A stretch of 64,000 nt of DNA from the NCBI GenBank assembly GCA_003600225.1, contig QZFT01000037.1, positions 23,860 through 87,859 on the forward strand, read 5' to 3'. Shown here in pieces: positions 1 to 64,000 of this stretch (the first letter of the stretch is position 1; each line of letters starts with the position of its first letter). Position numbers and translations under genes: made by a program. Below the pieces are notes generated by a model. The model searched no databases. It was not told the origin of the DNA and saw only the letters and a list, made by a program, of their open reading frames with translations. Origin of the DNA: Pseudonocardiaceae bacterium YIM PH 21723 (GTDB taxonomy: Bacteria > Actinomycetota > Actinomycetes > Mycobacteriales > Pseudonocardiaceae).

Positions 1-721
1 CGAGTTCGACTCGCTGCGCGAGTACGTGATCGGCGACGACGTGCGGTCCATCGACTGGCGGGCCACCGCCCGGGCCGCCGACGTCATGGTGCGGACCTGG
101 CGGCCGGAACGCAGCCAGCGGGTGCTCATCGTGCTGGACACCGGCCGGCTGTCCGCCGGCCGGGTGGGCGACGCACCCCGGTTGGACGCGGCCATGGACG
201 CGACGCTGCTGCTGTCGGTGCTCGCCACCCAGGCGGGTGACCGGGTGGACTTCCTGGCCGTCGACCGGCGGGTCCGGGCGAGCGTGCCCGGTGCCGCGCT
301 GCCGGACACGGTGAACGCCATGGCGCCCCTGGAGCCGGAACTGGTCGAGACCGACTACCGGCTGCTGACCAGCGAGATCCTCCGCCGGGCCCGGCAACGC
401 GCGCTCGTGGTACTGCTGACCGGACTGGACTCGGGGGCCATCCGGCAGGGACTGCTTCCGGTGCTGCCGATGCTCACCGCCCGGCACCGGGTCGTGCTGG
501 GCGCGGTCGGCGATCCGGCCATCGGCGCGCTGGCCCAGGGCCGGGATACCGTGCAGGCCGTCTACGAGGCGGCCGCCGCCGAACGCACGCTCGCGGAACG
601 CCGGGAGCTGACCCGGCTGCTCGGCACCCACGGTGTGCAGGTGGTGGATGCCGAGCCGGATCAGCTCCCGCCGCGACTGTCGGACATGTACCTGGCCCTC
701 AAGGCCGGTGGAACCCGCTAG
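1..721 (+). CDS. DUF58 domain protein, 3' part (5' end outside window)
   Basis: The gene enters the window already open; the frame reads EFDSLREYVIGDDVRSIDWRA from base 2 and ends with TAG at 719-721. GDDVRSIDWRATAR is the hallmark of DUF58 proteins, which usually act with a MoxR AAA+ ATPase. Downstream are a VWA-like strand (VLIVLDTGR) and a C-terminal alpha/beta region. By gene order it corresponds to M. tuberculosis Rv3693: the next conserved genes here are a minus-strand SpoIIM protein and a plus-strand RDD protein, like Rv3694c and Rv3695. A moxR gene is therefore expected just upstream, outside the window. It is distinct from the second DUF58 gene at 6497. The stop overlaps the end of the convergent RCC1 gene by 4 bases. 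Confidence 0.85.
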   Translation, partial: EFDSLREYVIGDDVRSIDWRATARAADVMVRTWRPERSQRVLIVLDTGRLSAGRVGDAPRLDAAMDATLLLSVLATQAGDRVDFLAVDRRVRASVPGAALPDTVNAMAPLEPELVETDYRLLTSEILRRARQRALVVLLTGLDSGAIRQGLLPVLPMLTARHRVVLGAVGDPAIGALAQGRDTVQAVYEAAAAERTLAERRELTRLLGTHGVQVVDAEPDQLPPRLSDMYLALKAGGTR

Positions 722-1746
722 CGCCGGGCCCGCTCCTTGTCGAGCGCCTGCCGGTCGGCCGACATCTGCGCGGTGACGCCGTCACCTGGCGTCGAGGCGA
801 CCGCCGACCGCGACTGCGCGGGCAGGGGACCGCGGCGAAGTGCCACGCTGAAGTAGTCACCGGCGGAGATGGCGGTGATCCCGCTCTTGGCCAGCTCGGG
901 TACAACGCTCTCCCCGGAGAAGTTGTAGCCCCACGCCACGACCGATCCGTCCGCCTTCAACGCCAGATCGTGCAGGCCACCGGCCGAGATGGCGGTGACG
1001 CCGCCGGAGACCTCGGGCGGGAGCGGCCGCAGCTGCTTGCCCCAGCTGATCACCGAACCGTTGGACTTCAGGGCCACGCTGCGCCAGGATCCGGCGGAGA
1101 CCGCGGTCACCCCGCTCTTGGCCTGCTCAGGCACCGTGGTCTCGCCGTATTCGTCCTTGTGCGACCAGGAGACCACCGAACCGTCCGCCTTCAGCACCAG
1201 CTGGTGGAAGTCGGCGTCGATCCCGCGGACGTCGGTGGTGGCCTCCGGCGGCACCGGGTCCCCGTACAGGCTCCAGGTCACCAGCGAGCCGTCCGACTTG
1301 ATCGCCAGGTCGTGATTGGATCCGGTGGCGATGGCGACGACCCCGCTCTTGGCCGCCTCGGGTACGTCCGGCCAGAACAGGCCCCACTCGATCACCGAGC
1401 CGTCCGCCTTCAGCGCCAGGCTCTTGGAGTAACTCGCCGCGATCGCGACGACCCCGCTGCGTGCCTCCGGCGGTACGGTGGCCTGCCCGTTGTCGTTCTT
1501 GCCCCAGGCGATCACCGAGCCGTCGGTCTTCAACGCCAGGACGTGGTTTCCGCCCGCGGCCACGGATACCACTCCGCTCTTAGCCGCCTCCGGAACGGTG
1601 GTCTGACCATCCTTGTTCTCACCCCAGGCGATGACGCCGCCGCCGTCCTCGGTGGCCGAGGCCTGCGGCGTCGTCAACACCGTTCCCGCCAGGAGTGCTA
1701 CCGCGGCCACCCACTTGTGGGCGCGCCGAATACGAGTCGAATTCAC
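718..1746 (-). CDS. Secreted RCC1-type beta-propeller protein, copy 1
   Basis: 342 residues. A Sec signal peptide is visible (basic RIRRAHK, hydrophobic VAAVALLAGTVL, likely cleavage near ASA-TE, residue ~32). The mature part is built from RCC1-like repeats ending in ALKADGSVIAWG-type strands, with SGVVAIAAG-type strands between. I count seven blades; the last lacks its WG strand and the N-terminal GGGVIAWG could supply it, which would close a seven-bladed propeller. The last ~35 residues (PAQSRSAVAS onward) are outside the repeat. Such extracellular propellers are usually protein- or glycan-binding; no catalytic motif is seen and the function is unknown. It is a tandem paralogue of the next gene. 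The pair sits between DUF58 and SpoIIM genes that are adjacent in mycobacteria. Confidence 0.8.
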   Translation of the reverse strand: MNSTRIRRAHKWVAAVALLAGTVLTTPQASATEDGGGVIAWGENKDGQTTVPEAAKSGVVSVAAGGNHVLALKTDGSVIAWGKNDNGQATVPPEARSGVVAIAASYSKSLALKADGSVIEWGLFWPDVPEAAKSGVVAIATGSNHDLAIKSDGSLVTWSLYGDPVPPEATTDVRGIDADFHQLVLKADGSVVSWSHKDEYGETTVPEQAKSGVTAVSAGSWRSVALKSNGSVISWGKQLRPLPPEVSGGVTAISAGGLHDLALKADGSVVAWGYNFSGESVVPELAKSGITAISAGDYFSVALRRGPLPAQSRSAVASTPGDGVTAQMSADRQALDKERARR

Positions 1747-1872
1747 CGTTCACCTTTCCCCAGGACGTCCGGCCCCAGCCCGGACTGATGGGGAAACGCT
1801 ATGGCAACGGACCGGCATCGCCCAGACTCCGATTGCCGGACACCGGCCGGTGGCGGAACCGGCCATTCGCGT

Positions 1873-2793
1873 CTAGCGCACCGGCCCGTTCCGGACGGCC
1901 ACGGTGAACGCCAGACCTGCTGAGATGGCGGTCACGCCGCTCTTCGCCTCGGCGGGAACCGTGGTGTCACCGCCGTACCCGTTGGTCCACATGACGACCG
2001 AGCCGTCCGACTTCAACGCCACGTCGTTCGAGAAGCTGGAGTCGATGGCGACGACTCCACTGGACACCTCGGCCGGCGGCGGCTGTAAGACGTCGCCCCA
2101 GACCAGCACGGATCCGTCGGACTTCAACGCGACACTGCGCCACGGCCCGGCCGAGACGGCGACCACGCCGCTGCTCGCCGCCGCGGGCACCGTGGTCTCG
2201 CCGTACTCGTCGTTGCGGGTCCAGGCGACCACCGAGCCGTCCGTCTTGGCCACCAGCATGTGGTAGTGGCAGGCCACCGCGCGGACACCGGTCATGGCGG
2301 CGGGCGGTACCGGCGTCGAATCGCCCCAGAGCACCACCGAGCCGTCCGCTTTGGCGACCAGGTTCTTGTACACGCCGGCGGAGATGGCGGTGACCCCGCT
2401 CTTGGCCTCGGCGGGCACCGCGAACGGGTGGCCCCAGTAGACCACCGAGCCGTCCGCCTTCAGCGCGAGGCTGTGCCAGGAGCCCGCCGCGATGGCGACG
2501 ACCCCGCTGCGCGCCTCCGGCGGAACTGTGGCCTGCCCCTCCTTGTTGTTACCCCAGGCGATCACCGAGCCGTCGGTCTTCAACGCCAGCACGTGGTTTC
2601 CGCCCGCGGCCACGGAGACCACGCCGCTCCTGGCCGCCTCCGGCACGGTCGTCTGACCGGAGGAGTTGTCTCCCCAGGCGATGACGCCGCCGCCCTCCCC
2701 GGCGGCTGCGGCCTCCGGTGCGAGGATCGTCCCCAGCAGCAGGACCGCCGTAGCCACCCATGCGCGGGCGCGCGGCACACTGATCGAACTCAC
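1873..2793 (-). CDS. Secreted RCC1-type beta-propeller protein, copy 2
   Basis: 306 residues, same architecture as its neighbour: signal peptide (basic PRARA, hydrophobic ATAVLLLGTIL, Ala-rich cleavage zone near residue 31), then seven RCC1-like repeats with ALKTDGSVIAWG and VAKADGSVVLWG strands. The N-terminal GGGVIAWG again looks like the closing strand for the last incomplete repeat (AISAGLAFTVAVRNG). It ends 9 residues after the final repeat, without the tail of copy 1. Long stretches of blades 1-2 are nearly identical between the copies, so the pair is a duplication. The 126-base gap to copy 1 shows no obvious terminator. Function unknown; extracellular binding is the likely role. Confidence 0.8.
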   Translation of the reverse strand: MSSISVPRARAWVATAVLLLGTILAPEAAAAGEGGGVIAWGDNSSGQTTVPEAARSGVVSVAAGGNHVLALKTDGSVIAWGNNKEGQATVPPEARSGVVAIAAGSWHSLALKADGSVVYWGHPFAVPAEAKSGVTAISAGVYKNLVAKADGSVVLWGDSTPVPPAAMTGVRAVACHYHMLVAKTDGSVVAWTRNDEYGETTVPAAASSGVVAVSAGPWRSVALKSDGSVLVWGDVLQPPPAEVSSGVVAIDSSFSNDVALKSDGSVVMWTNGYGGDTTVPAEAKSGVTAISAGLAFTVAVRNGPVR

Positions 2794-2860
2794 GATTCCC
2801 CCTTGCCCCAGTATGTGCGGGCAACGCTAGGGGAGCGGTCTGACATCCGGCAGACACCGG

Positions 2861-3865
2861 TCAGCCGGAGACCAGGTCCCCGGTCTCCCGATAGCGGGCG
2901 TCCAGGTCGCCGGTCTCGCCGGTCCGGGCGGCGCGGCGGCCCAAGACGAAGACGTACAGCAGAAAGGCCACCTCGGCGGTCACCCCGATGCCCACCCGGG
3001 CCCAGGTGGGCAGCCCCGACGGCGTCACGAAGCCCTCGATGGCGCCGCACACCGCCAGGGTGCAGGCCAGGCCGAGGACCGCGACGACCACGGACCGGCC
3101 CTGTTCCGCCAGCGCGTCCGCCCGGGAGCGCGGGCCCGGGTCGATGACCGTCCAGCCCAGTTTCAAACCGGTGCCCGCGGCGACGAACACGCAGGTCAGC
3201 TCCAGCAGCCCGTGCGGGAGGATGAGCCCGAAGAACACGTCGAGGCGGTCGGCGGCGGCCATCAGCCCGGCCGAGACCCCCAGGTTGGCCGCGTTCTGCC
3301 ACAGGATGAACAGCACCGGCAGGCCGAGCACGCCCAGCAGCAGGCAACCGGCCGCCACCCAGGCGTTGTTGGTCCACACGTGCGCGGCGAAGGAGGCCGC
3401 CGGGCCGGTCGAGTAGTAGGTCTCGAATTTCCCACCCGGACGGGTGAGTTCGCGGATCTCGTCCGGGGCGGCGATCGTCGCCTGCACCTCCGGGTTGGCC
3501 GTCACCCAGGCCGCCAGCAGTCCGGAGACCAGGGTGCACAGCACCGCCACCGGAACCCACCAGGCAGCCGCCCGATAGAGCACCGCCGGGTACCGCCGGG
3601 CGAAGAAGTGGCCGATCTCCGCCCAGGCCGGGGTGGACGTGCCGGTGATCGCCGCGCGGCCTTGCGCGACGACGGTGGACAGCCGGGCAAGGAGTACCGG
3701 ATCGGGTGCCGTGGACCGCACCAGCGACAGGTGCGTCGCGGTCTGCTGGTAGAGCGCCACGAGGTCGTCCGCCTCGGCGCCGGTCAGCCGCCTGCCCCGG
3801 CGGGACAGCGCCGCCAGGCGATCCCACTGCGCGCCGTGCGCAGCGGTGAACGCGTCGATGTCCAC
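2861..3865 (-). CDS. Stage II sporulation protein M family (SpoIIM/DUF95) membrane protein
   Basis: 334 residues from GTG at 3865. That start is preferred because GGGGAGG lies five bases before it; the frame stays open much further upstream but only antisense to the RDD gene. The protein has a soluble N-terminal helical region (VDIDAFTAAHGAQWDRL) and then several membrane segments (AAAWWVPVAVLCTLVSGLLAAW, TNNAWVAAGCLLLGVLGLPVLFILW, SVVVAVLGLACTLAVCGAIEG, GVTAEVAFLLYVFVLG), with the LPHGLLEL motif typical of the family. Actinobacterial members do not imply sporulation; they co-occur with RDD and MoxR/DUF58 genes. It is divergent from the RDD gene (60-base gap) and is a positional match to Rv3694c. 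Confidence 0.85.
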   Translation of the reverse strand: MDIDAFTAAHGAQWDRLAALSRRGRRLTGAEADDLVALYQQTATHLSLVRSTAPDPVLLARLSTVVAQGRAAITGTSTPAWAEIGHFFARRYPAVLYRAAAWWVPVAVLCTLVSGLLAAWVTANPEVQATIAAPDEIRELTRPGGKFETYYSTGPAASFAAHVWTNNAWVAAGCLLLGVLGLPVLFILWQNAANLGVSAGLMAAADRLDVFFGLILPHGLLELTCVFVAAGTGLKLGWTVIDPGPRSRADALAEQGRSVVVAVLGLACTLAVCGAIEGFVTPSGLPTWARVGIGVTAEVAFLLYVFVLGRRAARTGETGDLDARYRETGDLVSG

Positions 3866-3925
3866 TCGCACCTCCCCAGCTGGGACCATAATCGCATCAA
3901 CCGACCTGGGGAGTGGAAAGACGGT

Positions 3926-4669
3926 ATGTCGCAGATCATCACCGGGGACGCGGTGCCCCTGGAACTCCGCGAGGCCCGCCTCGCCAGCCGTGGCGTGGCC
4001 TACGCGCTGGACCTGATGATCGTCGTCATCGGGTTCATCATCGGGCTGATCCTGTTCGTCGGGCTGATGCCCGAGCGGGACCTGTCGCTGGCGCAGACCC
4101 TCACGCTGGTCTACCTGATCGCCATGCTGGTCGGGCTGCCCACCCTGGTGGAGACGCTGAGCTCCGGCCGCTCCCTGGGCAAGCTGATCATGGGCCTGCG
4201 GGTGGTGCGGGACGACGGTGGCCCGATCCGGTTCCGGCACGCGCTGGTGCGCTCCCTCTCCGGGTTCTTCGTGGACTTCTGGGCGTTGGGCCTGTTCGGC
4301 GCGGTCGCGGCGATCACCTCGCTGATCTCGCCGCGCGGCAAGCGGGTCGGCGACTACCTGGCGGGCACCGTGGTCATCCGGGTACGCGCGCCGCGAGCCG
4401 GGCACCCCGGGTGGATCACCATGCCGGACGGGTACGCGGAGTGGGCCGCCGGGCTCAACGTGCGGGTGGTGCCCGACGACCTGGCGCTGTCGGTGCGGCA
4501 GTTCCTCGGCCGGGCACACGAGCTGACCCTCAGCGCGCGGACCAGCCTCGGCCGGCGGCTCGCCGGTGAGGTCGCCGCCCACCTGGGAATCGGCCCGGAT
4601 CCGTCGATGCACCCGGAGCTCTACCTGGCCGCCGTGCTGGCCGAACGCCGTCGCAGGGCCGAACTGTGA
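3926..4669 (+). CDS. RDD family membrane protein
   Basis: 247 residues, ATG at 3926. The RDD domain lies at residues ~15-150: the family Arg is in LASRGVAYALDLMIV, followed by membrane segments (IVVIGFIIGLILFVGLM, LVYLIAMLVGLPTLVE), the conserved GRSLGKLIMGLRVV and RHALVRSL, and SPRGKRVGDYLAGTVVI. A soluble C-terminal region of ~90 residues follows. RDD proteins are poorly characterised; some act in ion exchange or envelope processes. It is divergent from the SpoIIM gene and overlaps mobA by 4 bases (GTGA), so mobA is probably co-translated with it. Positional match to Rv3695. Confidence 0.85.
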   Translation: MSQIITGDAVPLELREARLASRGVAYALDLMIVVIGFIIGLILFVGLMPERDLSLAQTLTLVYLIAMLVGLPTLVETLSSGRSLGKLIMGLRVVRDDGGPIRFRHALVRSLSGFFVDFWALGLFGAVAAITSLISPRGKRVGDYLAGTVVIRVRAPRAGHPGWITMPDGYAEWAAGLNVRVVPDDLALSVRQFLGRAHELTLSARTSLGRRLAGEVAAHLGIGPDPSMHPELYLAAVLAERRRRAEL

Positions 4670-5337
4670 CCAGCGACGCAGTAAGGGGCACCCACCCTCC
4701 ACTCAACGCAGTAAGGGGCACCCTCACAGCGTTGAACGCAGGAAGGGGCACCCTTACTCGGTTCAGCGCGGTGATCCTGGCCGGCGGTGCCGGGATCAGG
4801 CTGGGCGGTGTGGACAAGGCGGCCGTCGAGCTGGACGGACGGTCCCTGCTGAGCCGGGCGCTGGCGGCCGTTCAGGGCGCCGAGCAGGTCGTGGTGGTGG
4901 GTCCTGAGCGGGACGGATTCGCCGTCGACTGGGCGTGCGAGGACCCGCCCGGCGGTGGTCCGGCGGCCGCGTTGGCGGCGGGGGTGGAGCGGCTGTCGGG
5001 GGTAACCACTACGGTTATGGCACTCGCGGTGGACCATCCCGGGGTGGGACAGGCCACAGTTGAGCGGTTGATTCGCGCGCTCTGGGCAGATTCTCAGGCA
5101 GCCGGAGCCCTGCTCATGGATGATGGGGACGCGAGAACCACGCAGTGGCTGGTCAGCGCCTGGCGTTACCCGGCCCTTCGGGCGGCGTTGTCCGGTGAGA
5201 TGACTGGACGGGCGCTGCGCCGGGTACTCGGCGGTCTGCCGATGATCAGCGTGGCTGCCACGGGCGCGGAGAGCGCCGACGTGGACACGCCCGCCGATCT
5301 CGCCGACTGGCAGGCCCGGCTGACTACTGACATGTGA
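4666..5337 (+). CDS. mobA: Molybdenum cofactor guanylyltransferase MobA-like
   Basis: 223 residues. MobA attaches GMP to molybdopterin. The nucleotide-binding signature is VILAGGAGIRLGGVDKAAVEL, with SADVDTPADLADW near the C-terminus. The GTG at 4666 overlaps the RDD stop, implying coupled translation. The first ~32 residues are abnormal: they consist of three ten-residue repeats (DAVRGTHPPL, NAVRGTLTAL, NAGRGTLTRF) encoded by a 30-bp tandem DNA repeat, and the conserved domain begins immediately after (SAVILAGG). The family normally starts within a few residues of LAGG, so the repeat looks like an in-frame insertion. Alternatively translation starts inside or after the repeat, although no good internal start is visible. 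No other molybdopterin genes are in the window. Confidence 0.8.
   Translation: MTSDAVRGTHPPLNAVRGTLTALNAGRGTLTRFSAVILAGGAGIRLGGVDKAAVELDGRSLLSRALAAVQGAEQVVVVGPERDGFAVDWACEDPPGGGPAAALAAGVERLSGVTTTVMALAVDHPGVGQATVERLIRALWADSQAAGALLMDDGDARTTQWLVSAWRYPALRAALSGEMTGRALRRVLGGLPMISVAATGAESADVDTPADLADWQARLTTDM
4676..4753 (+). repeat. Three 30-bp tandem repeats inside the start of mobA
   Basis: ACGCAGTAAGGGGCACCC occurs at 4676-4693 and 4706-4723, with a one-base variant (GGAAGG) at 4736-4753, at exactly 30-base spacing. The period keeps the mobA frame open and encodes a ten-residue repeat. The unit contains a self-complementary GTAAGGG/CCCTTAC tendency (visible at 4742-4757), like small mobile or palindromic repeats of actinobacteria. 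Confidence 0.85.
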
Positions 5338-5351
5338 TCGATGGAGGACGA

Positions 5352-6497
5352 GTGACAGAGCCTGGCGCCGAGCAGCAGGGCAACCCCAGCCCTCCGGCCA
5401 ACGACGCTCGACTGCTGGAGCGCACGGTCTTCGAGGTGAAGCGGGTCATCGTCGGCCAGGATCGCCTGGTCGAGCGGATGCTGGTCGGCCTGCTGGCCAA
5501 GGGCCACATCCTCCTCGAAGGTGTGCCCGGTGTGGCCAAGACCCTCGCGGTGGAGACCTTCGCGACCGTGGTCGGTGGCTCCTTCTCCCGCCTGCAGTTC
5601 ACCCCGGACCTGGTGCCTGCCGACCTGCTCGGCACCCGCATCTACCGGCAGAGCAGCGAGGCCTTCGACGTGGAGCTCGGCCCGGTGGTGGCCAACTTCG
5701 TGCTCGCCGACGAGATCAACCGCGCGCCGGCCAAGGTGCAGTCCGCGCTGCTGGAGGTCATGGCCGAACGGCACGTGTCCCTCGGTGGCAAGACCTTCCC
5801 GATGCCCGACCCGTTCCTGGTGCTCGCCACGCAGAACCCGATCGAGAACGAGGGCGTCTACCCGCTGCCCGAGGCGCAGCGGGACCGCTTCCTGTTCAAG
5901 ATCATCGTGGAGTACCCCACGGTGGAGGAGGAGCGGGAGATCATCTACCGGATGGGTGTGCACCCGCCGGTCCCGCAGCAGGTGCTCAGCCCGCAGGAGC
6001 TGACCCGGCTGCAGGAGGTCGCCGGCCAGGTGTTCGTGCACCACGCGCTGGTGGATTACGTGGTGCGCCTGGTCCTGGCCACCCGTACCCCCGCCGAGCA
6101 CGGCCTGTCCGACGTCGCCGGCTGGATCGCCTACGGTGCCTCCCCGCGTGCGTCCCTGGGCATCGTGGCCGCATCCCGGGCGCTCGCCCTGGTCCGCGGC
6201 CGGGACTACGTGCTCCCGCAGGACATCGTGGACGTGGTGCCGGACGTGCTGCGCCACCGCCTGGTGCTGTCCTACGACGCGCTCGCCGACTCGGTTCCGG
6301 TGGACCACATCGTCAACCGCGTGTTGCAGACCGTGCCGTTGCCGCAGGTCTCCGCCCGCCCGCAGGTCCAGCAGCCGCCGGCCCCGGCGGCCCCCGTTCC
6401 CACCGGTGCTGAGCCGATCGGCAACACCCAGCAGTTCAACGTGACCCCGGCGCCCGGCTTCCCGGCGCCCGCCGCCCCGGCCCCGGGACAGCAGTAG
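5352..6497 (+). CDS. moxR1: MoxR-type AAA+ ATPase
   Basis: 381 residues from GTG at 5352, chosen because GGAGG lies at 5343-5347. An in-frame GTG at 5334 overlaps the mobA stop but has no ribosome site. Walker A is GVPGVAKT, Walker B VLADEINRAPAKVQSALLEVM, and sensor 1 is LATQNPIENEG. The C-terminal ~45 residues are a Pro/Ala-rich tail. MoxR ATPases act as chaperone-like motors with VWA and DUF58 partners. It heads a tight operon with a DUF58 gene (1-base overlap) and a VWA gene, matching Rv1479-Rv1481 in M. tuberculosis. Confidence 0.92.
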   Translation: MTEPGAEQQGNPSPPANDARLLERTVFEVKRVIVGQDRLVERMLVGLLAKGHILLEGVPGVAKTLAVETFATVVGGSFSRLQFTPDLVPADLLGTRIYRQSSEAFDVELGPVVANFVLADEINRAPAKVQSALLEVMAERHVSLGGKTFPMPDPFLVLATQNPIENEGVYPLPEAQRDRFLFKIIVEYPTVEEEREIIYRMGVHPPVPQQVLSPQELTRLQEVAGQVFVHHALVDYVVRLVLATRTPAEHGLSDVAGWIAYGASPRASLGIVAASRALALVRGRDYVLPQDIVDVVPDVLRHRLVLSYDALADSVPVDHIVNRVLQTVPLPQVSARPQVQQPPAPAAPVPTGAEPIGNTQQFNVTPAPGFPAPAAPAPGQQ

Positions 6498-7429
6498 TGA
6501 CCCAGGCCGAGGCCCGGCCCAGCTGGGCGCCACCGGAACTGGCCGACGGCCGGCTGGACGCCGGTCTGCGCACCCTGGAACTGGACGTCCGGCGCCGGTT
6601 GGACGGCCTGTTGCAGGGCAACCACCTGGGACTGGTTCCCGGGCCCGGCAGCGAGCCGGGGGAGGCGCGGCCCTACCAGCCAGGCGACGACGTGCGCCGG
6701 ATGGACTGGTCGGTCACCGCGCGCACCTCGGTGCCGCACATCCGGGAGACCATCGCCGACCGGGAGCTGGAGACCTGGGTGGCGCTGGACCTGTCGCCCA
6801 GCCTGGATTTCGGCACCGCCGCCTGCCTCAAGCGGGAACTCGCGGTGGCCGCGCTCGCCGCGATCACCCATCTGACCCGTGGCGGCGGCAACCGGATCGG
6901 CGCCCTGGTATCGACCGGCGAGGACACCCAGCGCATCCCGGCCCGCGGTGGGCTGGCACACGCGCAGACCATGCTGCGCCGGGTCGCGGGCACCGCGCCC
7001 GCCCCGGAGGGCACCCGCGGCGATCTGGCCGCGTTGCTGGAGCAACTGCGCAGGCCACCGCGCCGCCGTGGGCTGATCGTGGTGATCTCCGACTTCCTCG
7101 GCGGCCTGGAGTGGCAGCGGCCGCTGCGGGCGTTGTCCGCCCGGCACGACCTGCTGGCCATCGAGGTCATCGACCCCCGTGACCTGGAACTGCCCGACGT
7201 GGGCACCGTGGTGCTCGCCGACCCGGAGACCGGGCGGCAGCGCGAGGTGCACACCACCCCGCTGTTGTGCCGCGAGTTCGCCGCTGCGGCGGCCGCGCAC
7301 CGCGATGCGGTGGCCGCCGGCCTGCGACAGGCGGGCGCCGGTCATCTGGTGCTGCGCACGGACTCCGACTGGGTCGCCGATATCGTCCGTTTCGTCGTCG
7401 CTCGAAAGAGGAACTGGTCCGGATCGTGA
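6497..7429 (+). CDS. DUF58 domain protein of the moxR operon
   Basis: 310 residues, GTG at 6497 overlapping the moxR stop by one base. The DUF58 hallmark is at residues ~55-75 (PGSEPGEARPYQPGDDVRRMDWSVTAR), followed by a VWA-like fold (TWVALDLSPSLDFG; IVVISDFLGG). It is a cytoplasmic partner of MoxR, presumably linking it to a membrane VWA protein. The last codons overlap the VWA gene by 4 bases (GTGA). Positional match to Rv1480. It is only distantly similar to the DUF58 protein at the start of the window. Confidence 0.9.
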   Translation: MTQAEARPSWAPPELADGRLDAGLRTLELDVRRRLDGLLQGNHLGLVPGPGSEPGEARPYQPGDDVRRMDWSVTARTSVPHIRETIADRELETWVALDLSPSLDFGTAACLKRELAVAALAAITHLTRGGGNRIGALVSTGEDTQRIPARGGLAHAQTMLRRVAGTAPAPEGTRGDLAALLEQLRRPPRRRGLIVVISDFLGGLEWQRPLRALSARHDLLAIEVIDPRDLELPDVGTVVLADPETGRQREVHTTPLLCREFAAAAAAHRDAVAAGLRQAGAGHLVLRTDSDWVADIVRFVVARKRNWSGS

Positions 7430-8403
7430 GTTTTGCCCACCCGTGGAACTTCCTGTTGCTGCTCGTGGTGGCCGGTCTGGTCGCCGGATACCTGCTCGCG
7501 CAGCGGGCCAAGAAGCGCAACACGCTGCGCTTCGCCAACCTGGAGCTCCTTGAGCGGGTGATGCCGAAACGGCAGGGCTGGTGGCGGTTCGCTCCGGTGG
7601 CGTTGCTGCTGGTCGGCATGCTGTTGCTGGTGGTCGCCCTCGCCGGTCCGCAGGCGCAGCAGAAGGTGCCGCGCAACCGCGCCACGGTGATGCTGGTGAT
7701 CGACGTATCGCTGTCCATGAAGGCCACCGACGTCGCCCCGACCCGGCTGGCCGCGGCCCAGGCGGCGGCCAAGCAGTTCGCCGACGACCTGACCCCCGGG
7801 GTGAACCTGGGTCTGCTGTCGTTCGCCGCGTCGGCCACCATCCTGGTCTCGCCGACCACCGAGCGGACCAGCGTGAAGCAGGCCATCGACAACCTGCACC
7901 TCGCGGAGGCCACCGCCACCGGTGAGGCCGTTTTCGCCGCGTTGAACGGCATCGAGAGCTTCTCCACTGCGGTCGGTGGGGTGGACGGCGCGCCGCCGGC
8001 CCGGATCGTGCTGATGAGTGACGGCAAGCAGACCGTGCCCTCGCAGGACACTAGCGGCCCGCGTGGTGCGTTCACCGCGGCCAAGCAGGCCAAGGAGAAG
8101 GGTGTGCCGATCTCGGCGATCTCCTTCGGCACGCGGGGCGGCTCGATCGTGTTGGAGGGCGCCGAGCGTCCGGTGCCGGTGGACGACGAATCCCTGGAGC
8201 AGATCGGCAAGCTGTCCGGTGGCCAGTTCTACAAGGCGGCCAGCGCGGAGCAGCTCCGGCAGGTGTACGCGACCCTCGGCGAGCAGATCGGCTACGAGAT
8301 CAAGCAGACCGACGCCAGCCGCCCCTGGCTGCTGTTCGGCGTCCTGTCGCTGATCGTCGCCATCGGCGGCGCCCTGGCGATCGGCCACCGCCTCCCCACC
8401 TGA
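7426..8403 (+). CDS. VWA domain membrane protein (BatA-like)
   Basis: 325 residues from GTG at 7426, which overlaps the DUF58 stop by 4 bases; the frame is open upstream but only as a shadow of that gene. Topology: N-terminal membrane helix (NFLLLLVVAGLVAGYLLA), a second at ~47-70 (FAPVALLLVGMLLLVVALAG), the VWA domain and a C-terminal helix (WLLFGVLSLIVAIGGALAIG). The MIDAS metal site is intact: DxSxS at D93-S97 (VIDVSLS), Thr in ATATGEAVF and Asp in MSDGKQT. It is likely the membrane effector of the MoxR/DUF58 system, as in Rv1481. A strong hairpin follows it. Confidence 0.9.
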   Translation: MSFAHPWNFLLLLVVAGLVAGYLLAQRAKKRNTLRFANLELLERVMPKRQGWWRFAPVALLLVGMLLLVVALAGPQAQQKVPRNRATVMLVIDVSLSMKATDVAPTRLAAAQAAAKQFADDLTPGVNLGLLSFAASATILVSPTTERTSVKQAIDNLHLAEATATGEAVFAALNGIESFSTAVGGVDGAPPARIVLMSDGKQTVPSQDTSGPRGAFTAAKQAKEKGVPISAISFGTRGGSIVLEGAERPVPVDDESLEQIGKLSGGQFYKAASAEQLRQVYATLGEQIGYEIKQTDASRPWLLFGVLSLIVAIGGALAIGHRLPT

Positions 8404-8413
8404 TCACAGTCCT

Positions 8414-8459
8414 CCGAAGTTGACGATGTTCGGGCGAAGCCGAACATCGTCAACTTCGG
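8414..8459. terminator. Perfect 20-bp-stem palindrome between convergent genes
   Basis: Arms CCGAAGTTGACGATGTTCGG (8414-8433) and its exact complement (8440-8459) are separated by GCGAAG. It lies between convergent stops (8403 and 8462), so it can serve as a bidirectional terminator. The stem resembles the palindromes at 18029 and 40858, so it belongs to a dispersed family. Confidence 0.85.
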
Positions 8460-8461
8460 GA

Positions 8462-11977
<3,516 letters not shown>

Positions 11978-12008
11978 GTTGTTTATCGGCCAGCTGATCG
12001 CTCGGGCA

Positions 12009-12051
12009 GGCCTTCGGCCCACCCTCGCTGGATCAGAGGGGCTTCGCCCCT
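12009..12051. repeat. Hairpins in the fabG1-inhA gap
   Basis: GGCC-TTC-GGCC (12009-12019) and AGGGGCTTCGCCCCT (12037-12051) form short strong hairpins with UUCG-like loops, followed by the GC-rich run GGCGCGCCGCGCCGGCC. They lie between two co-oriented genes of one pathway. They may attenuate read-through or stabilise the upstream message. Confidence 0.6.
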
Positions 12052-12130
12052 GGCGCGCCGCGCCGGCCGACCTCAATGTCGTTTGTGCCCCAACTCGTGT
12101 TTCTCCGCATCTACCTTCTAAGGATTTGAC

Positions 12131-12898
12131 GTGACTGGAATTCTGGCGGGCAAGCGTCTGCTCATCACCGGTGTCATCACCGATGCGTCCATCGGTTTCC
12201 ACGTGGCCAAGGTCGCCCAGGAGCAGGGCGCGACCGTGGTGCTGACCGGATTCGGCCGGCTGAGCCTGGTGGAGCGCATCGCCAAGCGGCTGCCCGAGGA
12301 GGCGCCGGTCATCGAGCTGGACGTCACCAACCAGGAGCAGCTCGACTCCCTCGCCGACCGGGTGCGCGAGCACGTGGACGGCATCGACGGGGTCATGCAC
12401 TCCATCGGCTTCGCGCCGCAGTCCACCCTGGGCGGCGGCTTCCTGACCGCGCCGTGGGAGGACGTGGCCACCGCGCTGCACGTGTCCACCTACTCGTACA
12501 AGTCCCTGGCCATCGCCGCGCTGCCGCTGATGAAATCCGGTGGCTCCATCGTCGGCCTGACCTTCGACGCCGCGCAGGCGTGGCCGGTCTACGACTGGAT
12601 GGGCGTCGCCAAGGCCGGTCTGGAGTCGGCGAACCGCTACCTGGCTCGTGACCTGGGCAAGCAGGGCATCCGGTCCAACCTGGTCGCCGCGGGTCCGTTG
12701 CGCACCATGGCCGCCAAGAGCATCCCGGGCTTCGACCAGTTCGAGGACACCTGGGTCAGCCGTTCCCCGCTGGGCTGGGACCTGCTGGACCCGACGCCGA
12801 CCGCCAAGGCCTGCGCGCTGCTGCTGTCCGACTGGTTCCCGGCGACCACCGGCGAGATCGTGCACGTCGACGGCGGCCTGCACGCCGTCGGCGCTTAG
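12131..12898 (+). CDS. inhA: Enoyl-[ACP] reductase InhA (FabI type)
   Basis: 255 residues from GTG at 12131 with AAGGA upstream. NADH-dependent enoyl-ACP reductase, last step of the elongation cycle and the isoniazid target in mycobacteria. The FabI-type Gly-rich motif is GVITDASIGFHVAKVAQEQGA. HSIGF keeps the Ser that lies at the isoniazid-resistance position 94 of mycobacteria, and the active site YDWMGVAKAGL keeps Tyr and Lys. It is ~14 residues shorter than mycobacterial InhA, mainly in the substrate-loop region after GPLRTMAAKSI, which fits shorter acyl substrates. Followed by a terminator-like hairpin. Confidence 0.93.
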   Translation: MTGILAGKRLLITGVITDASIGFHVAKVAQEQGATVVLTGFGRLSLVERIAKRLPEEAPVIELDVTNQEQLDSLADRVREHVDGIDGVMHSIGFAPQSTLGGGFLTAPWEDVATALHVSTYSYKSLAIAALPLMKSGGSIVGLTFDAAQAWPVYDWMGVAKAGLESANRYLARDLGKQGIRSNLVAAGPLRTMAAKSIPGFDQFEDTWVSRSPLGWDLLDPTPTAKACALLLSDWFPATTGEIVHVDGGLHAVGA

Positions 12899-13523
12899 TT
12901 CCACTCCCGGTTTCCGGTCCGTTCGCCGCGACGGCGGGCGGACCGGAGGCCAGCGCCTTCTCGTACTCCTCGGTGGCGATCCGCAGGAACTCCCCGGGCC
13001 GGCGGGTCGTGAGGCCCGCGGTCGCCTCGCGGCCCATGAGTTCCCAGTACTCCCGGCCGATCTCCCCGGAGAACAGGTGTTTCAGGGTCAGCGTGCGCAG
13101 CTGCCGCTCGTCGGTGATGCCGATGTCATGGCCCAGGTGGGCATAGATCATGATCGTGTGCGCGAACAGCAACTGGCTCTGCTGGCGAGCGCTCCGGCCG
13201 CCCATGTCCCAGCCGAAGGCGGGCAGGAACCGCTCCGGATCCCGGACCGTCATGGCGAGCAGCTGCCGATGGAAGTCCCGCACGCTCGTCGCGCGTTGCG
13301 CCGTCGACTGCCGGGCCTGGACCAGCAGTGATCCGGTCACTCCGATGATCGCCACGGTGGACAGCACCGCCGACGCCGCACCGTAGGCCTGACCGATATC
13401 GCCCAGCAGCGCCCAGTCCAGCCCCCGCGCGCCGAACGACCTGGCCAGCAGCAGCGGGGAGAGCAACACCAGCGCCAGGCCGGTGGCGCCGGCGAGGACC
13501 ACTATCACTGTGCCGCGTGTCAT
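12756..13523 (-). CDS. DUF6082-like membrane protein with a suspicious C-terminal extension
   Basis: 255 residues from ATG at 13523. Two N-terminal membrane helices (VIVVLAGATGLALVLLSPLLL; AYGAASAVLSTVAIIGVTG), then a soluble part (DFHRQLLAMTVRDPERFLPAFGW, REYWELMGREAT, EEYEKAL) typical of small streptomycete DUF6082 proteins. The last ~70 residues are a basic, low-complexity tail. Its DNA is the inhA terminator hairpin plus 143 bases of the inhA coding end read antisense. The functional protein probably ends near EEYEKALASG and a stop has been lost or frameshifted; alternatively the tail is translated. Divergent from hemH. Function unknown. Confidence 0.6.
   Translation of the reverse strand: MTRGTVIVVLAGATGLALVLLSPLLLARSFGARGLDWALLGDIGQAYGAASAVLSTVAIIGVTGSLLVQARQSTAQRATSVRDFHRQLLAMTVRDPERFLPAFGWDMGGRSARQQSQLLFAHTIMIYAHLGHDIGITDERQLRTLTLKHLFSGEIGREYWELMGREATAGLTTRRPGEFLRIATEEYEKALASGPPAVAANGPETGSGTKRRRRAGRRRRARSRRWSPGTSRTAAARRPWRSASGPAGPSPAGNG
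12914..12946. terminator. Hairpin after inhA
   Basis: CCGGTCCG (12914-12921) pairs with CGGACCGG (12939-12946), with an inner CGCC/GGCG stem (12924-12927 with 12933-12936) and a short loop. It starts 16 bases after the inhA stop. Likely intrinsic terminator for the fabG1-inhA unit. Confidence 0.75.
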
Positions 13524-13576
13524 GGGCGGGAGACTGGCAGCCGTACCCGACACCGATCGTCACGTAGGGTTGACGA

Positions 13577-14599
13577 GTGAGTGTCGACGCCATCCTGTTG
13601 CTGTCGTTCGGGGGACCAGAGGGCCCCGACGAGGTCCGCCCCTTCCTGGAGAACGTGACCCGGGGCCGCGGTGTCCCGCCGGAGCGCCTGGACGAGGTCG
13701 AGCAGCACTACCTGCACTTCGGTGGCGTGTCCCCCATCAACCAGCTCAACCGCGAGATCATCGCCAACCTGGAGGCCGAGCTCAAGGCCGCCGGTCACGA
13801 TCTGCCCGTGTACTTCGGCAACCGCAACTGGCACCCGATGGTCGAGGACACCGTCGGCCGGATGGCCGCGGACGGGATCCGGGACGCGCTGGTGCTGCCG
13901 ACCAGCGCCTACGGTGGCTACTCCGCCTGCCGGCAGTACGACGAGGACATCGTGCGGGCCCGGGCGGCCGTCGGCGACGGGGCGCCGCGGCTCACCAAGA
14001 TCCGGCACTTCTTCGACCACCCGCTGTTCATCGAATCCTTCGCCGATGCCATCGCCGCCGACCTCACCGAGCAGGCCCGGCTGGTCTTCACCGCGCACTC
14101 GGTACCCGAGTCGGCGGACAAGGCCGCGGGTCCACCGGAGGAGGGCGGACGGCGCTACTCCCGGCAGGTCGCCGAAGCCGCCCGGCTGGTCGCGACCCGG
14201 CTGGGCCGGGCCGAGTACGACGTGGTCTGGCAGTCCCGGTCCGGCCCGCCGCAGATCCCGTGGCTGGAGCCGGACATCTGCGACCACATCGAGGTGCTGC
14301 ACGGTAACGGCGTCCCGGCCGTGGTGGTGAGCCCGATCGGGTTCGTCTCCGATCACCTCGAGGTCATCTGGGATCTGGACAACGAGGCCAAGGACCTGGC
14401 CGAGAAGCTCGGCATGGGATTCGCCCGCCCGGCGACGCCCGGCGGGGATCAGCGGTTCGCCACCATGCTGGTGGAGCTGATCGACGAGCAGGTGCGTGGC
14501 ACCGAGCCGCGCAAACTGTCCGCGTTCCCGGCTGCGGGCTGCACCGTCAACGGTGCCCCGTGCGCGCCGTTGTGCTGCGAACCCGCCCGCCGGAGCTGA
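13577..14599 (+). CDS. hemH: Ferrochelatase / coproporphyrin ferrochelatase HemH
   Basis: 340 residues, GTG at 13577. Inserts Fe(II) into a porphyrin; in actinobacteria the substrate is coproporphyrin III and the enzyme is also called CpfC. Visible: [14 protein letters not shown] at the N-terminus, [31 protein letters not shown] with the catalytic His, [16 protein letters not shown], and [20 protein letters not shown]. The C-terminal [15 protein letters not shown] has four Cys; actinobacterial ferrochelatases can carry a [2Fe-2S] cluster. It follows inhA as in Rv1485, with the minus-strand DUF6082-like gene between. Confidence 0.93.
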
Positions 14600-14654
14600 T
14601 CCAGCTCGGCCAACGGTGTCCCGCCGTAGCCCGGCCAGACGAAGATCTACCAGG

Positions 14655-15428
14655 CTAGTGGTGCCCGGCCTTGTCGGCCAGCACCCGGACGGCCTCCGCC
14701 ACAGCGGCGCAACGCGCCGTCCGGACCGCCGCCAGTAGCGGGCGCAGGGCGTCGGAGCGGGCCGTCGCCGAGGTCGCCGACAACGCGCCACCCAGGGCGT
14801 CGCCCGCGGCGGCCTCCAGGATGGCCTGCACCTCGGTGGCCCGTTGCAGCACCCGCAGCGAGCGCGGCGGCATGTGGGCCGGCCAGTCCAGTTGCGGCTG
14901 CGCCTTCAACCAGGCGGTGATCTCCTCCCGCACGCCGTTGCGGTGCCGGGCCACGTCCAGTTCGGTCAGCGCCGCCGTCGAGTCGCGCAGCGCCTCGCCC
15001 AGTCCGAACTCGGCCTCACCCAGGGGCACGTACTCGGCGGGGGGCATGTCGGGCAGGGTGAACACGGTCCAGCGCACGATGCCCTCGGCGATGTGTTCCG
15101 GCACCAGGCCCACGCCTCCGTCGGCCAGTACAACCGCCTCACCGGAACGGCGCGCGGCGGCGCTGAACGGGCTCGCGCCACCCAGCCCTCGCACGTCTCC
15201 GGGTGCGGGGAGCACCAACCGGCCGCTGCGCGCGCCGCAGCGGCGCAGGGCGGCCAGCAACATGGCCAGGGTCGTGGGGATGGTGTCCGGGCCCGGTAAA
15301 TCCAGTTCGGTCGCGGTGCCGTCGTCGGCTGCGATCACCTCATGCAGCTCGGCCCACGGCAGCAGCGCGTCCAGCACGTCGTCCGCCGCGGCGGCGCCGT
15401 GCAACCAGGTTGAGGCCCAAACGACCAT
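14655..15428 (-). CDS. Conserved actinobacterial protein of unknown function (Rv1486c position)
   Basis: 257 residues from ATG at 15428 (MVVWASTWLHGAAAADDVLD). No signal peptide, membrane helix or catalytic motif recognised. It looks like a soluble alpha/beta protein: a conserved-looking start, LPGPDTIPTTLAMLLAALRRCG, GEAVVLADGGVGLVPEH, then an Ala-rich helical C-terminus. Convergent with hemH and lying before NfeD/SPFH genes, it matches Rv1486c by position and strand, supporting a real conserved gene. Function unknown. Confidence 0.7.
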   Translation of the reverse strand: MVVWASTWLHGAAAADDVLDALLPWAELHEVIAADDGTATELDLPGPDTIPTTLAMLLAALRRCGARSGRLVLPAPGDVRGLGGASPFSAAARRSGEAVVLADGGVGLVPEHIAEGIVRWTVFTLPDMPPAEYVPLGEAEFGLGEALRDSTAALTELDVARHRNGVREEITAWLKAQPQLDWPAHMPPRSLRVLQRATEVQAILEAAAGDALGGALSATSATARSDALRPLLAAVRTARCAAVAEAVRVLADKAGHH

Positions 15429-15568
15429 CGTCGCGCTAGGACTAGGCACAGTATTCGAGAGTACGTGGCGAATGCGTCTTCGCACCAACTCCTGCGGCAA
15501 GCGGTTTGTAAATGCTTACCAGCGTGTCCGAACCGGTATCGACGTGTGAGCCGGGGTAGCGTGCGGCG

Positions 15569-16378
15569 GTGCGACCTGTCGACTATGGACGTGATCCGCT
15601 GGCTTCTCCCAAGCCACGCAAGGAGATTCCGGTCGTCGCCGCCGAGCGCGATCTGGTGGTCGAGGACCCGGCGACCGGCTTCTGCGGGGCGGTGTTGCGA
15701 TGCGAGTCCGACACCGTGGTGTTGGAAGATCGTCACGGTAAGCAGCGGGTGTTCCCGCTTCGCGCGGCCGCCTTTCTGCTGGACGGCAAGCCGGTGACGC
15801 TGGTGCGGCCCAAAGCCGCCCCCGCCGCCCCGAAGCGCACGGCCTCCGGCTCGGTGCAGGTGGCCGGGCTCAAGGCCCGCGTCGCCGCCGCGAGCCGGAT
15901 CTGGGTGGAGGGCATCCACGACGCCGAGCTGGTGGAGCGGGTCTGGGGCCACGACCTGCGGGTCGAGGGCGTCGTGGTGGAACCGTTGCACGGCATCGAC
16001 GATCTGCCCGGCCGGATCGCCGAGTTCGGCCCGCACTCCGGGGCGCGGCTGGGTGTGCTGGTGGACCACCTGGTTCGCGGCAGCAAAGAGGCCCGGATCG
16101 TGGACGCGGTCCGCGACCCGAACGTGTTGATCACCGGGCATCCGTACGTGGACATCTGGCAGGCGGTGAAGCCGGACGTGCTGGGTATCCGGGAGTGGCC
16201 GGTGATCCCGATGGGCCAGGACTGGAAGACCGGCGTGTGCACGACGCTGGGCTGGGGTGAACCCGCCGACGGCTGGCGCCGGGTGCTGTCCGCGGTGCGC
16301 GGCTTCCGCGACCTGGAGACCCCGCTGCTGGGCGCGGTGGAACGTCTGATCGACTTCACCACGATGCCGACTGGGTAA
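15569..16378 (+). CDS. DUF3097 domain protein
   Basis: 269 residues, GTG at 15569. DUF3097 is restricted to actinobacteria and of unknown function. Regions resembling the family: MRPVDYGRDPLA at the start, IWVEGIHDAELVERVWGHDL (a TOPRIM-like acidic motif), LGVLVDHLVRGSKEARIV, ITGHPYVDIWQAVKP and WKTGVCTTLGW. The IHDAELVE and LVDH motifs suggest a metal-binding nucleic-acid enzyme fold, but this is inference. It stands alone between the Rv1486c-like gene (divergent, 140-base gap) and the NfeD gene. Confidence 0.75.
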   Translation: MRPVDYGRDPLASPKPRKEIPVVAAERDLVVEDPATGFCGAVLRCESDTVVLEDRHGKQRVFPLRAAAFLLDGKPVTLVRPKAAPAAPKRTASGSVQVAGLKARVAAASRIWVEGIHDAELVERVWGHDLRVEGVVVEPLHGIDDLPGRIAEFGPHSGARLGVLVDHLVRGSKEARIVDAVRDPNVLITGHPYVDIWQAVKPDVLGIREWPVIPMGQDWKTGVCTTLGWGEPADGWRRVLSAVRGFRDLETPLLGAVERLIDFTTMPTG

Positions 16379-16429
16379 CCCGATCGTGGAAACGCCACGG
16401 GCCCACCGGTTTTCTGGAACGATGGAGCC

Positions 16430-16867
16430 ATGAAGGAGTACGCGTGGCTGATCTGGGTGGTCGTCGGCGTGCTGCTGATCGCCGCCGAGATGGCGTCCGG
16501 GGAACTGGTGCTCGCCATGATCGGCGTGGCGGCCCTGGGTGGCGCGGCCGCTGAGGCCCTGTTCGGCAGTTCGTACGTGGATGCGGCGGTGTTCGCCGCG
16601 GTCGCACTGGGCCTGCTGTCCTGGGTGCGGCCCCGGATCAAGCGCCGGATGCTGGACGTACCTGAACATCGGACGAATGTGGATGCCCTGATCGGGGCGA
16701 AGGCCACCGTGGTGTCTACTGTGGACGCGCATGTCGGCCAGGTGAAGATCGGCGGCGAGCTCTGGTCTGCGAAGGCCTACGTCGAGTCTCAGGTTCTGCA
16801 GCCGGGCGAGACGGTCACCGTGATGTCCATTTCCGGGGCCACCGCTGTGGTCTGGGCGGATCAGTAA
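16430..16867 (+). CDS. NfeD family membrane protein
   Basis: 145 residues. Membrane helices at the N-terminus (WLIWVVVGVLLIAAEMA, LVLAMIGVAALGGAAAEALF, VDAAVFAAVALGLLSWV), then an OB-fold NfeD domain (residues ~80-145: GAKATVVSTVDAHVGQVKIGGELW, ETVTVMSISGATAVV). NfeD proteins partner with SPFH proteins in membrane microdomains. It is 16 bases before the SPFH gene, clearly one operon, as in Rv1487-Rv1488. Confidence 0.88.
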   Translation: MKEYAWLIWVVVGVLLIAAEMASGELVLAMIGVAALGGAAAEALFGSSYVDAAVFAAVALGLLSWVRPRIKRRMLDVPEHRTNVDALIGAKATVVSTVDAHVGQVKIGGELWSAKAYVESQVLQPGETVTVMSISGATAVVWADQ

Positions 16868-16883
16868 CAAGGGGAGGTTCGCA

Positions 16884-18026
16884 GTGGGCGGATTGATCGT
16901 CCTCGGTATCGTGGCACTCTTGGTGATCATCTTTGTCGCCAAGTCGGTGCTGGTGATCCCGCAGGCTCAGGCGGCCGTGATCGAGCGGCTGGGCCGGTAC
17001 AAGAACACCGGTCAGCCCGGCCTCAACATGCTGATGCCGTTCTTCGACCGGGTCCGCGCCCGGATCGACCTGCGCGAGCAGGTGGTGTCCTTCCCGCCGC
17101 AGCCGGTGATCACCAAGGACAACCTGACGGTCTCCATCGACACCGTCATCTACTTCCAGGTCAACGACCCGCGCGCCGCGGTCTACGAGATCGCGAACTA
17201 CATCATCGGTGTGGAGCAGTTGACCATCACCACGCTGCGGAATCTGGTCGGCGGGATGAGCCTGGAGGACGCGCTGACCTCCCGTGACGAGATCAACCAG
17301 CACCTGCGTGGCGCGCTGGACGAGGCCACCGGCCGCTGGGGAATCCGGGTGGCCCGGGTGGAACTCAAGTCCATCGACCCGCCGCCGTCCATTCAGGACT
17401 CGATGGAGAAGCAGATGCGCGCCGACCGGGAGAAGCGCGCGATCATCCTGACCGCGGAGGGTCAGCGCGAGGCGCAGATCAAGACCGCGGAAGGCCAGAA
17501 GCAGGGCCAGATCCTGGCCGCCGAGGGTGCCAAGCAGGCCGCGATCCTGGCGGCGGAGGCGGAGCGGCAGTCCCGCATCCTGCGCGCCCAGGGTGAGCGG
17601 GCCGCCCGGTACCTCCAGGCGCAGGGCCAGGCCAAGGCGATCGAGAAGGTATTCGCCGCGGTCCGCAGGTCCAAGGTGACCCCGGAGCTGCTGGCCTACC
17701 AGTACCTGCAGACCCTGCCGCAGATGGCCCAGGGCGACGCGAACAAGGTGTGGGTGATCCCCAGCGACTTCAACAAGTCCCTGGAGGGCTTCGCCCGGAT
17801 GCTCGGCAACAAGGGCGACGACGGCGTGTTCCGCTACGAGCCGCCGGCCGACGACCCGAACGACGTGCCCAAGGTCGAGGACGACGAGGGCGTGGCCGAC
17901 TGGTTCGACACCGCGCCCACCGAGTCGACCGCGAAGGCCGTGGCCGCCGCCGAGGCGATCGCCCAGCGCGAGGTGCCCAGCCTGCTCACCCCGCCCGGAG
18001 CGCCGCCGGCCGTCGAAGGACGCTAG
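16884..18026 (+). CDS. SPFH/Band 7 domain protein (stomatin/QmcA-like)
   Basis: 380 residues, GTG at 16884 after GGGGAGG. One N-terminal membrane helix (LIVLGIVALLVIIFVAKSVLVI), then the Band 7 domain (residues ~25-190: VIERLGRYKNTGQPGLNMLMPFFDRV, DNLTVSIDTVIYFQVNDP, WGIRVARVELKSIDPP), an Ala/Glu/Gln-rich coiled coil (~190-260) and a disordered acidic tail. It probably forms oligomeric scaffolds at the membrane with NfeD. Last gene of the block syntenic with Rv1479-Rv1488; followed by a strong palindrome. Confidence 0.9.
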   Translation: MGGLIVLGIVALLVIIFVAKSVLVIPQAQAAVIERLGRYKNTGQPGLNMLMPFFDRVRARIDLREQVVSFPPQPVITKDNLTVSIDTVIYFQVNDPRAAVYEIANYIIGVEQLTITTLRNLVGGMSLEDALTSRDEINQHLRGALDEATGRWGIRVARVELKSIDPPPSIQDSMEKQMRADREKRAIILTAEGQREAQIKTAEGQKQGQILAAEGAKQAAILAAEAERQSRILRAQGERAARYLQAQGQAKAIEKVFAAVRRSKVTPELLAYQYLQTLPQMAQGDANKVWVIPSDFNKSLEGFARMLGNKGDDGVFRYEPPADDPNDVPKVEDDEGVADWFDTAPTESTAKAVAAAEAIAQREVPSLLTPPGAPPAVEGR

Positions 18027-18028
18027 TT

Positions 18029-18082
18029 GCGAAGTTGGCGATGTTCGCGGCGAGGTACGAGCCCGAACATCGCCAACTTCGC
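18029..18082. terminator. Palindrome after the SPFH gene (19-bp perfect stem)
   Basis: GCGAAGTTGGCGATGTTCG (18029-18047) pairs exactly with 18064-18082; loop CGGCGAGGTACGAGCC. The same stem and almost the same loop recur at 40858-40912, so this is a dispersed repeat that can act as a terminator. Confidence 0.8.
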
Positions 18083-18093
18083 GTACTACGCAT

Positions 18094-18109
18094 TGTCCGA
18101 AAACGGACA
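18094..18109. promoter_or_regulatory. TGTCCG-N4-CGGACA palindrome
   Basis: TGTCCGAAAACGGACA, ~135 bases before the start of the helical-repeat gene at 18245. The same half-sites with a four-base spacer occur at 23882-23897 and 31928-31943, also intergenic. Probable shared operator; regulator unknown. Confidence 0.5.
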
Positions 18110-18244
18110 GTCGCCGGACACCTAGGCGGTTCGCTCTTGCGTTCGTGAGCAACGGATCACGGACTGGTTTCCGATCGATATGTTCAGTGCGCCAAATGGT
18201 GTTATGCCCCTCATGCGGGTGGCTGACTGCGGTTTGATGCGTAG

Positions 18245-19507
18245 GTGAAAGCGGACAGTGACGACGGCAGCACGCTGGATATAGCAGCGACCCTGTCGAC
18301 GACCGTCGGCTCCGGGCCGGATGCCCGTTACCTGGAGCAGATCAACCGTGCGCTCCGCGCCGCCACCCACCAGGCTGGGGATGGCTATCCGCATCTGGCG
18401 GTGCGCCTGGTGGAACGGATCGTGGACTCGCTCACCGAGCGCGCCCGCCATCTGCCGGAGCCGACCCAGGACCTGGTCGGGCTGGTCGACGAGGCGATGC
18501 GCATGCACCACACCCTGTGCCGGGATGCCGGACTGCCGCCTGAGGAACTCATTCCCTGGCTGCTGCACGTCCGGCAGACCAGCCCTGATATTCCACTGTG
18601 GACGATCACCCAGTACGCGCCGATCATCGGCCCGGACGGGCTCGCCATGCTGCGGGAGGAGCTGCTGCGGCTGTGCGGCAGGCTTCCCGTCGTCGGTCTG
18701 GGGGAGACGCAACCACTGGGCAGGCGCCGGCTGGCGCTGCTCGGCCTGGCCGCCGAACTGGCGGCCTACGGCTCGGATGTCGATCTCACGGTCGCCTTCC
18801 TGGCCACCGATCTGTCCACCGGCTGGCAGTACCTGCGCATCGCCACCACGCTGCAGGAGGCCGGTCGCAGCGAGGACGCCCTGGTCTGGGTGGAACGCGG
18901 GCTGACCGCGACCCGGGGCCGCGGTGCGGGGGCGCGGCTGGTGGACCTGGCGGTGGACGAGTGCCTGCGGTTGGGCTGGACCGAACGCGCGGTGCAGTTC
19001 CGCCGGGCCTCCTTCGGGCAGAACCCCGGCCTGGACACCTACCTACGACTGCGGGGCCTGGCCGAACAGGTGGGGCACTGGACCAAGGTGCGCGAGTGGG
19101 CGGTCTCCGTGTTGCGGGAGAACTCCGTTGACGCGCAACGCAATTCGGTGCTCGTCCGGGTGCTGCTCTGGGAGGGCGAGGCCGAGGCGGCCTGGCAGGC
19201 GGCGCAGCGGGCCGGCTGCACCGACGAGCTGTGGGCGCAGCTGGCACACGTGCGGGCGCAGAGCGATCTGGGCGATGCGATCACCGTGTACCGGCGCCTC
19301 GTCGAGCGCAGCCTGAGCGCGGTGGCGGTGCCGCCGACCCAGACCGCGCCGGAACTGGCCGAGGTGCCCGCGCTGCTCCAGGAACTGCGGGACCTGTTCG
19401 ACCGGGCGGGCCGGCCCGACGACTTCGCCGGCTACCTGGACACGGTCAAGCGCAGGCACCAGTACGACCTGGCGCTCCTGGAGGACCTGCAGAAGCACGG
19501 CCTCTAA
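18245..19507 (+). CDS. Helical-repeat (TPR-like) protein of unknown function
   Basis: 420 residues, GTG at 18245. Almost entirely helical with TPR-like pairs (LATDLSTGWQYLRIATTLQEAGRSEDAL, RGAGARLVDLAVDECLRLGWTERAVQFRRAS, LWEGEAEAAWQAAQRAG, DAITVYRRLVERSL). The C-terminus (LLQELRDLFDRAGRPDDFAGYLDTVKRRH) resembles the tail seen in some SWIM-zinc-finger-associated actinobacterial proteins, but no SWIM motif is present here. No signal peptide or membrane helix. The stop overlaps the convergent amidase by 4 bases. A TGTCCG palindrome lies upstream. Function unknown. Confidence 0.65.
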   Translation: MKADSDDGSTLDIAATLSTTVGSGPDARYLEQINRALRAATHQAGDGYPHLAVRLVERIVDSLTERARHLPEPTQDLVGLVDEAMRMHHTLCRDAGLPPEELIPWLLHVRQTSPDIPLWTITQYAPIIGPDGLAMLREELLRLCGRLPVVGLGETQPLGRRRLALLGLAAELAAYGSDVDLTVAFLATDLSTGWQYLRIATTLQEAGRSEDALVWVERGLTATRGRGAGARLVDLAVDECLRLGWTERAVQFRRASFGQNPGLDTYLRLRGLAEQVGHWTKVREWAVSVLRENSVDAQRNSVLVRVLLWEGEAEAAWQAAQRAGCTDELWAQLAHVRAQSDLGDAITVYRRLVERSLSAVAVPPTQTAPELAEVPALLQELRDLFDRAGRPDDFAGYLDTVKRRHQYDLALLEDLQKHGL

Positions 19508-20907
19508 CCGAGAGTCGGCCAGCTGTCCCACGGCCGCGCGGCCTCCAACTGCGCGGCCAGGGACAGCAGCGTGCACTCGTCGTTCTGCCTGCCGACGAGC
19601 TGGATGCCGATCGGCAACCCATCGGTGTCGAATCCGGCGGGCACCGAGGCGGCGGGGTTGCCCGCGTGGTTCCACGGATACAGGTATCCGGCGATCCGGG
19701 CCGACTCGACCAGCACCCCGGTCGGGCCCAGCGACCGCCAGAACTCCAGGGTGGGCGTGCGGGTGGTGAGCGTCGGCGTGAGCAGCACGTCCACCTCGTC
19801 GAAGATCTCGTTGGCCGCGGTGCGGATCTTGTCGCCGAACCGCACGGCGTGGTCGAACATCCACTGCGGGACGCGCGCGCCGCGCCGCAGGATCGTCGCG
19901 GTGCGCGGATCGAGGGCGTCCAGGTCGCCCAGCACCTGTGCCTCCCGCCAGGCGGTGCCCAGGTAGCGGGGCGTCTGCCCGATCAGCCCGGTGCCGTCGG
20001 CCATCCGCGGGTTCCGCTCCACCACGTCATGGCCCAGTTCGCGGAGCAGTTCCGCGGTGGCCAGGGTCGCCGCCCTGACCTGGTCGTCCAGCCGCACGGC
20101 GACGCCGACCGGCCGCAGGGACACACCGATCCGCAGCGGTCCGGGGTCCCGGGTCGCCGCCTGTTCGAAGGTCGTCGGCGGATCCGGCAGCTGGTGGAGG
20201 TCGCCGGGCATCGAGCCGCGCAACACGTCGCCGAGGATCGCCCAGTCCCGCACCGTACGGGTCAGCGGTCCCATCGCGACCATGCCGGTCCACCGCTCGC
20301 CGCTGGGGTGCAGGCTGATCCGGCCCACCTGCGGCTTCAGGCCGAACAGGTTGCAGTGGGCGGCCGGGATGCGGATCGAGCCGGAGCCGTCCGAGCCCAG
20401 CGCCGCGGCGGCCAGGCCACCGGCGACCGCGGCGGCCGAGCCACCGCTGGAGCCGCCGGGGGAGTGCTGCGTCGACCACGGGTTCCGGGTCTCGCCGAAG
20501 GCCTTCGAGCTGGTGTAGGGGAACAGGCCCAGTTCCGGCTCCCTGGTGCGGCCCAGGATGATCGCGCCCGCCCGGCGCAGCCGCAGCAACGCCTCGGCGT
20601 CCTGTGTACAGGGCGTGTGCACCTGGTCGGTGCCGAAGGCCAGGGGCTCACCCGCGACCTCCAGGTCCTCCTTGATCGCGATCGGCAGGCCGAGCAGCGG
20701 CGCGTCCTCGCCGCCGGCGCGTTGTTCGTCGGCCCGGTTCGCGGCCTCCAGGGCCTGGTCGGCCCACACGACCCGGAAGGCGTTCAGCTCCGGGTCATGG
20801 CGCTCGATCCGTTCCAGGTGGCTGCGCACGAGCTCGACGGACGACAGCTCCCCGTTCCGCAGCAGCTCCCGTTGATCGGCCAGGCTCTGAGACCAGATGT
20901 CACTCAC
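19504..20907 (-). CDS. Amidase signature family protein, copy 1
   Basis: 467 residues, GTG at 20907. Full amidase-signature fold: Lys of the Ser-cisSer-Lys triad in LPIAIKEDL (~residue 79), Gly/Ser-rich stretch SPGGSSGGSAAAVAGG with the cis-Ser, and the nucleophile Ser in ALGSDGSGSIRIPAA. Hydrolyses a C-N amide bond; the substrate is unknown. No signal peptide, so cytoplasmic. It is a tandem paralogue of the next gene upstream on the same strand, with a long palindrome between. Confidence 0.88.
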   Translation of the reverse strand: MSDIWSQSLADQRELLRNGELSSVELVRSHLERIERHDPELNAFRVVWADQALEAANRADEQRAGGEDAPLLGLPIAIKEDLEVAGEPLAFGTDQVHTPCTQDAEALLRLRRAGAIILGRTREPELGLFPYTSSKAFGETRNPWSTQHSPGGSSGGSAAAVAGGLAAAALGSDGSGSIRIPAAHCNLFGLKPQVGRISLHPSGERWTGMVAMGPLTRTVRDWAILGDVLRGSMPGDLHQLPDPPTTFEQAATRDPGPLRIGVSLRPVGVAVRLDDQVRAATLATAELLRELGHDVVERNPRMADGTGLIGQTPRYLGTAWREAQVLGDLDALDPRTATILRRGARVPQWMFDHAVRFGDKIRTAANEIFDEVDVLLTPTLTTRTPTLEFWRSLGPTGVLVESARIAGYLYPWNHAGNPAASVPAGFDTDGLPIGIQLVGRQNDECTLLSLAAQLEAARPWDSWPTLG

Positions 20908-20984
20908 GGCAGTGAGTCTTACTCAGGCATAGCCCCTTAGGCCAGTTCCGGGTGAACGTGAGGCTCGACGGACCGCGCCGAAGT

Positions 20985-21040
20985 CCCGGACTTGACGAGT
21001 TTCGGGCTCGGACCTCCCGCCGAAACTCGTCAAGTCCGGG
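20985..21040. terminator. Perfect 21-bp-stem palindrome between the amidases
   Basis: The arm at 20985-21005 (begins CCCGGACTTGACGAG, ends TTTCGG) pairs exactly with 21020-21040; 14-base loop. It directly follows the stop of amidase copy 2 (21044, minus strand), so it is a probable terminator between the paralogues. The TTGACGA...TTCGG core resembles the palindrome at 8414. Confidence 0.8.
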
Positions 21041-21043
21041 GGC

Positions 21044-22435
21044 TTAGGCCAGTTCCGGGTGGCGTTCGGTCCAGGGACGGGCCTGTTCCAGCTGCGCCGC
21101 GAGGGACAGCAGGGTGCATTCGTCGTTCTGCCTGCCGACGAGCTGGATGCCGATCGGCACGCCGTCGGTGTCGAAACCGGCGGGCACCGAGGCGGCCGGA
21201 TTGCCAGCCAGGTTCCACAGGTGCAGGAATCCGACGTACCTGCTGGCCGCCAGGAGCGCCGGGAAGGTGCCCTTGCCCCGCCAGAAGTCGAGCCGGGCGA
21301 CCGGCGCGGCCAGCGTGGGGGTGAGCAGCACGTCCACGTCCTGGAAGATCTCGTTGGCGGCGGCGGTGACCTGGGAGCCGAACCGGATGGATCGCTCGTA
21401 CAGGGCGTCCGGGATGAGCCGGCCGTAGCGCGCGACGTCCCGGGTGCGCCGGTCGAGGGCGCCGGGTTCCTCGATCTTGGCGACCTCGCGGGCCGCGCTG
21501 CCCAGGTAGCGGGGCACGTGCGCGAAGGCACCGGTCGGGTCGGCCAGCCGTGGGTCGCGCTCGACGATCTCGTGGCCGAGGGCGGCGAGGAGATCGGCGG
21601 TGCTCCTGGCCGCCGCTTCCACCTGCGGGTCGACCTTCACGGCGAGCCCCATCGGCCGCACGGACAGCGCGATGCGCAGCTTGCCGGGCGTGGTGGTGGC
21701 GGCCTCCTCGAAACTGGTCGGCGGGGCGGGCAGCTGCTGGGTGTCGCGTAGCTGGTCACCGAGTACCGCCCAGTCCCGCACGCTGCGGGTCAGCGGGCCG
21801 ATGGCGACCATGCCGGTCCAGCGTTCGAGCGTGGGGTGCAGGGAGATCCGGCCGGTCTGCGGTTTCAGGCCGAACAGGTTGCAGCAGGCGGCCGGGATGC
21901 GGATGGAGCCGGAGCCGTCGGATCCCATCGCGGCGGCGGCGAGGCCACCGGACACGGCGGCCGCCGAGCCGCCGCTGGAACCGCCGGGGGAGTGCTGGGC
22001 CGACCACGGGTTGCGGGTGTCGCCGAACCGTTCCGAGGTGGTGAACGGGAACAGGCCGAGCTCGGGCATCCGGGTGCGGCCGAGGATGATCGCGCCCGCC
22101 TGGCGCAGCCTGCGCAGTGCCTCGGAGTCGGCCGCGCTGGGGGTGTGCACGGCGCGGGTGCCGGTCGCCGGGGGTTCGCCGGCGACCTCCAGGTCCTCCT
22201 TGATGGCCAGGGGCAGGCCGAGCAGCGGCGCGTCCTCGCCCGCGGCCCGGCGTTCGTCGGCGGTGGCCGCGTCGGCCATGGCCCGCTCGGCCCACACGGT
22301 GCGGAAGGCGTTGAGCCGTGGGTCGAAGCGCTGGATCCGCTCCAGGTAGAGGGCTGTCAGCTCACGGGCGGACAGTTCGCCCCGGCGCAGCAGGTCACGT
22401 TGCTCGGTCAGACTGCGGAACCAGATGTCAGCCAC
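21044..22435 (-). CDS. Amidase signature family protein, copy 2
   Basis: 463 residues from GTG at 22435 (VADIWFRSLTEQ), chosen by alignment with copy 1 (SDIWSQSLADQ). No Shine-Dalgarno is visible before it, and the frame is open to 22663. All catalytic motifs are present: LPLAIKEDL, SPGGSSGGSAAAVSGG, AMGSDGSGSIRIPAA. Very similar to copy 1 across the whole length, including the C-terminal VGRQNDECTLLSLAAQLE. The strongest differences lie around the mid-region after the catalytic core, where substrate loops usually lie. Confidence 0.87.
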   Translation of the reverse strand: MADIWFRSLTEQRDLLRRGELSARELTALYLERIQRFDPRLNAFRTVWAERAMADAATADERRAAGEDAPLLGLPLAIKEDLEVAGEPPATGTRAVHTPSAADSEALRRLRQAGAIILGRTRMPELGLFPFTTSERFGDTRNPWSAQHSPGGSSGGSAAAVSGGLAAAAMGSDGSGSIRIPAACCNLFGLKPQTGRISLHPTLERWTGMVAIGPLTRSVRDWAVLGDQLRDTQQLPAPPTSFEEAATTTPGKLRIALSVRPMGLAVKVDPQVEAAARSTADLLAALGHEIVERDPRLADPTGAFAHVPRYLGSAAREVAKIEEPGALDRRTRDVARYGRLIPDALYERSIRFGSQVTAAANEIFQDVDVLLTPTLAAPVARLDFWRGKGTFPALLAASRYVGFLHLWNLAGNPAASVPAGFDTDGVPIGIQLVGRQNDECTLLSLAAQLEQARPWTERHPELA

Positions 22436-22487
22436 GGCAACAGTCTGCCGGGATGATCGCGGGCGCGCATCCACCTGTGGCACGCAA

Positions 22488-22704
22488 GTGGCCCGGTGCT
22501 CCCAAGACACCGGGCCACCCGAGACTCGTTCACCATCTGCCTGGGCCGCTGCCGCGGATTCGTTTCCCTGCCGCCGGAACGTGCCGGCGCTGATCCGTCT
22601 GGCGCGGCGACTGGTCCGCCTTGCGCGGAGCCAGGCGGGGTGCGCGTCGTGACATCCGATCAACGGGCCGGATTTGCCGCTGCCACGCGAAGTCCGTTGA
22701 TCGG
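22488..22704. other. Gene-free stretch with two inverted repeats
   Basis: The 354 bases between amidase 2 and the sigma-factor gene hold no convincing gene. They contain GTGGCCCGGTG/CACCGGGCCAC (22488-22498 with 22508-22518; 9-base loop, terminator-like) and CCGATCAACGG/CCGTTGATCGG (22656-22666 with 22694-22704; 27-base loop). Either could end the sigma-factor transcript, which runs leftward; the first may also act in the leader of amidase 2. Confidence 0.55.
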
Positions 22705-22789
22705 GAACAAACCTACCGAGGTGTTACCGCCACCCTGCTGTAGCGGTCTGATCGGCCGGGGACGATCCACGGCCGTGGAGCGCGAGGTT

Positions 22790-23365
22790 TCACTGCGCGG
22801 CGCCCTGCATGGCCGCCACCGGAACCGAGCGTTGCCGCTGGCCAGGAATGCGCTGGTCCAGCCACCCCACCCGAATCCGCCGACGGATCCGGCAGAGCGC
22901 GGACTGAGCCGCGCGCGGTGTCGTGTTGAGTTCCTTGGCGATCTCGCCATGACCGAGGCCGTTGGCCACCATCAGGACCAGGGAGCGCTCCCGTTGGGAG
23001 AGCAGTCCCAGGCGGCTGGCCAGCCAGCGGGCCTCCGCGCGGTCACACGCTGTGTCTGCAGGGTCTTCCACGACGCCGGGGTGCAGCTTCGTGTGGGTGC
23101 CCAGCCTCGTCGCCACCATGCGACGCCGCGCGTCGTCCGCGCAGAGCCGTTTGACCACGGTGACCAGGAACGGGCGTAGCCGGGTGATGTCCAGGTTGGT
23201 GAACTCGGCTGCCCGCAACAGAGCGTCGTGCACGATGTCTTCAGCCTGCGCGGGAGCCGCGCAGTACCGGGTGGCGATCCTGATCAGGTAAGGCCTGATC
23301 CTGATGCACTCCTCCCAAAAAAAGTTCGAAACCGTAGGACTTGGTTTCCATTCCTCCACCCGCAT
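22790..23365 (-). CDS. ECF-type RNA polymerase sigma factor
   Basis: 191 residues from ATG at 23365, with GAGGGG 7-8 bases upstream. Sigma-70 region 2 at residues ~10-75 (IRPYLIRIATRYCAAPAQAEDIVHDALLRAAEF, LRPFLVTVVKRLCADDARRR) and region 4 at ~110-165 (LGLLSQRERSLVLMVANGLGHGEIAKELNTTPRAAQSALCRIRRRIR). No anti-sigma gene is adjacent, so its control is not visible. The 562-base gap upstream has a CRP-like site and an AT-rich stretch around 23510-23530 suited to a promoter. Regulon unknown. Confidence 0.8.
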   Translation of the reverse strand: MRVEEWKPSPTVSNFFWEECIRIRPYLIRIATRYCAAPAQAEDIVHDALLRAAEFTNLDITRLRPFLVTVVKRLCADDARRRMVATRLGTHTKLHPGVVEDPADTACDRAEARWLASRLGLLSQRERSLVLMVANGLGHGEIAKELNTTPRAAQSALCRIRRRIRVGWLDQRIPGQRQRSVPVAAMQGAAQ

Positions 23366-23589
23366 GTTGTTCCCCTCATGCCAATACTCCCGCAGGTCTC
23401 TGCTAAGCAGGCCCCTGAACCCGCGAGTTTGGGTTTCCTGTGTTTGATCCCACGCACGCACTGTTTCTATCGGATGTACGGCCGTGCTCAGTGTAAGTCG
23501 CAGAACGGAGTTAGTTAATTACCTCACGTCGTAACATTGACTAGGCCATCCACGCGCCGCGCTGGACGAAAACTATGCACACAGGTGTC

Positions 23590-23606
23590 AGTGATGCAGA
23601 TCACAC
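23590..23606. promoter_or_regulatory. CRP/GlxR-like site
   Basis: AGTGATGCAGATCACAC: matches GTGA-N6-TCAC, the core of CRP-family (CRP, GlxR) operators. It is ~225 bases upstream of the sigma-factor start, in a 562-base stretch (23366-23927) with no convincing gene. Confidence 0.45.
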
Positions 23607-23832
23607 GCAAGGCCCGAGTCGCCCGCACGTACCACAATCAAGCCCCCGGCTGCCCAGGAAATATGCCGGTGTCCCGGGGCGGGGGCTGGGGCAAATGGTC
23701 GCATGTCTGTCATGGGACTGTGTGCTGACGCCGCGGAATTGCTGTTTCTCATGACTCCTGGCCACGGTCGACCGTCGTGTTACCCGCCCCGACGGCCGGC
23801 ACTATGGCCGGAGCCGATAGTGGCTTGCCGGA

Positions 23833-23898
23833 CACGGCGCGGTTCCCCTACCGCGCCGTGACCGTGGAAGGCCTTACCTGGTGTCCGGTTCCGGACAC
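23833..23898. terminator. Two hairpins after the PPTase-like gene
   Basis: CACGGCGCGGT-TCCCCT-ACCGCGCCGTG (23833-23843 with 23850-23860) and GTGTCCGG-TT-CCGGACAC (23881-23898). Both lie just beyond the stop of the minus-strand gene ending at 23928. The second contains the TGTCCG-N4-CGGACA pattern and may be an operator instead. Confidence 0.6.
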
Positions 23899-23927
23899 GG
23901 ATCACCCGCGAGCCTGGGCCGGAAGGA

Positions 23928-24698
23928 CTAGGCGAGCCGGGCAAGTCGCATCGGTGTGCCCAGTGCCGTGCCGCGACCGGTGACCGCGAGGATGTGCTGG
24001 TCGTCGGGCCGTACCCAGGCGACCTCCATGCCCGCGGGCCCGCGCCCGTCGATGTCGGCCAGCACCGGGCGCCCTGACCTGGGAATGGCGAATCGCACCC
24101 CGATGGGCGTGCTGTGCCCGCCCGCCGCCCGGATCGCGGCCAGCACGGCGTACTTGCCGCAGCCGATCATCGTGCTCAGCACCTGGTGTTCCGCGCTGTC
24201 CCTGCTGTTCAGATCGCGTCTTTCCATCGCGGTGAGCGTCTGGGTCCCGTCGCCCGTCCGGAGATGCCGCAGATGTACGCCGACCGGCGGGAAACCGGTG
24301 GCGATGACCGCCATGAGCCTGCTGGAGGACACCGAGAAGCCACAGCCGCCTACCTGTCCGCGCACGGTCAGAACGCCCGAAGGCGGGGCGGTGCTGTCCG
24401 GGCCGCGGCGCAGTGGCAGCGGAACCCGCTCCGGCACGACGTCCAGTTCGGTGCCCAGTACCCGGCGCAGTTCGGCTCGGATGGCGATGTGTGCCAGGCG
24501 GGCGTGACTGCCGGTGCCCGCCTCGATCATGCCCAGCTCAGCGGTGCTGAGCAGGCCGGCGTCGGCGTGCTGGTAGCGCGGTCGCGAGGTGGCGAGGGTG
24601 AGGTCCAGCAGTCGCAGGCGGACCCAGCCGAGGGCGGACAGCCAGGCGCCCGAACTGAACTCGACGGGTACCGGGTCGGTCCACAGGGCGTGGCTCAC
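23928..24698 (-). CDS. 4'-phosphopantetheinyl-transferase-like protein, catalytic residues lost
   Basis: 256 residues, GTG at 24698 (VSHALWTDPVPVEFSSG). The order of segments follows Sfp-type phosphopantetheinyl transferases: a helical N-terminal part ending in RAELRRVLG (residues 74-82, compare family ARALLRRLLG), then FSVSSSRLMAVIATGFPPVGVHL (121-143, compare NLSHS...VGVDVE), then GCGKYAVLAAI (179-189, compare WTRKEAVLKA). At key positions it differs: His of LSHS is Ser125, the metal-binding Asp of VGVD is His142, and Glu of KEA is Tyr183. If the relationship is right, it is probably a non-catalytic homologue. No carrier-protein gene is adjacent. Alternative: an unrelated actinobacterial protein. 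Confidence 0.55.
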   Translation of the reverse strand: MSHALWTDPVPVEFSSGAWLSALGWVRLRLLDLTLATSRPRYQHADAGLLSTAELGMIEAGTGSHARLAHIAIRAELRRVLGTELDVVPERVPLPLRRGPDSTAPPSGVLTVRGQVGGCGFSVSSSRLMAVIATGFPPVGVHLRHLRTGDGTQTLTAMERRDLNSRDSAEHQVLSTMIGCGKYAVLAAIRAAGGHSTPIGVRFAIPRSGRPVLADIDGRGPAGMEVAWVRPDDQHILAVTGRGTALGTPMRLARLA

Positions 24699-24868
24699 TC
24701 CCTCTGCCTACTCGCTCGGGGTTCCGGGTGGGGCACGCCCTGATTACGAGCCGGACCCAGGAATGCGCGAAGGTTGATTAGTAGAACCGGCAAATAGTCG
24801 TAATGCCCGGCGGTGATGTGTCATCCGGAGGCCAGCCGGAAAGGCAATCGGCCGTAGGGGGGATTCAT

Positions 24869-25003
24869 GTGGCCGATTCCTATTACGGCATAGGATGGGT
24901 ATGTCGGCGATTTCTGAGTGATCAGAATTGGTGTCAGTCTTTTGCTAACGATATTAATGGTCAGTTTCGAACCGCCATCGGTACGAAGGTAAGTATCAAT
25001 TAG
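24869..25003 (+). CDS. Possible small protein in an AT-rich gap
   Basis: 44 residues from GTG at 24869 (VADSYYGIGWVCRRFLSDQN...), with a GGGGGG run 7 bases upstream. The region 24770-25020 is clearly lower in GC than its surroundings. The peptide has two Cys, several aromatic residues and no recognised domain. It lies between two minus-strand genes. It could be a true small gene or chance; the good ribosome site and base composition justify listing it. Confidence 0.35.
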   Translation: MADSYYGIGWVCRRFLSDQNWCQSFANDINGQFRTAIGTKVSIN

Positions 25004-25091
25004 TTGCACATGTCCGGACCGGTAGATGAACGTCCGGCCGACCCGGAATAACCGGATCGGCCGGAAACTTGCAGACAAGCAACTGCTGATA

Positions 25092-26576
25092 TCAGTTGAT
25101 CAGTTCGAAGTCGCCTGCCCGCAACTGCCTGGTGCGCAGCCAGTAACGCCAGGTGAAGCCGGGCCACAGGGTGCGGTTCACGCCGCGGGAGTCCAGGTAC
25201 CAGCTCTTGCAGCCGCCCTGGCTCCAGACCGTCCGGTCCAGTTGTCCCTGGATGTCGGCGTTGAACTCCCGCTGGACCGAGGCCCGCACGTCCACGCCCT
25301 TGGCCTTGGTCCGCCGCTGCAGCGCGAGGGCCTGGAGGATGTAGTTCACCTGCGCCTCGATCATGAAGACGATCGAGTTGTGGCCGAGGCCGGTGTTCGC
25401 GCCGACGAGCGTGAAGGCGTTCGGGAAACCGTGGATCGCGACGCCGAGGTAGCTCTCGATTCCGTCCTGCCACGCCTCCTGCAGTTTGATGCCGCCGCGG
25501 CCGGTCATGCTCATCTCGGACATGGCGTCGGTGACCTTGAAGCCGGTGCCGTAGACGATGCAGTCGACCTCGTGCTCGACGCCGTCCGCGGTGACGATGC
25601 TGTTCGCCCGCACCTCGGTCAGCGCGTCGGTGATCACGTTGACGTTGGGCCTGTCCAGGGCGGGGTAGTAGTCGTCGGAGATCAGGATCCGCTTGCAGCC
25701 GAGGTTGAAGTCCGGGGTGACCGCCTTGCGCAGCTTCCGGTCCTTGATGCCCTTGGCGATGTGCGCCTTGCCCAGCGCCTCGCCGACCTTGTTCAGCGCG
25801 CGGACCTGGAAGGCGACCAGCCGGGCCTCGTGGAACCAGTACAGCAGCGCGCGGAACAGGTTCTGGGTGAACGGCAGCCTGCGGAACAGTTGCTTGGCCC
25901 AAGCGGGTACGGCGAAGTCCGGCTTGGACATGATCCAGGCGGGGGTGCGCTGCACGACGTGCAGCTGTTCCACCTGCGGCGCGATCTGCGGGATGGCCTG
26001 CACCGCGGAGGCGCCGGTGCCGATGACGGCGACCTTCTTGCCGGTGAAGTCGTAGTCGTGGTCCCAGGTGGCGGTGTGCATGGTCTTGCCCTGGAAGGAC
26101 TCCAGGCCGGGCACGTTCGGGTAGGACGGGATGTGCAGCGGTCCCTGCCCGATGATGATGGCGCCGGCGATCACCGTGCGGCCACCGGCCAGGTTGACCA
26201 GCCAGGTGTTCGTGTCGTCCCGGTACTCGTAGCCGATGACCTCGGAGCCGAACCGGATGTGCTCGCGCAGGTTGTACTTCTCCATCACGCCGCGCAGGTA
26301 GGCGTGGATCTCTCGCTGCTCCGGGTAGAGCCGGTTCCAGTCCGGGTTCTGCTCGAAGGAGAAGGAGTACAGGTGCGAGGGGATGTCACAGGCGCAGCCC
26401 GGGTAGGTGTTCTCCCGCCAGGTGCCGCCGACGTCGTCCGCCTTCTCCAGGATGACGAAGTCGTTCACGCCCTTCTGCTTCAGGCGCACGGCCATGCCGA
26501 GGCCGGAGAAGCCGGTACCGACGATCGCGACGGAGACGGTCTCCGTGCGTCGTTCGGTCGCTGCCGTTGCCGCCAT
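25092..26576 (-). CDS. Flavin-containing monooxygenase, Baeyer-Villiger type
   Basis: 494 residues, ATG at 26576 with GGGAGG before it. FAD-binding GxGxxG at VAIVGTGFSGLGMAV, the NADPH-binding second Rossmann motif KKVAVIGTGASAVQ, and the Baeyer-Villiger fingerprint FxGxxxHTxxWD at FQGKTMHTATWDHD. GGTWRENTYPGCACD is the classic FAD-domain motif. Such enzymes insert oxygen next to ketones; the substrate is unknown. Divergent from a TetR gene with a palindromic operator between, so it is probably induced by its substrate through that repressor. Confidence 0.9.
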   Translation of the reverse strand: MAATAATERRTETVSVAIVGTGFSGLGMAVRLKQKGVNDFVILEKADDVGGTWRENTYPGCACDIPSHLYSFSFEQNPDWNRLYPEQREIHAYLRGVMEKYNLREHIRFGSEVIGYEYRDDTNTWLVNLAGGRTVIAGAIIIGQGPLHIPSYPNVPGLESFQGKTMHTATWDHDYDFTGKKVAVIGTGASAVQAIPQIAPQVEQLHVVQRTPAWIMSKPDFAVPAWAKQLFRRLPFTQNLFRALLYWFHEARLVAFQVRALNKVGEALGKAHIAKGIKDRKLRKAVTPDFNLGCKRILISDDYYPALDRPNVNVITDALTEVRANSIVTADGVEHEVDCIVYGTGFKVTDAMSEMSMTGRGGIKLQEAWQDGIESYLGVAIHGFPNAFTLVGANTGLGHNSIVFMIEAQVNYILQALALQRRTKAKGVDVRASVQREFNADIQGQLDRTVWSQGGCKSWYLDSRGVNRTLWPGFTWRYWLRTRQLRAGDFELIN

Positions 26577-26601
26577 GTGGTCCTCCCGTTAGGGCTACTT
26601 T

Positions 26602-26644
26602 CAAGTAACCTACTGCCAGTAAGCTACCCCAAGTAACTTACTTG
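26602..26644. promoter_or_regulatory. Operator region between monooxygenase and tetR
   Basis: CAAGTAA-C-TTACTTG (26630-26644) is a perfect 7-1-7 palindrome. TACTG-C-CAGTA (26611-26621) is the centre of a longer imperfect one, and a CAAGTAA half-site sits at 26602-26608. All are within the 83-base divergent gap, the expected place for TetR binding that controls both genes. Confidence 0.75.
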
Positions 26645-26659
26645 CGGTAGGGTGAAGTT

Positions 26660-27265
26660 ATGACAGAGATCGACAGCAGGCCGCGCAAGCGCATGCCCCG
26701 GGCCGAGCGTGAGGCGCAGATGCTGTCCGTGGCCGAGGCGGTGTTCGCCGAACGCGGCTACGCGGCGGCGTCCATGGACGACATCGCCGAGCGGTGCGGC
26801 GTCTCCAAGCCGATGCTCTACGAGTACTTCGGCTCCAAGGAGGGCCTGCTGCTGGGCTGCATCAACGAGGTCCGGCAAGGCATGCTCGGCGCCACCATGG
26901 CCGCCGTCGCCGAACCCGGTGAGCCCCTGGACGTGATGCGCCGCGGGCTGTACGCCTACTTCGAGTTCGTCTTCGCCCGCGGCGGCGCGATCGCCATGAT
27001 GCTGGAGCCCACCGGCCGACTCGGCGAGGCGATGGAGGACATCCGCAAGCAGCAGGTGGACTTCATGTCCGCCACGCTCAGCGCGTTCGTCGAGGTGCCC
27101 GACCCGATGGCGCTAGAGGGCTACGCGCAGATCATGCTCGGCGCCTGCGAGCGGCTGACCCTGTGGAAACTGGACCGGCCGGAGCTGACCGCGCAGCAGG
27201 CCACCCAGTACCTGATGGATCTCGGGACCGGGATGCTGCTCCAGCAGGCGCGCAAGCCGGAATAA
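26660..27265 (+). CDS. TetR family regulator
   Basis: 201 residues, ATG at 26660. N-terminal HTH: AEAVFAERGYAAASMDDIAERCGVSKPMLYEYFGSKEGLL (residues ~20-60). The C-terminal ligand domain is all-helical. It probably represses itself and the divergent Baeyer-Villiger monooxygenase through the palindromes between them. It is followed after 9 bases by an AAA ATPase gene, so the two may be co-transcribed. Confidence 0.88.
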   Translation: MTEIDSRPRKRMPRAEREAQMLSVAEAVFAERGYAAASMDDIAERCGVSKPMLYEYFGSKEGLLLGCINEVRQGMLGATMAAVAEPGEPLDVMRRGLYAYFEFVFARGGAIAMMLEPTGRLGEAMEDIRKQQVDFMSATLSAFVEVPDPMALEGYAQIMLGACERLTLWKLDRPELTAQQATQYLMDLGTGMLLQQARKPE

Positions 27266-27274
27266 CCTGAGGCC

Positions 27275-28009
27275 ATGTTCATCACCCGGGCCCGGCTGCC
27301 CCTGGAGGCCGACACCCGGCGTTACCCGTTCACCCTGCCCGCCGTCCGCCGGCTGCTCGACGGGCAGGAGCTGGAGTTCGGCACACCGGTGACCTTCCTG
27401 GTGGGCGAGAACGGATCCGGTAAGTCCACGCTGATCGAGGCCCTCGCCGTGGCCGCCGGATTCAACGCGGAGGGCGGATCGCAGAACTTCCGGTTCGCCA
27501 CCCGGGCCAGCGAGTCCAGCCTGGGGGATCACCTGGTGCTCCGCTGGGAGCGGCGCAAACCGCGGACCGGCTACTTCCTGCGCGCCGAGAGCTACTACAA
27601 CGTGGCCAGCGAGATCGAACGGCTGGACAGGGAACCGGGTGGCGGGCGGAAGATCGTCGAGTCCTACGGCGGCGTCTCGGCGCATGAGCGCTCGCACGGC
27701 GAGTCGTTCCTGGACCTGGTCACCCACCGGTTCGGCGCGCAGGGGCTGTACTTCCTGGACGAGCCGGAGGCGGCGCTGTCGGTGCGCGGCTGTCTGGCGG
27801 TGCTGGCCCGGATCGGCGACCTGGTGGGCCAGGGATGCCAGTTCGTCATCGCCACCCACTCACCGATCCTGCTAGCGGCGCCCGGGGCTCGCATCCTGCA
27901 GCTGGACGCCGAGGGGGCGTTGGGGGAGGTGCCGTTCGATGAGGCGTTGCCGGTGGCGTTGACCCGGGATTTCCTGGCGGCGCCGGACCGGTATCTGCGG
28001 CACCTCTGA
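27275..28009 (+). CDS. AAA family ATPase (ABC/SMC-like, stand-alone)
   Basis: 244 residues, ATG at 27275. Walker A GENGSGKSTLIEALA (~residue 47), signature-like SHGESFLDL, Walker B GLYFLDEPEAALS, and a switch His in IATHSPILLA. This is the soluble type of predicted ATP-binding protein without membrane partner or coiled coil. No adjacent nuclease or toxin was seen, so it is not obviously an OLD- or Septu-like defence gene. Probably co-transcribed with tetR. Role unknown. Confidence 0.82.
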   Translation: MFITRARLPLEADTRRYPFTLPAVRRLLDGQELEFGTPVTFLVGENGSGKSTLIEALAVAAGFNAEGGSQNFRFATRASESSLGDHLVLRWERRKPRTGYFLRAESYYNVASEIERLDREPGGGRKIVESYGGVSAHERSHGESFLDLVTHRFGAQGLYFLDEPEAALSVRGCLAVLARIGDLVGQGCQFVIATHSPILLAAPGARILQLDAEGALGEVPFDEALPVALTRDFLAAPDRYLRHL

Positions 28010-28024
28010 CCGGTTCGGGGCTGG

Positions 28025-28492
28025 GTCTGGCCGTCGTCGAAAGAGGGCTTTGGAGGGGGAGATGGGTGCGGGGCGGGGTCTTTCCTGCCTTCGTGTTGGG
28101 TGGGGGCACGCCGGACTGGCTGTTCGGGTTGGGTCGTGGGCCGATATCCGGCCACTATCCACTATGGACGTCCACAGTGGACGTCCGTATCGTGGGAACC
28201 TACGGCGTGTCGCGCCATTCCTGCACCGTGTCGCCCCGGGTGGCCTTGATCAATGCGGAGTTTGGGCCGCTGGGAGCGTTGAAAGCGTCTTTGAGGGCGC
28301 AGAACCGGACCGGGGAGCACCTTCGCCCAGCTGAACCCCGAAGCCCCGGCCCGAAGCAGCCCCGCCCGAAGCAGCCCCGCGCAGCGGCCCATCCCCACCA
28401 GACCGGCGTGCCCCCACCCAACACGCCGGCAGGAAAGTCCCCACCCAAGGCCCGTCTCCCCCTCCAAAGCCATCCTTCGCCGACCACCAGAC
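28025..28492. repeat. Composite repeat A with ~95-bp inverted arms
   Basis: The left arm (28025-28119; contains GGCTTTGGAGGGGGAG, TCTTTCCTGCC and GTGGGGGCACGCCGG) is complementary, imperfectly, to the right arm (28398-28492). Between them are GTCCACAGTGGAC palindromes (~28165-28180) and a 150-base core (28191-28340). The core recurs inverted at 37092-37241 with about three differences by eye. No transposase is encoded. It fills the 509-base gap after the AAA ATPase and ends 26 bases before the methyltransferase stop. MITE-like in form. Confidence 0.85.
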
Positions 28493-28518
28493 CGAGCAGC
28501 CCGCACCATCCCCCCAGC

Positions 28519-29319
28519 TCAGTACCGCCGCCCCCAGGCGCTCACGCCTGCCCCCGCGAAGTCCGCGAAACCCGGATCGTCGAACTCCCGCAGGCCCTCC
28601 GCGAGCTCGTCCTCGCTCAGCAGGCCCTCGCCGACCAGCGCGGGCCCGGCCTCCAGCATCCGGCTCCGCCAGTCGTCGTGCACCGCGTCGTCGTTACCCA
28701 CACACGTCATCCGCGCCGACATGCCGATGTCGACGAGCCCCTCCTCGGCGAGGATGGCGGGCAGCCGGCGAACCCAGCTCCGCTCCAGCCCGTGGGCCGC
28801 CTGATGGGCGAGCATCGCCCGGTGCAACCGCTGCCAGGCCGGATGCGGCGAGCTCTCGGTGAGATCACCGGGCCAGTCCTCCTCGATGACCAGCCAGCCA
28901 CCCGGCGCCAGCCAGCGGCCGGCGTTGGCGATGACCTGTCGCCACTGGGGCAGGTCGGCCAGGGTCATCCGGCAGTGGATCAGGTTGAACGAACCCGGCG
29001 GGAAGCTCGCCTTGCGGATGTCGAGTTCCTGGACCTCGACCGGGAACCGCATACCCAGCAGGAACCGGGTGTCGGTGTCCACCGCGATCACCCGGCCGTC
29101 CTCGCAGTGCATCCCCAGCCAGGCCGCGATCGAGCCCGCCCCCGCGCCGATCTCCAGACACCGCCAGTGTGGTTGTATGCCCAGCTGCTTCAGGATCCCG
29201 GTGCTGATCGGATCCAGTCGTCGTTGCAGCAGTCGCAGCCGGGTGAGTTCGGCCTGCCGATCCTTGCTGAACGGGTCATCGATGTGTCTGGTGGAGATGA
29301 GTCTGTCGGTCAGCACCAT
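28519..29319 (-). CDS. Class I SAM-dependent methyltransferase of the RiPP locus
   Basis: 266 residues, ATG at 29319 with GGGGGGA before it. SAM motif I is LEIGAGAGSIAAWLG (residues ~56-70), with acidic motif II VIAVDTDTRFL and a motif IV-like FNLIHCRMTLADLPQW. Related to the ubiquinone/menaquinone-type methyltransferases used widely in secondary metabolism. It is divergent from the precursor-peptide gene with a 140-base shared promoter region, which makes a role in peptide modification plausible (N-, O- or C-methylation after or besides the radical SAM step). Substrate unknown. Confidence 0.82.
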   Translation of the reverse strand: MVLTDRLISTRHIDDPFSKDRQAELTRLRLLQRRLDPISTGILKQLGIQPHWRCLEIGAGAGSIAAWLGMHCEDGRVIAVDTDTRFLLGMRFPVEVQELDIRKASFPPGSFNLIHCRMTLADLPQWRQVIANAGRWLAPGGWLVIEEDWPGDLTESSPHPAWQRLHRAMLAHQAAHGLERSWVRRLPAILAEEGLVDIGMSARMTCVGNDDAVHDDWRSRMLEAGPALVGEGLLSEDELAEGLREFDDPGFADFAGAGVSAWGRRY

Positions 29320-29459
29320 GTCGTCCCCCCGCGCTGCTTGGTATGGACATGATGCGCAACCGTGCTGACTCCGCGCTCTCCGCTGCGGACAGTGGTGTGA
29401 CAGTGACCCCCGCGTACAGTGTGGGGACTGGCATGAGCAACATGGGGAAAGGTTGCGCG

Positions 29460-29603
29460 ATGCTGACAGATGAGACGTTCATTCTGACCGCCGACGAAGA
29501 CGAGGCGGAGGCGCAGGATCACGAGATGGTGCTGCGCAAGGTCAGGATCGTCGGAGGCGTGGCCGGTGAGGTTCGGCAGGTCATGGCCAAGCAGAAGCAG
29601 TAA
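29460..29603 (+). CDS. Candidate RiPP precursor peptide
   Basis: 47 residues from ATG at 29460, preferred because GGGGAAAGG (29444-29452) ends 7 bases before it; an in-frame ATG at 29433 is less well placed. Acidic N-terminal half (MLTDETFILTADEDEAEAQ) as in a leader, then a basic, Val/Gly-rich C-terminal half (VLRKVRIVGGVAGEVRQVMA, ending KQKQ). Two Gly after IV could mark a processing site, giving a short core VAGEVRQVMAKQKQ. It ends 21 bases before the radical SAM gene. It does not visibly carry a nitrile-hydratase or Nif11 leader, the leaders usually named with this enzyme class. Assignment as precursor rests on size, composition and position. Confidence 0.65.
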   Translation: MLTDETFILTADEDEAEAQDHEMVLRKVRIVGGVAGEVRQVMAKQKQ

Positions 29604-29624
29604 GGCGGCCCGAAGCACCGTGCC

Positions 29625-31448
29625 ATGCGGATAACCCTGGTCGCGATGCCGTGGCACGCGTGTGACATCCCCTCGCTGGCCATCTCCATCCTGCACTCGC
29701 GCATCCAGCTGACCCGCCCGTCCGACGACGTCGCCGACTACTACGGCAACCTGCGGTGGGCCGAGTTCCTGGTGAGCGCGAGCGAGGGCGTGCTGACCCC
29801 GCAGGTCTACGCCGGGATCGCCGAGGACGGCTTCGAGCACGGGCTGGGGGACTGGGTGTTCTCCGCCGCCCTTTACGACGACCCGGAGTTCGGCTACGAC
29901 GAGCTGCGGGACTACGCGGCCGAGCGCGGGGTGGACATCGAGGCCGCGGTGGCCTGCCGGGCCTACGCCGCCGAGTTCATCGAGGCCGCCGCCGAGGAGA
30001 TCCTCGCCGGCGACCCCGAGGTCATCGGATTCACCAGCACCTTCATGCAGAACGTGGCGACCCTCGCGGTGGCCCGGCGGATCAAGCGGTTGCGGCCCGA
30101 GTGCGTCCTCATCCTCGGCGGCGCCAACTGCGACGGCGCCATGGGGCACGCGTTGCACCGCAACCACCGGTTCCTGGACTACGTGGTGCGCGGTGAGGGG
30201 GAGTTGGTGCTGCCCCAGTTGCTGGACCACGTGGAACGGGGGAAGGCGCCCGAGGACCTGCCCGGCGTCTGCTGGTGGGACGGGGACCGCTCGGTGTGCA
30301 ACCCGGCGCCCACCCGCATCGTGCCGCCCGCCGCGATCCCCTCGCCGTTGTTCGACGACTGGGAACGCGCCCTGGAGGACTCACCGGTTCGTGGGCACGT
30401 GCAACCCAAGCTGGTGCTGGAAGGCGCCCGGGGCTGCTGGTGGGGTGAGAAGCACCAGTGCACGTTCTGCGGCCTGAACGGCTCCTTCATCCAGTTCCGC
30501 AGCAAGGCTCCGGACGTGTTGTGGGAGGAACTGTCCACGCTGGTGACCAAGCACCGGCTGCTGGACGTGGTGATGGTGGACAACATCATCGACATGAACT
30601 ACCTGCCCGGGCTGCTTCCGCTGCTGCGCGATCAGGACTGGGACCTGCGGATCCACTACGAGGTCAAGTCGAACCTGCGACCGGACCAGGTCGAGCAACT
30701 CGCCGCGGCGGGTGTCGCGCACATCCAGCCCGGTATCGAGAGCCTGAACAGCCGGGTGCTGCGGATCATGGACAAGGGAGTGGACGGCTGCCAGAACGTG
30801 CGGATACTCCGGGAGGCGGAGAACAACGACGTCACCGTCTCGTGGAACTACCTGTACGGCTTCCCGGGGGAGACCGACGACGACTACGGACCGGTGATCG
30901 AGCAGTTGCCCGCGTTGGTCCACCTCCAGCCGCCGGGGGCCGCGTCCCGGATCTCCCTGGAGCGCTTCAGCCCGTACTTCGAGGATCCCGGTCTCGGATT
31001 CCCGGCCCGGGTTCCGGCCCGGTTCTACGGCTACACCTATGACCTGCCGGTCGCCGAGCTCCATGACCTGGCGTACATGTTCGACTGCGCCGACGCGGGT
31101 ATCGAGGGGGAGGTGGTCGACCGGCTGCACGCGTCGATCGCCGGGTGGGCCGGCGGATATCCGGCCTCCAGCCTGGTGCAACGCGAGTACGGCGACGGCG
31201 GTCTGCTGATCGAGGATCGCCGGGCCGGCTGGCCCGCCGCCGATCACCTGCTGACCGGGCGGGAGGCGCAGGCATACCGACTGCTGGAGCGTGGCCGGAC
31301 CACCGAATACCTGGCCAAGGCGCTGGGCCATGCCGGGCTGGACGGGTTCCTGGGCCGGTTGCTCGATCGCGGACTGATATTCCGCGATGACGGCCGTCAT
31401 GTCGCGCTGGCGACCAGGAACGTGCCGATTCGCGGGGCACTGCTGTGA
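29625..31448 (+). CDS. RiPP maturation radical SAM protein 1 type (cobalamin-binding C-methyltransferase)
   Basis: 607 residues, ATG at 29625. A cobalamin-binding-like domain at ~residues 130-205 (DPEVIGFTSTFMQNVATLAVARRIK, VLILGGANCDGAMG, YVVRGEGELVLPQLLD). The radical SAM core follows with a CX7CX2C cluster motif, Cys271, Cys279 and Cys282 (RGCWWGEKHQCTFCGLNG), instead of the canonical CX3CX2C. This motif is characteristic of TIGR03975-type enzymes found beside ribosomal peptide precursors. Further core motifs: VKSNLRPDQVEQLAAAGVAHIQ and IESLNSRVLRIMDKG. Likely reaction: methyl transfer to unactivated carbons of the precursor. Its stop overlaps the next gene by 4 bases. Confidence 0.88.
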   Translation: MRITLVAMPWHACDIPSLAISILHSRIQLTRPSDDVADYYGNLRWAEFLVSASEGVLTPQVYAGIAEDGFEHGLGDWVFSAALYDDPEFGYDELRDYAAERGVDIEAAVACRAYAAEFIEAAAEEILAGDPEVIGFTSTFMQNVATLAVARRIKRLRPECVLILGGANCDGAMGHALHRNHRFLDYVVRGEGELVLPQLLDHVERGKAPEDLPGVCWWDGDRSVCNPAPTRIVPPAAIPSPLFDDWERALEDSPVRGHVQPKLVLEGARGCWWGEKHQCTFCGLNGSFIQFRSKAPDVLWEELSTLVTKHRLLDVVMVDNIIDMNYLPGLLPLLRDQDWDLRIHYEVKSNLRPDQVEQLAAAGVAHIQPGIESLNSRVLRIMDKGVDGCQNVRILREAENNDVTVSWNYLYGFPGETDDDYGPVIEQLPALVHLQPPGAASRISLERFSPYFEDPGLGFPARVPARFYGYTYDLPVAELHDLAYMFDCADAGIEGEVVDRLHASIAGWAGGYPASSLVQREYGDGGLLIEDRRAGWPAADHLLTGREAQAYRLLERGRTTEYLAKALGHAGLDGFLGRLLDRGLIFRDDGRHVALATRNVPIRGALL

Positions 31449-31924
31449 TCGAACTGGGCTCCGACCCGGCCGGGACCGTGCGGGCACTGGCCACGCTGCG
31501 CGATCACGCGGCCGCGGGTGCCGAGGTGCGCTGGTCGGGCCGCGTCGATCCGGGCCTGCCGATCGCCGCGCTGCGTCACCTGCCACCCCCGGACACCCTC
31601 CAGGGCTGCGCGCCCGGTGAACTCGACGACTGGCGCCGAATCCACGGGTACGGGATCTGCTATTACCGCGTCGGACCGGGGTTTCTGCAGATCAAGGACT
31701 ATCGCGATCCGGCGAACCGCTTCCAGCTGACGGTGGACGATCCGCGGCTGACGGAGGCGTTCCTGCGACTGCTGGAGCCTGCCCCGCTGGCGGAGTTGAC
31801 CGCGGTGACCCGCCGGGCGGTGCGGGTGCTGGCCGAGTCGAATCTGGTCCTGGTGTGGCAGGGGCACGCGGTGACGTTGCCGCCGCGACTGCGCCGTTGG
31901 CCGGTGCCCTGCCAGTCGATCTGA
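31445..31924 (+). CDS. DUF5825-type partner of the radical SAM enzyme
   Basis: 159 residues. GTG at 31445 overlaps the radical SAM stop (GTGA), indicating coupled translation. Features: IELGSDPAGTVRALATLRDHAAAGAEVRWSG at the start, HLPPPDTLQGCAPGELDDWRRIHGYGICYYRVGPGFLQIKD and FRLLEP-type helices; no catalytic motif. Small proteins of this type recur next to TIGR03975-type radical SAM genes in actinobacteria and are annotated as DUF5825; I recall this association but cannot check it here. A role in substrate recognition or complex formation is likely. Confidence 0.7.
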   Translation: MIELGSDPAGTVRALATLRDHAAAGAEVRWSGRVDPGLPIAALRHLPPPDTLQGCAPGELDDWRRIHGYGICYYRVGPGFLQIKDYRDPANRFQLTVDDPRLTEAFLRLLEPAPLAELTAVTRRAVRVLAESNLVLVWQGHAVTLPPRLRRWPVPCQSI

Positions 31925-31927
31925 GGG

Positions 31928-31943
31928 TGTCCGAAATCGGACA
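31928..31943. promoter_or_regulatory. TGTCCG-N4-CGGACA palindrome before the MFS gene
   Basis: TGTCCGAAATCGGACA starts four bases after the DUF5825 stop and 111 bases before the MFS start. Same pattern as at 18094 and 23882. Candidate operator or a weak terminator between the enzyme genes and the exporter. Confidence 0.5.
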
Positions 31944-32053
31944 ATTTTCACCGTGGAGATGCTTCCACTGTGGAAAGTATTCGTGTCCAACGTGACCGGG
32001 GTTACGCTCGCTCATCAAGTGATGGGCAGGCACTCGGAAGCTGGGGACGCGGA

Positions 32054-33295
32054 ATGGTGGATCACGCCACGGACACCGAGCGGCCATCTGTGTGGTCGAT
32101 ATTCCGGAACCGGGAGATCAGCGCGCTGTTCGCCGGGCTGATCACCGCGATGGCCGGTGCGCAGCTGGCCAGGGCCGCCCTGATGTTCCTGGTCTACGAG
32201 CGGAACCAGTCCGTCTGGCAGGCGGCGTTGATCTTCGCCCTCACCCTGCTGCCCGACATCGTCTGCCGGCCGCTGCTGTCCGGGCTGGCCGACCGCTATC
32301 CGCGCAGAACGGTGATGGTCACGGCCGACCTCTGTCGCGCCGGCCTGGTCGCCGTGATGGCCGCGTTCGACCACTCGGTCCCCACCCTCTGCCTGCTGGT
32401 GGTGCTGGTGCAGGTGGCGGCGGCGCCGTTCGACGCGGCACGGGCCGCGACCACCGCGGCCATCATGCCCGGACCGCGGCTGACCCTGGCCATGGGCGCC
32501 TTCCAGCTGACCATGCAGATGGCGATGGTGCTCGGTTATCTGGCGGGCGGGATCATCGTGGCCGCCATCCAGCCCCGGCCGGCCCTGTGGGTCGACGCGG
32601 TGTGTTTCCTGGTATCGGCCGCGTTCATCCGGTTCGGGGTCGCCGCTCGGCCGGCGGCCGCCCAGCCGGATCACCGTGCCGCGAAGCCGTCCCTGCTGGC
32701 GTCCTTGCGGGACGGCACCCGCCTGGTGATGGCGGAGCCCAAACTGCGCGCCCTGCTGGGATTCTTCGCGGTGACCGGGTTCTTCCTGGTGCCGATGGGT
32801 CTGGTGGCCCCTTACGCGGAGACCATCGGTGCGCACGACACGGACAAGGGTCTGCTGCTGGCGGCCTATCCCGCCGGAACCGTGCTGGGCATGGTGATCT
32901 TCCTGAGTCGCTTCGTCTCGCCCGCGGCCCGGCTGCGGTTGATCGGTCCGCTCGCCATCGTGGCCAGCGTGCCACTGATCTTCTATGTGACGCGGCCCGA
33001 CCTGTGGGGCAGCGTCGGGCTACTGGCACTGGTGGGGGCAGCGTCCTGTTTCAGCGTGCCGGTCAGCGCGGAGTTCATGCGCCTGGTGCCGGACTCCGGG
33101 CGTAGTCAGGCTTACGGCCTGCTGATCACCGTGTTGCTGGGTTCCCAGGGACTGGCGGTCTTGGCGGCCGGTGTGGCCGCCGTCTGGGTTCATCCGGCGA
33201 CGGTGATCGCGGTGTCCGGACTGCTCGGGGTCGGCTGCGCGGCCGCGGCCGCTCGCGCCTGGTACCGGGCGTGCGCGACGGCACCTCTGGGCTGA
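32054..33295 (+). CDS. MFS transporter, likely exporter of the RiPP product
   Basis: 413 residues from ATG at 32054, chosen for the preceding GGGGACGCGG and because the helices start right after it; the frame opens earlier at 31970. About 12 membrane helices (ISALFAGLITAMAGAQLARAALMFLV, WQAALIFALTLLPDIVCRPLL, LLGFFAVTGFFLVPMGLVAPYAE). The loop SGLADRYPRRTVMVTADLCRAG is the MFS motif A region of drug/siderophore exporter types. Same strand as the maturation genes. Export of the modified peptide or self-resistance is inferred from context. Confidence 0.82.
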   Translation: MVDHATDTERPSVWSIFRNREISALFAGLITAMAGAQLARAALMFLVYERNQSVWQAALIFALTLLPDIVCRPLLSGLADRYPRRTVMVTADLCRAGLVAVMAAFDHSVPTLCLLVVLVQVAAAPFDAARAATTAAIMPGPRLTLAMGAFQLTMQMAMVLGYLAGGIIVAAIQPRPALWVDAVCFLVSAAFIRFGVAARPAAAQPDHRAAKPSLLASLRDGTRLVMAEPKLRALLGFFAVTGFFLVPMGLVAPYAETIGAHDTDKGLLLAAYPAGTVLGMVIFLSRFVSPAARLRLIGPLAIVASVPLIFYVTRPDLWGSVGLLALVGAASCFSVPVSAEFMRLVPDSGRSQAYGLLITVLLGSQGLAVLAAGVAAVWVHPATVIAVSGLLGVGCAAAAARAWYRACATAPLG

Positions 33296-33305
33296 ACCGG
33301 TCTCG

Positions 33306-36300
33306 TCAGACCTCGGTCGAGACGAAGGTCTGCTGGGCGAACCGGACTTCGGCCGGAGCGGGCAGTTCCAGGTCGGCGAATATCGCGACCGCGGCGTCCA
33401 GATTCCGGTGTGCCTCGGCCGTGTCGCCGGTGCCGTGCAGCGCCAGGGCGAGGATCGCGAGCGTGCGGGCTTCGTCGTAGCGGCAGCCGGTCTCCCGGTG
33501 GATGCCCAGCGCCTCCGTGGCCCGGTCGGCTCCCCGTTGTGGCTCTCCGGCGGTTACCAGGGCGTGCGCGAGTTCGGTGCCCGCTCGTCCCTCCCGGATC
33601 CGGTAGCCGCCCTCGCGGCTCAGCGCCAGCGCGGCTTCCCCGCAGTCGATCGCCTGCCGCGGGTTCCGGGCGAGTTCGGCCACGGACAGGCCGATCAGGC
33701 TGTCCAGCTCACCGCGCCGGTAGTCCAGCTGCCGGGCGCGGTCCAGCGCCTGCTGACCGACGGAGAGCGCGCGTTCCTCCGCCCCCGCCGCCGCACAGGC
33801 CGTCGTGAGGGTGACCAGGGCGTCGACCTCGTAGTTCGGCATGCTGGCCCGCTGCGCGGTGGCGATGGCGAGCTCGGCCAGCTCCAGGGCCTGATCGAAA
33901 TCTCCCAGGCGGATGCTGATGCAGCTGAGACCGTGGAGAGTCTCGCTCTCCTTGATGTACATGCCGATGTTGCTCGTGAGCTCGCGCGCCTCGGTGAAGT
34001 AGCCGGTCGCCTCCTGGATCGAACCCTGGTACAGCAGCACCTGGCCGATCAGGCTGAGGGTCACCGCTTCGAAGTGGGTGAAGCCGCCGCTCCTGCTCAG
34101 CGTAAGCGCCCTGGCGCAGAGTTCCCCCGCCTCCGCTACCCGGCCCAGCTGCAGGTAGACGTAGCTGAGGTTGATCAGCACGTGGGCCTGCTGGTAGGAG
34201 TGGCCCGACTCGACGGCGATGGCGAGCGCCTGGTGGGAGCAGTCGGCGGCATCGGTGAGCCGGCCGGTTTCCTCGAACACCACACCGAGGCTGATCAGGG
34301 CGCGGGCCTCACCGTCGCGCAGGCCGGTATCGCGGTGCGCGGCCAGTTCCTGCGTCCAGTGCTGGAAGGCGCTGTGGTGCTCGGCGCGTCCCCAGTGGAC
34401 GATGGCGAACCCGTCGTGCATGAACGCCGCGGCGTGCCGGTTCCCATGGTGCAGCGCGGTGCTCAGGCCCACCTCGTACGCGGACAGGATGTCCGCCGTG
34501 TCCTTGCCGAGGATGGCGTACGGGCGCAGGGCCTCGGCGATCTGCCAGGCGGCGGGCAACAGGTACCGTCCCGCGTCGCGGATCGCGGCGACCAGGTTGG
34601 CGGACTCGACGGTGTACCACTGCCGGGCGGTGGCGTGATCCGGGAACTCCAGCTGCGGGACCTGGAGCTCGCTGGCGGGCCGGGGCAGCCGGAGATCGCT
34701 GGGGTACAGCACCACCGAGGCGGAGTAGGTGTTCTGCACGTAGAAGTCCAGCAGCCGGTCGCGCGCGGCCGTCCTGGTCTCGTCCGGATCGTGTTGCTCG
34801 CAGCGTTCGTTGGCGTACAGCCGGAGCAGGTCGTGCAGCCGGAACCGGGACGCGTCGTGGCTGTGTACCAGGCTGGCCGCGGTCAGCTGGTTGAGGATCA
34901 CCGCCGCCTTGCCGGTGTCCGTCCCGGTCAGGGCGGCCGCGACCTCGACGGTGAAATCGGGACCGGGGACCAGGCTGAGCAGCCGGAAGACATCCTGGGC
35001 GGTCGGGGGCAGCACGGCGTAGGACTGGTCGAAGGTGGCTCGCACCCCGGCCTCGTCGTCCCCCTCGACGGTCAGCACCTCCAGCCGGTCCGGCGTCGTC
35101 AGGTCGGTGACGCACCTGGTCAGCGAATACTCGGGTCGCACGGCGAGATTGGCGGCCACGATCCGCAGGGCGAGGGGCAGGTAGGCGCAGAGCCGGGCCA
35201 GTTCATGGGCGGCGTCGGGTTCGGCCCGGACCCGATCCACGCCGAGGATGTTCTCGAACAGGTGCAGCGCCTGTTCGGCGGAGAGCACGTCGAGGGGCAG
35301 TAGCCGGGCGCCCTGCCGCGCGGCGAGGCCTCGCATCTCGTTGCGGCTGGTGATGATCGCGGCGCAGCGCGGTCCGCTGGGCAGCAGCGGGCGGACCTGT
35401 TCCGGACCGGTGGCGTCGTCGAGCACGACCAGCACGGAACGCTCGGCGAGCAGCGTGCGGTAGAGCGAGGTCAGGTCCTCGATGTCGGTGGGGACGTGAC
35501 GGGGCGGCACGCCGAGGCTCTGCACGAAGCGGCCGAGCACCCTGGTCGGCGTCAGGCTCGATCCGATGCCGAAGCCGCGCAGGTTCGCGTACAGCTGGCC
35601 GTGCGGGAACCGGTCCCGGACCAGGTGCGCCACGTGCACGGCCAGCGCCGACTTGCCGATTCCCGGGGCGCCCGAGAGCACCACGGAACCGCGTCGCGCG
35701 GACCCGTCATCGGTGAGCGTGTTCGCCACGTTGCGGATCAGCGTGTCGTGCCCGACGAAATCCAGCAGGGCCGGCGGCAGCTCGCCGGGCACCCCGGGGT
35801 GGAAGGCACGCGGTTCCATCGAGGAGGCCCCCACCGGTTCCGGCGCCGCGACCTCGGGATCGCTGGTCAGGATCTGCTGTTGCCTGCGCCGCAGTTCCTC
35901 CCCGGGATCGACGCCGAGATCCTCGGCCAGCAGCTCGCTGATCTGCCGATACTTGGCCAGCGCCTCCGCCTGCCTGCCCGAGCGGTAGAGCGCGAGCATC
36001 AGCTGGGCCCAGAACCGTTCGCGTAACGGGTGCTCGGCGACCAGCGTCTGCAGTTCGCCGGAGACGTCCGCGTGCCTGCCCAGCTGCAGATCGATCTCGA
36101 TGCGCCGGTCGAGGGCTCGCAGGTACTCCTCGGTCAGCCGCACGCCCTCTTCCCGGCGGAGCGTCTCCGAACTGATGTCCCGGAGTGCGTCGCCCCGCCA
36201 TTCGGCGAGTCCTGACCGGAGCAGGCGGGCCTGTTCCCGCAGGTCCTCGGTGCTCGCCGCCAGGGTCACCGCCGACCGGAAGCGCAGCAGGTCGAGCTGA

Positions 36301-36608
36301 TCCCCGGCGAGGTTCATCTGGTAGCCGCCGGGCACCGTGCTGACCAGCGTGGCGTCGCCCAGCGCGTGCCGCAGCCGCAGCACGGCGGTCTGCAACTGCG
36401 CCCGGGGATTGTTGATCGGCCTGTCGTCCCACAGCCACGTCGTCAGCTGCTGGACCCCGACCGGCTGGTTGGCGCGCAGCAACAGGGCGGCCAGCAGCGT
36501 TCGCTGCCTGCCCGCGCCGAGGACGACCGGCTTGCCGCCGATCTCGGCCTCCAGATGACCGAGCACGCGGAAGGACGTCCTCATGCCCTGTTCTTGCTCC
36601 CGGTCCAT
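33306..36608 (-). CDS. SARP-type regulator with NB-ARC and TPR domains (AfsR-like)
   Basis: ~1100 residues; 36608 (ATG after GGGGG) is the chosen start, with 36626 (GTG) and 36584 (ATG, MRTSFRVLGHLE) as alternatives. Domains in order: OmpR-like DNA-binding (~10-100: RQRTLLAALLLRANQPVGVQQL, STVPGGYQMNL), BTAD (~105-250), NB-ARC NTPase (Walker A SGAPGIGKSALAVHVA; ERSVLVVLDDATGPEQV; TSRNEMRGLA) and a long TPR array to the end. AfsR/SARP proteins activate secondary-metabolite clusters. It is convergent with the MFS gene (10-base gap) and closes the RiPP cassette, so it is the likely pathway regulator. Confidence 0.88.
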   Translation of the reverse strand: MDREQEQGMRTSFRVLGHLEAEIGGKPVVLGAGRQRTLLAALLLRANQPVGVQQLTTWLWDDRPINNPRAQLQTAVLRLRHALGDATLVSTVPGGYQMNLAGDQLDLLRFRSAVTLAASTEDLREQARLLRSGLAEWRGDALRDISSETLRREEGVRLTEEYLRALDRRIEIDLQLGRHADVSGELQTLVAEHPLRERFWAQLMLALYRSGRQAEALAKYRQISELLAEDLGVDPGEELRRRQQQILTSDPEVAAPEPVGASSMEPRAFHPGVPGELPPALLDFVGHDTLIRNVANTLTDDGSARRGSVVLSGAPGIGKSALAVHVAHLVRDRFPHGQLYANLRGFGIGSSLTPTRVLGRFVQSLGVPPRHVPTDIEDLTSLYRTLLAERSVLVVLDDATGPEQVRPLLPSGPRCAAIITSRNEMRGLAARQGARLLPLDVLSAEQALHLFENILGVDRVRAEPDAAHELARLCAYLPLALRIVAANLAVRPEYSLTRCVTDLTTPDRLEVLTVEGDDEAGVRATFDQSYAVLPPTAQDVFRLLSLVPGPDFTVEVAAALTGTDTGKAAVILNQLTAASLVHSHDASRFRLHDLLRLYANERCEQHDPDETRTAARDRLLDFYVQNTYSASVVLYPSDLRLPRPASELQVPQLEFPDHATARQWYTVESANLVAAIRDAGRYLLPAAWQIAEALRPYAILGKDTADILSAYEVGLSTALHHGNRHAAAFMHDGFAIVHWGRAEHHSAFQHWTQELAAHRDTGLRDGEARALISLGVVFEETGRLTDAADCSHQALAIAVESGHSYQQAHVLINLSYVYLQLGRVAEAGELCARALTLSRSGGFTHFEAVTLSLIGQVLLYQGSIQEATGYFTEARELTSNIGMYIKESETLHGLSCISIRLGDFDQALELAELAIATAQRASMPNYEVDALVTLTTACAAAGAEERALSVGQQALDRARQLDYRRGELDSLIGLSVAELARNPRQAIDCGEAALALSREGGYRIREGRAGTELAHALVTAGEPQRGADRATEALGIHRETGCRYDEARTLAILALALHGTGDTAEAHRNLDAAVAIFADLELPAPAEVRFAQQTFVSTEV

Positions 36609-36905
36609 GGCCGGCCCCCATCGCACACCGCTTACCTGATGACCGAAATTACACGTCCGGGGAAACAGGGGTGGATCGCCGTACGAAGTTAGGCCGAATG
36701 CCCACGATTCGGCCGGGTCACGGCGTGACAGCGGTTGGGCAGCGAATTGACAGCGAGCTCCGGGAGTCTGGACCTTGGCCGGGTCGCCGGATCGCAGGGA
36801 CCGCGTCGACCCGAGCCGTTCTGGGGGTTATCAGGGGTCGGCCTCGACATCGGGAGGGATGGCGTGGCCGACCCCTGGTAAGAGGCCTGGTGGAGGGACC
36901 GGGCT

Positions 36906-37430
36906 TCTGGCCTTTTGGCGAAGGATGGCTTTGGAGGGGGAGACGGGCTTCGGGGTGGGTCTTTCCTGCCGGCGTGTTGGGTGGGGGCACGCCTGTCTTT
37001 CCTGCCTGCGTGTTGGGTGGGGGCACGCCGGTCTGGTGGGGATGGGTCGCTGCGCGGGGCTGTTTCGGGATTTGGTTGGGCGAGGAGCGTGGGGGTTCAG
37101 CTGGGCGAAGGTGCTCCCCCGGTCCGGTTCTGCGCCCTCAAAGACGCTTTCAGCGCTCCCAGCGGCCCAAACTCCGCATTGATCAAGGCCACCCGGGGCG
37201 ACACGGTGCAGGAATGGCGCGACACGCCGTAGGTTCCCGCGATACGGACGTCCACTGTGGACGGCCACAGTGGACAGTGGCCGCATATCGCACTCCAGTC
37301 CCGCACTCCAGCCCCGCACTCCGGCCCCGACCACCAGGTCCGGCGTGCCCCCACCCGACACGAAGGCAGGAAAGTCCCCGCCCGACACCCGTCTCCTCCT
37401 CCAAAGCCTCCTTCGACGACAACCAGACCC
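36906..37430. repeat. Composite repeat B, inverted relative to A
   Basis: Left arm 36906-37036 (GGCGAAGGATGGCTTTGGAGG...), containing a 34-base tandem duplication (36960-36993 and 36996-37029, TCTTTCCTGCC...GGGGGCACGCC). The core 37092-37241 is the reverse complement of 28191-28340, and the right arm is 37332-37430. GTCCACTGTGGAC palindromes at ~37249-37275. It occupies most of the 800-base gap between the SARP gene and the hydrolase; 36627-36905 shows nothing else recognisable. Confidence 0.85.
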
Positions 37431-37444
37431 AGCCCCAGAAGCCG

Positions 37445-38158
37445 TCACACCAACCCGAGCACCAGCTTCGCGACAGCCGCCGGATCCTGGACGTGGGCGT
37501 TGTGCCCCAACCCCGGCAGAATCCGCGGCTCCACCCCGAGCGCCGCCAACTGCTGAGCGGAGACCATGTGGTCATCGGCCCCCGCCGCCAGCAGCACGGG
37601 GGCCTTCGCCGCCGCGAGCAGGCCGGCCATGTCCGGGGCGCCGACCGCGAACGCCTTGCTGTCGAAGCGCAGCGTCCAGCCCTGCTGGGACTCGGTGATG
37701 CCGCTGCTCACCATCGGCGAGTCCGGATCGGTGACCAGGCCGGTCAGCCCGGACACCTTGATGTGCCGGTCGGCCGCGGCTTCCCGCTCCGGGAAGTGCC
37801 GCTGGGGTTTCCCGGCCAGCGCCGCGGCCCCGGCCAGCTCGTCCTCGGTCCACACCACCTTGATGTCGAGCCCGCAGACGGCCTTGACCCGTACCCCGAA
37901 CCAGCCGCTGGCCAGGGTCAACGCCAGCACGCCACCCAGGGAATGGCCGAGCACCACGGTCGGTTCCGACGGGTCGAGCGCGGAGCCGATCGCGCCGGCC
38001 ATGGAGCCGAAGCTGTAGCGCGGCAACGCGTCGGCCACGCCGTGTCCGGGCAGGTCCGGACTGAGCACCAGCCCCGGCCACCGATCGCCCAGTTCGGCCC
38101 GCACACCGTCCCAGACCTGGCCGGTGGCACCCATTCCATGCAGCAGCAAGAGGTTCAC
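37445..38158 (-). CDS. Alpha/beta hydrolase
   Basis: 237 residues from GTG at 38158 (VNLLLLHGMGATGQVWDGV); a TTG at 38194 would add 12 residues. Oxyanion region LLHGMGATG, nucleophile elbow VLGHSLGGVLAL (Ser ~92), acid near GADDHMVSA and catalytic His in PGLGHNAHVQDP. Substrate unknown; the family includes esterases, lactonases and C-C hydrolases. Divergent from a TetR gene 115 bases away, so likely controlled by it. Confidence 0.82.
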   Translation of the reverse strand: MNLLLLHGMGATGQVWDGVRAELGDRWPGLVLSPDLPGHGVADALPRYSFGSMAGAIGSALDPSEPTVVLGHSLGGVLALTLASGWFGVRVKAVCGLDIKVVWTEDELAGAAALAGKPQRHFPEREAAADRHIKVSGLTGLVTDPDSPMVSSGITESQQGWTLRFDSKAFAVGAPDMAGLLAAAKAPVLLAAGADDHMVSAQQLAALGVEPRILPGLGHNAHVQDPAAVAKLVLGLV

Positions 38159-38272
38159 GACTTCTATACTGCCCAGTGGGAACCCGCTGGCCAAGGCTCA
38201 TCGAATGACCCCATAGGACTTCGTCAGAATGTCCTATTGCGTCTTCCCTGTGGATCATTTCTCTCTAGATTG

Positions 38273-38968
38273 ATGCGCATGGCAGAATCCGTGACCGGTC
38301 CGGCGCGGCGGGTGGGGCGCCCGCGGAAGTCGGCGTCGGACTCCGAGTTGCCGCCTCGCGAGCAGATACTGGCGGTTGCTGAGCGGCTCTTCACCGAGCA
38401 TGGCCTCACCGAGGTCACCATGTCGCAGATCGCCGCCGAGGCAGGGCTGGGGCAATCCTCGCTGTACTACTGGTTCCGGCGCAAGGAACAGCTCATCGCC
38501 GAGCTGCTCCGCCGGATCAACCGGTTGCCGACCGAGTTCGCCCGGGGCGCCGACGGCGATCCGGCGCAGCGGTTGTGGCGGCTCATCTGCTTCGACGTGC
38601 TGACGGTGTGCGCGTTCCCGCTGGAGATCACCGAGGTGCACCGGGTCGGGCACGCGGCGGGCGAGGAGTTCGCCGCCTACTGGGCCGAGCGGGACGAACT
38701 CGTCGGCGTGGTCGCCCGGCTCATCGAGGACGGCATCGTCGAAGGCTTCTTCCGCCAGGTGGACGGCAGGCTGTGTGCGCTGGCTCTCATAGCTCAGGAC
38801 GAGAGCGTGCAGCACTGGCGCGGCGCGGACGGCCTGTCGGCCTACGATCCGGCGCAGATCGCCTGCTTCCTCGCAGACCAGGCGGTGCGTGGACTGCTGC
38901 TCGACTCCGATCAGCTGGAGCGGGTCCGCCGGTTCGACGGGCTCACCGAGCTTGTCACCCGAAGGTAG
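38273..38968 (+). CDS. TetR family regulator
   Basis: 231 residues from ATG at 38273 (38279 is also possible; no clear ribosome site, perhaps leaderless). The basic N-terminus RRVGRPRKSAS precedes the HTH AERLFTEHGLTEVTMSQIAAEAGLGQSSLYYWFRRKEQLIAELL (residues ~40-83). Divergent from the alpha/beta hydrolase, its likely target. The short gap contains AT-rich sequence (CATTTCTCTCTAGATT) just before the start. Confidence 0.85.
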   Translation: MRMAESVTGPARRVGRPRKSASDSELPPREQILAVAERLFTEHGLTEVTMSQIAAEAGLGQSSLYYWFRRKEQLIAELLRRINRLPTEFARGADGDPAQRLWRLICFDVLTVCAFPLEITEVHRVGHAAGEEFAAYWAERDELVGVVARLIEDGIVEGFFRQVDGRLCALALIAQDESVQHWRGADGLSAYDPAQIACFLADQAVRGLLLDSDQLERVRRFDGLTELVTRR

Positions 38969-39020
38969 GTATATCGCGCCGACCTTGTAACCCGGTCAGC
39001 GGTTGCTCGTTGGGATCTTC

Positions 39021-40730
39021 GTGAATACGCCCTCGGCTGCCCTCCGGGCTTCTCGCGTACCCCTGCGCACCAAGGTCACCGGCCTGTTGTTGCTGGTCGT
39101 GGTCGTAGTGCTGCTCGCCTTTGCCGCGCTGGCGAAAGAGGTGCTGTTCGCCGAGCTGGACACCAGGGCCGGTTACGCCGTGCAGACCGAAGGCCAGGAG
39201 TTCAGCAACTTCGCCGCCCAGCGGAAGTCGCCGGTCAACGGCGCCACGCTGTCCGGGCCGGAGGAGGTGCTGCGCAGCTTCCTGCAACTGCAGCCGAAGA
39301 GCACCATGGGCATCCAGTTCGGCACGGTGCAGGGGCCGAGCAGTGAGCAGCCGCGGGTGCTCGGCGAACCGCCGCTGAGCGAGCAGGAGGTCAAGCGGGT
39401 ACTGGCCGCGCCGCAGAACACCGGCGTGCTGGAGACCGATCGCGGCGATCTGCGCTGGATCAAGCAGCGGGTCGGAGCCGAGAACGCGTACTTCGTGGCC
39501 GGGTACTGGCAGGACGTGGCGCTGTCCATCACCGCGACCGCCACCTCCACCTTCGTGATCTTCGGCCTGCTGTTCGTGCTGGTCTCCGCCTTGCTGTGCT
39601 GGGTGATGGCCGGTCATCTGATGGTCTACCTGCGCCCGGAGGCCGAGGCCCCGGCGGCCCCCTCCGCCGCGCGGCACACCGAGCCGGACGCCCTGGTCAC
39701 CGGGGGCATCGCCGTCCGATCCCGCAGGCCGGGCGTCGTGCCGCCGCGCCAGACCCCGGTGCCGCAGCACACCACCACCGCCGTGGCCAGGGAGGGCGCG
39801 CATGCCCGGCCGGTGACGGCCCCCGCCGCCCGGGTCTCCGACGAGGTGATCACCCCGGAGCGGTTGCCGGTGAAATCCGATCTGCAGGTCTCGATCATCG
39901 CCGAGCAGGATCCGCCGGTGGTGACCGGCGCCCCGGCGGACAGCCTCATCCTGCGACGGCCCCGGCCGGAGGCCACGACTGTGGCGATCAGCGACGAACC
40001 GGTGCGTCCGGCGGGCGAGCCCGACCACCAGATCGCCTTCCAGCCGACCACGTTCACCACCCGGCCGCCCGCGCCGGAACCGGCACCCGAGCCCGAGCCG
40101 GAGCCGGAGCCGGTCGTGGAGGAGGAGCCGACCCCCGCCTCCTGGAACCTCGCGGTCGAGCCGGAGGAGGAGCAGGAGCTCCCGCCCGCCGAGCCGGAGG
40201 AGGAACCCGAACCGCCGGCGGCCGAGGTCGAGCGCGTGGTAGCGGAGGCCCCGGCGGCCGCCCCGGTCAAGCCGGTGGGCCTGCTGCCCGAGGGCGTCGC
40301 GCTGCCGATCCTGCCCACGGCGGTGGAGATCGGTGCGCTCACCGCGGAGGTGGTCGCGGCGGCGCGGGTGTGGCCGGGCCGCAACTGGCTGGTCGAGTCG
40401 AGCGGCAACGGCGAGCTGATGCTGGACCGCGAACTGGTGCTGCTGGCGATGGCGCGGCTGGTCGAGCAGGCGCTGCGCCGCACCACGCCCGGTGGCACGG
40501 TGCGCATCGGATCCCAGGTGACCGACCAGACGGTGTCGTTCTGGGTGACCGACGACGGTTCCGCGGCGACCGGCGTCCCGGACAACGAGCAGGCCCTGGA
40601 ACTGGTGAAGGCGGTGGCCACCGCGCACCGGGGCATCGTGCGGGTGATCACCGATGACGAGCCGGGGCGCACGTTCGGCATGGAGATGCCGGTGCGGATC
40701 CCGAGTCTGGGATCGTTCGCCGGCACCTGA
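39021..40730 (+). CDS. Membrane protein with degenerate histidine-kinase-type ATPase domain
   Basis: 569 residues, GTG at 39021. Membrane helix ~23-42 (VTGLLLLVVVVVLLAFAALA), an extracytoplasmic sensor region of ~130 residues, a second helix ~175-200 (FVIFGLLFVLVSALLCWVMAG), and a long Pro/Glu/Ala-rich linker (~205-425, with a PEPEPEPEP run). A C-terminal HATPase-like domain follows (~465-565: LMLDRELVLLAMARLVEQALRR, GGTVRIG, WVTDDGSAATGVPD, FGMEMPV). No phosphoacceptor His/DHp segment is visible, and the N-box Asn expected in LVxNAL is Gln (LVEQAL). No response regulator is adjacent. Probably a signalling or scaffold protein rather than an active kinase. Confidence 0.65.
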   Translation: MNTPSAALRASRVPLRTKVTGLLLLVVVVVLLAFAALAKEVLFAELDTRAGYAVQTEGQEFSNFAAQRKSPVNGATLSGPEEVLRSFLQLQPKSTMGIQFGTVQGPSSEQPRVLGEPPLSEQEVKRVLAAPQNTGVLETDRGDLRWIKQRVGAENAYFVAGYWQDVALSITATATSTFVIFGLLFVLVSALLCWVMAGHLMVYLRPEAEAPAAPSAARHTEPDALVTGGIAVRSRRPGVVPPRQTPVPQHTTTAVAREGAHARPVTAPAARVSDEVITPERLPVKSDLQVSIIAEQDPPVVTGAPADSLILRRPRPEATTVAISDEPVRPAGEPDHQIAFQPTTFTTRPPAPEPAPEPEPEPEPVVEEEPTPASWNLAVEPEEEQELPPAEPEEEPEPPAAEVERVVAEAPAAAPVKPVGLLPEGVALPILPTAVEIGALTAEVVAAARVWPGRNWLVESSGNGELMLDRELVLLAMARLVEQALRRTTPGGTVRIGSQVTDQTVSFWVTDDGSAATGVPDNEQALELVKAVATAHRGIVRVITDDEPGRTFGMEMPVRIPSLGSFAGT

Positions 40731-40741
40731 GCTGGTGGTTA

Positions 40742-40834
40742 CGTCTGGGTGGTCGGCGAAGGATGGCTTTGGAGGGGGAGACGGGTTGGGGGGCCTGTCT
40801 TTCCTGCCTTCGTGCTGGGTGGGGGCACGCCTGA
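40742..40834. repeat. Solo arm D of the composite repeat family
   Basis: Forward arm (GTCGGCGAAGGATGGCTTTGG...GTCTTTCCTGCCTTCGTGCTGGGTGGGGGCACGCC) without a facing inverted arm. It sits 11 bases after the stop of the kinase-like gene and 23 bases before the palindrome at 40858. Confidence 0.8.
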
Positions 40835-40857
40835 CTTTACTTTTGGGTCTCTAGGTT

Positions 40858-40912
40858 CCGAAGTTGGCGATGTTCGCGGCGAGGAACGAGCCCCGAACAT
40901 CGCCAACTTCGG
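40858..40912. repeat. Perfect 19-bp-stem palindrome
   Basis: CCGAAGTTGGCGATGTTCG (40858-40876) pairs exactly with 40894-40912; loop CGGCGAGGAACGAGCCC. Nearly identical to the palindrome at 18029 including the loop, which shows dispersal rather than chance. Confidence 0.85.
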
Positions 40913-40954
40913 GGCACCCGGTGAGGATCACCCGATAGGGACTGCACTGTCTCC

Positions 40955-41196
40955 CGGATCCTGCTCGGCCCGGACGGCGAAGTCCTGGACGTCGGGCGGT
41001 CGACCCGAGTCGCGCCGGTCACGCTGCGACGAGCACTGAATCTCCGGGATCAGCACTGCTCGTGGGACGGCTGCGAGGCGTCGGCCAGGTACTGCGATGT
41101 GCACCATGTGGACACCACCACACGGCGATCCACACCTACGACACCGTGACCGTGCGAAGACCGGATGGCGGATTCCTCACCCGCAAACGTAACTGA
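40955..41196 (+). pseudogene. Remnant of a DUF222/HNH (13E12-type) endonuclease gene
   Basis: The frame from 40955 reads RILLGPDGEVLDVGRSTR then VTLRRALNLRDQHCSWDGCEA and YCDVHHVDT: the typical C-terminal HNH segment with the Cys pair and HH. It loses frame near 41130; a different frame then reads YDTVTVRRPDGGFLTRKRN and stops at 41196. The upstream two-thirds of the usual protein is absent. The remnant lies directly beside repeat D and the palindrome. The rest of 40731-41228 shows no other gene. Confidence 0.75.
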
Positions 41197-41228
41197 GGAG
41201 ATCTGCTCGGGATTGAACCCGACAACGG

Positions 41229-42251
41229 TCAGCGGATGCCGGCAAACTCGTGCGCGCCGACCAGGTCGAAACCGCGTTCCAGCAGACCCCGGACGATCAC
41301 CGGCAGCGCGGCCACCGTCTGTGACCGGTCACCGCCACCGTCGTGCATGATGATCACCGACCCGTTGCGCACGTTGGTCAGCGCGTGTTTGGCGATCGAC
41401 TTGGCGCCGGGCATCGACCAGTCCACGGTGTCCACGTCCCACAGCACGGTGGCCATCCCCTCTGCGGCCAGCTGCCGCAACGCCTGCGGGGTACGCGAAC
41501 CGTACGGCGGCCGGAACAGCCGCGGCGCGGTGCCGGTGACCTCGCGGATCGCCGAGTTGGTCGTGCTCAGCTGCCAGCGCAGATCCGGGGCGGACAGGTC
41601 CGGCACGTAGGCGTGCGACCAGGTGTGGTTCGCGACCACGTGTCCCTCCCGGGCCATCCGGTCGATGAGATCCGGAAAGGCCCGCGCGTGCAGCCCGGCC
41701 ACGAAGAAGGTGCCCGGCACGCCGAATTCGCCGAGCGTGTCCAGGATCTGGTCGGTGTACGGCGGTACCGGGCCGTCGTCGAAGGTGAGCGCCACCTTCG
41801 GCTGGGACCGGTCGCCGTGCCGCAGCCACATGCCGCTGCTCCGGAGCCGGTCCTCCTCCGGTTCGCAGGACGCGACGAAGTCGTGGTGCTCGGAGACCCT
41901 GCCCTTGAGCGTGCCCACCGCGATGTCCAGCGGCGCCAGCAGGGCCGGGTCGATCTCGGCCAGGTCGTCCGGGTCGGCGGACAGGCTCGGGGACCGGCGG
42001 GGGAGCACCCACGGATCGGCCCGGTAGACGTCGAAGCCGGCCAGGGTCAGCGAGGCGTCGACCAGACCGGTGGTGCTGTCCACGATGACCCGCAGCCGCG
42101 GATAGCCGGCCAGGGTGGCGGTGAGGGCGGCGATCTCACCGCCGCCGAAGGTCCGTCTGGGCAACCGCGTGCCGTCGGAGTGGCGGAGGGAGAGTTCGTA
42201 ACCGGTGCCCGTCCAGCCAATACCGGCGTTCCACATAAGCGATCCACCCAT
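41229..42251 (-). CDS. Polysaccharide deacetylase (NodB domain) protein
   Basis: 340 residues from ATG at 42251 (MGGSLMWNAGIGW; 42236 also possible). The frame remains open further upstream, but only antisense to the next gene. N-terminal ~140 residues form an unassigned alpha/beta domain. The NodB domain (~150-335) carries all motifs: LTFDDGPVPPYT, ANHTWSHAYV, FRPPYGSRTP, DVDTVDW and IIMHDGGG. Metal-dependent de-N-acetylase of peptidoglycan, chitin or similar glycans. No clear signal peptide, so the cellular location is uncertain. Divergent from the MDR gene with a palindrome between. Confidence 0.85.
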   Translation of the reverse strand: MGGSLMWNAGIGWTGTGYELSLRHSDGTRLPRRTFGGGEIAALTATLAGYPRLRVIVDSTTGLVDASLTLAGFDVYRADPWVLPRRSPSLSADPDDLAEIDPALLAPLDIAVGTLKGRVSEHHDFVASCEPEEDRLRSSGMWLRHGDRSQPKVALTFDDGPVPPYTDQILDTLGEFGVPGTFFVAGLHARAFPDLIDRMAREGHVVANHTWSHAYVPDLSAPDLRWQLSTTNSAIREVTGTAPRLFRPPYGSRTPQALRQLAAEGMATVLWDVDTVDWSMPGAKSIAKHALTNVRNGSVIIMHDGGGDRSQTVAALPVIVRGLLERGFDLVGAHEFAGIR

Positions 42252-42275
42252 CGCAGACCAGGTAGTACAACATGA

Positions 42276-42299
42276 CCATATTGGTTTAAACCATTGTGG
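42276..42299. promoter_or_regulatory. Palindrome TGGTTTAAACCA in the divergent gap
   Basis: TGGTTTAAACCA (42282-42293) is perfect and extends imperfectly to CCA...TGG at 42276-42299. It lies in the AT-rich part of the 184-base gap between the deacetylase (starts 42251) and the MDR gene (starts 42436). Likely operator; the regulator is not identifiable. Confidence 0.55.
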
Positions 42300-42435
42300 C
42301 CGATACGCACACCGCATGTCGGGGGACCACCATTGGCCCAGTCCGGTTACCGCGACCCACATGCTGGGATATGTGGCCTGGTCGGACAGGTTACTGACTA
42401 GTAGGGTCGGGTCAGGCCGAGAGAGCGGAGAACCA

Positions 42436-43404
42436 GTGCGTGCGATCCAGATCCAGCAGCTGACCGGACCGGACGGCGTTGCCGAGGTGACGGCTCCCCA
42501 GCCTGAGTGGGGTGACTGGGCGGTCCTGATCAAGGTCACCGCCGCGCTGGTGAGCTTCCCCGACCTGCTGCAGACCCGCGGCCTCTACCAGATGAAGCCG
42601 CCGCTGCCGTACGTCCCGGGCGGCGAGGTGATCGGCGTGGTGGAGCAGGCGCGCGAGGGCGGCCCGTTCCAGGTCGGCCAGCGGGTCGCCGCGGTGACCG
42701 GGCTCGGCGGCTGGGCGGAGTACGCCCTCGCGGTCGAGGGCAATGTGGTCGCGCTGCCCGACGAGCTGCCGGATGAGTCCGCCGTCGGCGTGTTGTTCAA
42801 CTACGAGACCGCGATCTTCGCGCTCGACTTCCGCGGCCGGCTGGTGTCGGGCGAGACGGTGCTGGTGCACGGCGCCGCCGGCGGCCTGGGCAGCGCCTGC
42901 GTGCAGGTGGCCAAGGCGCTCGGCGCCCGGGTGATCGCCGCGGTGAGCAGCGAGGAGAAGGCGGCCGTCGCCCGCGAGGCCGGCGCCGACGAGGTCGTGC
43001 TGACCTCCGGTGACTGGCTGGCCGAGGTCAAGGGCCTGACCGGCGGCAACGGCGTCGACGTGATCGCCGACCCGGTGGGCGCCGACCTGTTCAAGGACAG
43101 CCTGCGCTCGCTGGCCCGGGGCGGTCGGCTGCTGGTGCTCGGCTTCGCCGGTGGCAGCATCCCGGAGGTCGCGGTCAACCGGCTGCTGCTGCGCAACGTC
43201 AGCGTGCTCGGTGTGGCCTGGGGCGAGTGGTTCATGGCCGACCCGACGCTGAACGCCAAGCTGTGGGACAAGCTGCTGCCGCTGATCAAGGACGGCAAGG
43301 TCAAGCCGCGCGCCGGGCAGTCGTTCCCGCTGGACCGCGCCGTCGACGCGCTCCGGTTGCTGGACGAGCGCAAGGCCGTCGGCCAGGTCAGCCTCCGGTT
43401 CTAG
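42436..43404 (+). CDS. NADPH:quinone oxidoreductase-like MDR family protein
   Basis: 322 residues, GTG at 42436 with GGAG 6-7 bases upstream. Zinc-independent medium-chain reductase: N-terminal GroES-like domain (YVPGGEVIGVVEQ, GWAEYALAVEGNVVALPDELP), Rossmann motif VLVHGAAGGLGSACVQVAKALGA, and GGNGVDVIADPVG. It lacks the zinc ligands of alcohol dehydrogenases. Reduces quinones or enones with NADPH; the exact substrate is unknown. The stop overlaps the convergent NIS synthetase end by 4 bases. Confidence 0.88.
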   Translation: MRAIQIQQLTGPDGVAEVTAPQPEWGDWAVLIKVTAALVSFPDLLQTRGLYQMKPPLPYVPGGEVIGVVEQAREGGPFQVGQRVAAVTGLGGWAEYALAVEGNVVALPDELPDESAVGVLFNYETAIFALDFRGRLVSGETVLVHGAAGGLGSACVQVAKALGARVIAAVSSEEKAAVAREAGADEVVLTSGDWLAEVKGLTGGNGVDVIADPVGADLFKDSLRSLARGGRLLVLGFAGGSIPEVAVNRLLLRNVSVLGVAWGEWFMADPTLNAKLWDKLLPLIKDGKVKPRAGQSFPLDRAVDALRLLDERKAVGQVSLRF

Positions 43405-45449
43405 CGGATGCGCAGTGGATTCGGCGCCGGTAGGAACACCTCGTCGGCGACCGTGTCCACCAGGCGCATCGACAGCACCTTCTTCAGCGGCAGCGGGCGG
43501 TCCAGCACCGCCCGCCGGTCGTCGGAGGCCTCGTGGCCGATGTCCGGCAGCCCGAGCAGTCCGGAGTAGGTGCGCAGCACCTCGCCGCGGAACGGCGACC
43601 ACAGCCGGGTTTCGTCCACACTGGACACTTCCGCCAGGCACTCCAGCAGCGCGCCGACGTGCTGGGTGAGGAACGTGTACAGCAGCTTGCCGCGCACCGG
43701 GTCCTCGGTCTCGGCCAGGATGCTCGATCCGGTCCGCAGCGAGATGTCCAGGCCCTGGCGGCGCAGCCTGCCCCGATGGATCCGGATGCTGCCGAAGTCG
43801 CGGACGGCGAACCGGACGGGCAGGCCGTCGCGGAACACCACGATCGAGTTCTGCGGATGCGCCGCGAGGGCGATGCCGTACCGGGTGAGCAGGGTGAACA
43901 GTGGCTCGACCGTGAGTTCGGCGTAGCGGGCGGCGAACAGCTGTGCCGCGACGGCGCGGCCGGGTAGCGACCGCGCGATGGCCAGCTCGTCGAGGAGCTC
44001 GGCCAGGATCGGCTCGTCGTTGAGCGGGGAGCGCGCGGTGAGCGCGGCGGCCGGGATCGCCAGCCTGCCGAGCGGCAGCCCCTGCTCCGGATTGGTCCGC
44101 AGGATCGCTCCCAGCGCCCTGGCCCGGCGCGGGTCGTTCTGGTCGGCGGGCAGCCAGCCGATGCCGGCCCGGTCCTCCAGGATCTGCAGCCTGCCGGTGA
44201 AGTCGGCTTCGCGGAGCATGATCTCCCGCAGCACTCGGCTGACCCGCGGCCCGTTGTGCACCGCCTCCGGACCGATGCCACGCATCGCCCCCGCGACCTG
44301 GACCTCCAGTGCGGTCTTGATCCGCAGCGGATGCGGATTCTGCTCGGTACCCAGCGGCGCCAGCGTGCGCACGGACATCAACGGCATCGCGGGCAGCGCG
44401 ATCTCCGGGAGCGGCACGATCTCGCCGTCCCGGATCGCCGCCCGGCCCACGTCGGGCAGCACCCGGCTCGCCTGCAACGGGTGCACCGGGATCAGCACGT
44501 ACCGGTCGGGGGCGAGGCCACGCTGCCGCAGTCCGGCGGCCGCCTGGACCGTCAGCAGCGGATGTTCGCTGCGCAGCAGTTCGCCGAAGGACTCCTTGAC
44601 GCCGCTGCCCGCGGCCCGTTCACGGCGGACGGCGGCGAGCGGGGCGGCCAGCAGGGAGCCCCACTCCGGGCCGTGACCGAGCTGCTCGGCGGGGCTCATG
44701 CCCGCCCGCACCATGGCGCACGGGTGCAGCGGGTCGCCCTCGATCACCCACTGCTCGAAGAAGGCGTGCGGGCTGAACTCGGTGAACTCGCCGGACTGCT
44801 CGCGCACCCAGTCCAGGGTGGTGTGAATCCCGCGCTGGGCCGCCTGGGAACGCAGTCGCGCGGTGCGCATCGCCGCTCCGGCCAGCGCGAGCGCGTGGTT
44901 GCGCACCGAGTCGGCCAGCTCCGTGCACAGCAGGTCGCCGGCCATGAACGAGTACCCGGTGAAGGTCCCCGCCTCGGCCAGCAACCGGGCGGCGGTGACC
45001 GGGTCCTCCACCGGCAGATCCGAGCCGTCGTGGCCGACCGGCCCGCCGAGGGCCAGCCTGCCCGCGGCGTTCGCGGTGAGCAGCCACGCCCGCAGCCCGC
45101 CGAACGCGACCTCGCCGCCGAGCGGGGCGGAGCGGGTGCCGATGCCCTCCCGGGCCATCGCACTCATCAGGCGTTGCATCGTCGCGCGCCGCGCCTGGGG
45201 CACCGCTGTCAGATAGGCCGCGACGTAGGCGGGACCGCGTGCCTCCAATGCGGGCACGGCGAGACGCTCATGGTCGTACAGCTCGGCGACCGTCAGGTTC
45301 TCCCGGGTCGCTGAATGGTGGAGCACATCGGAGAAAGTATGTTCAAAAATGGGTGGCAGCAAGGTGCCGGTTGTTACCGTTTCGCGCCGAACTGCTGATC
45401 GTTGAGAAGTATCACCGCAGGTGGAAGGCAGGTTCTCGGTAAATTCCAA
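43401..45449 (-). CDS. IucA/IucC family NIS siderophore synthetase
   Basis: ~680 residues. The start is uncertain: 45449 (TTG, GGGG 9 bases upstream) or GTG at 45326; there is no canonical site. IucA/IucC core with IPVHPLQASRVLPD, TLAPLGTEQNPHPLRIKTALEVQVAG, and a C-terminal region with LAAHPQNSIVVFRDGLPVRFAVRDFGSIRIHRG. NIS synthetases join a carboxylate such as citrate to an amine or alcohol using ATP. It stands alone here: no decarboxylase, hydroxylase, exporter or IdeR box was seen nearby. It may make a simple conjugate or work with genes elsewhere. Confidence 0.85.
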   Translation of the reverse strand: MEFTENLPSTCGDTSQRSAVRRETVTTGTLLPPIFEHTFSDVLHHSATRENLTVAELYDHERLAVPALEARGPAYVAAYLTAVPQARRATMQRLMSAMAREGIGTRSAPLGGEVAFGGLRAWLLTANAAGRLALGGPVGHDGSDLPVEDPVTAARLLAEAGTFTGYSFMAGDLLCTELADSVRNHALALAGAAMRTARLRSQAAQRGIHTTLDWVREQSGEFTEFSPHAFFEQWVIEGDPLHPCAMVRAGMSPAEQLGHGPEWGSLLAAPLAAVRRERAAGSGVKESFGELLRSEHPLLTVQAAAGLRQRGLAPDRYVLIPVHPLQASRVLPDVGRAAIRDGEIVPLPEIALPAMPLMSVRTLAPLGTEQNPHPLRIKTALEVQVAGAMRGIGPEAVHNGPRVSRVLREIMLREADFTGRLQILEDRAGIGWLPADQNDPRRARALGAILRTNPEQGLPLGRLAIPAAALTARSPLNDEPILAELLDELAIARSLPGRAVAAQLFAARYAELTVEPLFTLLTRYGIALAAHPQNSIVVFRDGLPVRFAVRDFGSIRIHRGRLRRQGLDISLRTGSSILAETEDPVRGKLLYTFLTQHVGALLECLAEVSSVDETRLWSPFRGEVLRTYSGLLGLPDIGHEASDDRRAVLDRPLPLKKVLSMRLVDTVADEVFLPAPNPLRIR

Positions 45450-45534
45450 GAATGTTTACCCCGCCCATAGCATTAATAGGAAAATGCGTCGGGCAAACCG
45501 ATGGTCCCCATTGTATCGACCCCCCGGTCATCCG

Positions 45535-45561
45535 GATCACGGAATGACCCGAACCGTGATC
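45535..45561. promoter_or_regulatory. 8-11-8 inverted repeat between divergent genes
   Basis: GATCACGG (45535-45542) and CCGTGATC (45554-45561) with an 11-base spacer, in the 232-base gap between the NIS synthetase and the LuxR gene. Candidate operator; it does not resemble an IdeR iron box. Confidence 0.45.
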
Positions 45562-45681
45562 TCCACGCGTATGCGGGCAGAGAACCGGTAACGATGGGCT
45601 GTTCGGGCTAATACCCTCCGTCGCCGGATCGATCTCCCCAGTGCCGGTCAGAGAAACACGACCGCAAGGCAAGGGGACGCG

Positions 45682-47631
45682 ATGACCCAGGAACTACTGC
45701 TCGCGGCGACCATGGGGGCACGGGATATCGAGTTGCTGGCCGATGTGCTGGAACTCGATCAACACACGGTGGTGGGACTGGTCCGTTCCGCCGTCGAATC
45801 CGGCAGACTCGGCCCCGACGGCATCCCCGATCCGGCGGCCGCAGCGCAGCTGCCCACCGGCCCGGACCTGCGGGTCCAGCGCCTGTGCCAGCGGCTCGCC
45901 GAGGCCCAGTTGCGCCGGGGTGGGCACCTCAGAGCGGTGGCCACCGGCCTCAGTCAGGCCGGCGCCCGTGGCGCGGCCGTCGCCTCCCTCCTGGAATCCG
46001 CCGGTCACCAGGTCCTGGCCGACAGCCCGGCCACCGCGGCCGGATTCTTCGCCGCCGCCACCCGGGCCGGTGCCCCCGAGGGCAGACTCGCGGCCCGGCA
46101 CGCCGAGGCGATCGCCCTCTCCGGTGACCTCTGGACCGCGCTGCGCGTCGCCGAACGCGGCCTGGCGGACGTCGCCGACACCGGGATGTCCGGCGTACCG
46201 GGGCTCGCCGAGGACGCGGCCCGCGGGGTGTCGGTGATCGCGGCGATCCTGGTGCACCACGGCCAGCTCACCGCCGCCGCCGACCGCTACCGCTGGCTGG
46301 CCGGCCGGGAAGGGCTCCTCGATGGGCGCATGCTGGCCTCGGTTCCCGTGCTGCTCGGTGTCGGTGCCCTGGACGACGCCCGGCGCGCGTCGTCCGCCAA
46401 GCCGCCGTTCTTCGAGCCCGCGCCGACCGTCCGGCAGGCGGCCGACGAGCTGACCGCCCGTGGTTGTCTGGAATCGGTGACCGGTTCGGCGGGTGCCGCG
46501 CTGTCCCAGCTGACCTCGGCCGCCGGTCTGCTGGAGCCCATCGGTGCCGGGCAGCTGATGCCCGACTCCCCGGCGGCGCTGGCCGCGCTCGTCGCGTTGT
46601 CCCACGGTGAACCGCAGATCGCCGAATCGGTGCTGAGCCGGGCGATCGAGGTGGAGCTGGGCGGGGCACCCGGCGTGACCCGGCACCGGGTGCTGCTGGC
46701 CTGGACCTCGATGCTGGCCGGTCACGCCGTCGACCGGTTGCCCTCCGGCCCGCTCAGCCCCAGGGACGAGTTGTTCGCCGCCGCCATCCGGCTGGGCCTG
46801 GCCCGGCGGCACGGCGACCTGAACGCGGTGGCCCAGGCGTGGCCCCGGGCCAAGGAGGCGCTGCTGCGGCACCCCGTCGATCTTTACACGCTGTTGCCGC
46901 TCGGTGAGATCCTGATCGGCGCCGCGCTGCTGCGCAGGCAGGACTGGGTCCGGCCCCGGCTGCAGCAGGCCGACGCGCTGCTGGCGGCGCTCGGCAACCC
47001 GCCGCTGTGGGCCGCCCCGCTGCACTGGGCCAGGGTGCAGGCGGCGATCATCGTGGAGTCCCCGGACGAGGCGGTGCGGCACGGCGTGGAACTGGCCAAG
47101 GCCGCCAGGCAGGTACCCGTGCACGACCGGCACTTCCTGACCGCGTTGTCCGCCGCCGGCCGGTGCTGGCTGCGGGTGCTGGGCGGGGAGATTGACCAGG
47201 ACACCGTGCGCACGGTCGCCGGCCAGTTGTGCGCGGTCGGCCTGCCCTGGGATGCCGCCCGATTGGCCGGGCAGGCGGCCATCCGCACCCCGGACCGCCG
47301 GGCGATGAGCGCGTTGCTCGATTGCGCGCGAACCATCGGTGGCCGCACGTTGCACGCGGTGCCGGACGACTCCGCGCAGGTCCCGGCCGCGCGGCAGGGT
47401 TCCCGATCGTCCCTTGTGGACGGTAAGGGAGAGCTGTCCGGCCGCGAACTGGAGGTCGCCGAACTCGTGCTGGCGGGCCTGACATATAAACAGATAGGCG
47501 AACGACTATTCATTTCCGCCAAAACGGTGGAACACCACGTGGCGCGGATGCGAGCCCGGCTAGGCTGCGGAAGTCGCAGCGAACTGTTCGGACAGCTCCG
47601 TCTGCGCCTCACCATACGTTCCAGCGCGTAG
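45682..47631 (+). CDS. LuxR-type transcriptional regulator (large, TPR-like)
   Basis: 649 residues, ATG at 45682 after AAGGGGAC. The C-terminal LuxR HTH (~residues 585-640) is LSGRELEVAELVLAGLTYKQIGERLFISAKTVEHHVARMRARLG. The N-terminal ~60 residues (LLLAATMGARDIELLADVLELDQHTVVGLV) look like a small helical domain, followed by ~480 residues of Ala/Leu-rich helical repeats. No Walker motifs, unlike the next gene. Divergent from the NIS synthetase, so it may control that gene. Followed by a strong terminator. Confidence 0.8.
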   Translation: MTQELLLAATMGARDIELLADVLELDQHTVVGLVRSAVESGRLGPDGIPDPAAAAQLPTGPDLRVQRLCQRLAEAQLRRGGHLRAVATGLSQAGARGAAVASLLESAGHQVLADSPATAAGFFAAATRAGAPEGRLAARHAEAIALSGDLWTALRVAERGLADVADTGMSGVPGLAEDAARGVSVIAAILVHHGQLTAAADRYRWLAGREGLLDGRMLASVPVLLGVGALDDARRASSAKPPFFEPAPTVRQAADELTARGCLESVTGSAGAALSQLTSAAGLLEPIGAGQLMPDSPAALAALVALSHGEPQIAESVLSRAIEVELGGAPGVTRHRVLLAWTSMLAGHAVDRLPSGPLSPRDELFAAAIRLGLARRHGDLNAVAQAWPRAKEALLRHPVDLYTLLPLGEILIGAALLRRQDWVRPRLQQADALLAALGNPPLWAAPLHWARVQAAIIVESPDEAVRHGVELAKAARQVPVHDRHFLTALSAAGRCWLRVLGGEIDQDTVRTVAGQLCAVGLPWDAARLAGQAAIRTPDRRAMSALLDCARTIGGRTLHAVPDDSAQVPAARQGSRSSLVDGKGELSGRELEVAELVLAGLTYKQIGERLFISAKTVEHHVARMRARLGCGSRSELFGQLRLRLTIRSSA

Positions 47632-47653
47632 CCCCCCGAGCGCTGGTTCGACG

Positions 47654-47690
47654 CTGAGGGGAACCCCGGGGCAAGGGGTTCCCCTCAGCA
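47654..47690 (+). terminator. Intrinsic terminator after the luxR-type gene
   Basis: GCTGAGGGGAACCCC (47654-47668) pairs exactly with 47676-47690, loop GGGGCAA. It starts 23 bases after the stop at 47631. Confidence 0.85.
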
Positions 47691-47801
47691 CCGTCCTAAT
47701 AGGGGGCATCGTAATTTCAGCGATGCACATTCACAGCATTGCTCTCTTATCGAAACAATGTGAATATTGCGCGGGTGGGCCCCCTGCATATTGCTCCCAC
47801 C

Positions 47802-50615
47802 ATGATCGGTCGCGATCAGGAACTCGTCGTTCTGACCGAGGCTGTGCGCTGCGCGCCCAGCCTGATCGTGCTCGAAGGTCCGCCGGGAATCGGTAAGACG
47901 CGCCTGGTTGGAGAGCTGTTACGACTGCCATCGGTCACCGGTCGACGGGTACTGCGCGGGCAGTGTCATCCGGTGGCGGAACCCTTTCCACTCGGACCCG
48001 TCATCGAGGCATTGAGCGCGATGACCGAATGGGAACGTCCGCTCGGCCGAGTCGCCGGCGCCCTGCACACGGTGCTGCCGGAATTGTCCGAACTGCTGCC
48101 CGCGCCGCTTCCCGGTTCCACCGATCTGGCGATCGCCCGGCACCAGATCTTCCGCGGAATCCGGGAGCTCCTCGACGCGGTCGGCCCCGTCCTGCTGGTC
48201 CTGGAGGACCTGCACTGGATGGACCGGACGACCTTCGAACTGCTCACCTTCCTGGCCCGGTTCCCGGTACCCCGGCTGGCGCTGCTGCTCACCTGCCGCC
48301 CGGACGAGGCCGCCGCCGACCGGCCCCTGGCGGACCTCGCCGACGGGTTGTCCGACCGGCGCAGCTGGACCCGGGTGGAACTGGACTGCCTCACCTCACC
48401 CGAGGTGGCCCTGCTGGCCGGGGAACTGCTCGGCGGCGTTCCGATCCCCGCCGACCTGGCCGTTGACCTGCACGAACTGACCGCCGGGCTGCCCTACGCG
48501 GTTGAAGAGGTCGCCTCGGTGCTCCGCACGGCGCGAGGCGACCTGCCCGCGCGCCTCGACGGGCTGCGGGTCCCGGACGGCATCCGCGAACATCAGCGGG
48601 CCAGGCAGTCGGCCCTCGCGGCCGCCGTCGGCCGGTCCCTCGCCGACGACCTGCTCGAAGGCCTGGCGGTACTGGGCAGGCCCGCGGGCATCCTGTTGCT
48701 GGCCGCGCTGACCGGCGCGGCGATGGACGTCACGGCGGAGGCCGTCGGGCAGGCCATGCACCACGGGTTGCTGCGCCGCACCCCTTCCGGGGACTTCGAC
48801 TTCCGGCATCCCCTCGCCCGGCAGTCGGTCGCCGAGTCGCTGAGCGTGGGCAGGCTGGCCGAGGTGCACGCGACCGTGGCGACCGCCCTCGCCGCCTCGG
48901 CCGCCCCGCCGTGCGCCGAGGTCGCCCGGCACCGGCAGGCCGCCGGCGACACCGCGGGCTGCACCGTGTTCGCCGAACGGGCCGCCGACGAGGCGATGGC
49001 CCGCGGTGACGTGAGCACCGCCCGGGAGATGCTCGCCCTCGGACTCACCGACCCCGGCCTGTCGGACGAGGACCTGGTGCGGCTGGCGGGCAAGTTCGGC
49101 GCCGCGGTCAAACCCGGCATGCCGGACGCGAGCACCATGGCCGTGCTGCGCACCCTGATCGGCGAACCACGGCTGCCCGCCGACATACGCCGGGACCTGC
49201 GCCTGGAATTCGCCCTGCTGATGCGGCACTTCAACGACACCGGCTACGCCGAACTGGAACGCGTGGTCGAGGAGCTGACCGACCGGCCCGCCCGGCAGGC
49301 CCGGGTGATGGCCGCCCTTGCCATTCCGGACTGGGCCCCCGGCCCGGTGTCCGGCCAGCTCGCCTGGATGGATCGCGCGGTCGCGCTGCTGCCCCGGATC
49401 GAGGAACCAGCCGATCGCGCGGGTGTGCTGTTCAACGAGGCGTTCCTGCGGACCACCGTCGGCGATCCCCGGGCCCCGGAACTGGTCGCCGGCCTGCCCA
49501 CCGAGGCGAACACCACCGGTCAGCGCCAGGAACTGGTCCGTGGCTGGCTGAACCAGGCCGACCTGGCCCACCGGTTCGGCGACCTGCCACTGGCCACCCG
49601 GGCCCTGGCCATGGCCGACCGGTCGATGACCTACGAGGCCACCGCGCGGCAGGCCTGCGCGGCGGAGGCGGTGCGTGCCTGGGCCGACTGGTTCGGTGGC
49701 CGCTGGCCGCAGCTGGAGAGCCGGCTGACCGCCATCGACCGGGAGTACGGACCGCCCACCAGCCTGCTGCACGGTCAGGCGGCGGCCCTCCGCGGCGGCC
49801 TGGCCCTGGCCCGGGGTGACGCGGCCACCGCCGAACAGTGCCTGCGGGACGTCCTCGCCGCCGATCCGGCCACCGCGATGCTGCCGGTCCGGGCGCTCGC
49901 CGCCGCGCTGCTGTCCCGCTGCCTGCACGGCCAGCGCCGGATCGACGAGGCCCGCCTCGTGGTGCACGCCGAACTGGACCGGATCCGGGCCAAGGGCGTG
50001 TGGTGCTACGCCACCGACCTGATCGCGCCCGCCGTCGGCCTCCTCGCCATCGACGAACTGGTGCGCGCCGAACTCGTCTGCGAGGAGTTCGCCGCGGGTA
50101 CCGCCGCACACCAGGCACCCGTGCTGCTCCCGGTGTCGGCCGATGCCCAGGCGCGGCTGGCCGAACGGCGCGGTGACCTGGACGCGGCCATCGCCCAGTA
50201 CTCGGCGGCGGCCACCGGGTTCCGCAAGCTGCACCGCCCCTACGAGGCGGCGCAGGCCGAGGAGGCGGTGGGCCGCTGCCTGCTCACGGCCGGGCACAAG
50301 GCGGGGGAGCAGGTGACGGCCGCGCTGCGGCACTACGAGGAACTCGGTGCCACCTGGGACGTGTCCCGCTGCCGGTCGGTGCTGCGCCGGTACGGCCTGC
50401 TCCCGGCGAACACGCGGGGGCGGCGCGGATACGGCGCCCAGCTGTCGCCCCGGGAGCGCGAGGTGGCCGAGCTGGCGGCGCTGGGCCGCAGTAACCGGGA
50501 GATCGCGACCGCGCTGTACGTGTCGGAACGGACCGTGGAGGAACACGTCTCGAAGGCCATCCGCAAGCTCGGGATCACCTCCCGCCGGGACTTCGCCCGG
50601 GTGATCACCCCTTAA
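47802..50615 (+). CDS. LAL-type LuxR regulator with AAA/NTPase domain
   Basis: 937 residues from ATG at 47802 ([15 protein letters not shown]); in-frame GTG/ATG starts up to 63 bases upstream are possible and no ribosome site decides. Walker [13 protein letters not shown] (~residue 30), Walker [12 protein letters not shown], and an AAA ATPase domain to ~250. A long helical region follows, then LuxR HTH at the C-terminus ([44 protein letters not shown]). LAL proteins are usually pathway activators. The upstream 170 bases are AT-rich for this genome. Target unknown. Confidence 0.85.
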
Positions 50616-50688
50616 AGATTCAATCAGGGGTCGCGCATACCTTCCGTTTGGCGGAATCATGGGGGATCAACGGCGAAGGAGGAGCATC

Positions 50689-51774
50689 GTGGCTCATGAG
50701 GTCCGTGGCGTGATCGCCAGGAGCAAGCAGGCGCCGGTCGAGCTGGTCACCATCGTGGTCCCGGATCCGGGGCCGGGGGAGGCCCTGGTCCAGGTCCAGG
50801 CCTGCGGGGTCTGCCACACCGACCTGCACTACCGGGAGGGCGGGATCAACGACGAGTTCCCGTTCCTGCTGGGCCACGAGGCAGCCGGAATCGTGGAGGC
50901 CGTCGGCCCCGGGGTGACCGAGGTCGAGCCCGGGGACTTCGTGGTGCTCAACTGGCGTGCCGTGTGCGGCCAGTGTCGCGCCTGTCGCCGCGGTAAGCCC
51001 TGGTACTGCTTCAACACGCACAACGCCGTCCAGCCGATGACCCTTGAGGACGGCACCCCGCTGTCCCCGGCGCTGGGCATCGGCGCTTTCGCGGAGAAGA
51101 CCCTGGTCGCCGCCGGCCAGTGCACCAAGGTCGACCCCTCGGCCCGACCGGCGGCAGTCGGCCTGCTGGGCTGCGGCGTGATGGCCGGCATCGGCGCGGC
51201 GATCAACACCGGCGGCGTCGGCCGCGGCGACTCGGTCGCGGTGATCGGCTGCGGTGGTGTGGGCGACGGCGCGGTGGCCGGCGCGGCCCTGGCCGGGGCG
51301 CACACGATCATCGCGGTGGACACCGACCCACGAAAGCTGGAGCTAGCGCGGAAGTTCGGCGCCACCCACGTGGTCAACGCGCGGGAGACCGACCCGGTGG
51401 CGGCCATCCAGGAACTGACCGGCGGCAACGGCGCCGATGTCGTGGTGGAGGCAGTCGGCCGCCCGGAGACCTGGAAACAGGCGTTCTACGCCCGCGACCT
51501 GGCTGGAACCCTGGTCCTGGTCGGGGTGCCCACCCCGGAGATGACCATTGAGATGCCGCTGATCGACCTGTTCTCCCGGGGCGGCGCGCTCAAGTCCTCC
51601 TGGTACGGCGACTGCCTGCCCAGCCGCGACTTCCCGATGCTGGTGGAGCTGTACAAGCAGGGCAGACTCGACCTGGACGCCTTCGTCACCGAGGAGATCC
51701 CGTTGGACGGCATCGAGGCCGCGTTCGAGAAGATGCACGGCGGAGACGTCCTCCGCTCGGTGGTGGTGTTCTGA
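50689..51774 (+). CDS. mscR: S-(hydroxymethyl)mycothiol dehydrogenase
   Basis: 361 residues from GTG at 50689 after AAGGAGGAG. Zinc-dependent class III-type dehydrogenase that oxidises the formaldehyde-mycothiol adduct with NAD+. Catalytic zinc ligands in CGVCHTDLH and GHEAAGIVE; structural zinc Cys in [15 protein letters not shown]; Rossmann motif [37 protein letters not shown] is typical of the mycothiol-dependent subfamily. It forms an operon with a metallo-hydrolase (TGATG overlap), matching Rv2259-Rv2260. Also called NO/formaldehyde detoxification enzyme (S-nitrosomycothiol reductase). Confidence 0.92.
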
Positions 51775-52382
51775 TGACGGTTCGCATCGACCATGCCGTC
51801 ACCAAGGGCACGTTCAGTCTGGACGGCGAGACGTTCGATGTGGACAACAACGTGTGGGTGCTCGGCGACGACAGCCAGTGCGTCGTGTTCGACGCGCCGC
51901 ACGATGTGCAGGCCATCCTGGAACTCATCGGCGACCGCCACGTGCTGGGCATCCTGGCCACGCACGCACACGACGACCACATCGAGTGCGCCCCGGATCT
52001 GGCGGTGGCCACCGGCGCGCCGATCCTGTTGCACCCCGCCGATCTCCCGGTCTGGGCGCTCACCCATCCCGGACGATGGCCGGACGGACAATTGCAGGAC
52101 GGTCAGGTGATCACGGTCGCCGGCTGCGACGTGCACGTGCTGCACACTCCCGGCCACGCGCCGGGGGCCTGCTGCTTCTACGCGCCCTCGCTGGGCGTGG
52201 TGTTCACCGGGGACACCCTGTTCCAGGGCGGCCCCGGTGCCACCGGCCGGTCGTTCAGCGATCGCCCGACGATCGTGCGGTCCATCCGCGAGCGGCTGCT
52301 CACCCTGCCCGGGGAGACGATCGTCCACACCGGACACGGGGCGAGCACCACCATTGCCGCGGAGGCCCAGAACATCACCTAG
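51774..52382 (+). CDS. MBL-fold metallo-hydrolase linked to mscR
   Basis: 202 residues, ATG at 51774 sharing a base with the mscR stop. Metallo-beta-lactamase motifs: HxHxDH at THAHDDH, His in LHTPGHAPGACCF, Asp in FTGDTLFQG, and His in HTGHGAST. Members next to mscR are proposed to hydrolyse formylmycothiol or related thioesters, completing formaldehyde oxidation to formate, like the glyoxalase II-type step in glutathione systems. Confidence 0.88.
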   Translation: MTVRIDHAVTKGTFSLDGETFDVDNNVWVLGDDSQCVVFDAPHDVQAILELIGDRHVLGILATHAHDDHIECAPDLAVATGAPILLHPADLPVWALTHPGRWPDGQLQDGQVITVAGCDVHVLHTPGHAPGACCFYAPSLGVVFTGDTLFQGGPGATGRSFSDRPTIVRSIRERLLTLPGETIVHTGHGASTTIAAEAQNIT

Positions 52383-52391
52383 GCAAGGGAA

Positions 52392-53747
52392 TCAGCCAGG
52401 CTTGACGGAGTCGATCCCGGGCCGCGCCTGCTTCCAGGCGCCCCGGGTGAAGTCCGGGAACGGCATCGGCGCACTGCCCGCCTTCAGCGAGTGCGCGCTG
52501 AGCGCCACCGGAGCGCTCCAGGACGCGGAGTCGTAGACGTCGATGTCCGGGACCAGGCCGAGCTTCATGGTCTGCAGGGTGCGGTAGAGCATCACGTAGT
52601 CCATGCCGCCGTGGCCACCGGGTCCCGGGCCGACATCGGTCCACAGCCAGTGGTCGAAGTTCTTGTACGCCTCGAAGTCCTTCCACCGGTCGTCGGTGTG
52701 CTCCGGTTCCAGGTAGATCCGCGGCGGGTAGTCCTCGAAGCAGCCCTTGGTGCCTGCCAGCTGGTTCAGCCGCGAGTACGGGTGCGGGGTGGACACGTCG
52801 TGCTGCAACCGGATCACCCGGCCCTTGGCGGTCTGGATCAGGCTGATCGTGGTGTCACCGGCGACGTACTTCTCGCCCCACGAGCTGTCGCCGGGCTGCT
52901 CGTTCGCCTCGCGGTACTCGGCGAGCCCGAGCGCCGGGGTGGCCATCGAGGTCATTTTCACGAACCGGTCGCCGCGGTTGATGTCCATGTAGGACGCCAC
53001 CGGCCCGAGCCCGTGCGTCGGATAGTGGTCCGCGTTCAGTGTGGTGTGGAACTTGCGGCGCCACTCGTCGGCGTAGTAGTCGTCGGCGAACAACAGCTTC
53101 CGCAGGTCGTGCATGTAGGCGCCGGCGCCGTGCAGCAGCTCGCCGAACTTGCCGGCGTGCGCCATCCGCAGCACCCGCAGTTCGTTCTTGCCGTAACAAC
53201 AGTTCTCCAGCTGCATGCAGTGCCGCTGGGTGCGCTCCGAGGTGTCCACCAGCTGCCAGAGCTCGCCGACGGTCATCGCGAACGGGCACTCGACGCCCAC
53301 GTGCTTGCCCGCGCGCATCGCGGCCAGGGACATCGGCACGTGCCAGTCCCACGGGGTCGCGATGTACACGAGGTCGATGTCGTCCCGGCCGACGAGCTTC
53401 TCGAAGTCGGTGTAGGTGGCCGGTTTGTCCCGTCCCGCCTTGGTGATCAGGTCCACCGCTTTGTCCACACTGGACTGACGGACGTCGCAGACGGCGGTGA
53501 TGCTGACGTCCGGCACGGCCAGGAACAGCGGCAGCATGCTCAGGCCGCGGTTGCCCAGGCCGATCATCGCGACGCGGACCTTGCCGTATCGCTGGAACGG
53601 GACGCCGATCATGCTCTTGCCGGTGCGGGCAGGGGCGTCGGCTTCTGCTGTGGCCGGCTGGGCCTGCGCAGGAGTGCCGGTCAGGGCGGTGGCGCCGAGT
53701 GCTGCGCTGGCCGCTAGCAGGGAGCGGCGGTTCAGGTGTTCGGTCAT
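52392..53747 (-). CDS. Tat-exported Gfo/Idh/MocA family protein, GH109-like
   Basis: 451 residues, ATG at 53747. N-terminal Tat signal [19 protein letters not shown] (twin Arg, residues 7-8). NAD-binding motif [12 protein letters not shown], then family landmarks seen in GH109 alpha-N-acetylgalactosaminidases: [76 protein letters not shown], and [20 protein letters not shown]109 enzymes use bound NAD+ to cleave glycosides by elimination and addition. Export with folded cofactor fits the Tat signal. Substrate not determined. Convergent with the mscR operon. Confidence 0.82.
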
Positions 53748-53860
53748 TGGTCCCCCGTTGCGCGAAAGAGCTCAATTCGGAGTGTTTCCGAGCACTTTCA
53801 CACATGTTTGGCCGTGTGTAAACGGGGTGGGGCGGCTGGGGCGACTTTTGAGGGTGAGGC

Positions 53861-53925
53861 GCTGGGCTGCGGCTGTCAAAACCCAGCTTTGGGCTTCTGG
53901 TGGTGGTTGACAGCCGCAGCCCAGC
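53861..53925. repeat. Perfect 19-bp-stem inverted repeat
   Basis: GCTGGGCTGCGGCTGTCAA (53861-53879) pairs exactly with 53907-53925; the outer GAGG/CCTC also pairs after one mismatch. The 27-base loop contains CCCAGCTTTGGG. It lies in the 309-base gap between the GH109-like start and the HNH gene end; nothing else was recognised there. Confidence 0.8.
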
Positions 53926-54056
53926 ACCTCCGTGGGGTCGCACGCCCCACCTCCGCTGTTGGCCCCGGAATGAGGGGGAGATCCATGGGTGCTCCTTGTC
54001 GCGGGTGGGGACACACCGGGGTTGGGTACGGCCCCACTTTGGCTTGGGATCGGGGT

Positions 54057-55184
54057 TCAGTTGCGTTTGTGGGGCCTGAGCGGTTTGGTCAAAACCCGGC
54101 CCTCATCGGTTCTCCACCTCACCGAACCATCCGGATTCTTGGTGTAACTCCAATTCCCCTCGTCTTTGAGACGATGGTGATGGCGGCACAGCGGCAAGAG
54201 ATTGCAGATGCAGGTTTTGCCGCCATCCTCGTGGCGTCGACAATGATCGATGTCGCATGTCACAGCGGCCGCCATGCAGAACGGGGCCGAGCACGTCTTG
54301 TGGGTGGAGAACAACAACCTGCGCATCCCTGGCGTCGGGAACCGTGACTTGGTCTCCGCCTTGATGCCGACTCCGGTCACGGGGTCGTCGACCAGCCGAT
54401 ACCAATCACCCTTCGCCGCGTAATCGCGCGCGACTTGTGCCGGGATCGGTCCCATTCCCGCGACCTGCGCTGGTGCGTCGGAGAATCCGGCGAGAATGTC
54501 GGGGGTGAGGTGGATGATGATCTCCGCCTTCACATCCCCGGCACCGTCGAAGGTGCCGAGCAGCAGTTGCTGGGAGATGTCGCAGCGCAGCTGATCCATC
54601 TCCCGCTCATCACCGTCGCGTCGGAGTTTCTTCGCGAGTGCGCCGATGTGCTGGGTGATCGCGTGGTTGGTCGCTTCATCACCGGTGATCGCCAGCGTGG
54701 AGACGCCGTCGGATCCTGTGCGGTGTTCCAATTTTCGTTGATGCATCCGCCGCGACTTCCGATCCGCGTAACCATCGGGATCAACCCGGAGGATCTCTTC
54801 TTCCATGATCCCGGCGAGTTCTCGCGGTGAGGACCACAAGGCGTTGTCCAACGCGACCTGCTCCACCGCCGCAAGCTTGTCCGCCGACAACCACTGAGTC
54901 TTCGAATAGATGGCCTGCATCCGCTCCTCGCAGATCTCCCCAGCCAGCAGAGCCTCGAACGTGGACCGCATCGGACCATCCAACGCCTGAGCGACCTCCA
55001 GCCAGTTGGACGCGCGACGAGGAGACATGCCCAGCACCTCGCCGATCACATCCGCGACGAACTCGTAGTCACCGCGTTCCTCGGCCATGCGGGCGGCGTA
55101 CGAGCGCATCAGGGCGGCGTCTTTGCGGTGCCGTTTGACCAGCACCTCAAACCCGTCCGCCGTGTACTCATAGCTCTCGCTCAT
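54057..55184 (-). CDS. DUF222/HNH endonuclease-type protein (13E12 repeat family)
   Basis: 375 residues from ATG at 55184 (MSESYEYTADGF). The DUF222-like N-terminal helical region (~30-250: FVADVIGEVLGMSPRRASNWLEVAQAL, STFEALLAGEICEERMQAIY) precedes a C-terminal HNH domain (CSAPFCMAAAVTCDIDHCRRHEDGG, CNLLPLCRHHHRLKDEGNW). These proteins are multicopy in actinobacteria and behave like selfish or defence-related elements; the function is unproven. Intact, in contrast to the remnant at 40955. Codon use is slightly AT-richer than its neighbours, as is common for this family. Confidence 0.82.
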   Translation of the reverse strand: MSESYEYTADGFEVLVKRHRKDAALMRSYAARMAEERGDYEFVADVIGEVLGMSPRRASNWLEVAQALDGPMRSTFEALLAGEICEERMQAIYSKTQWLSADKLAAVEQVALDNALWSSPRELAGIMEEEILRVDPDGYADRKSRRMHQRKLEHRTGSDGVSTLAITGDEATNHAITQHIGALAKKLRRDGDEREMDQLRCDISQQLLLGTFDGAGDVKAEIIIHLTPDILAGFSDAPAQVAGMGPIPAQVARDYAAKGDWYRLVDDPVTGVGIKAETKSRFPTPGMRRLLFSTHKTCSAPFCMAAAVTCDIDHCRRHEDGGKTCICNLLPLCRHHHRLKDEGNWSYTKNPDGSVRWRTDEGRVLTKPLRPHKRN

Positions 55185-55302
55185 GTCTTCGATATTACTC
55201 GCACACAATGCCAATATCGAACCCACACAATAACCCACATGGGTGTAAAACTGGGGCCCCACGGTTACCTAAGACCTCGAAAGAACCCACAACCAGAAGC
55301 GA

Positions 55303-55791
55303 CTACCGCTCCCGCTCCTCAAAGATCAACAAAGTCCGCGTGTTCAACACGCCGGGCAACATCTGCAACCGATCAAAAACCAGTCGCCGCAACGCCTCGT
55401 TATCCGTAGTTCGCACCAACAGGATGACGTCGAACTCCCCGCCCACCAGGGCGACGTGCTGCACCTCGGGCATCCGGCTGATGGTGTCCCGGAAATCCCG
55501 CCACGCGTGCTGCTCCACGTTCACCGTGATGTACGCCGAGGTGCCCAGACCGGCCCGCTGGTGATCGACGTCGATGGTGAACTTGGTGATCACTCCCTCG
55601 CGCACCAGCCGCTCGACCCTGGCATAGGCGTTAGCCCGGGAGATGTGCACGCGTTCGGCCAGACTCCGCATTGACAGCCGACCGTCCTTGCCCAGCTCGG
55701 ACAGGACCTTCCGGTCAGTGTCATCCAGGCTCGGGGCCGATCGTCCAGCGGATGCGCTGTGTGCTGGCTCACTGGAAGACGTTTGGCTCAC
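55303..55791 (-). CDS. Lrp/AsnC family regulator (BkdR-like)
   Basis: 162 residues from GTG at 55791; the frame opens at 55875. HTH at residues ~22-65 (LDDTDRKVLSELGKDGRLSMRSLAERVHISRANAYARVERLVREGVI), then the RAM ligand-binding domain (GTSAYITVNVEQHAWRDFRDTI, VQHVALVGGEFDVILLVRTTD). Divergent from the branched-chain dehydrogenase operon, the same arrangement as bkdR in other bacteria, so it probably senses a branched-chain amino or keto acid and controls that operon. Confidence 0.87.
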   Translation of the reverse strand: MSQTSSSEPAHSASAGRSAPSLDDTDRKVLSELGKDGRLSMRSLAERVHISRANAYARVERLVREGVITKFTIDVDHQRAGLGTSAYITVNVEQHAWRDFRDTISRMPEVQHVALVGGEFDVILLVRTTDNEALRRLVFDRLQMLPGVLNTRTLLIFEERER

Positions 55792-55902
55792 TGAATCGAG
55801 TCTACGCGACCAATTATCCGTCGATAGGCGCCGAGTGTGGAACAAAAAGCTCTTAGGACGGACAGTTGTAGACACACGGCTTCAATGAAGAAGGTGAGAC
55901 CG

Positions 55903-57012
55903 ATGGTGCTGCACGCCCCGGAAACAGGCCACAGCACCCTGCTGCCATCGGCCGAGCCAGTGCAGCTGATCGACGAGCACGGCGCGGTGACCCCGCACGC
56001 CGACTACGACCTGCCCTCCGAGGCAGAGCTGCTCGCCGCCTATCGCGCACTGGTCCTGGGCCGCCGGTTCGACCGGCAGGCCACCACGATGGTGAAGCAG
56101 GGCAGGCTGGCGGTGTATCCGTCGTCCAACGGCCAGGAGGCCAGCCAGGTCGGTGCGGTACTGGCCACCAGGAACGACGACTGGCTGTTCCCCACCTACC
56201 GCGACTGCGTCGCGCTGGTGACCAGGGGAGTCGATCCGGTCGGCGTGCTCACCCTGCTGCGCGGCGACTGGCACTCCGGCTACGACCCCTACGAGCAGCA
56301 CGTGGCACCGCAGTGCACGCCGCTGGCCACGCAGAGCCTGCACGGGGTCGGCCTGGCGCACGCCGCGCGGCTCAAGGGCGAGGACACCGTGGCGCTGGTG
56401 TTCATCGGCGACGGCGCCACCAGTGAGGGCGACTTCCACGAGGCGCTCAACTTCGCCGCCGTGTTCAAGGCGCCGGTCGTCTTCTTCGTGCAGAACAACG
56501 GCTTCGCCATCTCGGTGCCGCTCGACAAGCAGTCGGTGGCGCCTTCATTGGCACACAAGGCCATTGGCTATGGCATCCCGGGTAAGCGGGTGGATGGGAA
56601 CGACGTCGCCGCGGTGATCTCCGTGGTATCCGCCGCAGTCGAGCGAGCGCGGGCCGGCGAGGGCCCCACGCTGATCGAGGCGCATACGTATCGGATCGAT
56701 GCTCACACCAACGCCGACGACGCCACCCGCTACCGGGATGCCCACGACGTCGAAGCCTGGCGCGGCAAGGATCCGGTGAGCCGGATCGACGCCTATCTCC
56801 GGGGAACCGGTGCGCTGACCGAGGAACTGGCCGCCGGGTATGCGGCCGAGGCCGAAGCCGTCGCGGAGGACCTGCGCCGCAGGCTCGGCGCGGATCCGGT
56901 CACCGATCCCCGTGAACTGTTCCACCACGTCTACGCCGACCGTGAGCGGCTGGCCGACCAGGCCCGGCTGCTGGACGAGGAACTGGCGCTCGAGGAAGGA
57001 GCCGGACAGTGA
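55903..57012 (+). CDS. bkdA: Branched-chain 2-oxoacid dehydrogenase E1 alpha
   Basis: 369 residues from ATG at 55903, chosen for AAGGTGAG 4-5 bases upstream (ATG at 55885 possible). ThDP-binding motif GDGATSEGDFHEALNFAAVFKAPVVFFVQNN (~residues 165-195) and the phosphorylation-loop-like RIDAHTNADDATRYRD. Decarboxylates 2-oxoacids of Leu, Ile and Val, feeding branched fatty acid primers. Overlaps the E1 beta gene by 4 bases. A pyruvate-type substrate cannot be excluded; the Lrp neighbour favours branched-chain substrates. Confidence 0.87.
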   Translation: MVLHAPETGHSTLLPSAEPVQLIDEHGAVTPHADYDLPSEAELLAAYRALVLGRRFDRQATTMVKQGRLAVYPSSNGQEASQVGAVLATRNDDWLFPTYRDCVALVTRGVDPVGVLTLLRGDWHSGYDPYEQHVAPQCTPLATQSLHGVGLAHAARLKGEDTVALVFIGDGATSEGDFHEALNFAAVFKAPVVFFVQNNGFAISVPLDKQSVAPSLAHKAIGYGIPGKRVDGNDVAAVISVVSAAVERARAGEGPTLIEAHTYRIDAHTNADDATRYRDAHDVEAWRGKDPVSRIDAYLRGTGALTEELAAGYAAEAEAVAEDLRRRLGADPVTDPRELFHHVYADRERLADQARLLDEELALEEGAGQ

Positions 57013-58028
57013 CCACCTTGGAGTCCCGAGTGGACATTCCGGAGATCCCGCAGCAGGCCACGACCTACACGATGGCGCAGGCGCTCACCGCCGCGCTGCG
57101 CGACGCGATGGCCGCCGACGAGCGCGTGCTCATGTTCGGCGAGGACGTCGGCGCGCTGGGCGGCGTCTTCCGGGTCACCGACGGGCTGACCCGCACCTTC
57201 GGCGAGAACCGGTGCTTCGACACGCCCCTGGCGGAGGCGGGCATCGTCGGCATGGCCGTCGGCATGGCGATGAACGGATTCCGCCCGGTGGTGGAGATGC
57301 AGTTCGACGCGTTCGCGTATCCGGCGCTGGAGCAGATCATCAGCCACGTGGCCAAGATGCGGAACCGCACTCGCGGCCGCGTCGGACTGCCGATGGTCAT
57401 CCGGGTGCCGTACGCGGGCGGAATCGGCGGAGTGGAGCACCACTGCGACTCCTCCGAGGCCTACTTCGCGCACACCGCGGGCCTCACCGTGGTCAGCCCG
57501 GCCACGCCGGCCGACGCGTACAGCCTGCTGCGCGAGTCGATCGAGTACCCGGATCCGGTGATCTTCCTGGAGCCGAAGCGGCTGTACTGGAACAAGGCGG
57601 AGCTGCAGTTGCCGCTGCGCACCGAACCCCTCGGACGCGCGGTGATCCGGCGTCCCGGTACCGATGTCACGCTTATCGCCTACGGGCCCACCGTGCCGCA
57701 CGCGTTGGATGCCGCGGCCGCCGCGGAGCAGGAGGGGCGCAGCGTCGAGGTGATCGATCTGCGCAGCCTGGTGCCGTTCGACGATGCCACCGTCACCGCC
57801 AGCGTGCGACGCACCGGACGGGCCGTTGTGGTCGCCGAGGCGGCCGGATTCGCCAGTGTGGCCTCGGAAGTCGTGGCCCGGGTGACCGAGCAGTGCTTCC
57901 ACAGCCTGGAGGCTCCAGTGCGCCGGGTGACCGGATTCGACATCCCGTACCCGCCGCCGAAGTCGGAGCACCACCACCTGCCGAGCGTGGACCGCATCCT
58001 GGACGTGGTGGAGGAACTCCAGTGGTAG
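57009..58028 (+). CDS. bkdB: Branched-chain 2-oxoacid dehydrogenase E1 beta
   Basis: 339 residues, GTG at 57009 overlapping the E1 alpha stop. Typical transketolase-like beta subunit: TYTMAQALTAALRDAMAADERVLMFGEDVG with the ThDP Glu, DTPLAEAGIVGMAVGMAMNGFRPVVEMQF, RVPYAGGIGGVEHHCDSSEAYFAHTAGL, and EPKRLYW. It works as an alpha2-beta2 heterotetramer with the preceding product. Overlaps the E2 gene by 7 bases, so all three are translationally linked. Confidence 0.9.
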   Translation: MTTLESRVDIPEIPQQATTYTMAQALTAALRDAMAADERVLMFGEDVGALGGVFRVTDGLTRTFGENRCFDTPLAEAGIVGMAVGMAMNGFRPVVEMQFDAFAYPALEQIISHVAKMRNRTRGRVGLPMVIRVPYAGGIGGVEHHCDSSEAYFAHTAGLTVVSPATPADAYSLLRESIEYPDPVIFLEPKRLYWNKAELQLPLRTEPLGRAVIRRPGTDVTLIAYGPTVPHALDAAAAAEQEGRSVEVIDLRSLVPFDDATVTASVRRTGRAVVVAEAAGFASVASEVVARVTEQCFHSLEAPVRRVTGFDIPYPPPKSEHHHLPSVDRILDVVEELQW

Positions 58029-59299
58029 CCCGTGATTTCCTGCTGCCCGACCTCGGGGAAGGGCTGACCGAGGCCGAGGTGATCCGCTGGCTGGTCGAGG
58101 TCGGCCAGACCATCGAGGTCGACCAGCCGGTGGCCGAGGTGGAGACCGCCAAGGCCGCCGTGGAGGTCCCGTCTCCGTTCGGTGGCACCGTGACCGCCTT
58201 GCACGGTGAGCCCGGAACGGTGATCGCGGTCGGAACACCGCTGGTCTCCGTGCTGGAAGGCGCCAGAACAGGAGCACTTTCCATGGAATCTGCAAAGGGC
58301 GCAGATTCCATGGAAAGTGGATCCGGCAATGTGTTGGTGGGCTACGGAACCGGGGAGCGCTCCGGAGGCCGGCGCCGGGCGCGGAAGTCGAGCGCCGCGC
58401 TGGCCGTCGTCACCCGGCAAGCCCACGCCCGGCCGAGGGTGATCTCGCCGGTGGTGCGCAGGCTGGCCAAGGACGGCGGACTGGATCTGTCCACGGTGGA
58501 CGGCACCGGTCCGGAGGGGCTGATCACCCGGGCCGATGTGGAACAGGCGTTGCGGCCGGCGGAGAAGTCCCCGTTGGAGAAGTCCGCTGTGGACCGGATG
58601 CGGGGGCTCGGGGTGTTGCGCCGGGTGCCGCTGCGTGGCGTGCGGCGCGCGGTGGCGGACAAGCTGCAACGCAGCAGGCAGACCATTCCGGATGCCACCA
58701 CCTGGGTGGACGTGGACGCCACCGGATTGCTGGCCGTGCGCGAGGAACTGCGCGCGGCGGGGGAGCCGGTCGGACTGCTGGCGCTGCTGGCCCGGTTCAC
58801 CCTGGCCGGACTGGCCCGGTACCCGGAGCTGAACTCCTTTGTGGACGAACAGAGCCAGGAGATCGTGCAGTTCGACGGCGTACACCTGGGATTCGCCGCG
58901 CAGACCGACCGGGGTCTGATGGTCCCGGTGATCCGCGACGCGCACCGGCACAACACCAGTGGCCTGCACGGTGCACTGGCGAAGCTGACCGAGGCGGCGC
59001 GCACCGGATCCCTGACCCCCGCCGACCTGTCCGACGGCACCTTCACCCTGAACAACTACGGACCGTTCGGCGTGGACGGCAGTTCGGCGATCATCAACCA
59101 CCCCGAGGTGGCGATCCTCGGTATCGGCCGGATCATCGATCGGCCGTGGGTCGTCGACGGAGAGTTGTCGGTACGCAAGGTGACCCAGCTGTCGCTGGTG
59201 TTCGATCACCGGGTCTGCGACGGCGGCACCGCGGCCGGATTCCTTCGCTACGTGGCGGATTGCGTGGAGCGGCCGTACCGGCTCCTCGCAGATCTGTGA
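58022..59299 (+). CDS. bkdC: Branched-chain 2-oxoacid dehydrogenase E2 (dihydrolipoamide acyltransferase)
   Basis: 425 residues, GTG at 58022. One lipoyl domain (~3-78) with the lipoyl Lys in EVETAKAAVEVPSPFGG; linker; peripheral-subunit-binding domain (~138-178: VISPVVRRLAKDGGLDLSTVDGTGPEGLITRADVE); catalytic acyltransferase domain (~200-425) with FDHRVCDGG active site. Unusually, the linker residues 85-100 (ALSMESAKGADSMESG) are encoded by a perfect 19-bp-stem palindrome, as if a mobile palindrome had inserted in frame. The E3 gene is not in the window. Confidence 0.88.
   Translation: MVARDFLLPDLGEGLTEAEVIRWLVEVGQTIEVDQPVAEVETAKAAVEVPSPFGGTVTALHGEPGTVIAVGTPLVSVLEGARTGALSMESAKGADSMESGSGNVLVGYGTGERSGGRRRARKSSAALAVVTRQAHARPRVISPVVRRLAKDGGLDLSTVDGTGPEGLITRADVEQALRPAEKSPLEKSAVDRMRGLGVLRRVPLRGVRRAVADKLQRSRQTIPDATTWVDVDATGLLAVREELRAAGEPVGLLALLARFTLAGLARYPELNSFVDEQSQEIVQFDGVHLGFAAQTDRGLMVPVIRDAHRHNTSGLHGALAKLTEAARTGSLTPADLSDGTFTLNNYGPFGVDGSSAIINHPEVAILGIGRIIDRPWVVDGELSVRKVTQLSLVFDHRVCDGGTAAGFLRYVADCVERPYRLLADL
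58275..58319 (+). repeat. Perfect palindrome inside the E2 gene
   Basis: CACTTTCCATGGAATCTGC (58275-58293) pairs exactly with 58301-58319; spacer AAAGGGC. It is 45 bases long (a multiple of three) and in frame, and encodes linker residues between the lipoyl and subunit-binding domains. Confidence 0.9.
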
Positions 59300-59377
59300 T
59301 TCACCGCACGTTTACCTGCGCAGGGTAATCGTTCCTGCGAATGGAGCTACCTTCGGTAACCATCCGGACTCAGAATG

Positions 59378-59401
59378 AACGTTGTATTAACGGACAACGT
59401 T
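59378..59401. promoter_or_regulatory. AACGTTGT-N8-ACAACGTT inverted repeat
   Basis: Perfect 8-bp arms (59378-59385, 59394-59401) with the spacer ATTAACGG, 33 bases before the Ppx/GppA start in an AT-rich promoter-like stretch. Likely repressor site overlapping the promoter; regulator unknown. Confidence 0.6.
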
Positions 59402-59433
59402 TATCTGAGTTGGTTAGGGTGAGCCGGGGGTAG

Positions 59434-60348
59434 GTGAGACGAGTGCGTGTTGGAGTACTGGATGTCGGTTCGGTGGCAGCCAAGCTGGAGATCATCGATG
59501 TGCGAGGGCGGAAGCCGCCACGCAGCACATCGTTGGCCCGGGTGCCCACCCGCCTGGCGGAGGGCACGAGCGCGAACGGTGAGCTGGATGCTCGCTGCCT
59601 GCGCCGATTGACCGCGGCCGTCCAGCAGTGCGTGCGGATCGGTAGCCGGCACGACGTTCCCATGTGGGTCACGTATGCCACCGCCGCGGTGCGTGACGCC
59701 GCCAACGGCAGGCACGCACGCCGACTGGTGGAGGCGGAAACCGGTCTGCGCCTGGGATTCTTCACCGGCGAGCAGGAGGGCCGGTACACGTTCCGCGCCG
59801 CGCAGCGCTGGCTGGGCGGGGAACTGACCATGGTGGACATCGGCGGCGGCACCCTGGAGGTGGCCAGCGGTCACGGTCCGGAGCCGGAGAGCGTCATCTC
59901 CGCCCCGCTGGGTGCCGCTCGGCTGACCCGGCAGTTCCTGCGGATCGACCCGCCCCGGGGCAGCCAGGTGCGCCGGTTGACCGAGGTGGTGGACGGGCAG
60001 CTGGCCGAACTGCTGCGCGATGTGCCTGCCGGACAGCGGCAGTTCGCGGGTGCGGGCAAGGTGCTCAAACTGCTGGCGCAACTGTCCAATGAGGATGCCG
60101 CGCGGGAGGACCTGCTGTTGCTGGACGATCTGCGGGACTGCATCCCCCGGCTGTCCACATTGGACCGAGCGGGCCGCTGTGCGTTGCCCGGGGTCCCCCG
60201 GGCCAGGGCGGACCGGATTCTGGCCGGGGCCATCACCGCCGAGGCGCTGATGCGCAGGCTGGGCACCGACCAGCTGCGGATCTGCCCCTGGGGCCTGCGC
60301 GAGGGAGTGGCCCTGCGGGAGCACGCCCGGCACCGCACCGGTCGATAG
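59434..60348 (+). CDS. Ppx/GppA phosphatase family protein
   Basis: 304 residues, GTG at 59434 after GGGGGTAG. ASKHA fold: N-terminal phosphate loop VGVLDVGSVAAKLEI (VGS where many members have IGSNS), TYATAAVRDAANG, GEQEGRYTFRAAQ, and the second loop VDIGGGTLEVASG. It hydrolyses polyphosphate or (p)ppGpp-type pentaphosphate and affects the stringent response. Shorter than E. coli Ppx because the C-terminal HD-like domain is absent, as in actinobacterial short forms (Rv0496/Rv1026 type). An inverted repeat lies just upstream. Confidence 0.85.
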   Translation: MRRVRVGVLDVGSVAAKLEIIDVRGRKPPRSTSLARVPTRLAEGTSANGELDARCLRRLTAAVQQCVRIGSRHDVPMWVTYATAAVRDAANGRHARRLVEAETGLRLGFFTGEQEGRYTFRAAQRWLGGELTMVDIGGGTLEVASGHGPEPESVISAPLGAARLTRQFLRIDPPRGSQVRRLTEVVDGQLAELLRDVPAGQRQFAGAGKVLKLLAQLSNEDAAREDLLLLDDLRDCIPRLSTLDRAGRCALPGVPRARADRILAGAITAEALMRRLGTDQLRICPWGLREGVALREHARHRTGR

Positions 60349-60380
60349 CCGGTTCCGGCCTACGGGTCTAACCTGGGGAT

Positions 60381-61082
60381 ATGGATCACCAGGAGCTGCA
60401 GGACCGGTTCGCTTCGCTGACCACCGCGCATCTGGCCGATGCCTGCGTCCGGGCGGGGGTGGACGTGCGGACCAGTTCGATCGGACCGGTCGCCGCGGGT
60501 ATGCGCCTCGCCGGCCGGGTGCTGCCCGCCCGGCACGCCGGCAGCGTGGACGTGTTCCTGGAGGCCTTTCAGGGCGCGCAGCCGGGGGACGTCCTGGTGG
60601 TGGACGACCGGGACCGGGTCGACGAGAGCTGCGTCGGCGACCTCGTGGTGCTGGAGGCGCAGGCCGCCGGTCTGGCGGGCGTGGTGATCTGGGGCAGGCA
60701 CCGGGACACGGCGGAGATCGAGTCCATCGGGCTGCCGGTGTTCAGCCGGGGCGCCGTGCCGACCGGACCGCTCAAGGTCCGCCCGCGTGCGGCGAACGCC
60801 CTCGACAGCGCGCAGATCGACTACTGGACCGTGGGGCCGGAGAGCGTGGTGTGCGCCGACGCCGACGGGGTCGTGTTCCTGCCGGCAGATCGGCTGGCGG
60901 AGCTCTTCGACGTCGCCGAGGCCATCCGGGACACCGAGCGTGCACAGGCCGACCGGATCCGGCAGGGCGAGTCGTTGCGGGCCCAGTTGCGGTTCGCCGA
61001 GTACCTGACGGCCAGGGCGCAGAACCCCGAACTGACCTTCCGGGAGCACCTGCGCGCCATCGGCGGAGCGGTCGAGGAGTAA
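60381..61082 (+). CDS. RraA-like / 4-hydroxy-4-methyl-2-oxoglutarate aldolase family protein
   Basis: 233 residues, ATG at 60381. RraA fold with TTAHLADACVRAGVDVRTSSIGPV, GRVLPARHAGSVDVFLEAF, GDVLVVDDRDRVDESCVGDLVVLEAQAAGLAGVVIWGRHRD and a C-terminal PADRLAELFDVAEAIRDTE helix. The family's GDRx-type catalytic segment is read here as GRHRD, a variant. Role may be aldolase/decarboxylase on a small 2-oxoacid; the RNase E regulator role is unlikely outside proteobacteria. It follows the Ppx gene by 32 bases. Confidence 0.78.
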   Translation: MDHQELQDRFASLTTAHLADACVRAGVDVRTSSIGPVAAGMRLAGRVLPARHAGSVDVFLEAFQGAQPGDVLVVDDRDRVDESCVGDLVVLEAQAAGLAGVVIWGRHRDTAEIESIGLPVFSRGAVPTGPLKVRPRAANALDSAQIDYWTVGPESVVCADADGVVFLPADRLAELFDVAEAIRDTERAQADRIRQGESLRAQLRFAEYLTARAQNPELTFREHLRAIGGAVEE

Positions 61083-61549
61083 ATGTGATGCAGTCCGGCT
61101 GAGGAAAATTCCGCACGTAACCCCGGTTGTGGCGCGCTGGACAATAAGAGTGACGTAAGAGCCGATTCGTTAGGCCATATAGCGCAGTCATGATGTCGCA
61201 TAGCCGGTGTCGTGACCCTCGGTGAATTTGCCGCCGCTTCACCAGGGGTGCACCGCCGCGCCGAATGATCGTGGGATTCCCAGTCGTCCGCAACAGTCCC
61301 GCAGGTCATGTAGCGTCGAGGCTCAATACGAATAGCATTCACGTTAGCCCGATGTGGGTGGCTGATCAATTACTTAGGGTAAGGATGTTCCTGGCTTCTG
61401 CGGGGTGGGTCACAGTGTCCGGACCGAACGGTCCGCTACGGGATGGCCATCACACCTACCGGTCAGCGGGTTATTGGGGGTTGCGCGTCGGCCCGGCTAT
61501 AGCTTTGGTGGGATGCGACGTTCGAGCATTCGAGTAGATAAGCTGAGAC
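61083..61549. other. Gene-free stretch before the TetR gene
   Basis: 467 bases without a convincing gene. The only structure noted is the hairpin CGGACC-GAAC-GGTCCG (61420-61435), ~115 bases before the TetR start. AT-rich patches at ~61325-61385 could hold a promoter. Confidence 0.5.
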
Positions 61550-62200
61550 GTGGACTTTGGTGTGGCAACTCTGCTGGGCCGGCTGTTCGCGGAGGAGTCC
61601 GCGACCCGGTCCGACCGCACGGTGCAGCGCATTCTGGACGCCACCGTGGAGGAAGCGGCAACCCAGGGATTGGGTGGCCTGACCGTCGACGGCGTGGCGA
61701 AGCGGGCCGGCGTCAATCGGGTGACCATCTATCGGAGGTTCGGTGGTCGCGATCAGTTGATGGAGGCCCTGGCCGAGCGTGAGGGCCGGGCCGCGATCGC
61801 GGCGATGAGCACGGTGATGAACCAGGCTGCGGGGGCGGAAGACGGTTTCGTCTCGGCCTTCCTGGCCATGGTGCGCTTCACCCGTGGGCATCCGATCATC
61901 GCGCGGATGGCCGTCTCCGAGCCGCAGGATCTGATCGCCGTCGGCCTGGCCGAGGGCGCGCTGCTGTTGCGGATGGGTGGCGGCTTCGTCGCCGAGGGGA
62001 TTCGCAAGGCACAGGCCGAAGGGCTGGCCCTGCACGTGAATCCGGAGGAGGCGGGGGAGACCGTGGCCCGCATCTTCGCCACGTTCGTGCTGCTGCCCGG
62101 TGGCATCCTGGACCTTGAGGACGACCAGGCGCTGGAGCGCTACGTTCGGCGGACCCTGCTGCCGATGGTGATGGGCCCGTCCAGGGTCGGTGCCGCCTGA
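61550..62200 (+). CDS. TetR family regulator
   Basis: 216 residues, GTG at 61550. HTH: RILDATVEEAATQGLGGLTVDGVAKRAGVNRVTIYRRFGGRDQLMEAL (residues ~25-72). The C-terminal domain (LAMVRFTRGHPIIARMAVSEPQDLIAVGLA) is helical. No divergent partner gene, so the target is not evident. Its 3' end overlaps the convergent small membrane-protein gene by 61 bases. Confidence 0.85.
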   Translation: MDFGVATLLGRLFAEESATRSDRTVQRILDATVEEAATQGLGGLTVDGVAKRAGVNRVTIYRRFGGRDQLMEALAEREGRAAIAAMSTVMNQAAGAEDGFVSAFLAMVRFTRGHPIIARMAVSEPQDLIAVGLAEGALLLRMGGGFVAEGIRKAQAEGLALHVNPEEAGETVARIFATFVLLPGGILDLEDDQALERYVRRTLLPMVMGPSRVGAA

Positions 62201-62526
62201 GCGGTGTCCTGGCTCCACGCCGACCAGAACTCGGCCACCGAACCCGGTTCCTGGCCCTGCGAGCCGAGGGTGGCCGTCCAGCGGTCGCCGTCGTGCGTGA
62301 CCTGATCGCCCGGCCAGTACCAGGTGTCGCCGCGCCAGTCCTGGCTGCTGGTGATCAGCAGGAGTCGCCGCGGGCTCGGAATCGGCTGGTCCCTGGGTGG
62401 GGTGCGCAGCAGCCACAGCGGCCGCTGGATAGTCCGTTCGCCGGGCGCCGCGGTGAGGGTGAACGTCACCGCGAAGGTGGCGGCCGCGCACACGATCACG
62501 GCGAGCACGAACTCTCCGTTCAGCAC
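62140..62526 (-). CDS. Small membrane-anchored protein of unknown function
   Basis: 128 residues, GTG at 62526 with a strong GGGAGGGGGA site. One N-terminal membrane helix (FVLAVIVCAAATFAVTFTLTAA), then a soluble tail with aromatic-rich DWRGDTWYWPGDQVTHDGDRWTATLGSQGQEPG, which resembles a carbohydrate-binding CBM5/12-like WxxG pattern but is too short to be sure. It overlaps the tetR 3' end by 61 bases. Confidence 0.6.
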   Translation of the reverse strand: MLNGEFVLAVIVCAAATFAVTFTLTAAPGERTIQRPLWLLRTPPRDQPIPSPRRLLLITSSQDWRGDTWYWPGDQVTHDGDRWTATLGSQGQEPGSVAEFWSAWSQDTAQAAPTLDGPITIGSRVRRT

Positions 62527-62628
62527 TGATCCCCCTCCCTTCGGCTCCGGTTAGCACGATGGCCTGAACCGGCACCCTCGTGCATCCGAGGAAACCCTCG
62601 TCCTTTTGGTGGAGTGGTCTGTCGGGGT

Positions 62629-63093
62629 TGGGTCTGGGTGGTCGGCGAAAGATGGCTTTGGAGGGGGAGATGGGGGGGGGGGCCCGTCTTTGCTGCCGGG
62701 CTGTCTGGTGGGGGCACGCCCGTCTGGGTCGTCGGGGGACCGGCTTGGCGGCTTTGCGAGTGGCTGGTGGTGTTGGTGCGACTGGTGGTGTTCTTGTGGG
62801 TGAATGGGGTGGGGTTGTTCCTGGTTAAAGACGATTCTTGGGGCTGAAATCGTCTTTAACCAGGAACAATCATTTCGTCCACAGTGGACTGAAGCCCGGA
62901 TCGACGGTGCCGGCCAGATCGACAGTTCCATGATCACCACCGACCGTTACCCCGAGCACCACTGGACTTTCAGGCAGGTTCCGACCGTGATCCCCGAACA
63001 CTCCAAGTCGCCCCGAGCCAGTCCGCCCGGCAGGAAAGACCCGGGCCTCCACCGATCTCCTCCTCCAAAGCCCTCTTTCGCCGACGGCCAGAC
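62629..63093. repeat. Composite repeat C with inverted arms
   Basis: Left arm 62629-62727 (GTCGGCGAAAGATGGCTTTGGAGGGGGAG...GTGGGGGCACGCCCGTCTGG) and a shorter inverted right arm 63024-63093 (GGCAGGAAAGACCCGGG...CTCCAAAGCCCTCTTTCGCCGACGGCCAGAC). The interior differs from A and B but keeps GTCCACAGTGGAC (~62878-62890) and carries its own long palindrome. With the nitroreductase leader it fills the 785-base gap. Confidence 0.8.
62815..62869. repeat. Perfect 22-bp-stem palindrome inside repeat C
   Basis: The arm 62815-62836 (TTGTTCCTGGTTAAAGACG then ATT) pairs exactly with 62848-62869; 11-base loop CTTGGGGCTGA. It is AT-rich compared with its surroundings. Confidence 0.9.
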
Positions 63094-63205
63094 TCAACTC
63101 CACAGCGTTTATATCCAAAATGACTTCAGTGACAATTAAAACCAATCCGCCCCCCATGTGTCCTGAGCTGCGGGAAGTCGATGTCCGGACAAAGCCGCCA
63201 GGATG

Positions 63206-63247
63206 AGTGACCGGAGTCACAGTGAAGAAGTGGAATCTTCTCCACTT
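63206..63247. promoter_or_regulatory. CRP-like site and hairpin upstream of nitroreductase
   Basis: AGTGACCGGAGTCACA (63206-63221) matches GTGA-N6-TCAC of CRP-family operators. AAGTGGA-ATCTTC-TCCACTT (63228-63247) can form a hairpin just downstream. Both are within 110 bases of the nitroreductase start. Confidence 0.5.
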
Positions 63248-63311
63248 AGGTCGGGTTGGATGGTGCAGAAGCCACGAACCGGCACCAGAACGTGAAATAC
63301 AGGAGACCCCG

Positions 63312-63920
63312 ATGACCAGCGTTGACGCCCGTCACCTCGTACTCGACGAGGCCGCGCAGGACCTGCTGTTCCGCGAAGCCCGTACCGCGAACACCTTCAC
63401 CGACGAGCCGGTGAGCGACGACCAGATCAAGGCCATCTACGACCTGGTCAAGTACGCTCCCACCTCCGTGAACCAGCAGCCGCTGCGTGTCGTGCTGGTC
63501 CGCTCCGAGGACGCCCGCAAGCGCCTCGTCGGCACCCTTGCCGAGGGCAACCAGGCCAAGACCGCCGCCGCTCCGCTGGTCGCGATCCTCGCCGCCGACC
63601 ACGAGTTCCACGAGCACCTGCCGACCCAGTTCCCGCACGCCCCGGGCGTCAAGGACTGGTTCGCCGACGACGAGGTCCGCAAGGGCTCCGCGGTGCTGAA
63701 CGCCTCGCTGCAGGTCGGTTACTTCATCCTGGGCATCCGCGCCGCCGGTCTGGCCGCCGGCCCGATGACCGGTTTCGACGCCGACGCCCTGAACAAGGAG
63801 TTCTTCCCGGAGGGCAACCAGTCCGTGCTGGCCGTGGTGAACATCGGCAAGCCGGGCGAGAACGCGTGGTTCCCGCGTAGCCCGCGGCTGGACTACGAGA
63901 ACGTGGTCACCACCGTCTAA
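63312..63920 (+). CDS. Nitroreductase family protein (RutE/malonic semialdehyde reductase-like)
   Basis: 202 residues from ATG at 63312 with AGGAGA before it. FMN-dependent fold: FREARTANTFTDEPVSDDQIKAIYDLVKYAPTSVNQQPLRVVLV (compare the RutE R...YAPTSAN.QP pattern), HEHLPTQFPHAPGVKDWFAD, GYFILGIRAAGLAAGPMTGFD. RutE-type enzymes reduce malonic semialdehyde to 3-hydroxypropionate; others reduce nitro compounds or quinones. The codon use is strongly biased to C-ending codons, suggesting high expression. Confidence 0.88.
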   Translation: MTSVDARHLVLDEAAQDLLFREARTANTFTDEPVSDDQIKAIYDLVKYAPTSVNQQPLRVVLVRSEDARKRLVGTLAEGNQAKTAAAPLVAILAADHEFHEHLPTQFPHAPGVKDWFADDEVRKGSAVLNASLQVGYFILGIRAAGLAAGPMTGFDADALNKEFFPEGNQSVLAVVNIGKPGENAWFPRSPRLDYENVVTTV

Positions 63921-63939
63921 AGCGGCCTGTGGGCCGAAT

Positions 63940-63977
63940 GTCGGGCGGGGCAGGCGCATTTGCCTGCCCCGCCCGAC
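63940..63977 (+). terminator. Intrinsic terminator after nitroreductase
   Basis: GTCGGGCGGGGCAGGC (63940-63955) pairs exactly with 63962-63977, loop GCATTT, 20 bases after the stop. Confidence 0.88.
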
Positions 63978-64000
63978 TACGCTTGCCATCCGATCAGTTG

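Follow-up and report, generated by a model that had tools for sequence, protein, structure and literature searches.

The locus analyzed here occupies positions 28519-36608 of a 64-kb stretch of DNA (the window) from Pseudonocardiaceae bacterium YIM PH 21723, whose genome comprises 7.6 Mb in 111 contigs. An earlier sequence-only reading had delineated six genes in this region; all six open reading frames (ORFs) are present, and these ORFs together with domain matches confirm the genes, which are listed below with their main features (window coordinates; + and - denote the strands).

28519-29319, -: class I SAM methyltransferase, divergently transcribed; its membership of the cluster is unsupported
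29460-29603, +: precursor peptide gene, 47 residues (25 if the internal ATG at 29526 is used)
29526-29549, +: leader-type motif MVLRKVRI, the start of the 25-residue unit common to the peptide of locus L061
29565-29585, +: putative core GEVRQVM, presumably the likely C-methylation site
29625-31448, +: B12-dependent radical SAM enzyme (rSAM), TIGR03975 (C-methyltransferase family)
30435-30470, +: CX7CX2C iron-sulphur cluster motif of the rSAM (C271/C279/C282), RGCWWGEKHQCTFCGLNG
30777-31418, +: rSAM residues 385-598 (C-terminal half), homologous to DUF5825 (hhalign)
31445-31924, +: DUF5825 partner, seemingly copied in shortened form from the C-terminal half of the rSAM (PF19142, hhalign)
31673-31705, +: DUF5825 signature GPGFLQIKDYR, with the P[GND][FYW] motif
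about 32054-33295, +: MFS transporter, likely exporter (PF07690); start uncertain, 31970 possible
33306-36608/36626, -: AfsR/SARP-type regulator, convergent, a possible local regulator

The rSAM and DUF5825 genes overlap by 4 bases (GTGA). This overlap and the small partner gene had been described correctly in the sequence-only reading, but the kinship of the partner with the rSAM gene itself, the main subject of this analysis, had been missed.

The rSAM protein matches TIGR03975 over the entire profile (positions 1-606 of 606; 569.8 bits, with a cut-off of 281.85) and combines a B12-binding domain (PF02310) with a Radical_SAM domain (PF04055). The CX7CX2C motif is present in all 110 rSAM sequences compared and RGCWWG in 108 of these, and C271, C279 and C282 are invariant in an alignment of 27 sequences. 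The window enzyme thus shares with the TIGR03975 family (rSAM_ocin_1) the full-length match, CX7CX2C and the B12 domain; distant TIGR03975 relatives from Nitrospirota, Bacillota and other groups (19 rows) showed no DUF5825, unlike the window. The folds nearest to a modelled natural rSAM-DUF5825 fusion are those of the B12-rSAM enzymes OxsB, TokK, TsrM, CysS and MgmA, the aligned range being the enzyme part. By analogy with the clavusporin pathway described below, the window rSAM probably C-methylates a ribosomal peptide (the B12-rSAM methylation cycle is summarized in excerpts of PMC11285071).

Among 7996 candidates scored, 4640 proteins match the rSAM at 1e-60, and only the window's own, among the 120 matches listed, is more than 60% identical to it. 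Homologues at 1e-60 were detected in 56 of 390 genomes of the window's family (its own genome included) and in 38 plasmid records. At 1e-120, they are found in 4 of 396 genomes of the phylum sample and 15 of 394 of the class sample, own genome included, as well as in 67 of 295 genomes in the genus of G1084 (probably Streptomyces). A rapidly built tree of 108 rSAM proteins (the short L028 and L110 were left out of 110) places the window's enzyme in a 40-member branch (SH-aLRT 96), where it belongs to an inner set of 24 (99) that also includes proteins from Actinomadura, Mycobacterium attenuatum, Nocardiopsis and Streptomyces. The Streptomyces clavuligerus locus L163 belongs to the other rSAM branch, of 51 (86). 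Recurrence of the complete six-gene order, a possibility raised in the sequence-only reading, was not found; the module that recurs is peptide-rSAM-DUF5825, often followed by an MFS gene. Specifically, of the 69 loci for which context was available, at least 46 have an MFS gene of the clustered kinds no more than 4.5 kb away, and in at least 35 such a gene begins 1.7-4 kb downstream of the start of the rSAM gene (window included in both). These and the other neighbour counts are lower bounds, the ORFs having been called by a crude procedure that overlooked the S. clavuligerus hydrolase. The window MFS protein is only remotely similar to the others, for example, 32% over 193 residues to that of L062.

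Some loci contain additional neighbours. Downstream of the DUF5825 gene in M. attenuatum (L006, 12712-14463) is an X-Pro dipeptidyl-peptidase-like gene (Peptidase_S15), a possible processing enzyme. Five loci (L008, L011, L061, L062 and L068) carry, just upstream of the peptide gene, a gene with ADEF and RHVA/RHVG motifs, the product of which we take to be reminiscent of ferritin-like iron proteins; the L061 copy gave no Pfam match at 1e-5.

By itself, a 47-codon ATG ORF in the 305-base gap upstream of the rSAM gene is unremarkable, being present in 700 of 2000 base shuffles. The peptide gene rises above chance because of the combination of its position, codon-like composition (GC1/2/3 of 0.72/0.30/0.83, alike in both halves of the 47 codons), leader motif and one pairwise match. 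The leader pattern M.[IL][KR][KR][VTI].[VIL] occurs at 1 of the 4562 start codons in the window, and a looser form at two more. Six groups of precursors were tried in pairwise comparisons, and the sole success was the group of L061, L011 and L060: the last 25 residues of the window peptide align without gaps to the L061 peptide with a score of 36, which 2 of 3000 shuffles equalled, and none of 3046 peptides from the window outscores the precursor against L061. For the other five groups, 524, 824, 1119, 1911 and 2962 of 3000 shuffles were as good; profiles from the precursors of relatives (five sets) failed to recover the peptide among 1162 stop-to-stop frames of the window, and the peptide matched no NCBIfam profile. 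Translation may instead begin at the internal ATG at 29526, which would yield 25 residues; the peptides of Streptomyces loci L147, L151, L155, L157 and L158 have an acidic N-terminal extension preceding the motif, like the 47-residue form. A core motif, G-x(0,1)-[VTC]-R-[VIYQ]-[ILVTS], is present in 10 of 32 non-redundant precursors including that of the window (shuffle mean 0.11); this pattern was defined post hoc, and Q was added to it to accommodate the window peptide. The leader, core and precursor-assignment patterns were all drawn up with the peptides already in view and then relaxed so that the window or other rows fitted, which biases the motif counts in favour of the window.

In 75 of 87 related loci, window included, a short upstream frame was taken as the precursor on the basis of its motif and in part of visual inspection, hence not as an independent test. 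The rSAM homologues therefore do co-occur with a small peptide, whereas a peptide that never accompanied them would have counted against the sequence-only reading. The set of 87 does not include L097, L102, L111, L112 and L113, which have a weak or no DUF5825 match (L102, L111 and L113 combine a weak match with no obvious peptide, L111 being devoid of upstream DNA), and retains L084, L088 and L138 despite no recorded DUF5825 match. The 12 loci in which no precursor was recognized are L004, L012, L010, L067, L069, L075, L078, L081, L084, L091, L093 and L130. In the inner set, a precursor frame was judged present in 22 of 24 loci, window included, and the basic leader motif is found in all 22 once the pattern is widened for L003 and L013. 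These two precursors contain, respectively, six PMIR[SN]AA repeats (L003, 8148-8345) and six [VL]RV units (L013, about 9681-9938), tandem core repeats that suggest multi-core peptides in the window's branch.

According to excerpts of PMC12257519, a homologous B12-rSAM/DUF5825 pair C-methylates the clavusporins (Zhang, Li, Overton, Seyedsayamdost, Nat Chem Biol 2025, doi 10.1038/s41589-025-01882-8, as cited in excerpts of PMC12951456), and the locus is therefore not of an undescribed kind, as had been proposed from the sequence alone. Rather, it represents a new branch within a type of RiPP pathway described only recently, and its partner protein is given a new explanation here. On the S. clavuligerus plasmid, L163 encompasses annotated MFS, alpha/beta hydrolase, rSAM and DUF5825 genes and, between the hydrolase and rSAM genes, an unannotated 39-residue frame, MQKDVIHNDPLAGDEENRKPSVGITITVPFRNAEDADED; judging from its name and content, L163 would be the clavusporin locus. 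The window and L163 share the B12-rSAM, DUF5825 and a small precursor; in both, the precursor frame immediately precedes the rSAM gene and an MFS gene is close by. The enzyme pair is also common to the YHxYxY biphenomycin-like clusters, which, as described in excerpts of PMC12257519, contain a second B12-rSAM together with DUF5825; unlike in those clusters, no MNIO, arginase or second B12-rSAM gene was recognized alongside the window pair.

The product of the partner gene belongs to DUF5825 (PF19142, 97.9 bits; gathering cut-off 25), and the conserved GP.F...R and RRWPVP columns of the family are present in the window protein (alignment of 15 sequences). With hhalign, DUF5825 positions 8-148 align co-linearly with rSAM 385-598 (140 columns of 159 residues; 98.2%, E 3.1e-14, score 91.3), and 60 column-shuffled versions score 20.6 at most. 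DUF5825 lacks most of the segment equivalent to rSAM about 445-500, the homology mapping to about 385-445 and 500-598. In comparisons with individual segments, rSAM 500-607 matches at 96.8% (E 2.8e-10) and the other five at 65% or less, with the 65% for the 400-500 segment attributable to homology there, as shown by the 380-607 alignment. Residues 1-63 of DUF5825 alone match rSAM 375-450 at 97.1% (E 7e-11), and sliding rSAM segments that overlap 375-450 at most by its edge do not exceed 22.7% with these N-terminal residues. With an HMM of rSAM 500-607, 73 of 101 DUF5825 sequences outrank every one of 1292 neighbour proteins, and with an HMM of rSAM 380-445 only 20 of the 101 do. In a tree of the C-termini, DUF5825 forms one group (100/100, 35 rows), the branch of the duplication being unplaceable because the tree is midpoint-rooted. 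DUF5825 scores 71.4 against the C-termini of single-domain rSAMs and 91.2 against those of partnered ones and is therefore not simply closer to the unpartnered enzymes.

The fold model of the window's DUF5825 protein (15 sequences) has a mean pLDDT of 88.2, and that of the natural rSAM-DUF5825 fusion P0031 reaches 87.8; PF19142 resides within the same protein in 11 of the 120 rSAM homologues listed. In P0031, the C-terminal domain of the enzyme is predicted to consist of strands 517-522, 525-530 and 538-542, helices, and strands 591-594 and 597-600, and the DUF5825 domain of strands 619-624, 629-634 and 641-645, helices, and strands 683-686 and 689-692, that is, the same order of elements with similar spacing and one helix fewer in DUF5825. 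A sequence search for solved structures related to DUF5825 yielded nothing beyond a hit at 0.43. Fold matches to DUF5825 include TbiB1-leader complexes among mostly DNA-binding winged helices, all with weak scores. The strands-then-helices arrangement of RiPP recognition elements (PqqD/TbiB1 type) is also predicted for DUF5825 residues 71-157; DUF5825 differs from these elements in its extra N-terminal barrel-like segment and its homology to the C-terminal half of the rSAM. Under the simplest reading of the sequences, DUF5825 would stem from a tandem duplication restricted to the 3' part of the rSAM gene, at the very place where the DUF5825 gene sits. This derivation was not found in the literature searched, and the clavusporin paper may already state it.

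The motif P-[GND]-[FYW]-hydrophobic is present in 33 of 35 DUF5825 proteins, none of the 38 rSAMs with DUF5825, and 4 of 15 rSAMs taken as being without it, three of these four comprising one clade from the window's family (Fisher 0.005 for unpartnered vs partnered rSAMs, uncorrected for relatedness). Given this distribution, DUF5825 may have kept an ancestral Pro-Gly-Phe surface that the partnered enzyme lost. The C-terminus of the rSAMs of L097, L098 and L099, from the window's family and grouped with the enzymes lacking DUF5825, reads APGFLQI.D.R, almost the DUF5825 signature; these 3 loci have a SARP gene upstream.

We consider it quite probable that the B12-rSAM C-methylates the GEVRQVM core while the half-copy, DUF5825, holds the precursor, the MFS protein exports the product, the SARP activates the genes and the leader is removed elsewhere. 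In this scheme, the [4Fe-4S] cluster would cleave SAM, the 5'-deoxyadenosyl radical would abstract a hydrogen from an unactivated carbon of GEVRQVM, and methylcobalamin would donate the methyl group. DUF5825, having arisen by partial tandem duplication and retained the ancestral Pro-Gly-Phe surface, would form a pseudo-pair with the winged-helix-like C-terminal domain of the enzyme; the two together would bind the basic leader motif, VLRKVRI, and direct the core into the active site. The MFS protein would then export the peptide, the SARP would switch the cluster on, and leader removal would fall to an enzyme encoded elsewhere. That DUF5825 is the peptide-holding partner is likely, with a weak hint coming from the TbiB1-leader matches, and its origin as a shortened copy of the back half of the enzyme would explain how the pair likely grips the peptide. 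We incline slightly to the more specific view that DUF5825 is a pseudo-enzyme from a partial tandem duplication, in which the catalytic front was lost and peptide recognition was handed over to the copy. As predictions, the assignment of the locus to RiPP biosynthesis and of a probably C-methylated, exported product, both made in the sequence-only reading, were right.

The shared enzyme pair, small upstream peptide and MFS gene (MFS-hydrolase-peptide-rSAM-DUF5825 in L163) could mean that the locus is no more than a cluster of the clavusporin type, with a hydrophobic surfactant peptide bearing several C-methylations as its product. This appears improbable because the window belongs to a different main rSAM branch and has a basic peptide, VLRKVRI...GEVRQVM, without a hydrophobic stretch like GITITVPF, as opposed to the MQKDVIHNDPL...VGITITVPF of the L163 type (score 13 against MQKD(V/I)IHNDPL peptides, with 2962 of 3000 shuffles as good). 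The convergent SARP of the window is another difference from L163. The clavusporin leader is removed by the prolyl oligopeptidase MpcP (excerpts of PMC12951456), and a search with the L163 hydrolase revealed no such gene beside the window precursor, unlike in the clavusporin-type (mpc) cluster. Relatives of the L163 hydrolase (tblastn, 1e-10) accompany 25 other rSAM loci, and L014 gives one distant hit; all of these lie outside the window's branch, none of whose 40 loci has such a relative, although many other-branch loci show only about 1.5 kb of flank in this search. No relative of this clavusporin-branch oligopeptidase was found in the window, which fits the earlier statement that the locus has no protease, a dedicated protease having been sought only with the S. 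clavuligerus hydrolase. Formation of a cross-link or another bond instead of methylation has a precedent in the biphenomycin-like clusters, where a B12-rSAM cross-links ortho-tyrosines (excerpts of PMC12257519); we give it little credence here, given that the last 25 residues of the window peptide contain no Tyr, Phe, Trp, His or Cys, that TIGR03975 is named as a C-methyltransferase family, and that the B12-rSAM/DUF5825 pair is specifically reported to C-methylate in the same excerpts.

As to the extent of the cluster, it is reasonably likely that only the peptide, rSAM, DUF5825 and MFS genes belong to it, the methyltransferase and perhaps the SARP being bystanders. No homologue of the methyltransferase apart from the window's own was detected among 1414 neighbour ORFs; homologues at 1e-15 are present in 42 of 49 genomes, and only that of the window lies within 15 kb of a mapped rSAM site (window's family and the genus of G1084). 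A SARP of the same protein family as that of the window lies within 7 kb of only 12 of the 87 loci, window included. A broader cluster is favoured by the divergent position of the methyltransferase gene, about 140 bases from the peptide gene, and by Streptomyces L148, where peptide-rSAM-DUF5825-MFS and a convergent SARP follow the same order as in the window. The methyltransferase was rejected as a conserved tailoring enzyme, being found beside no other such rSAM gene, and for the same reason the suggestion of further methylation of the product lacks support. With respect to the origin of DUF5825, winged-helix folds are common, with many unrelated ones matching weakly, and the duplication is undatable on the tree, so DUF5825 and the C-terminus of the rSAM might share this fold through convergence or very ancient descent, with no direct duplication. 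We regard this as unlikely: the similarity extends co-linearly beyond the winged helix, in the N-terminal direction, into the barrel segment of the enzyme, and the DUF5825 gene is located directly 3' of the enzyme gene.

If the duplication reading is correct, a whole class of peptide methylases grips the substrate together with a fragment of itself, and DUF5825, a family of unknown function found beside a rare chemistry, the methylation of unactivated peptide carbons, acquires a probable ancestor, a fold prediction and a role open to testing. The half-copy reading suggests that reconstitution of these enzymes should include the half-copy or use natural fusions, and points to a surface for mutation. 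The analysis also sets apart an uncharacterized branch spanning Actinomadura, Nocardiopsis, Streptomyces, a mycobacterium and the window's family, whose peptides differ from the clavusporin type, and the recurring core motif provides something to seek in mass spectra.

The genome contains a second rSAM-DUF5825 locus (L060, contig 39, about 77478-79690), with a 42-residue peptide that ends in LGVTIELPRRTIAN and recalls the clavusporin-type GITITVPF stretch; despite this peptide end, the L060 enzyme belongs to the window's rSAM branch. Within the window, an alpha/beta hydrolase is encoded beyond the SARP gene (37445-38194), and an IucA/IucC siderophore synthetase gene lies further to the right of the locus (43401-45449).
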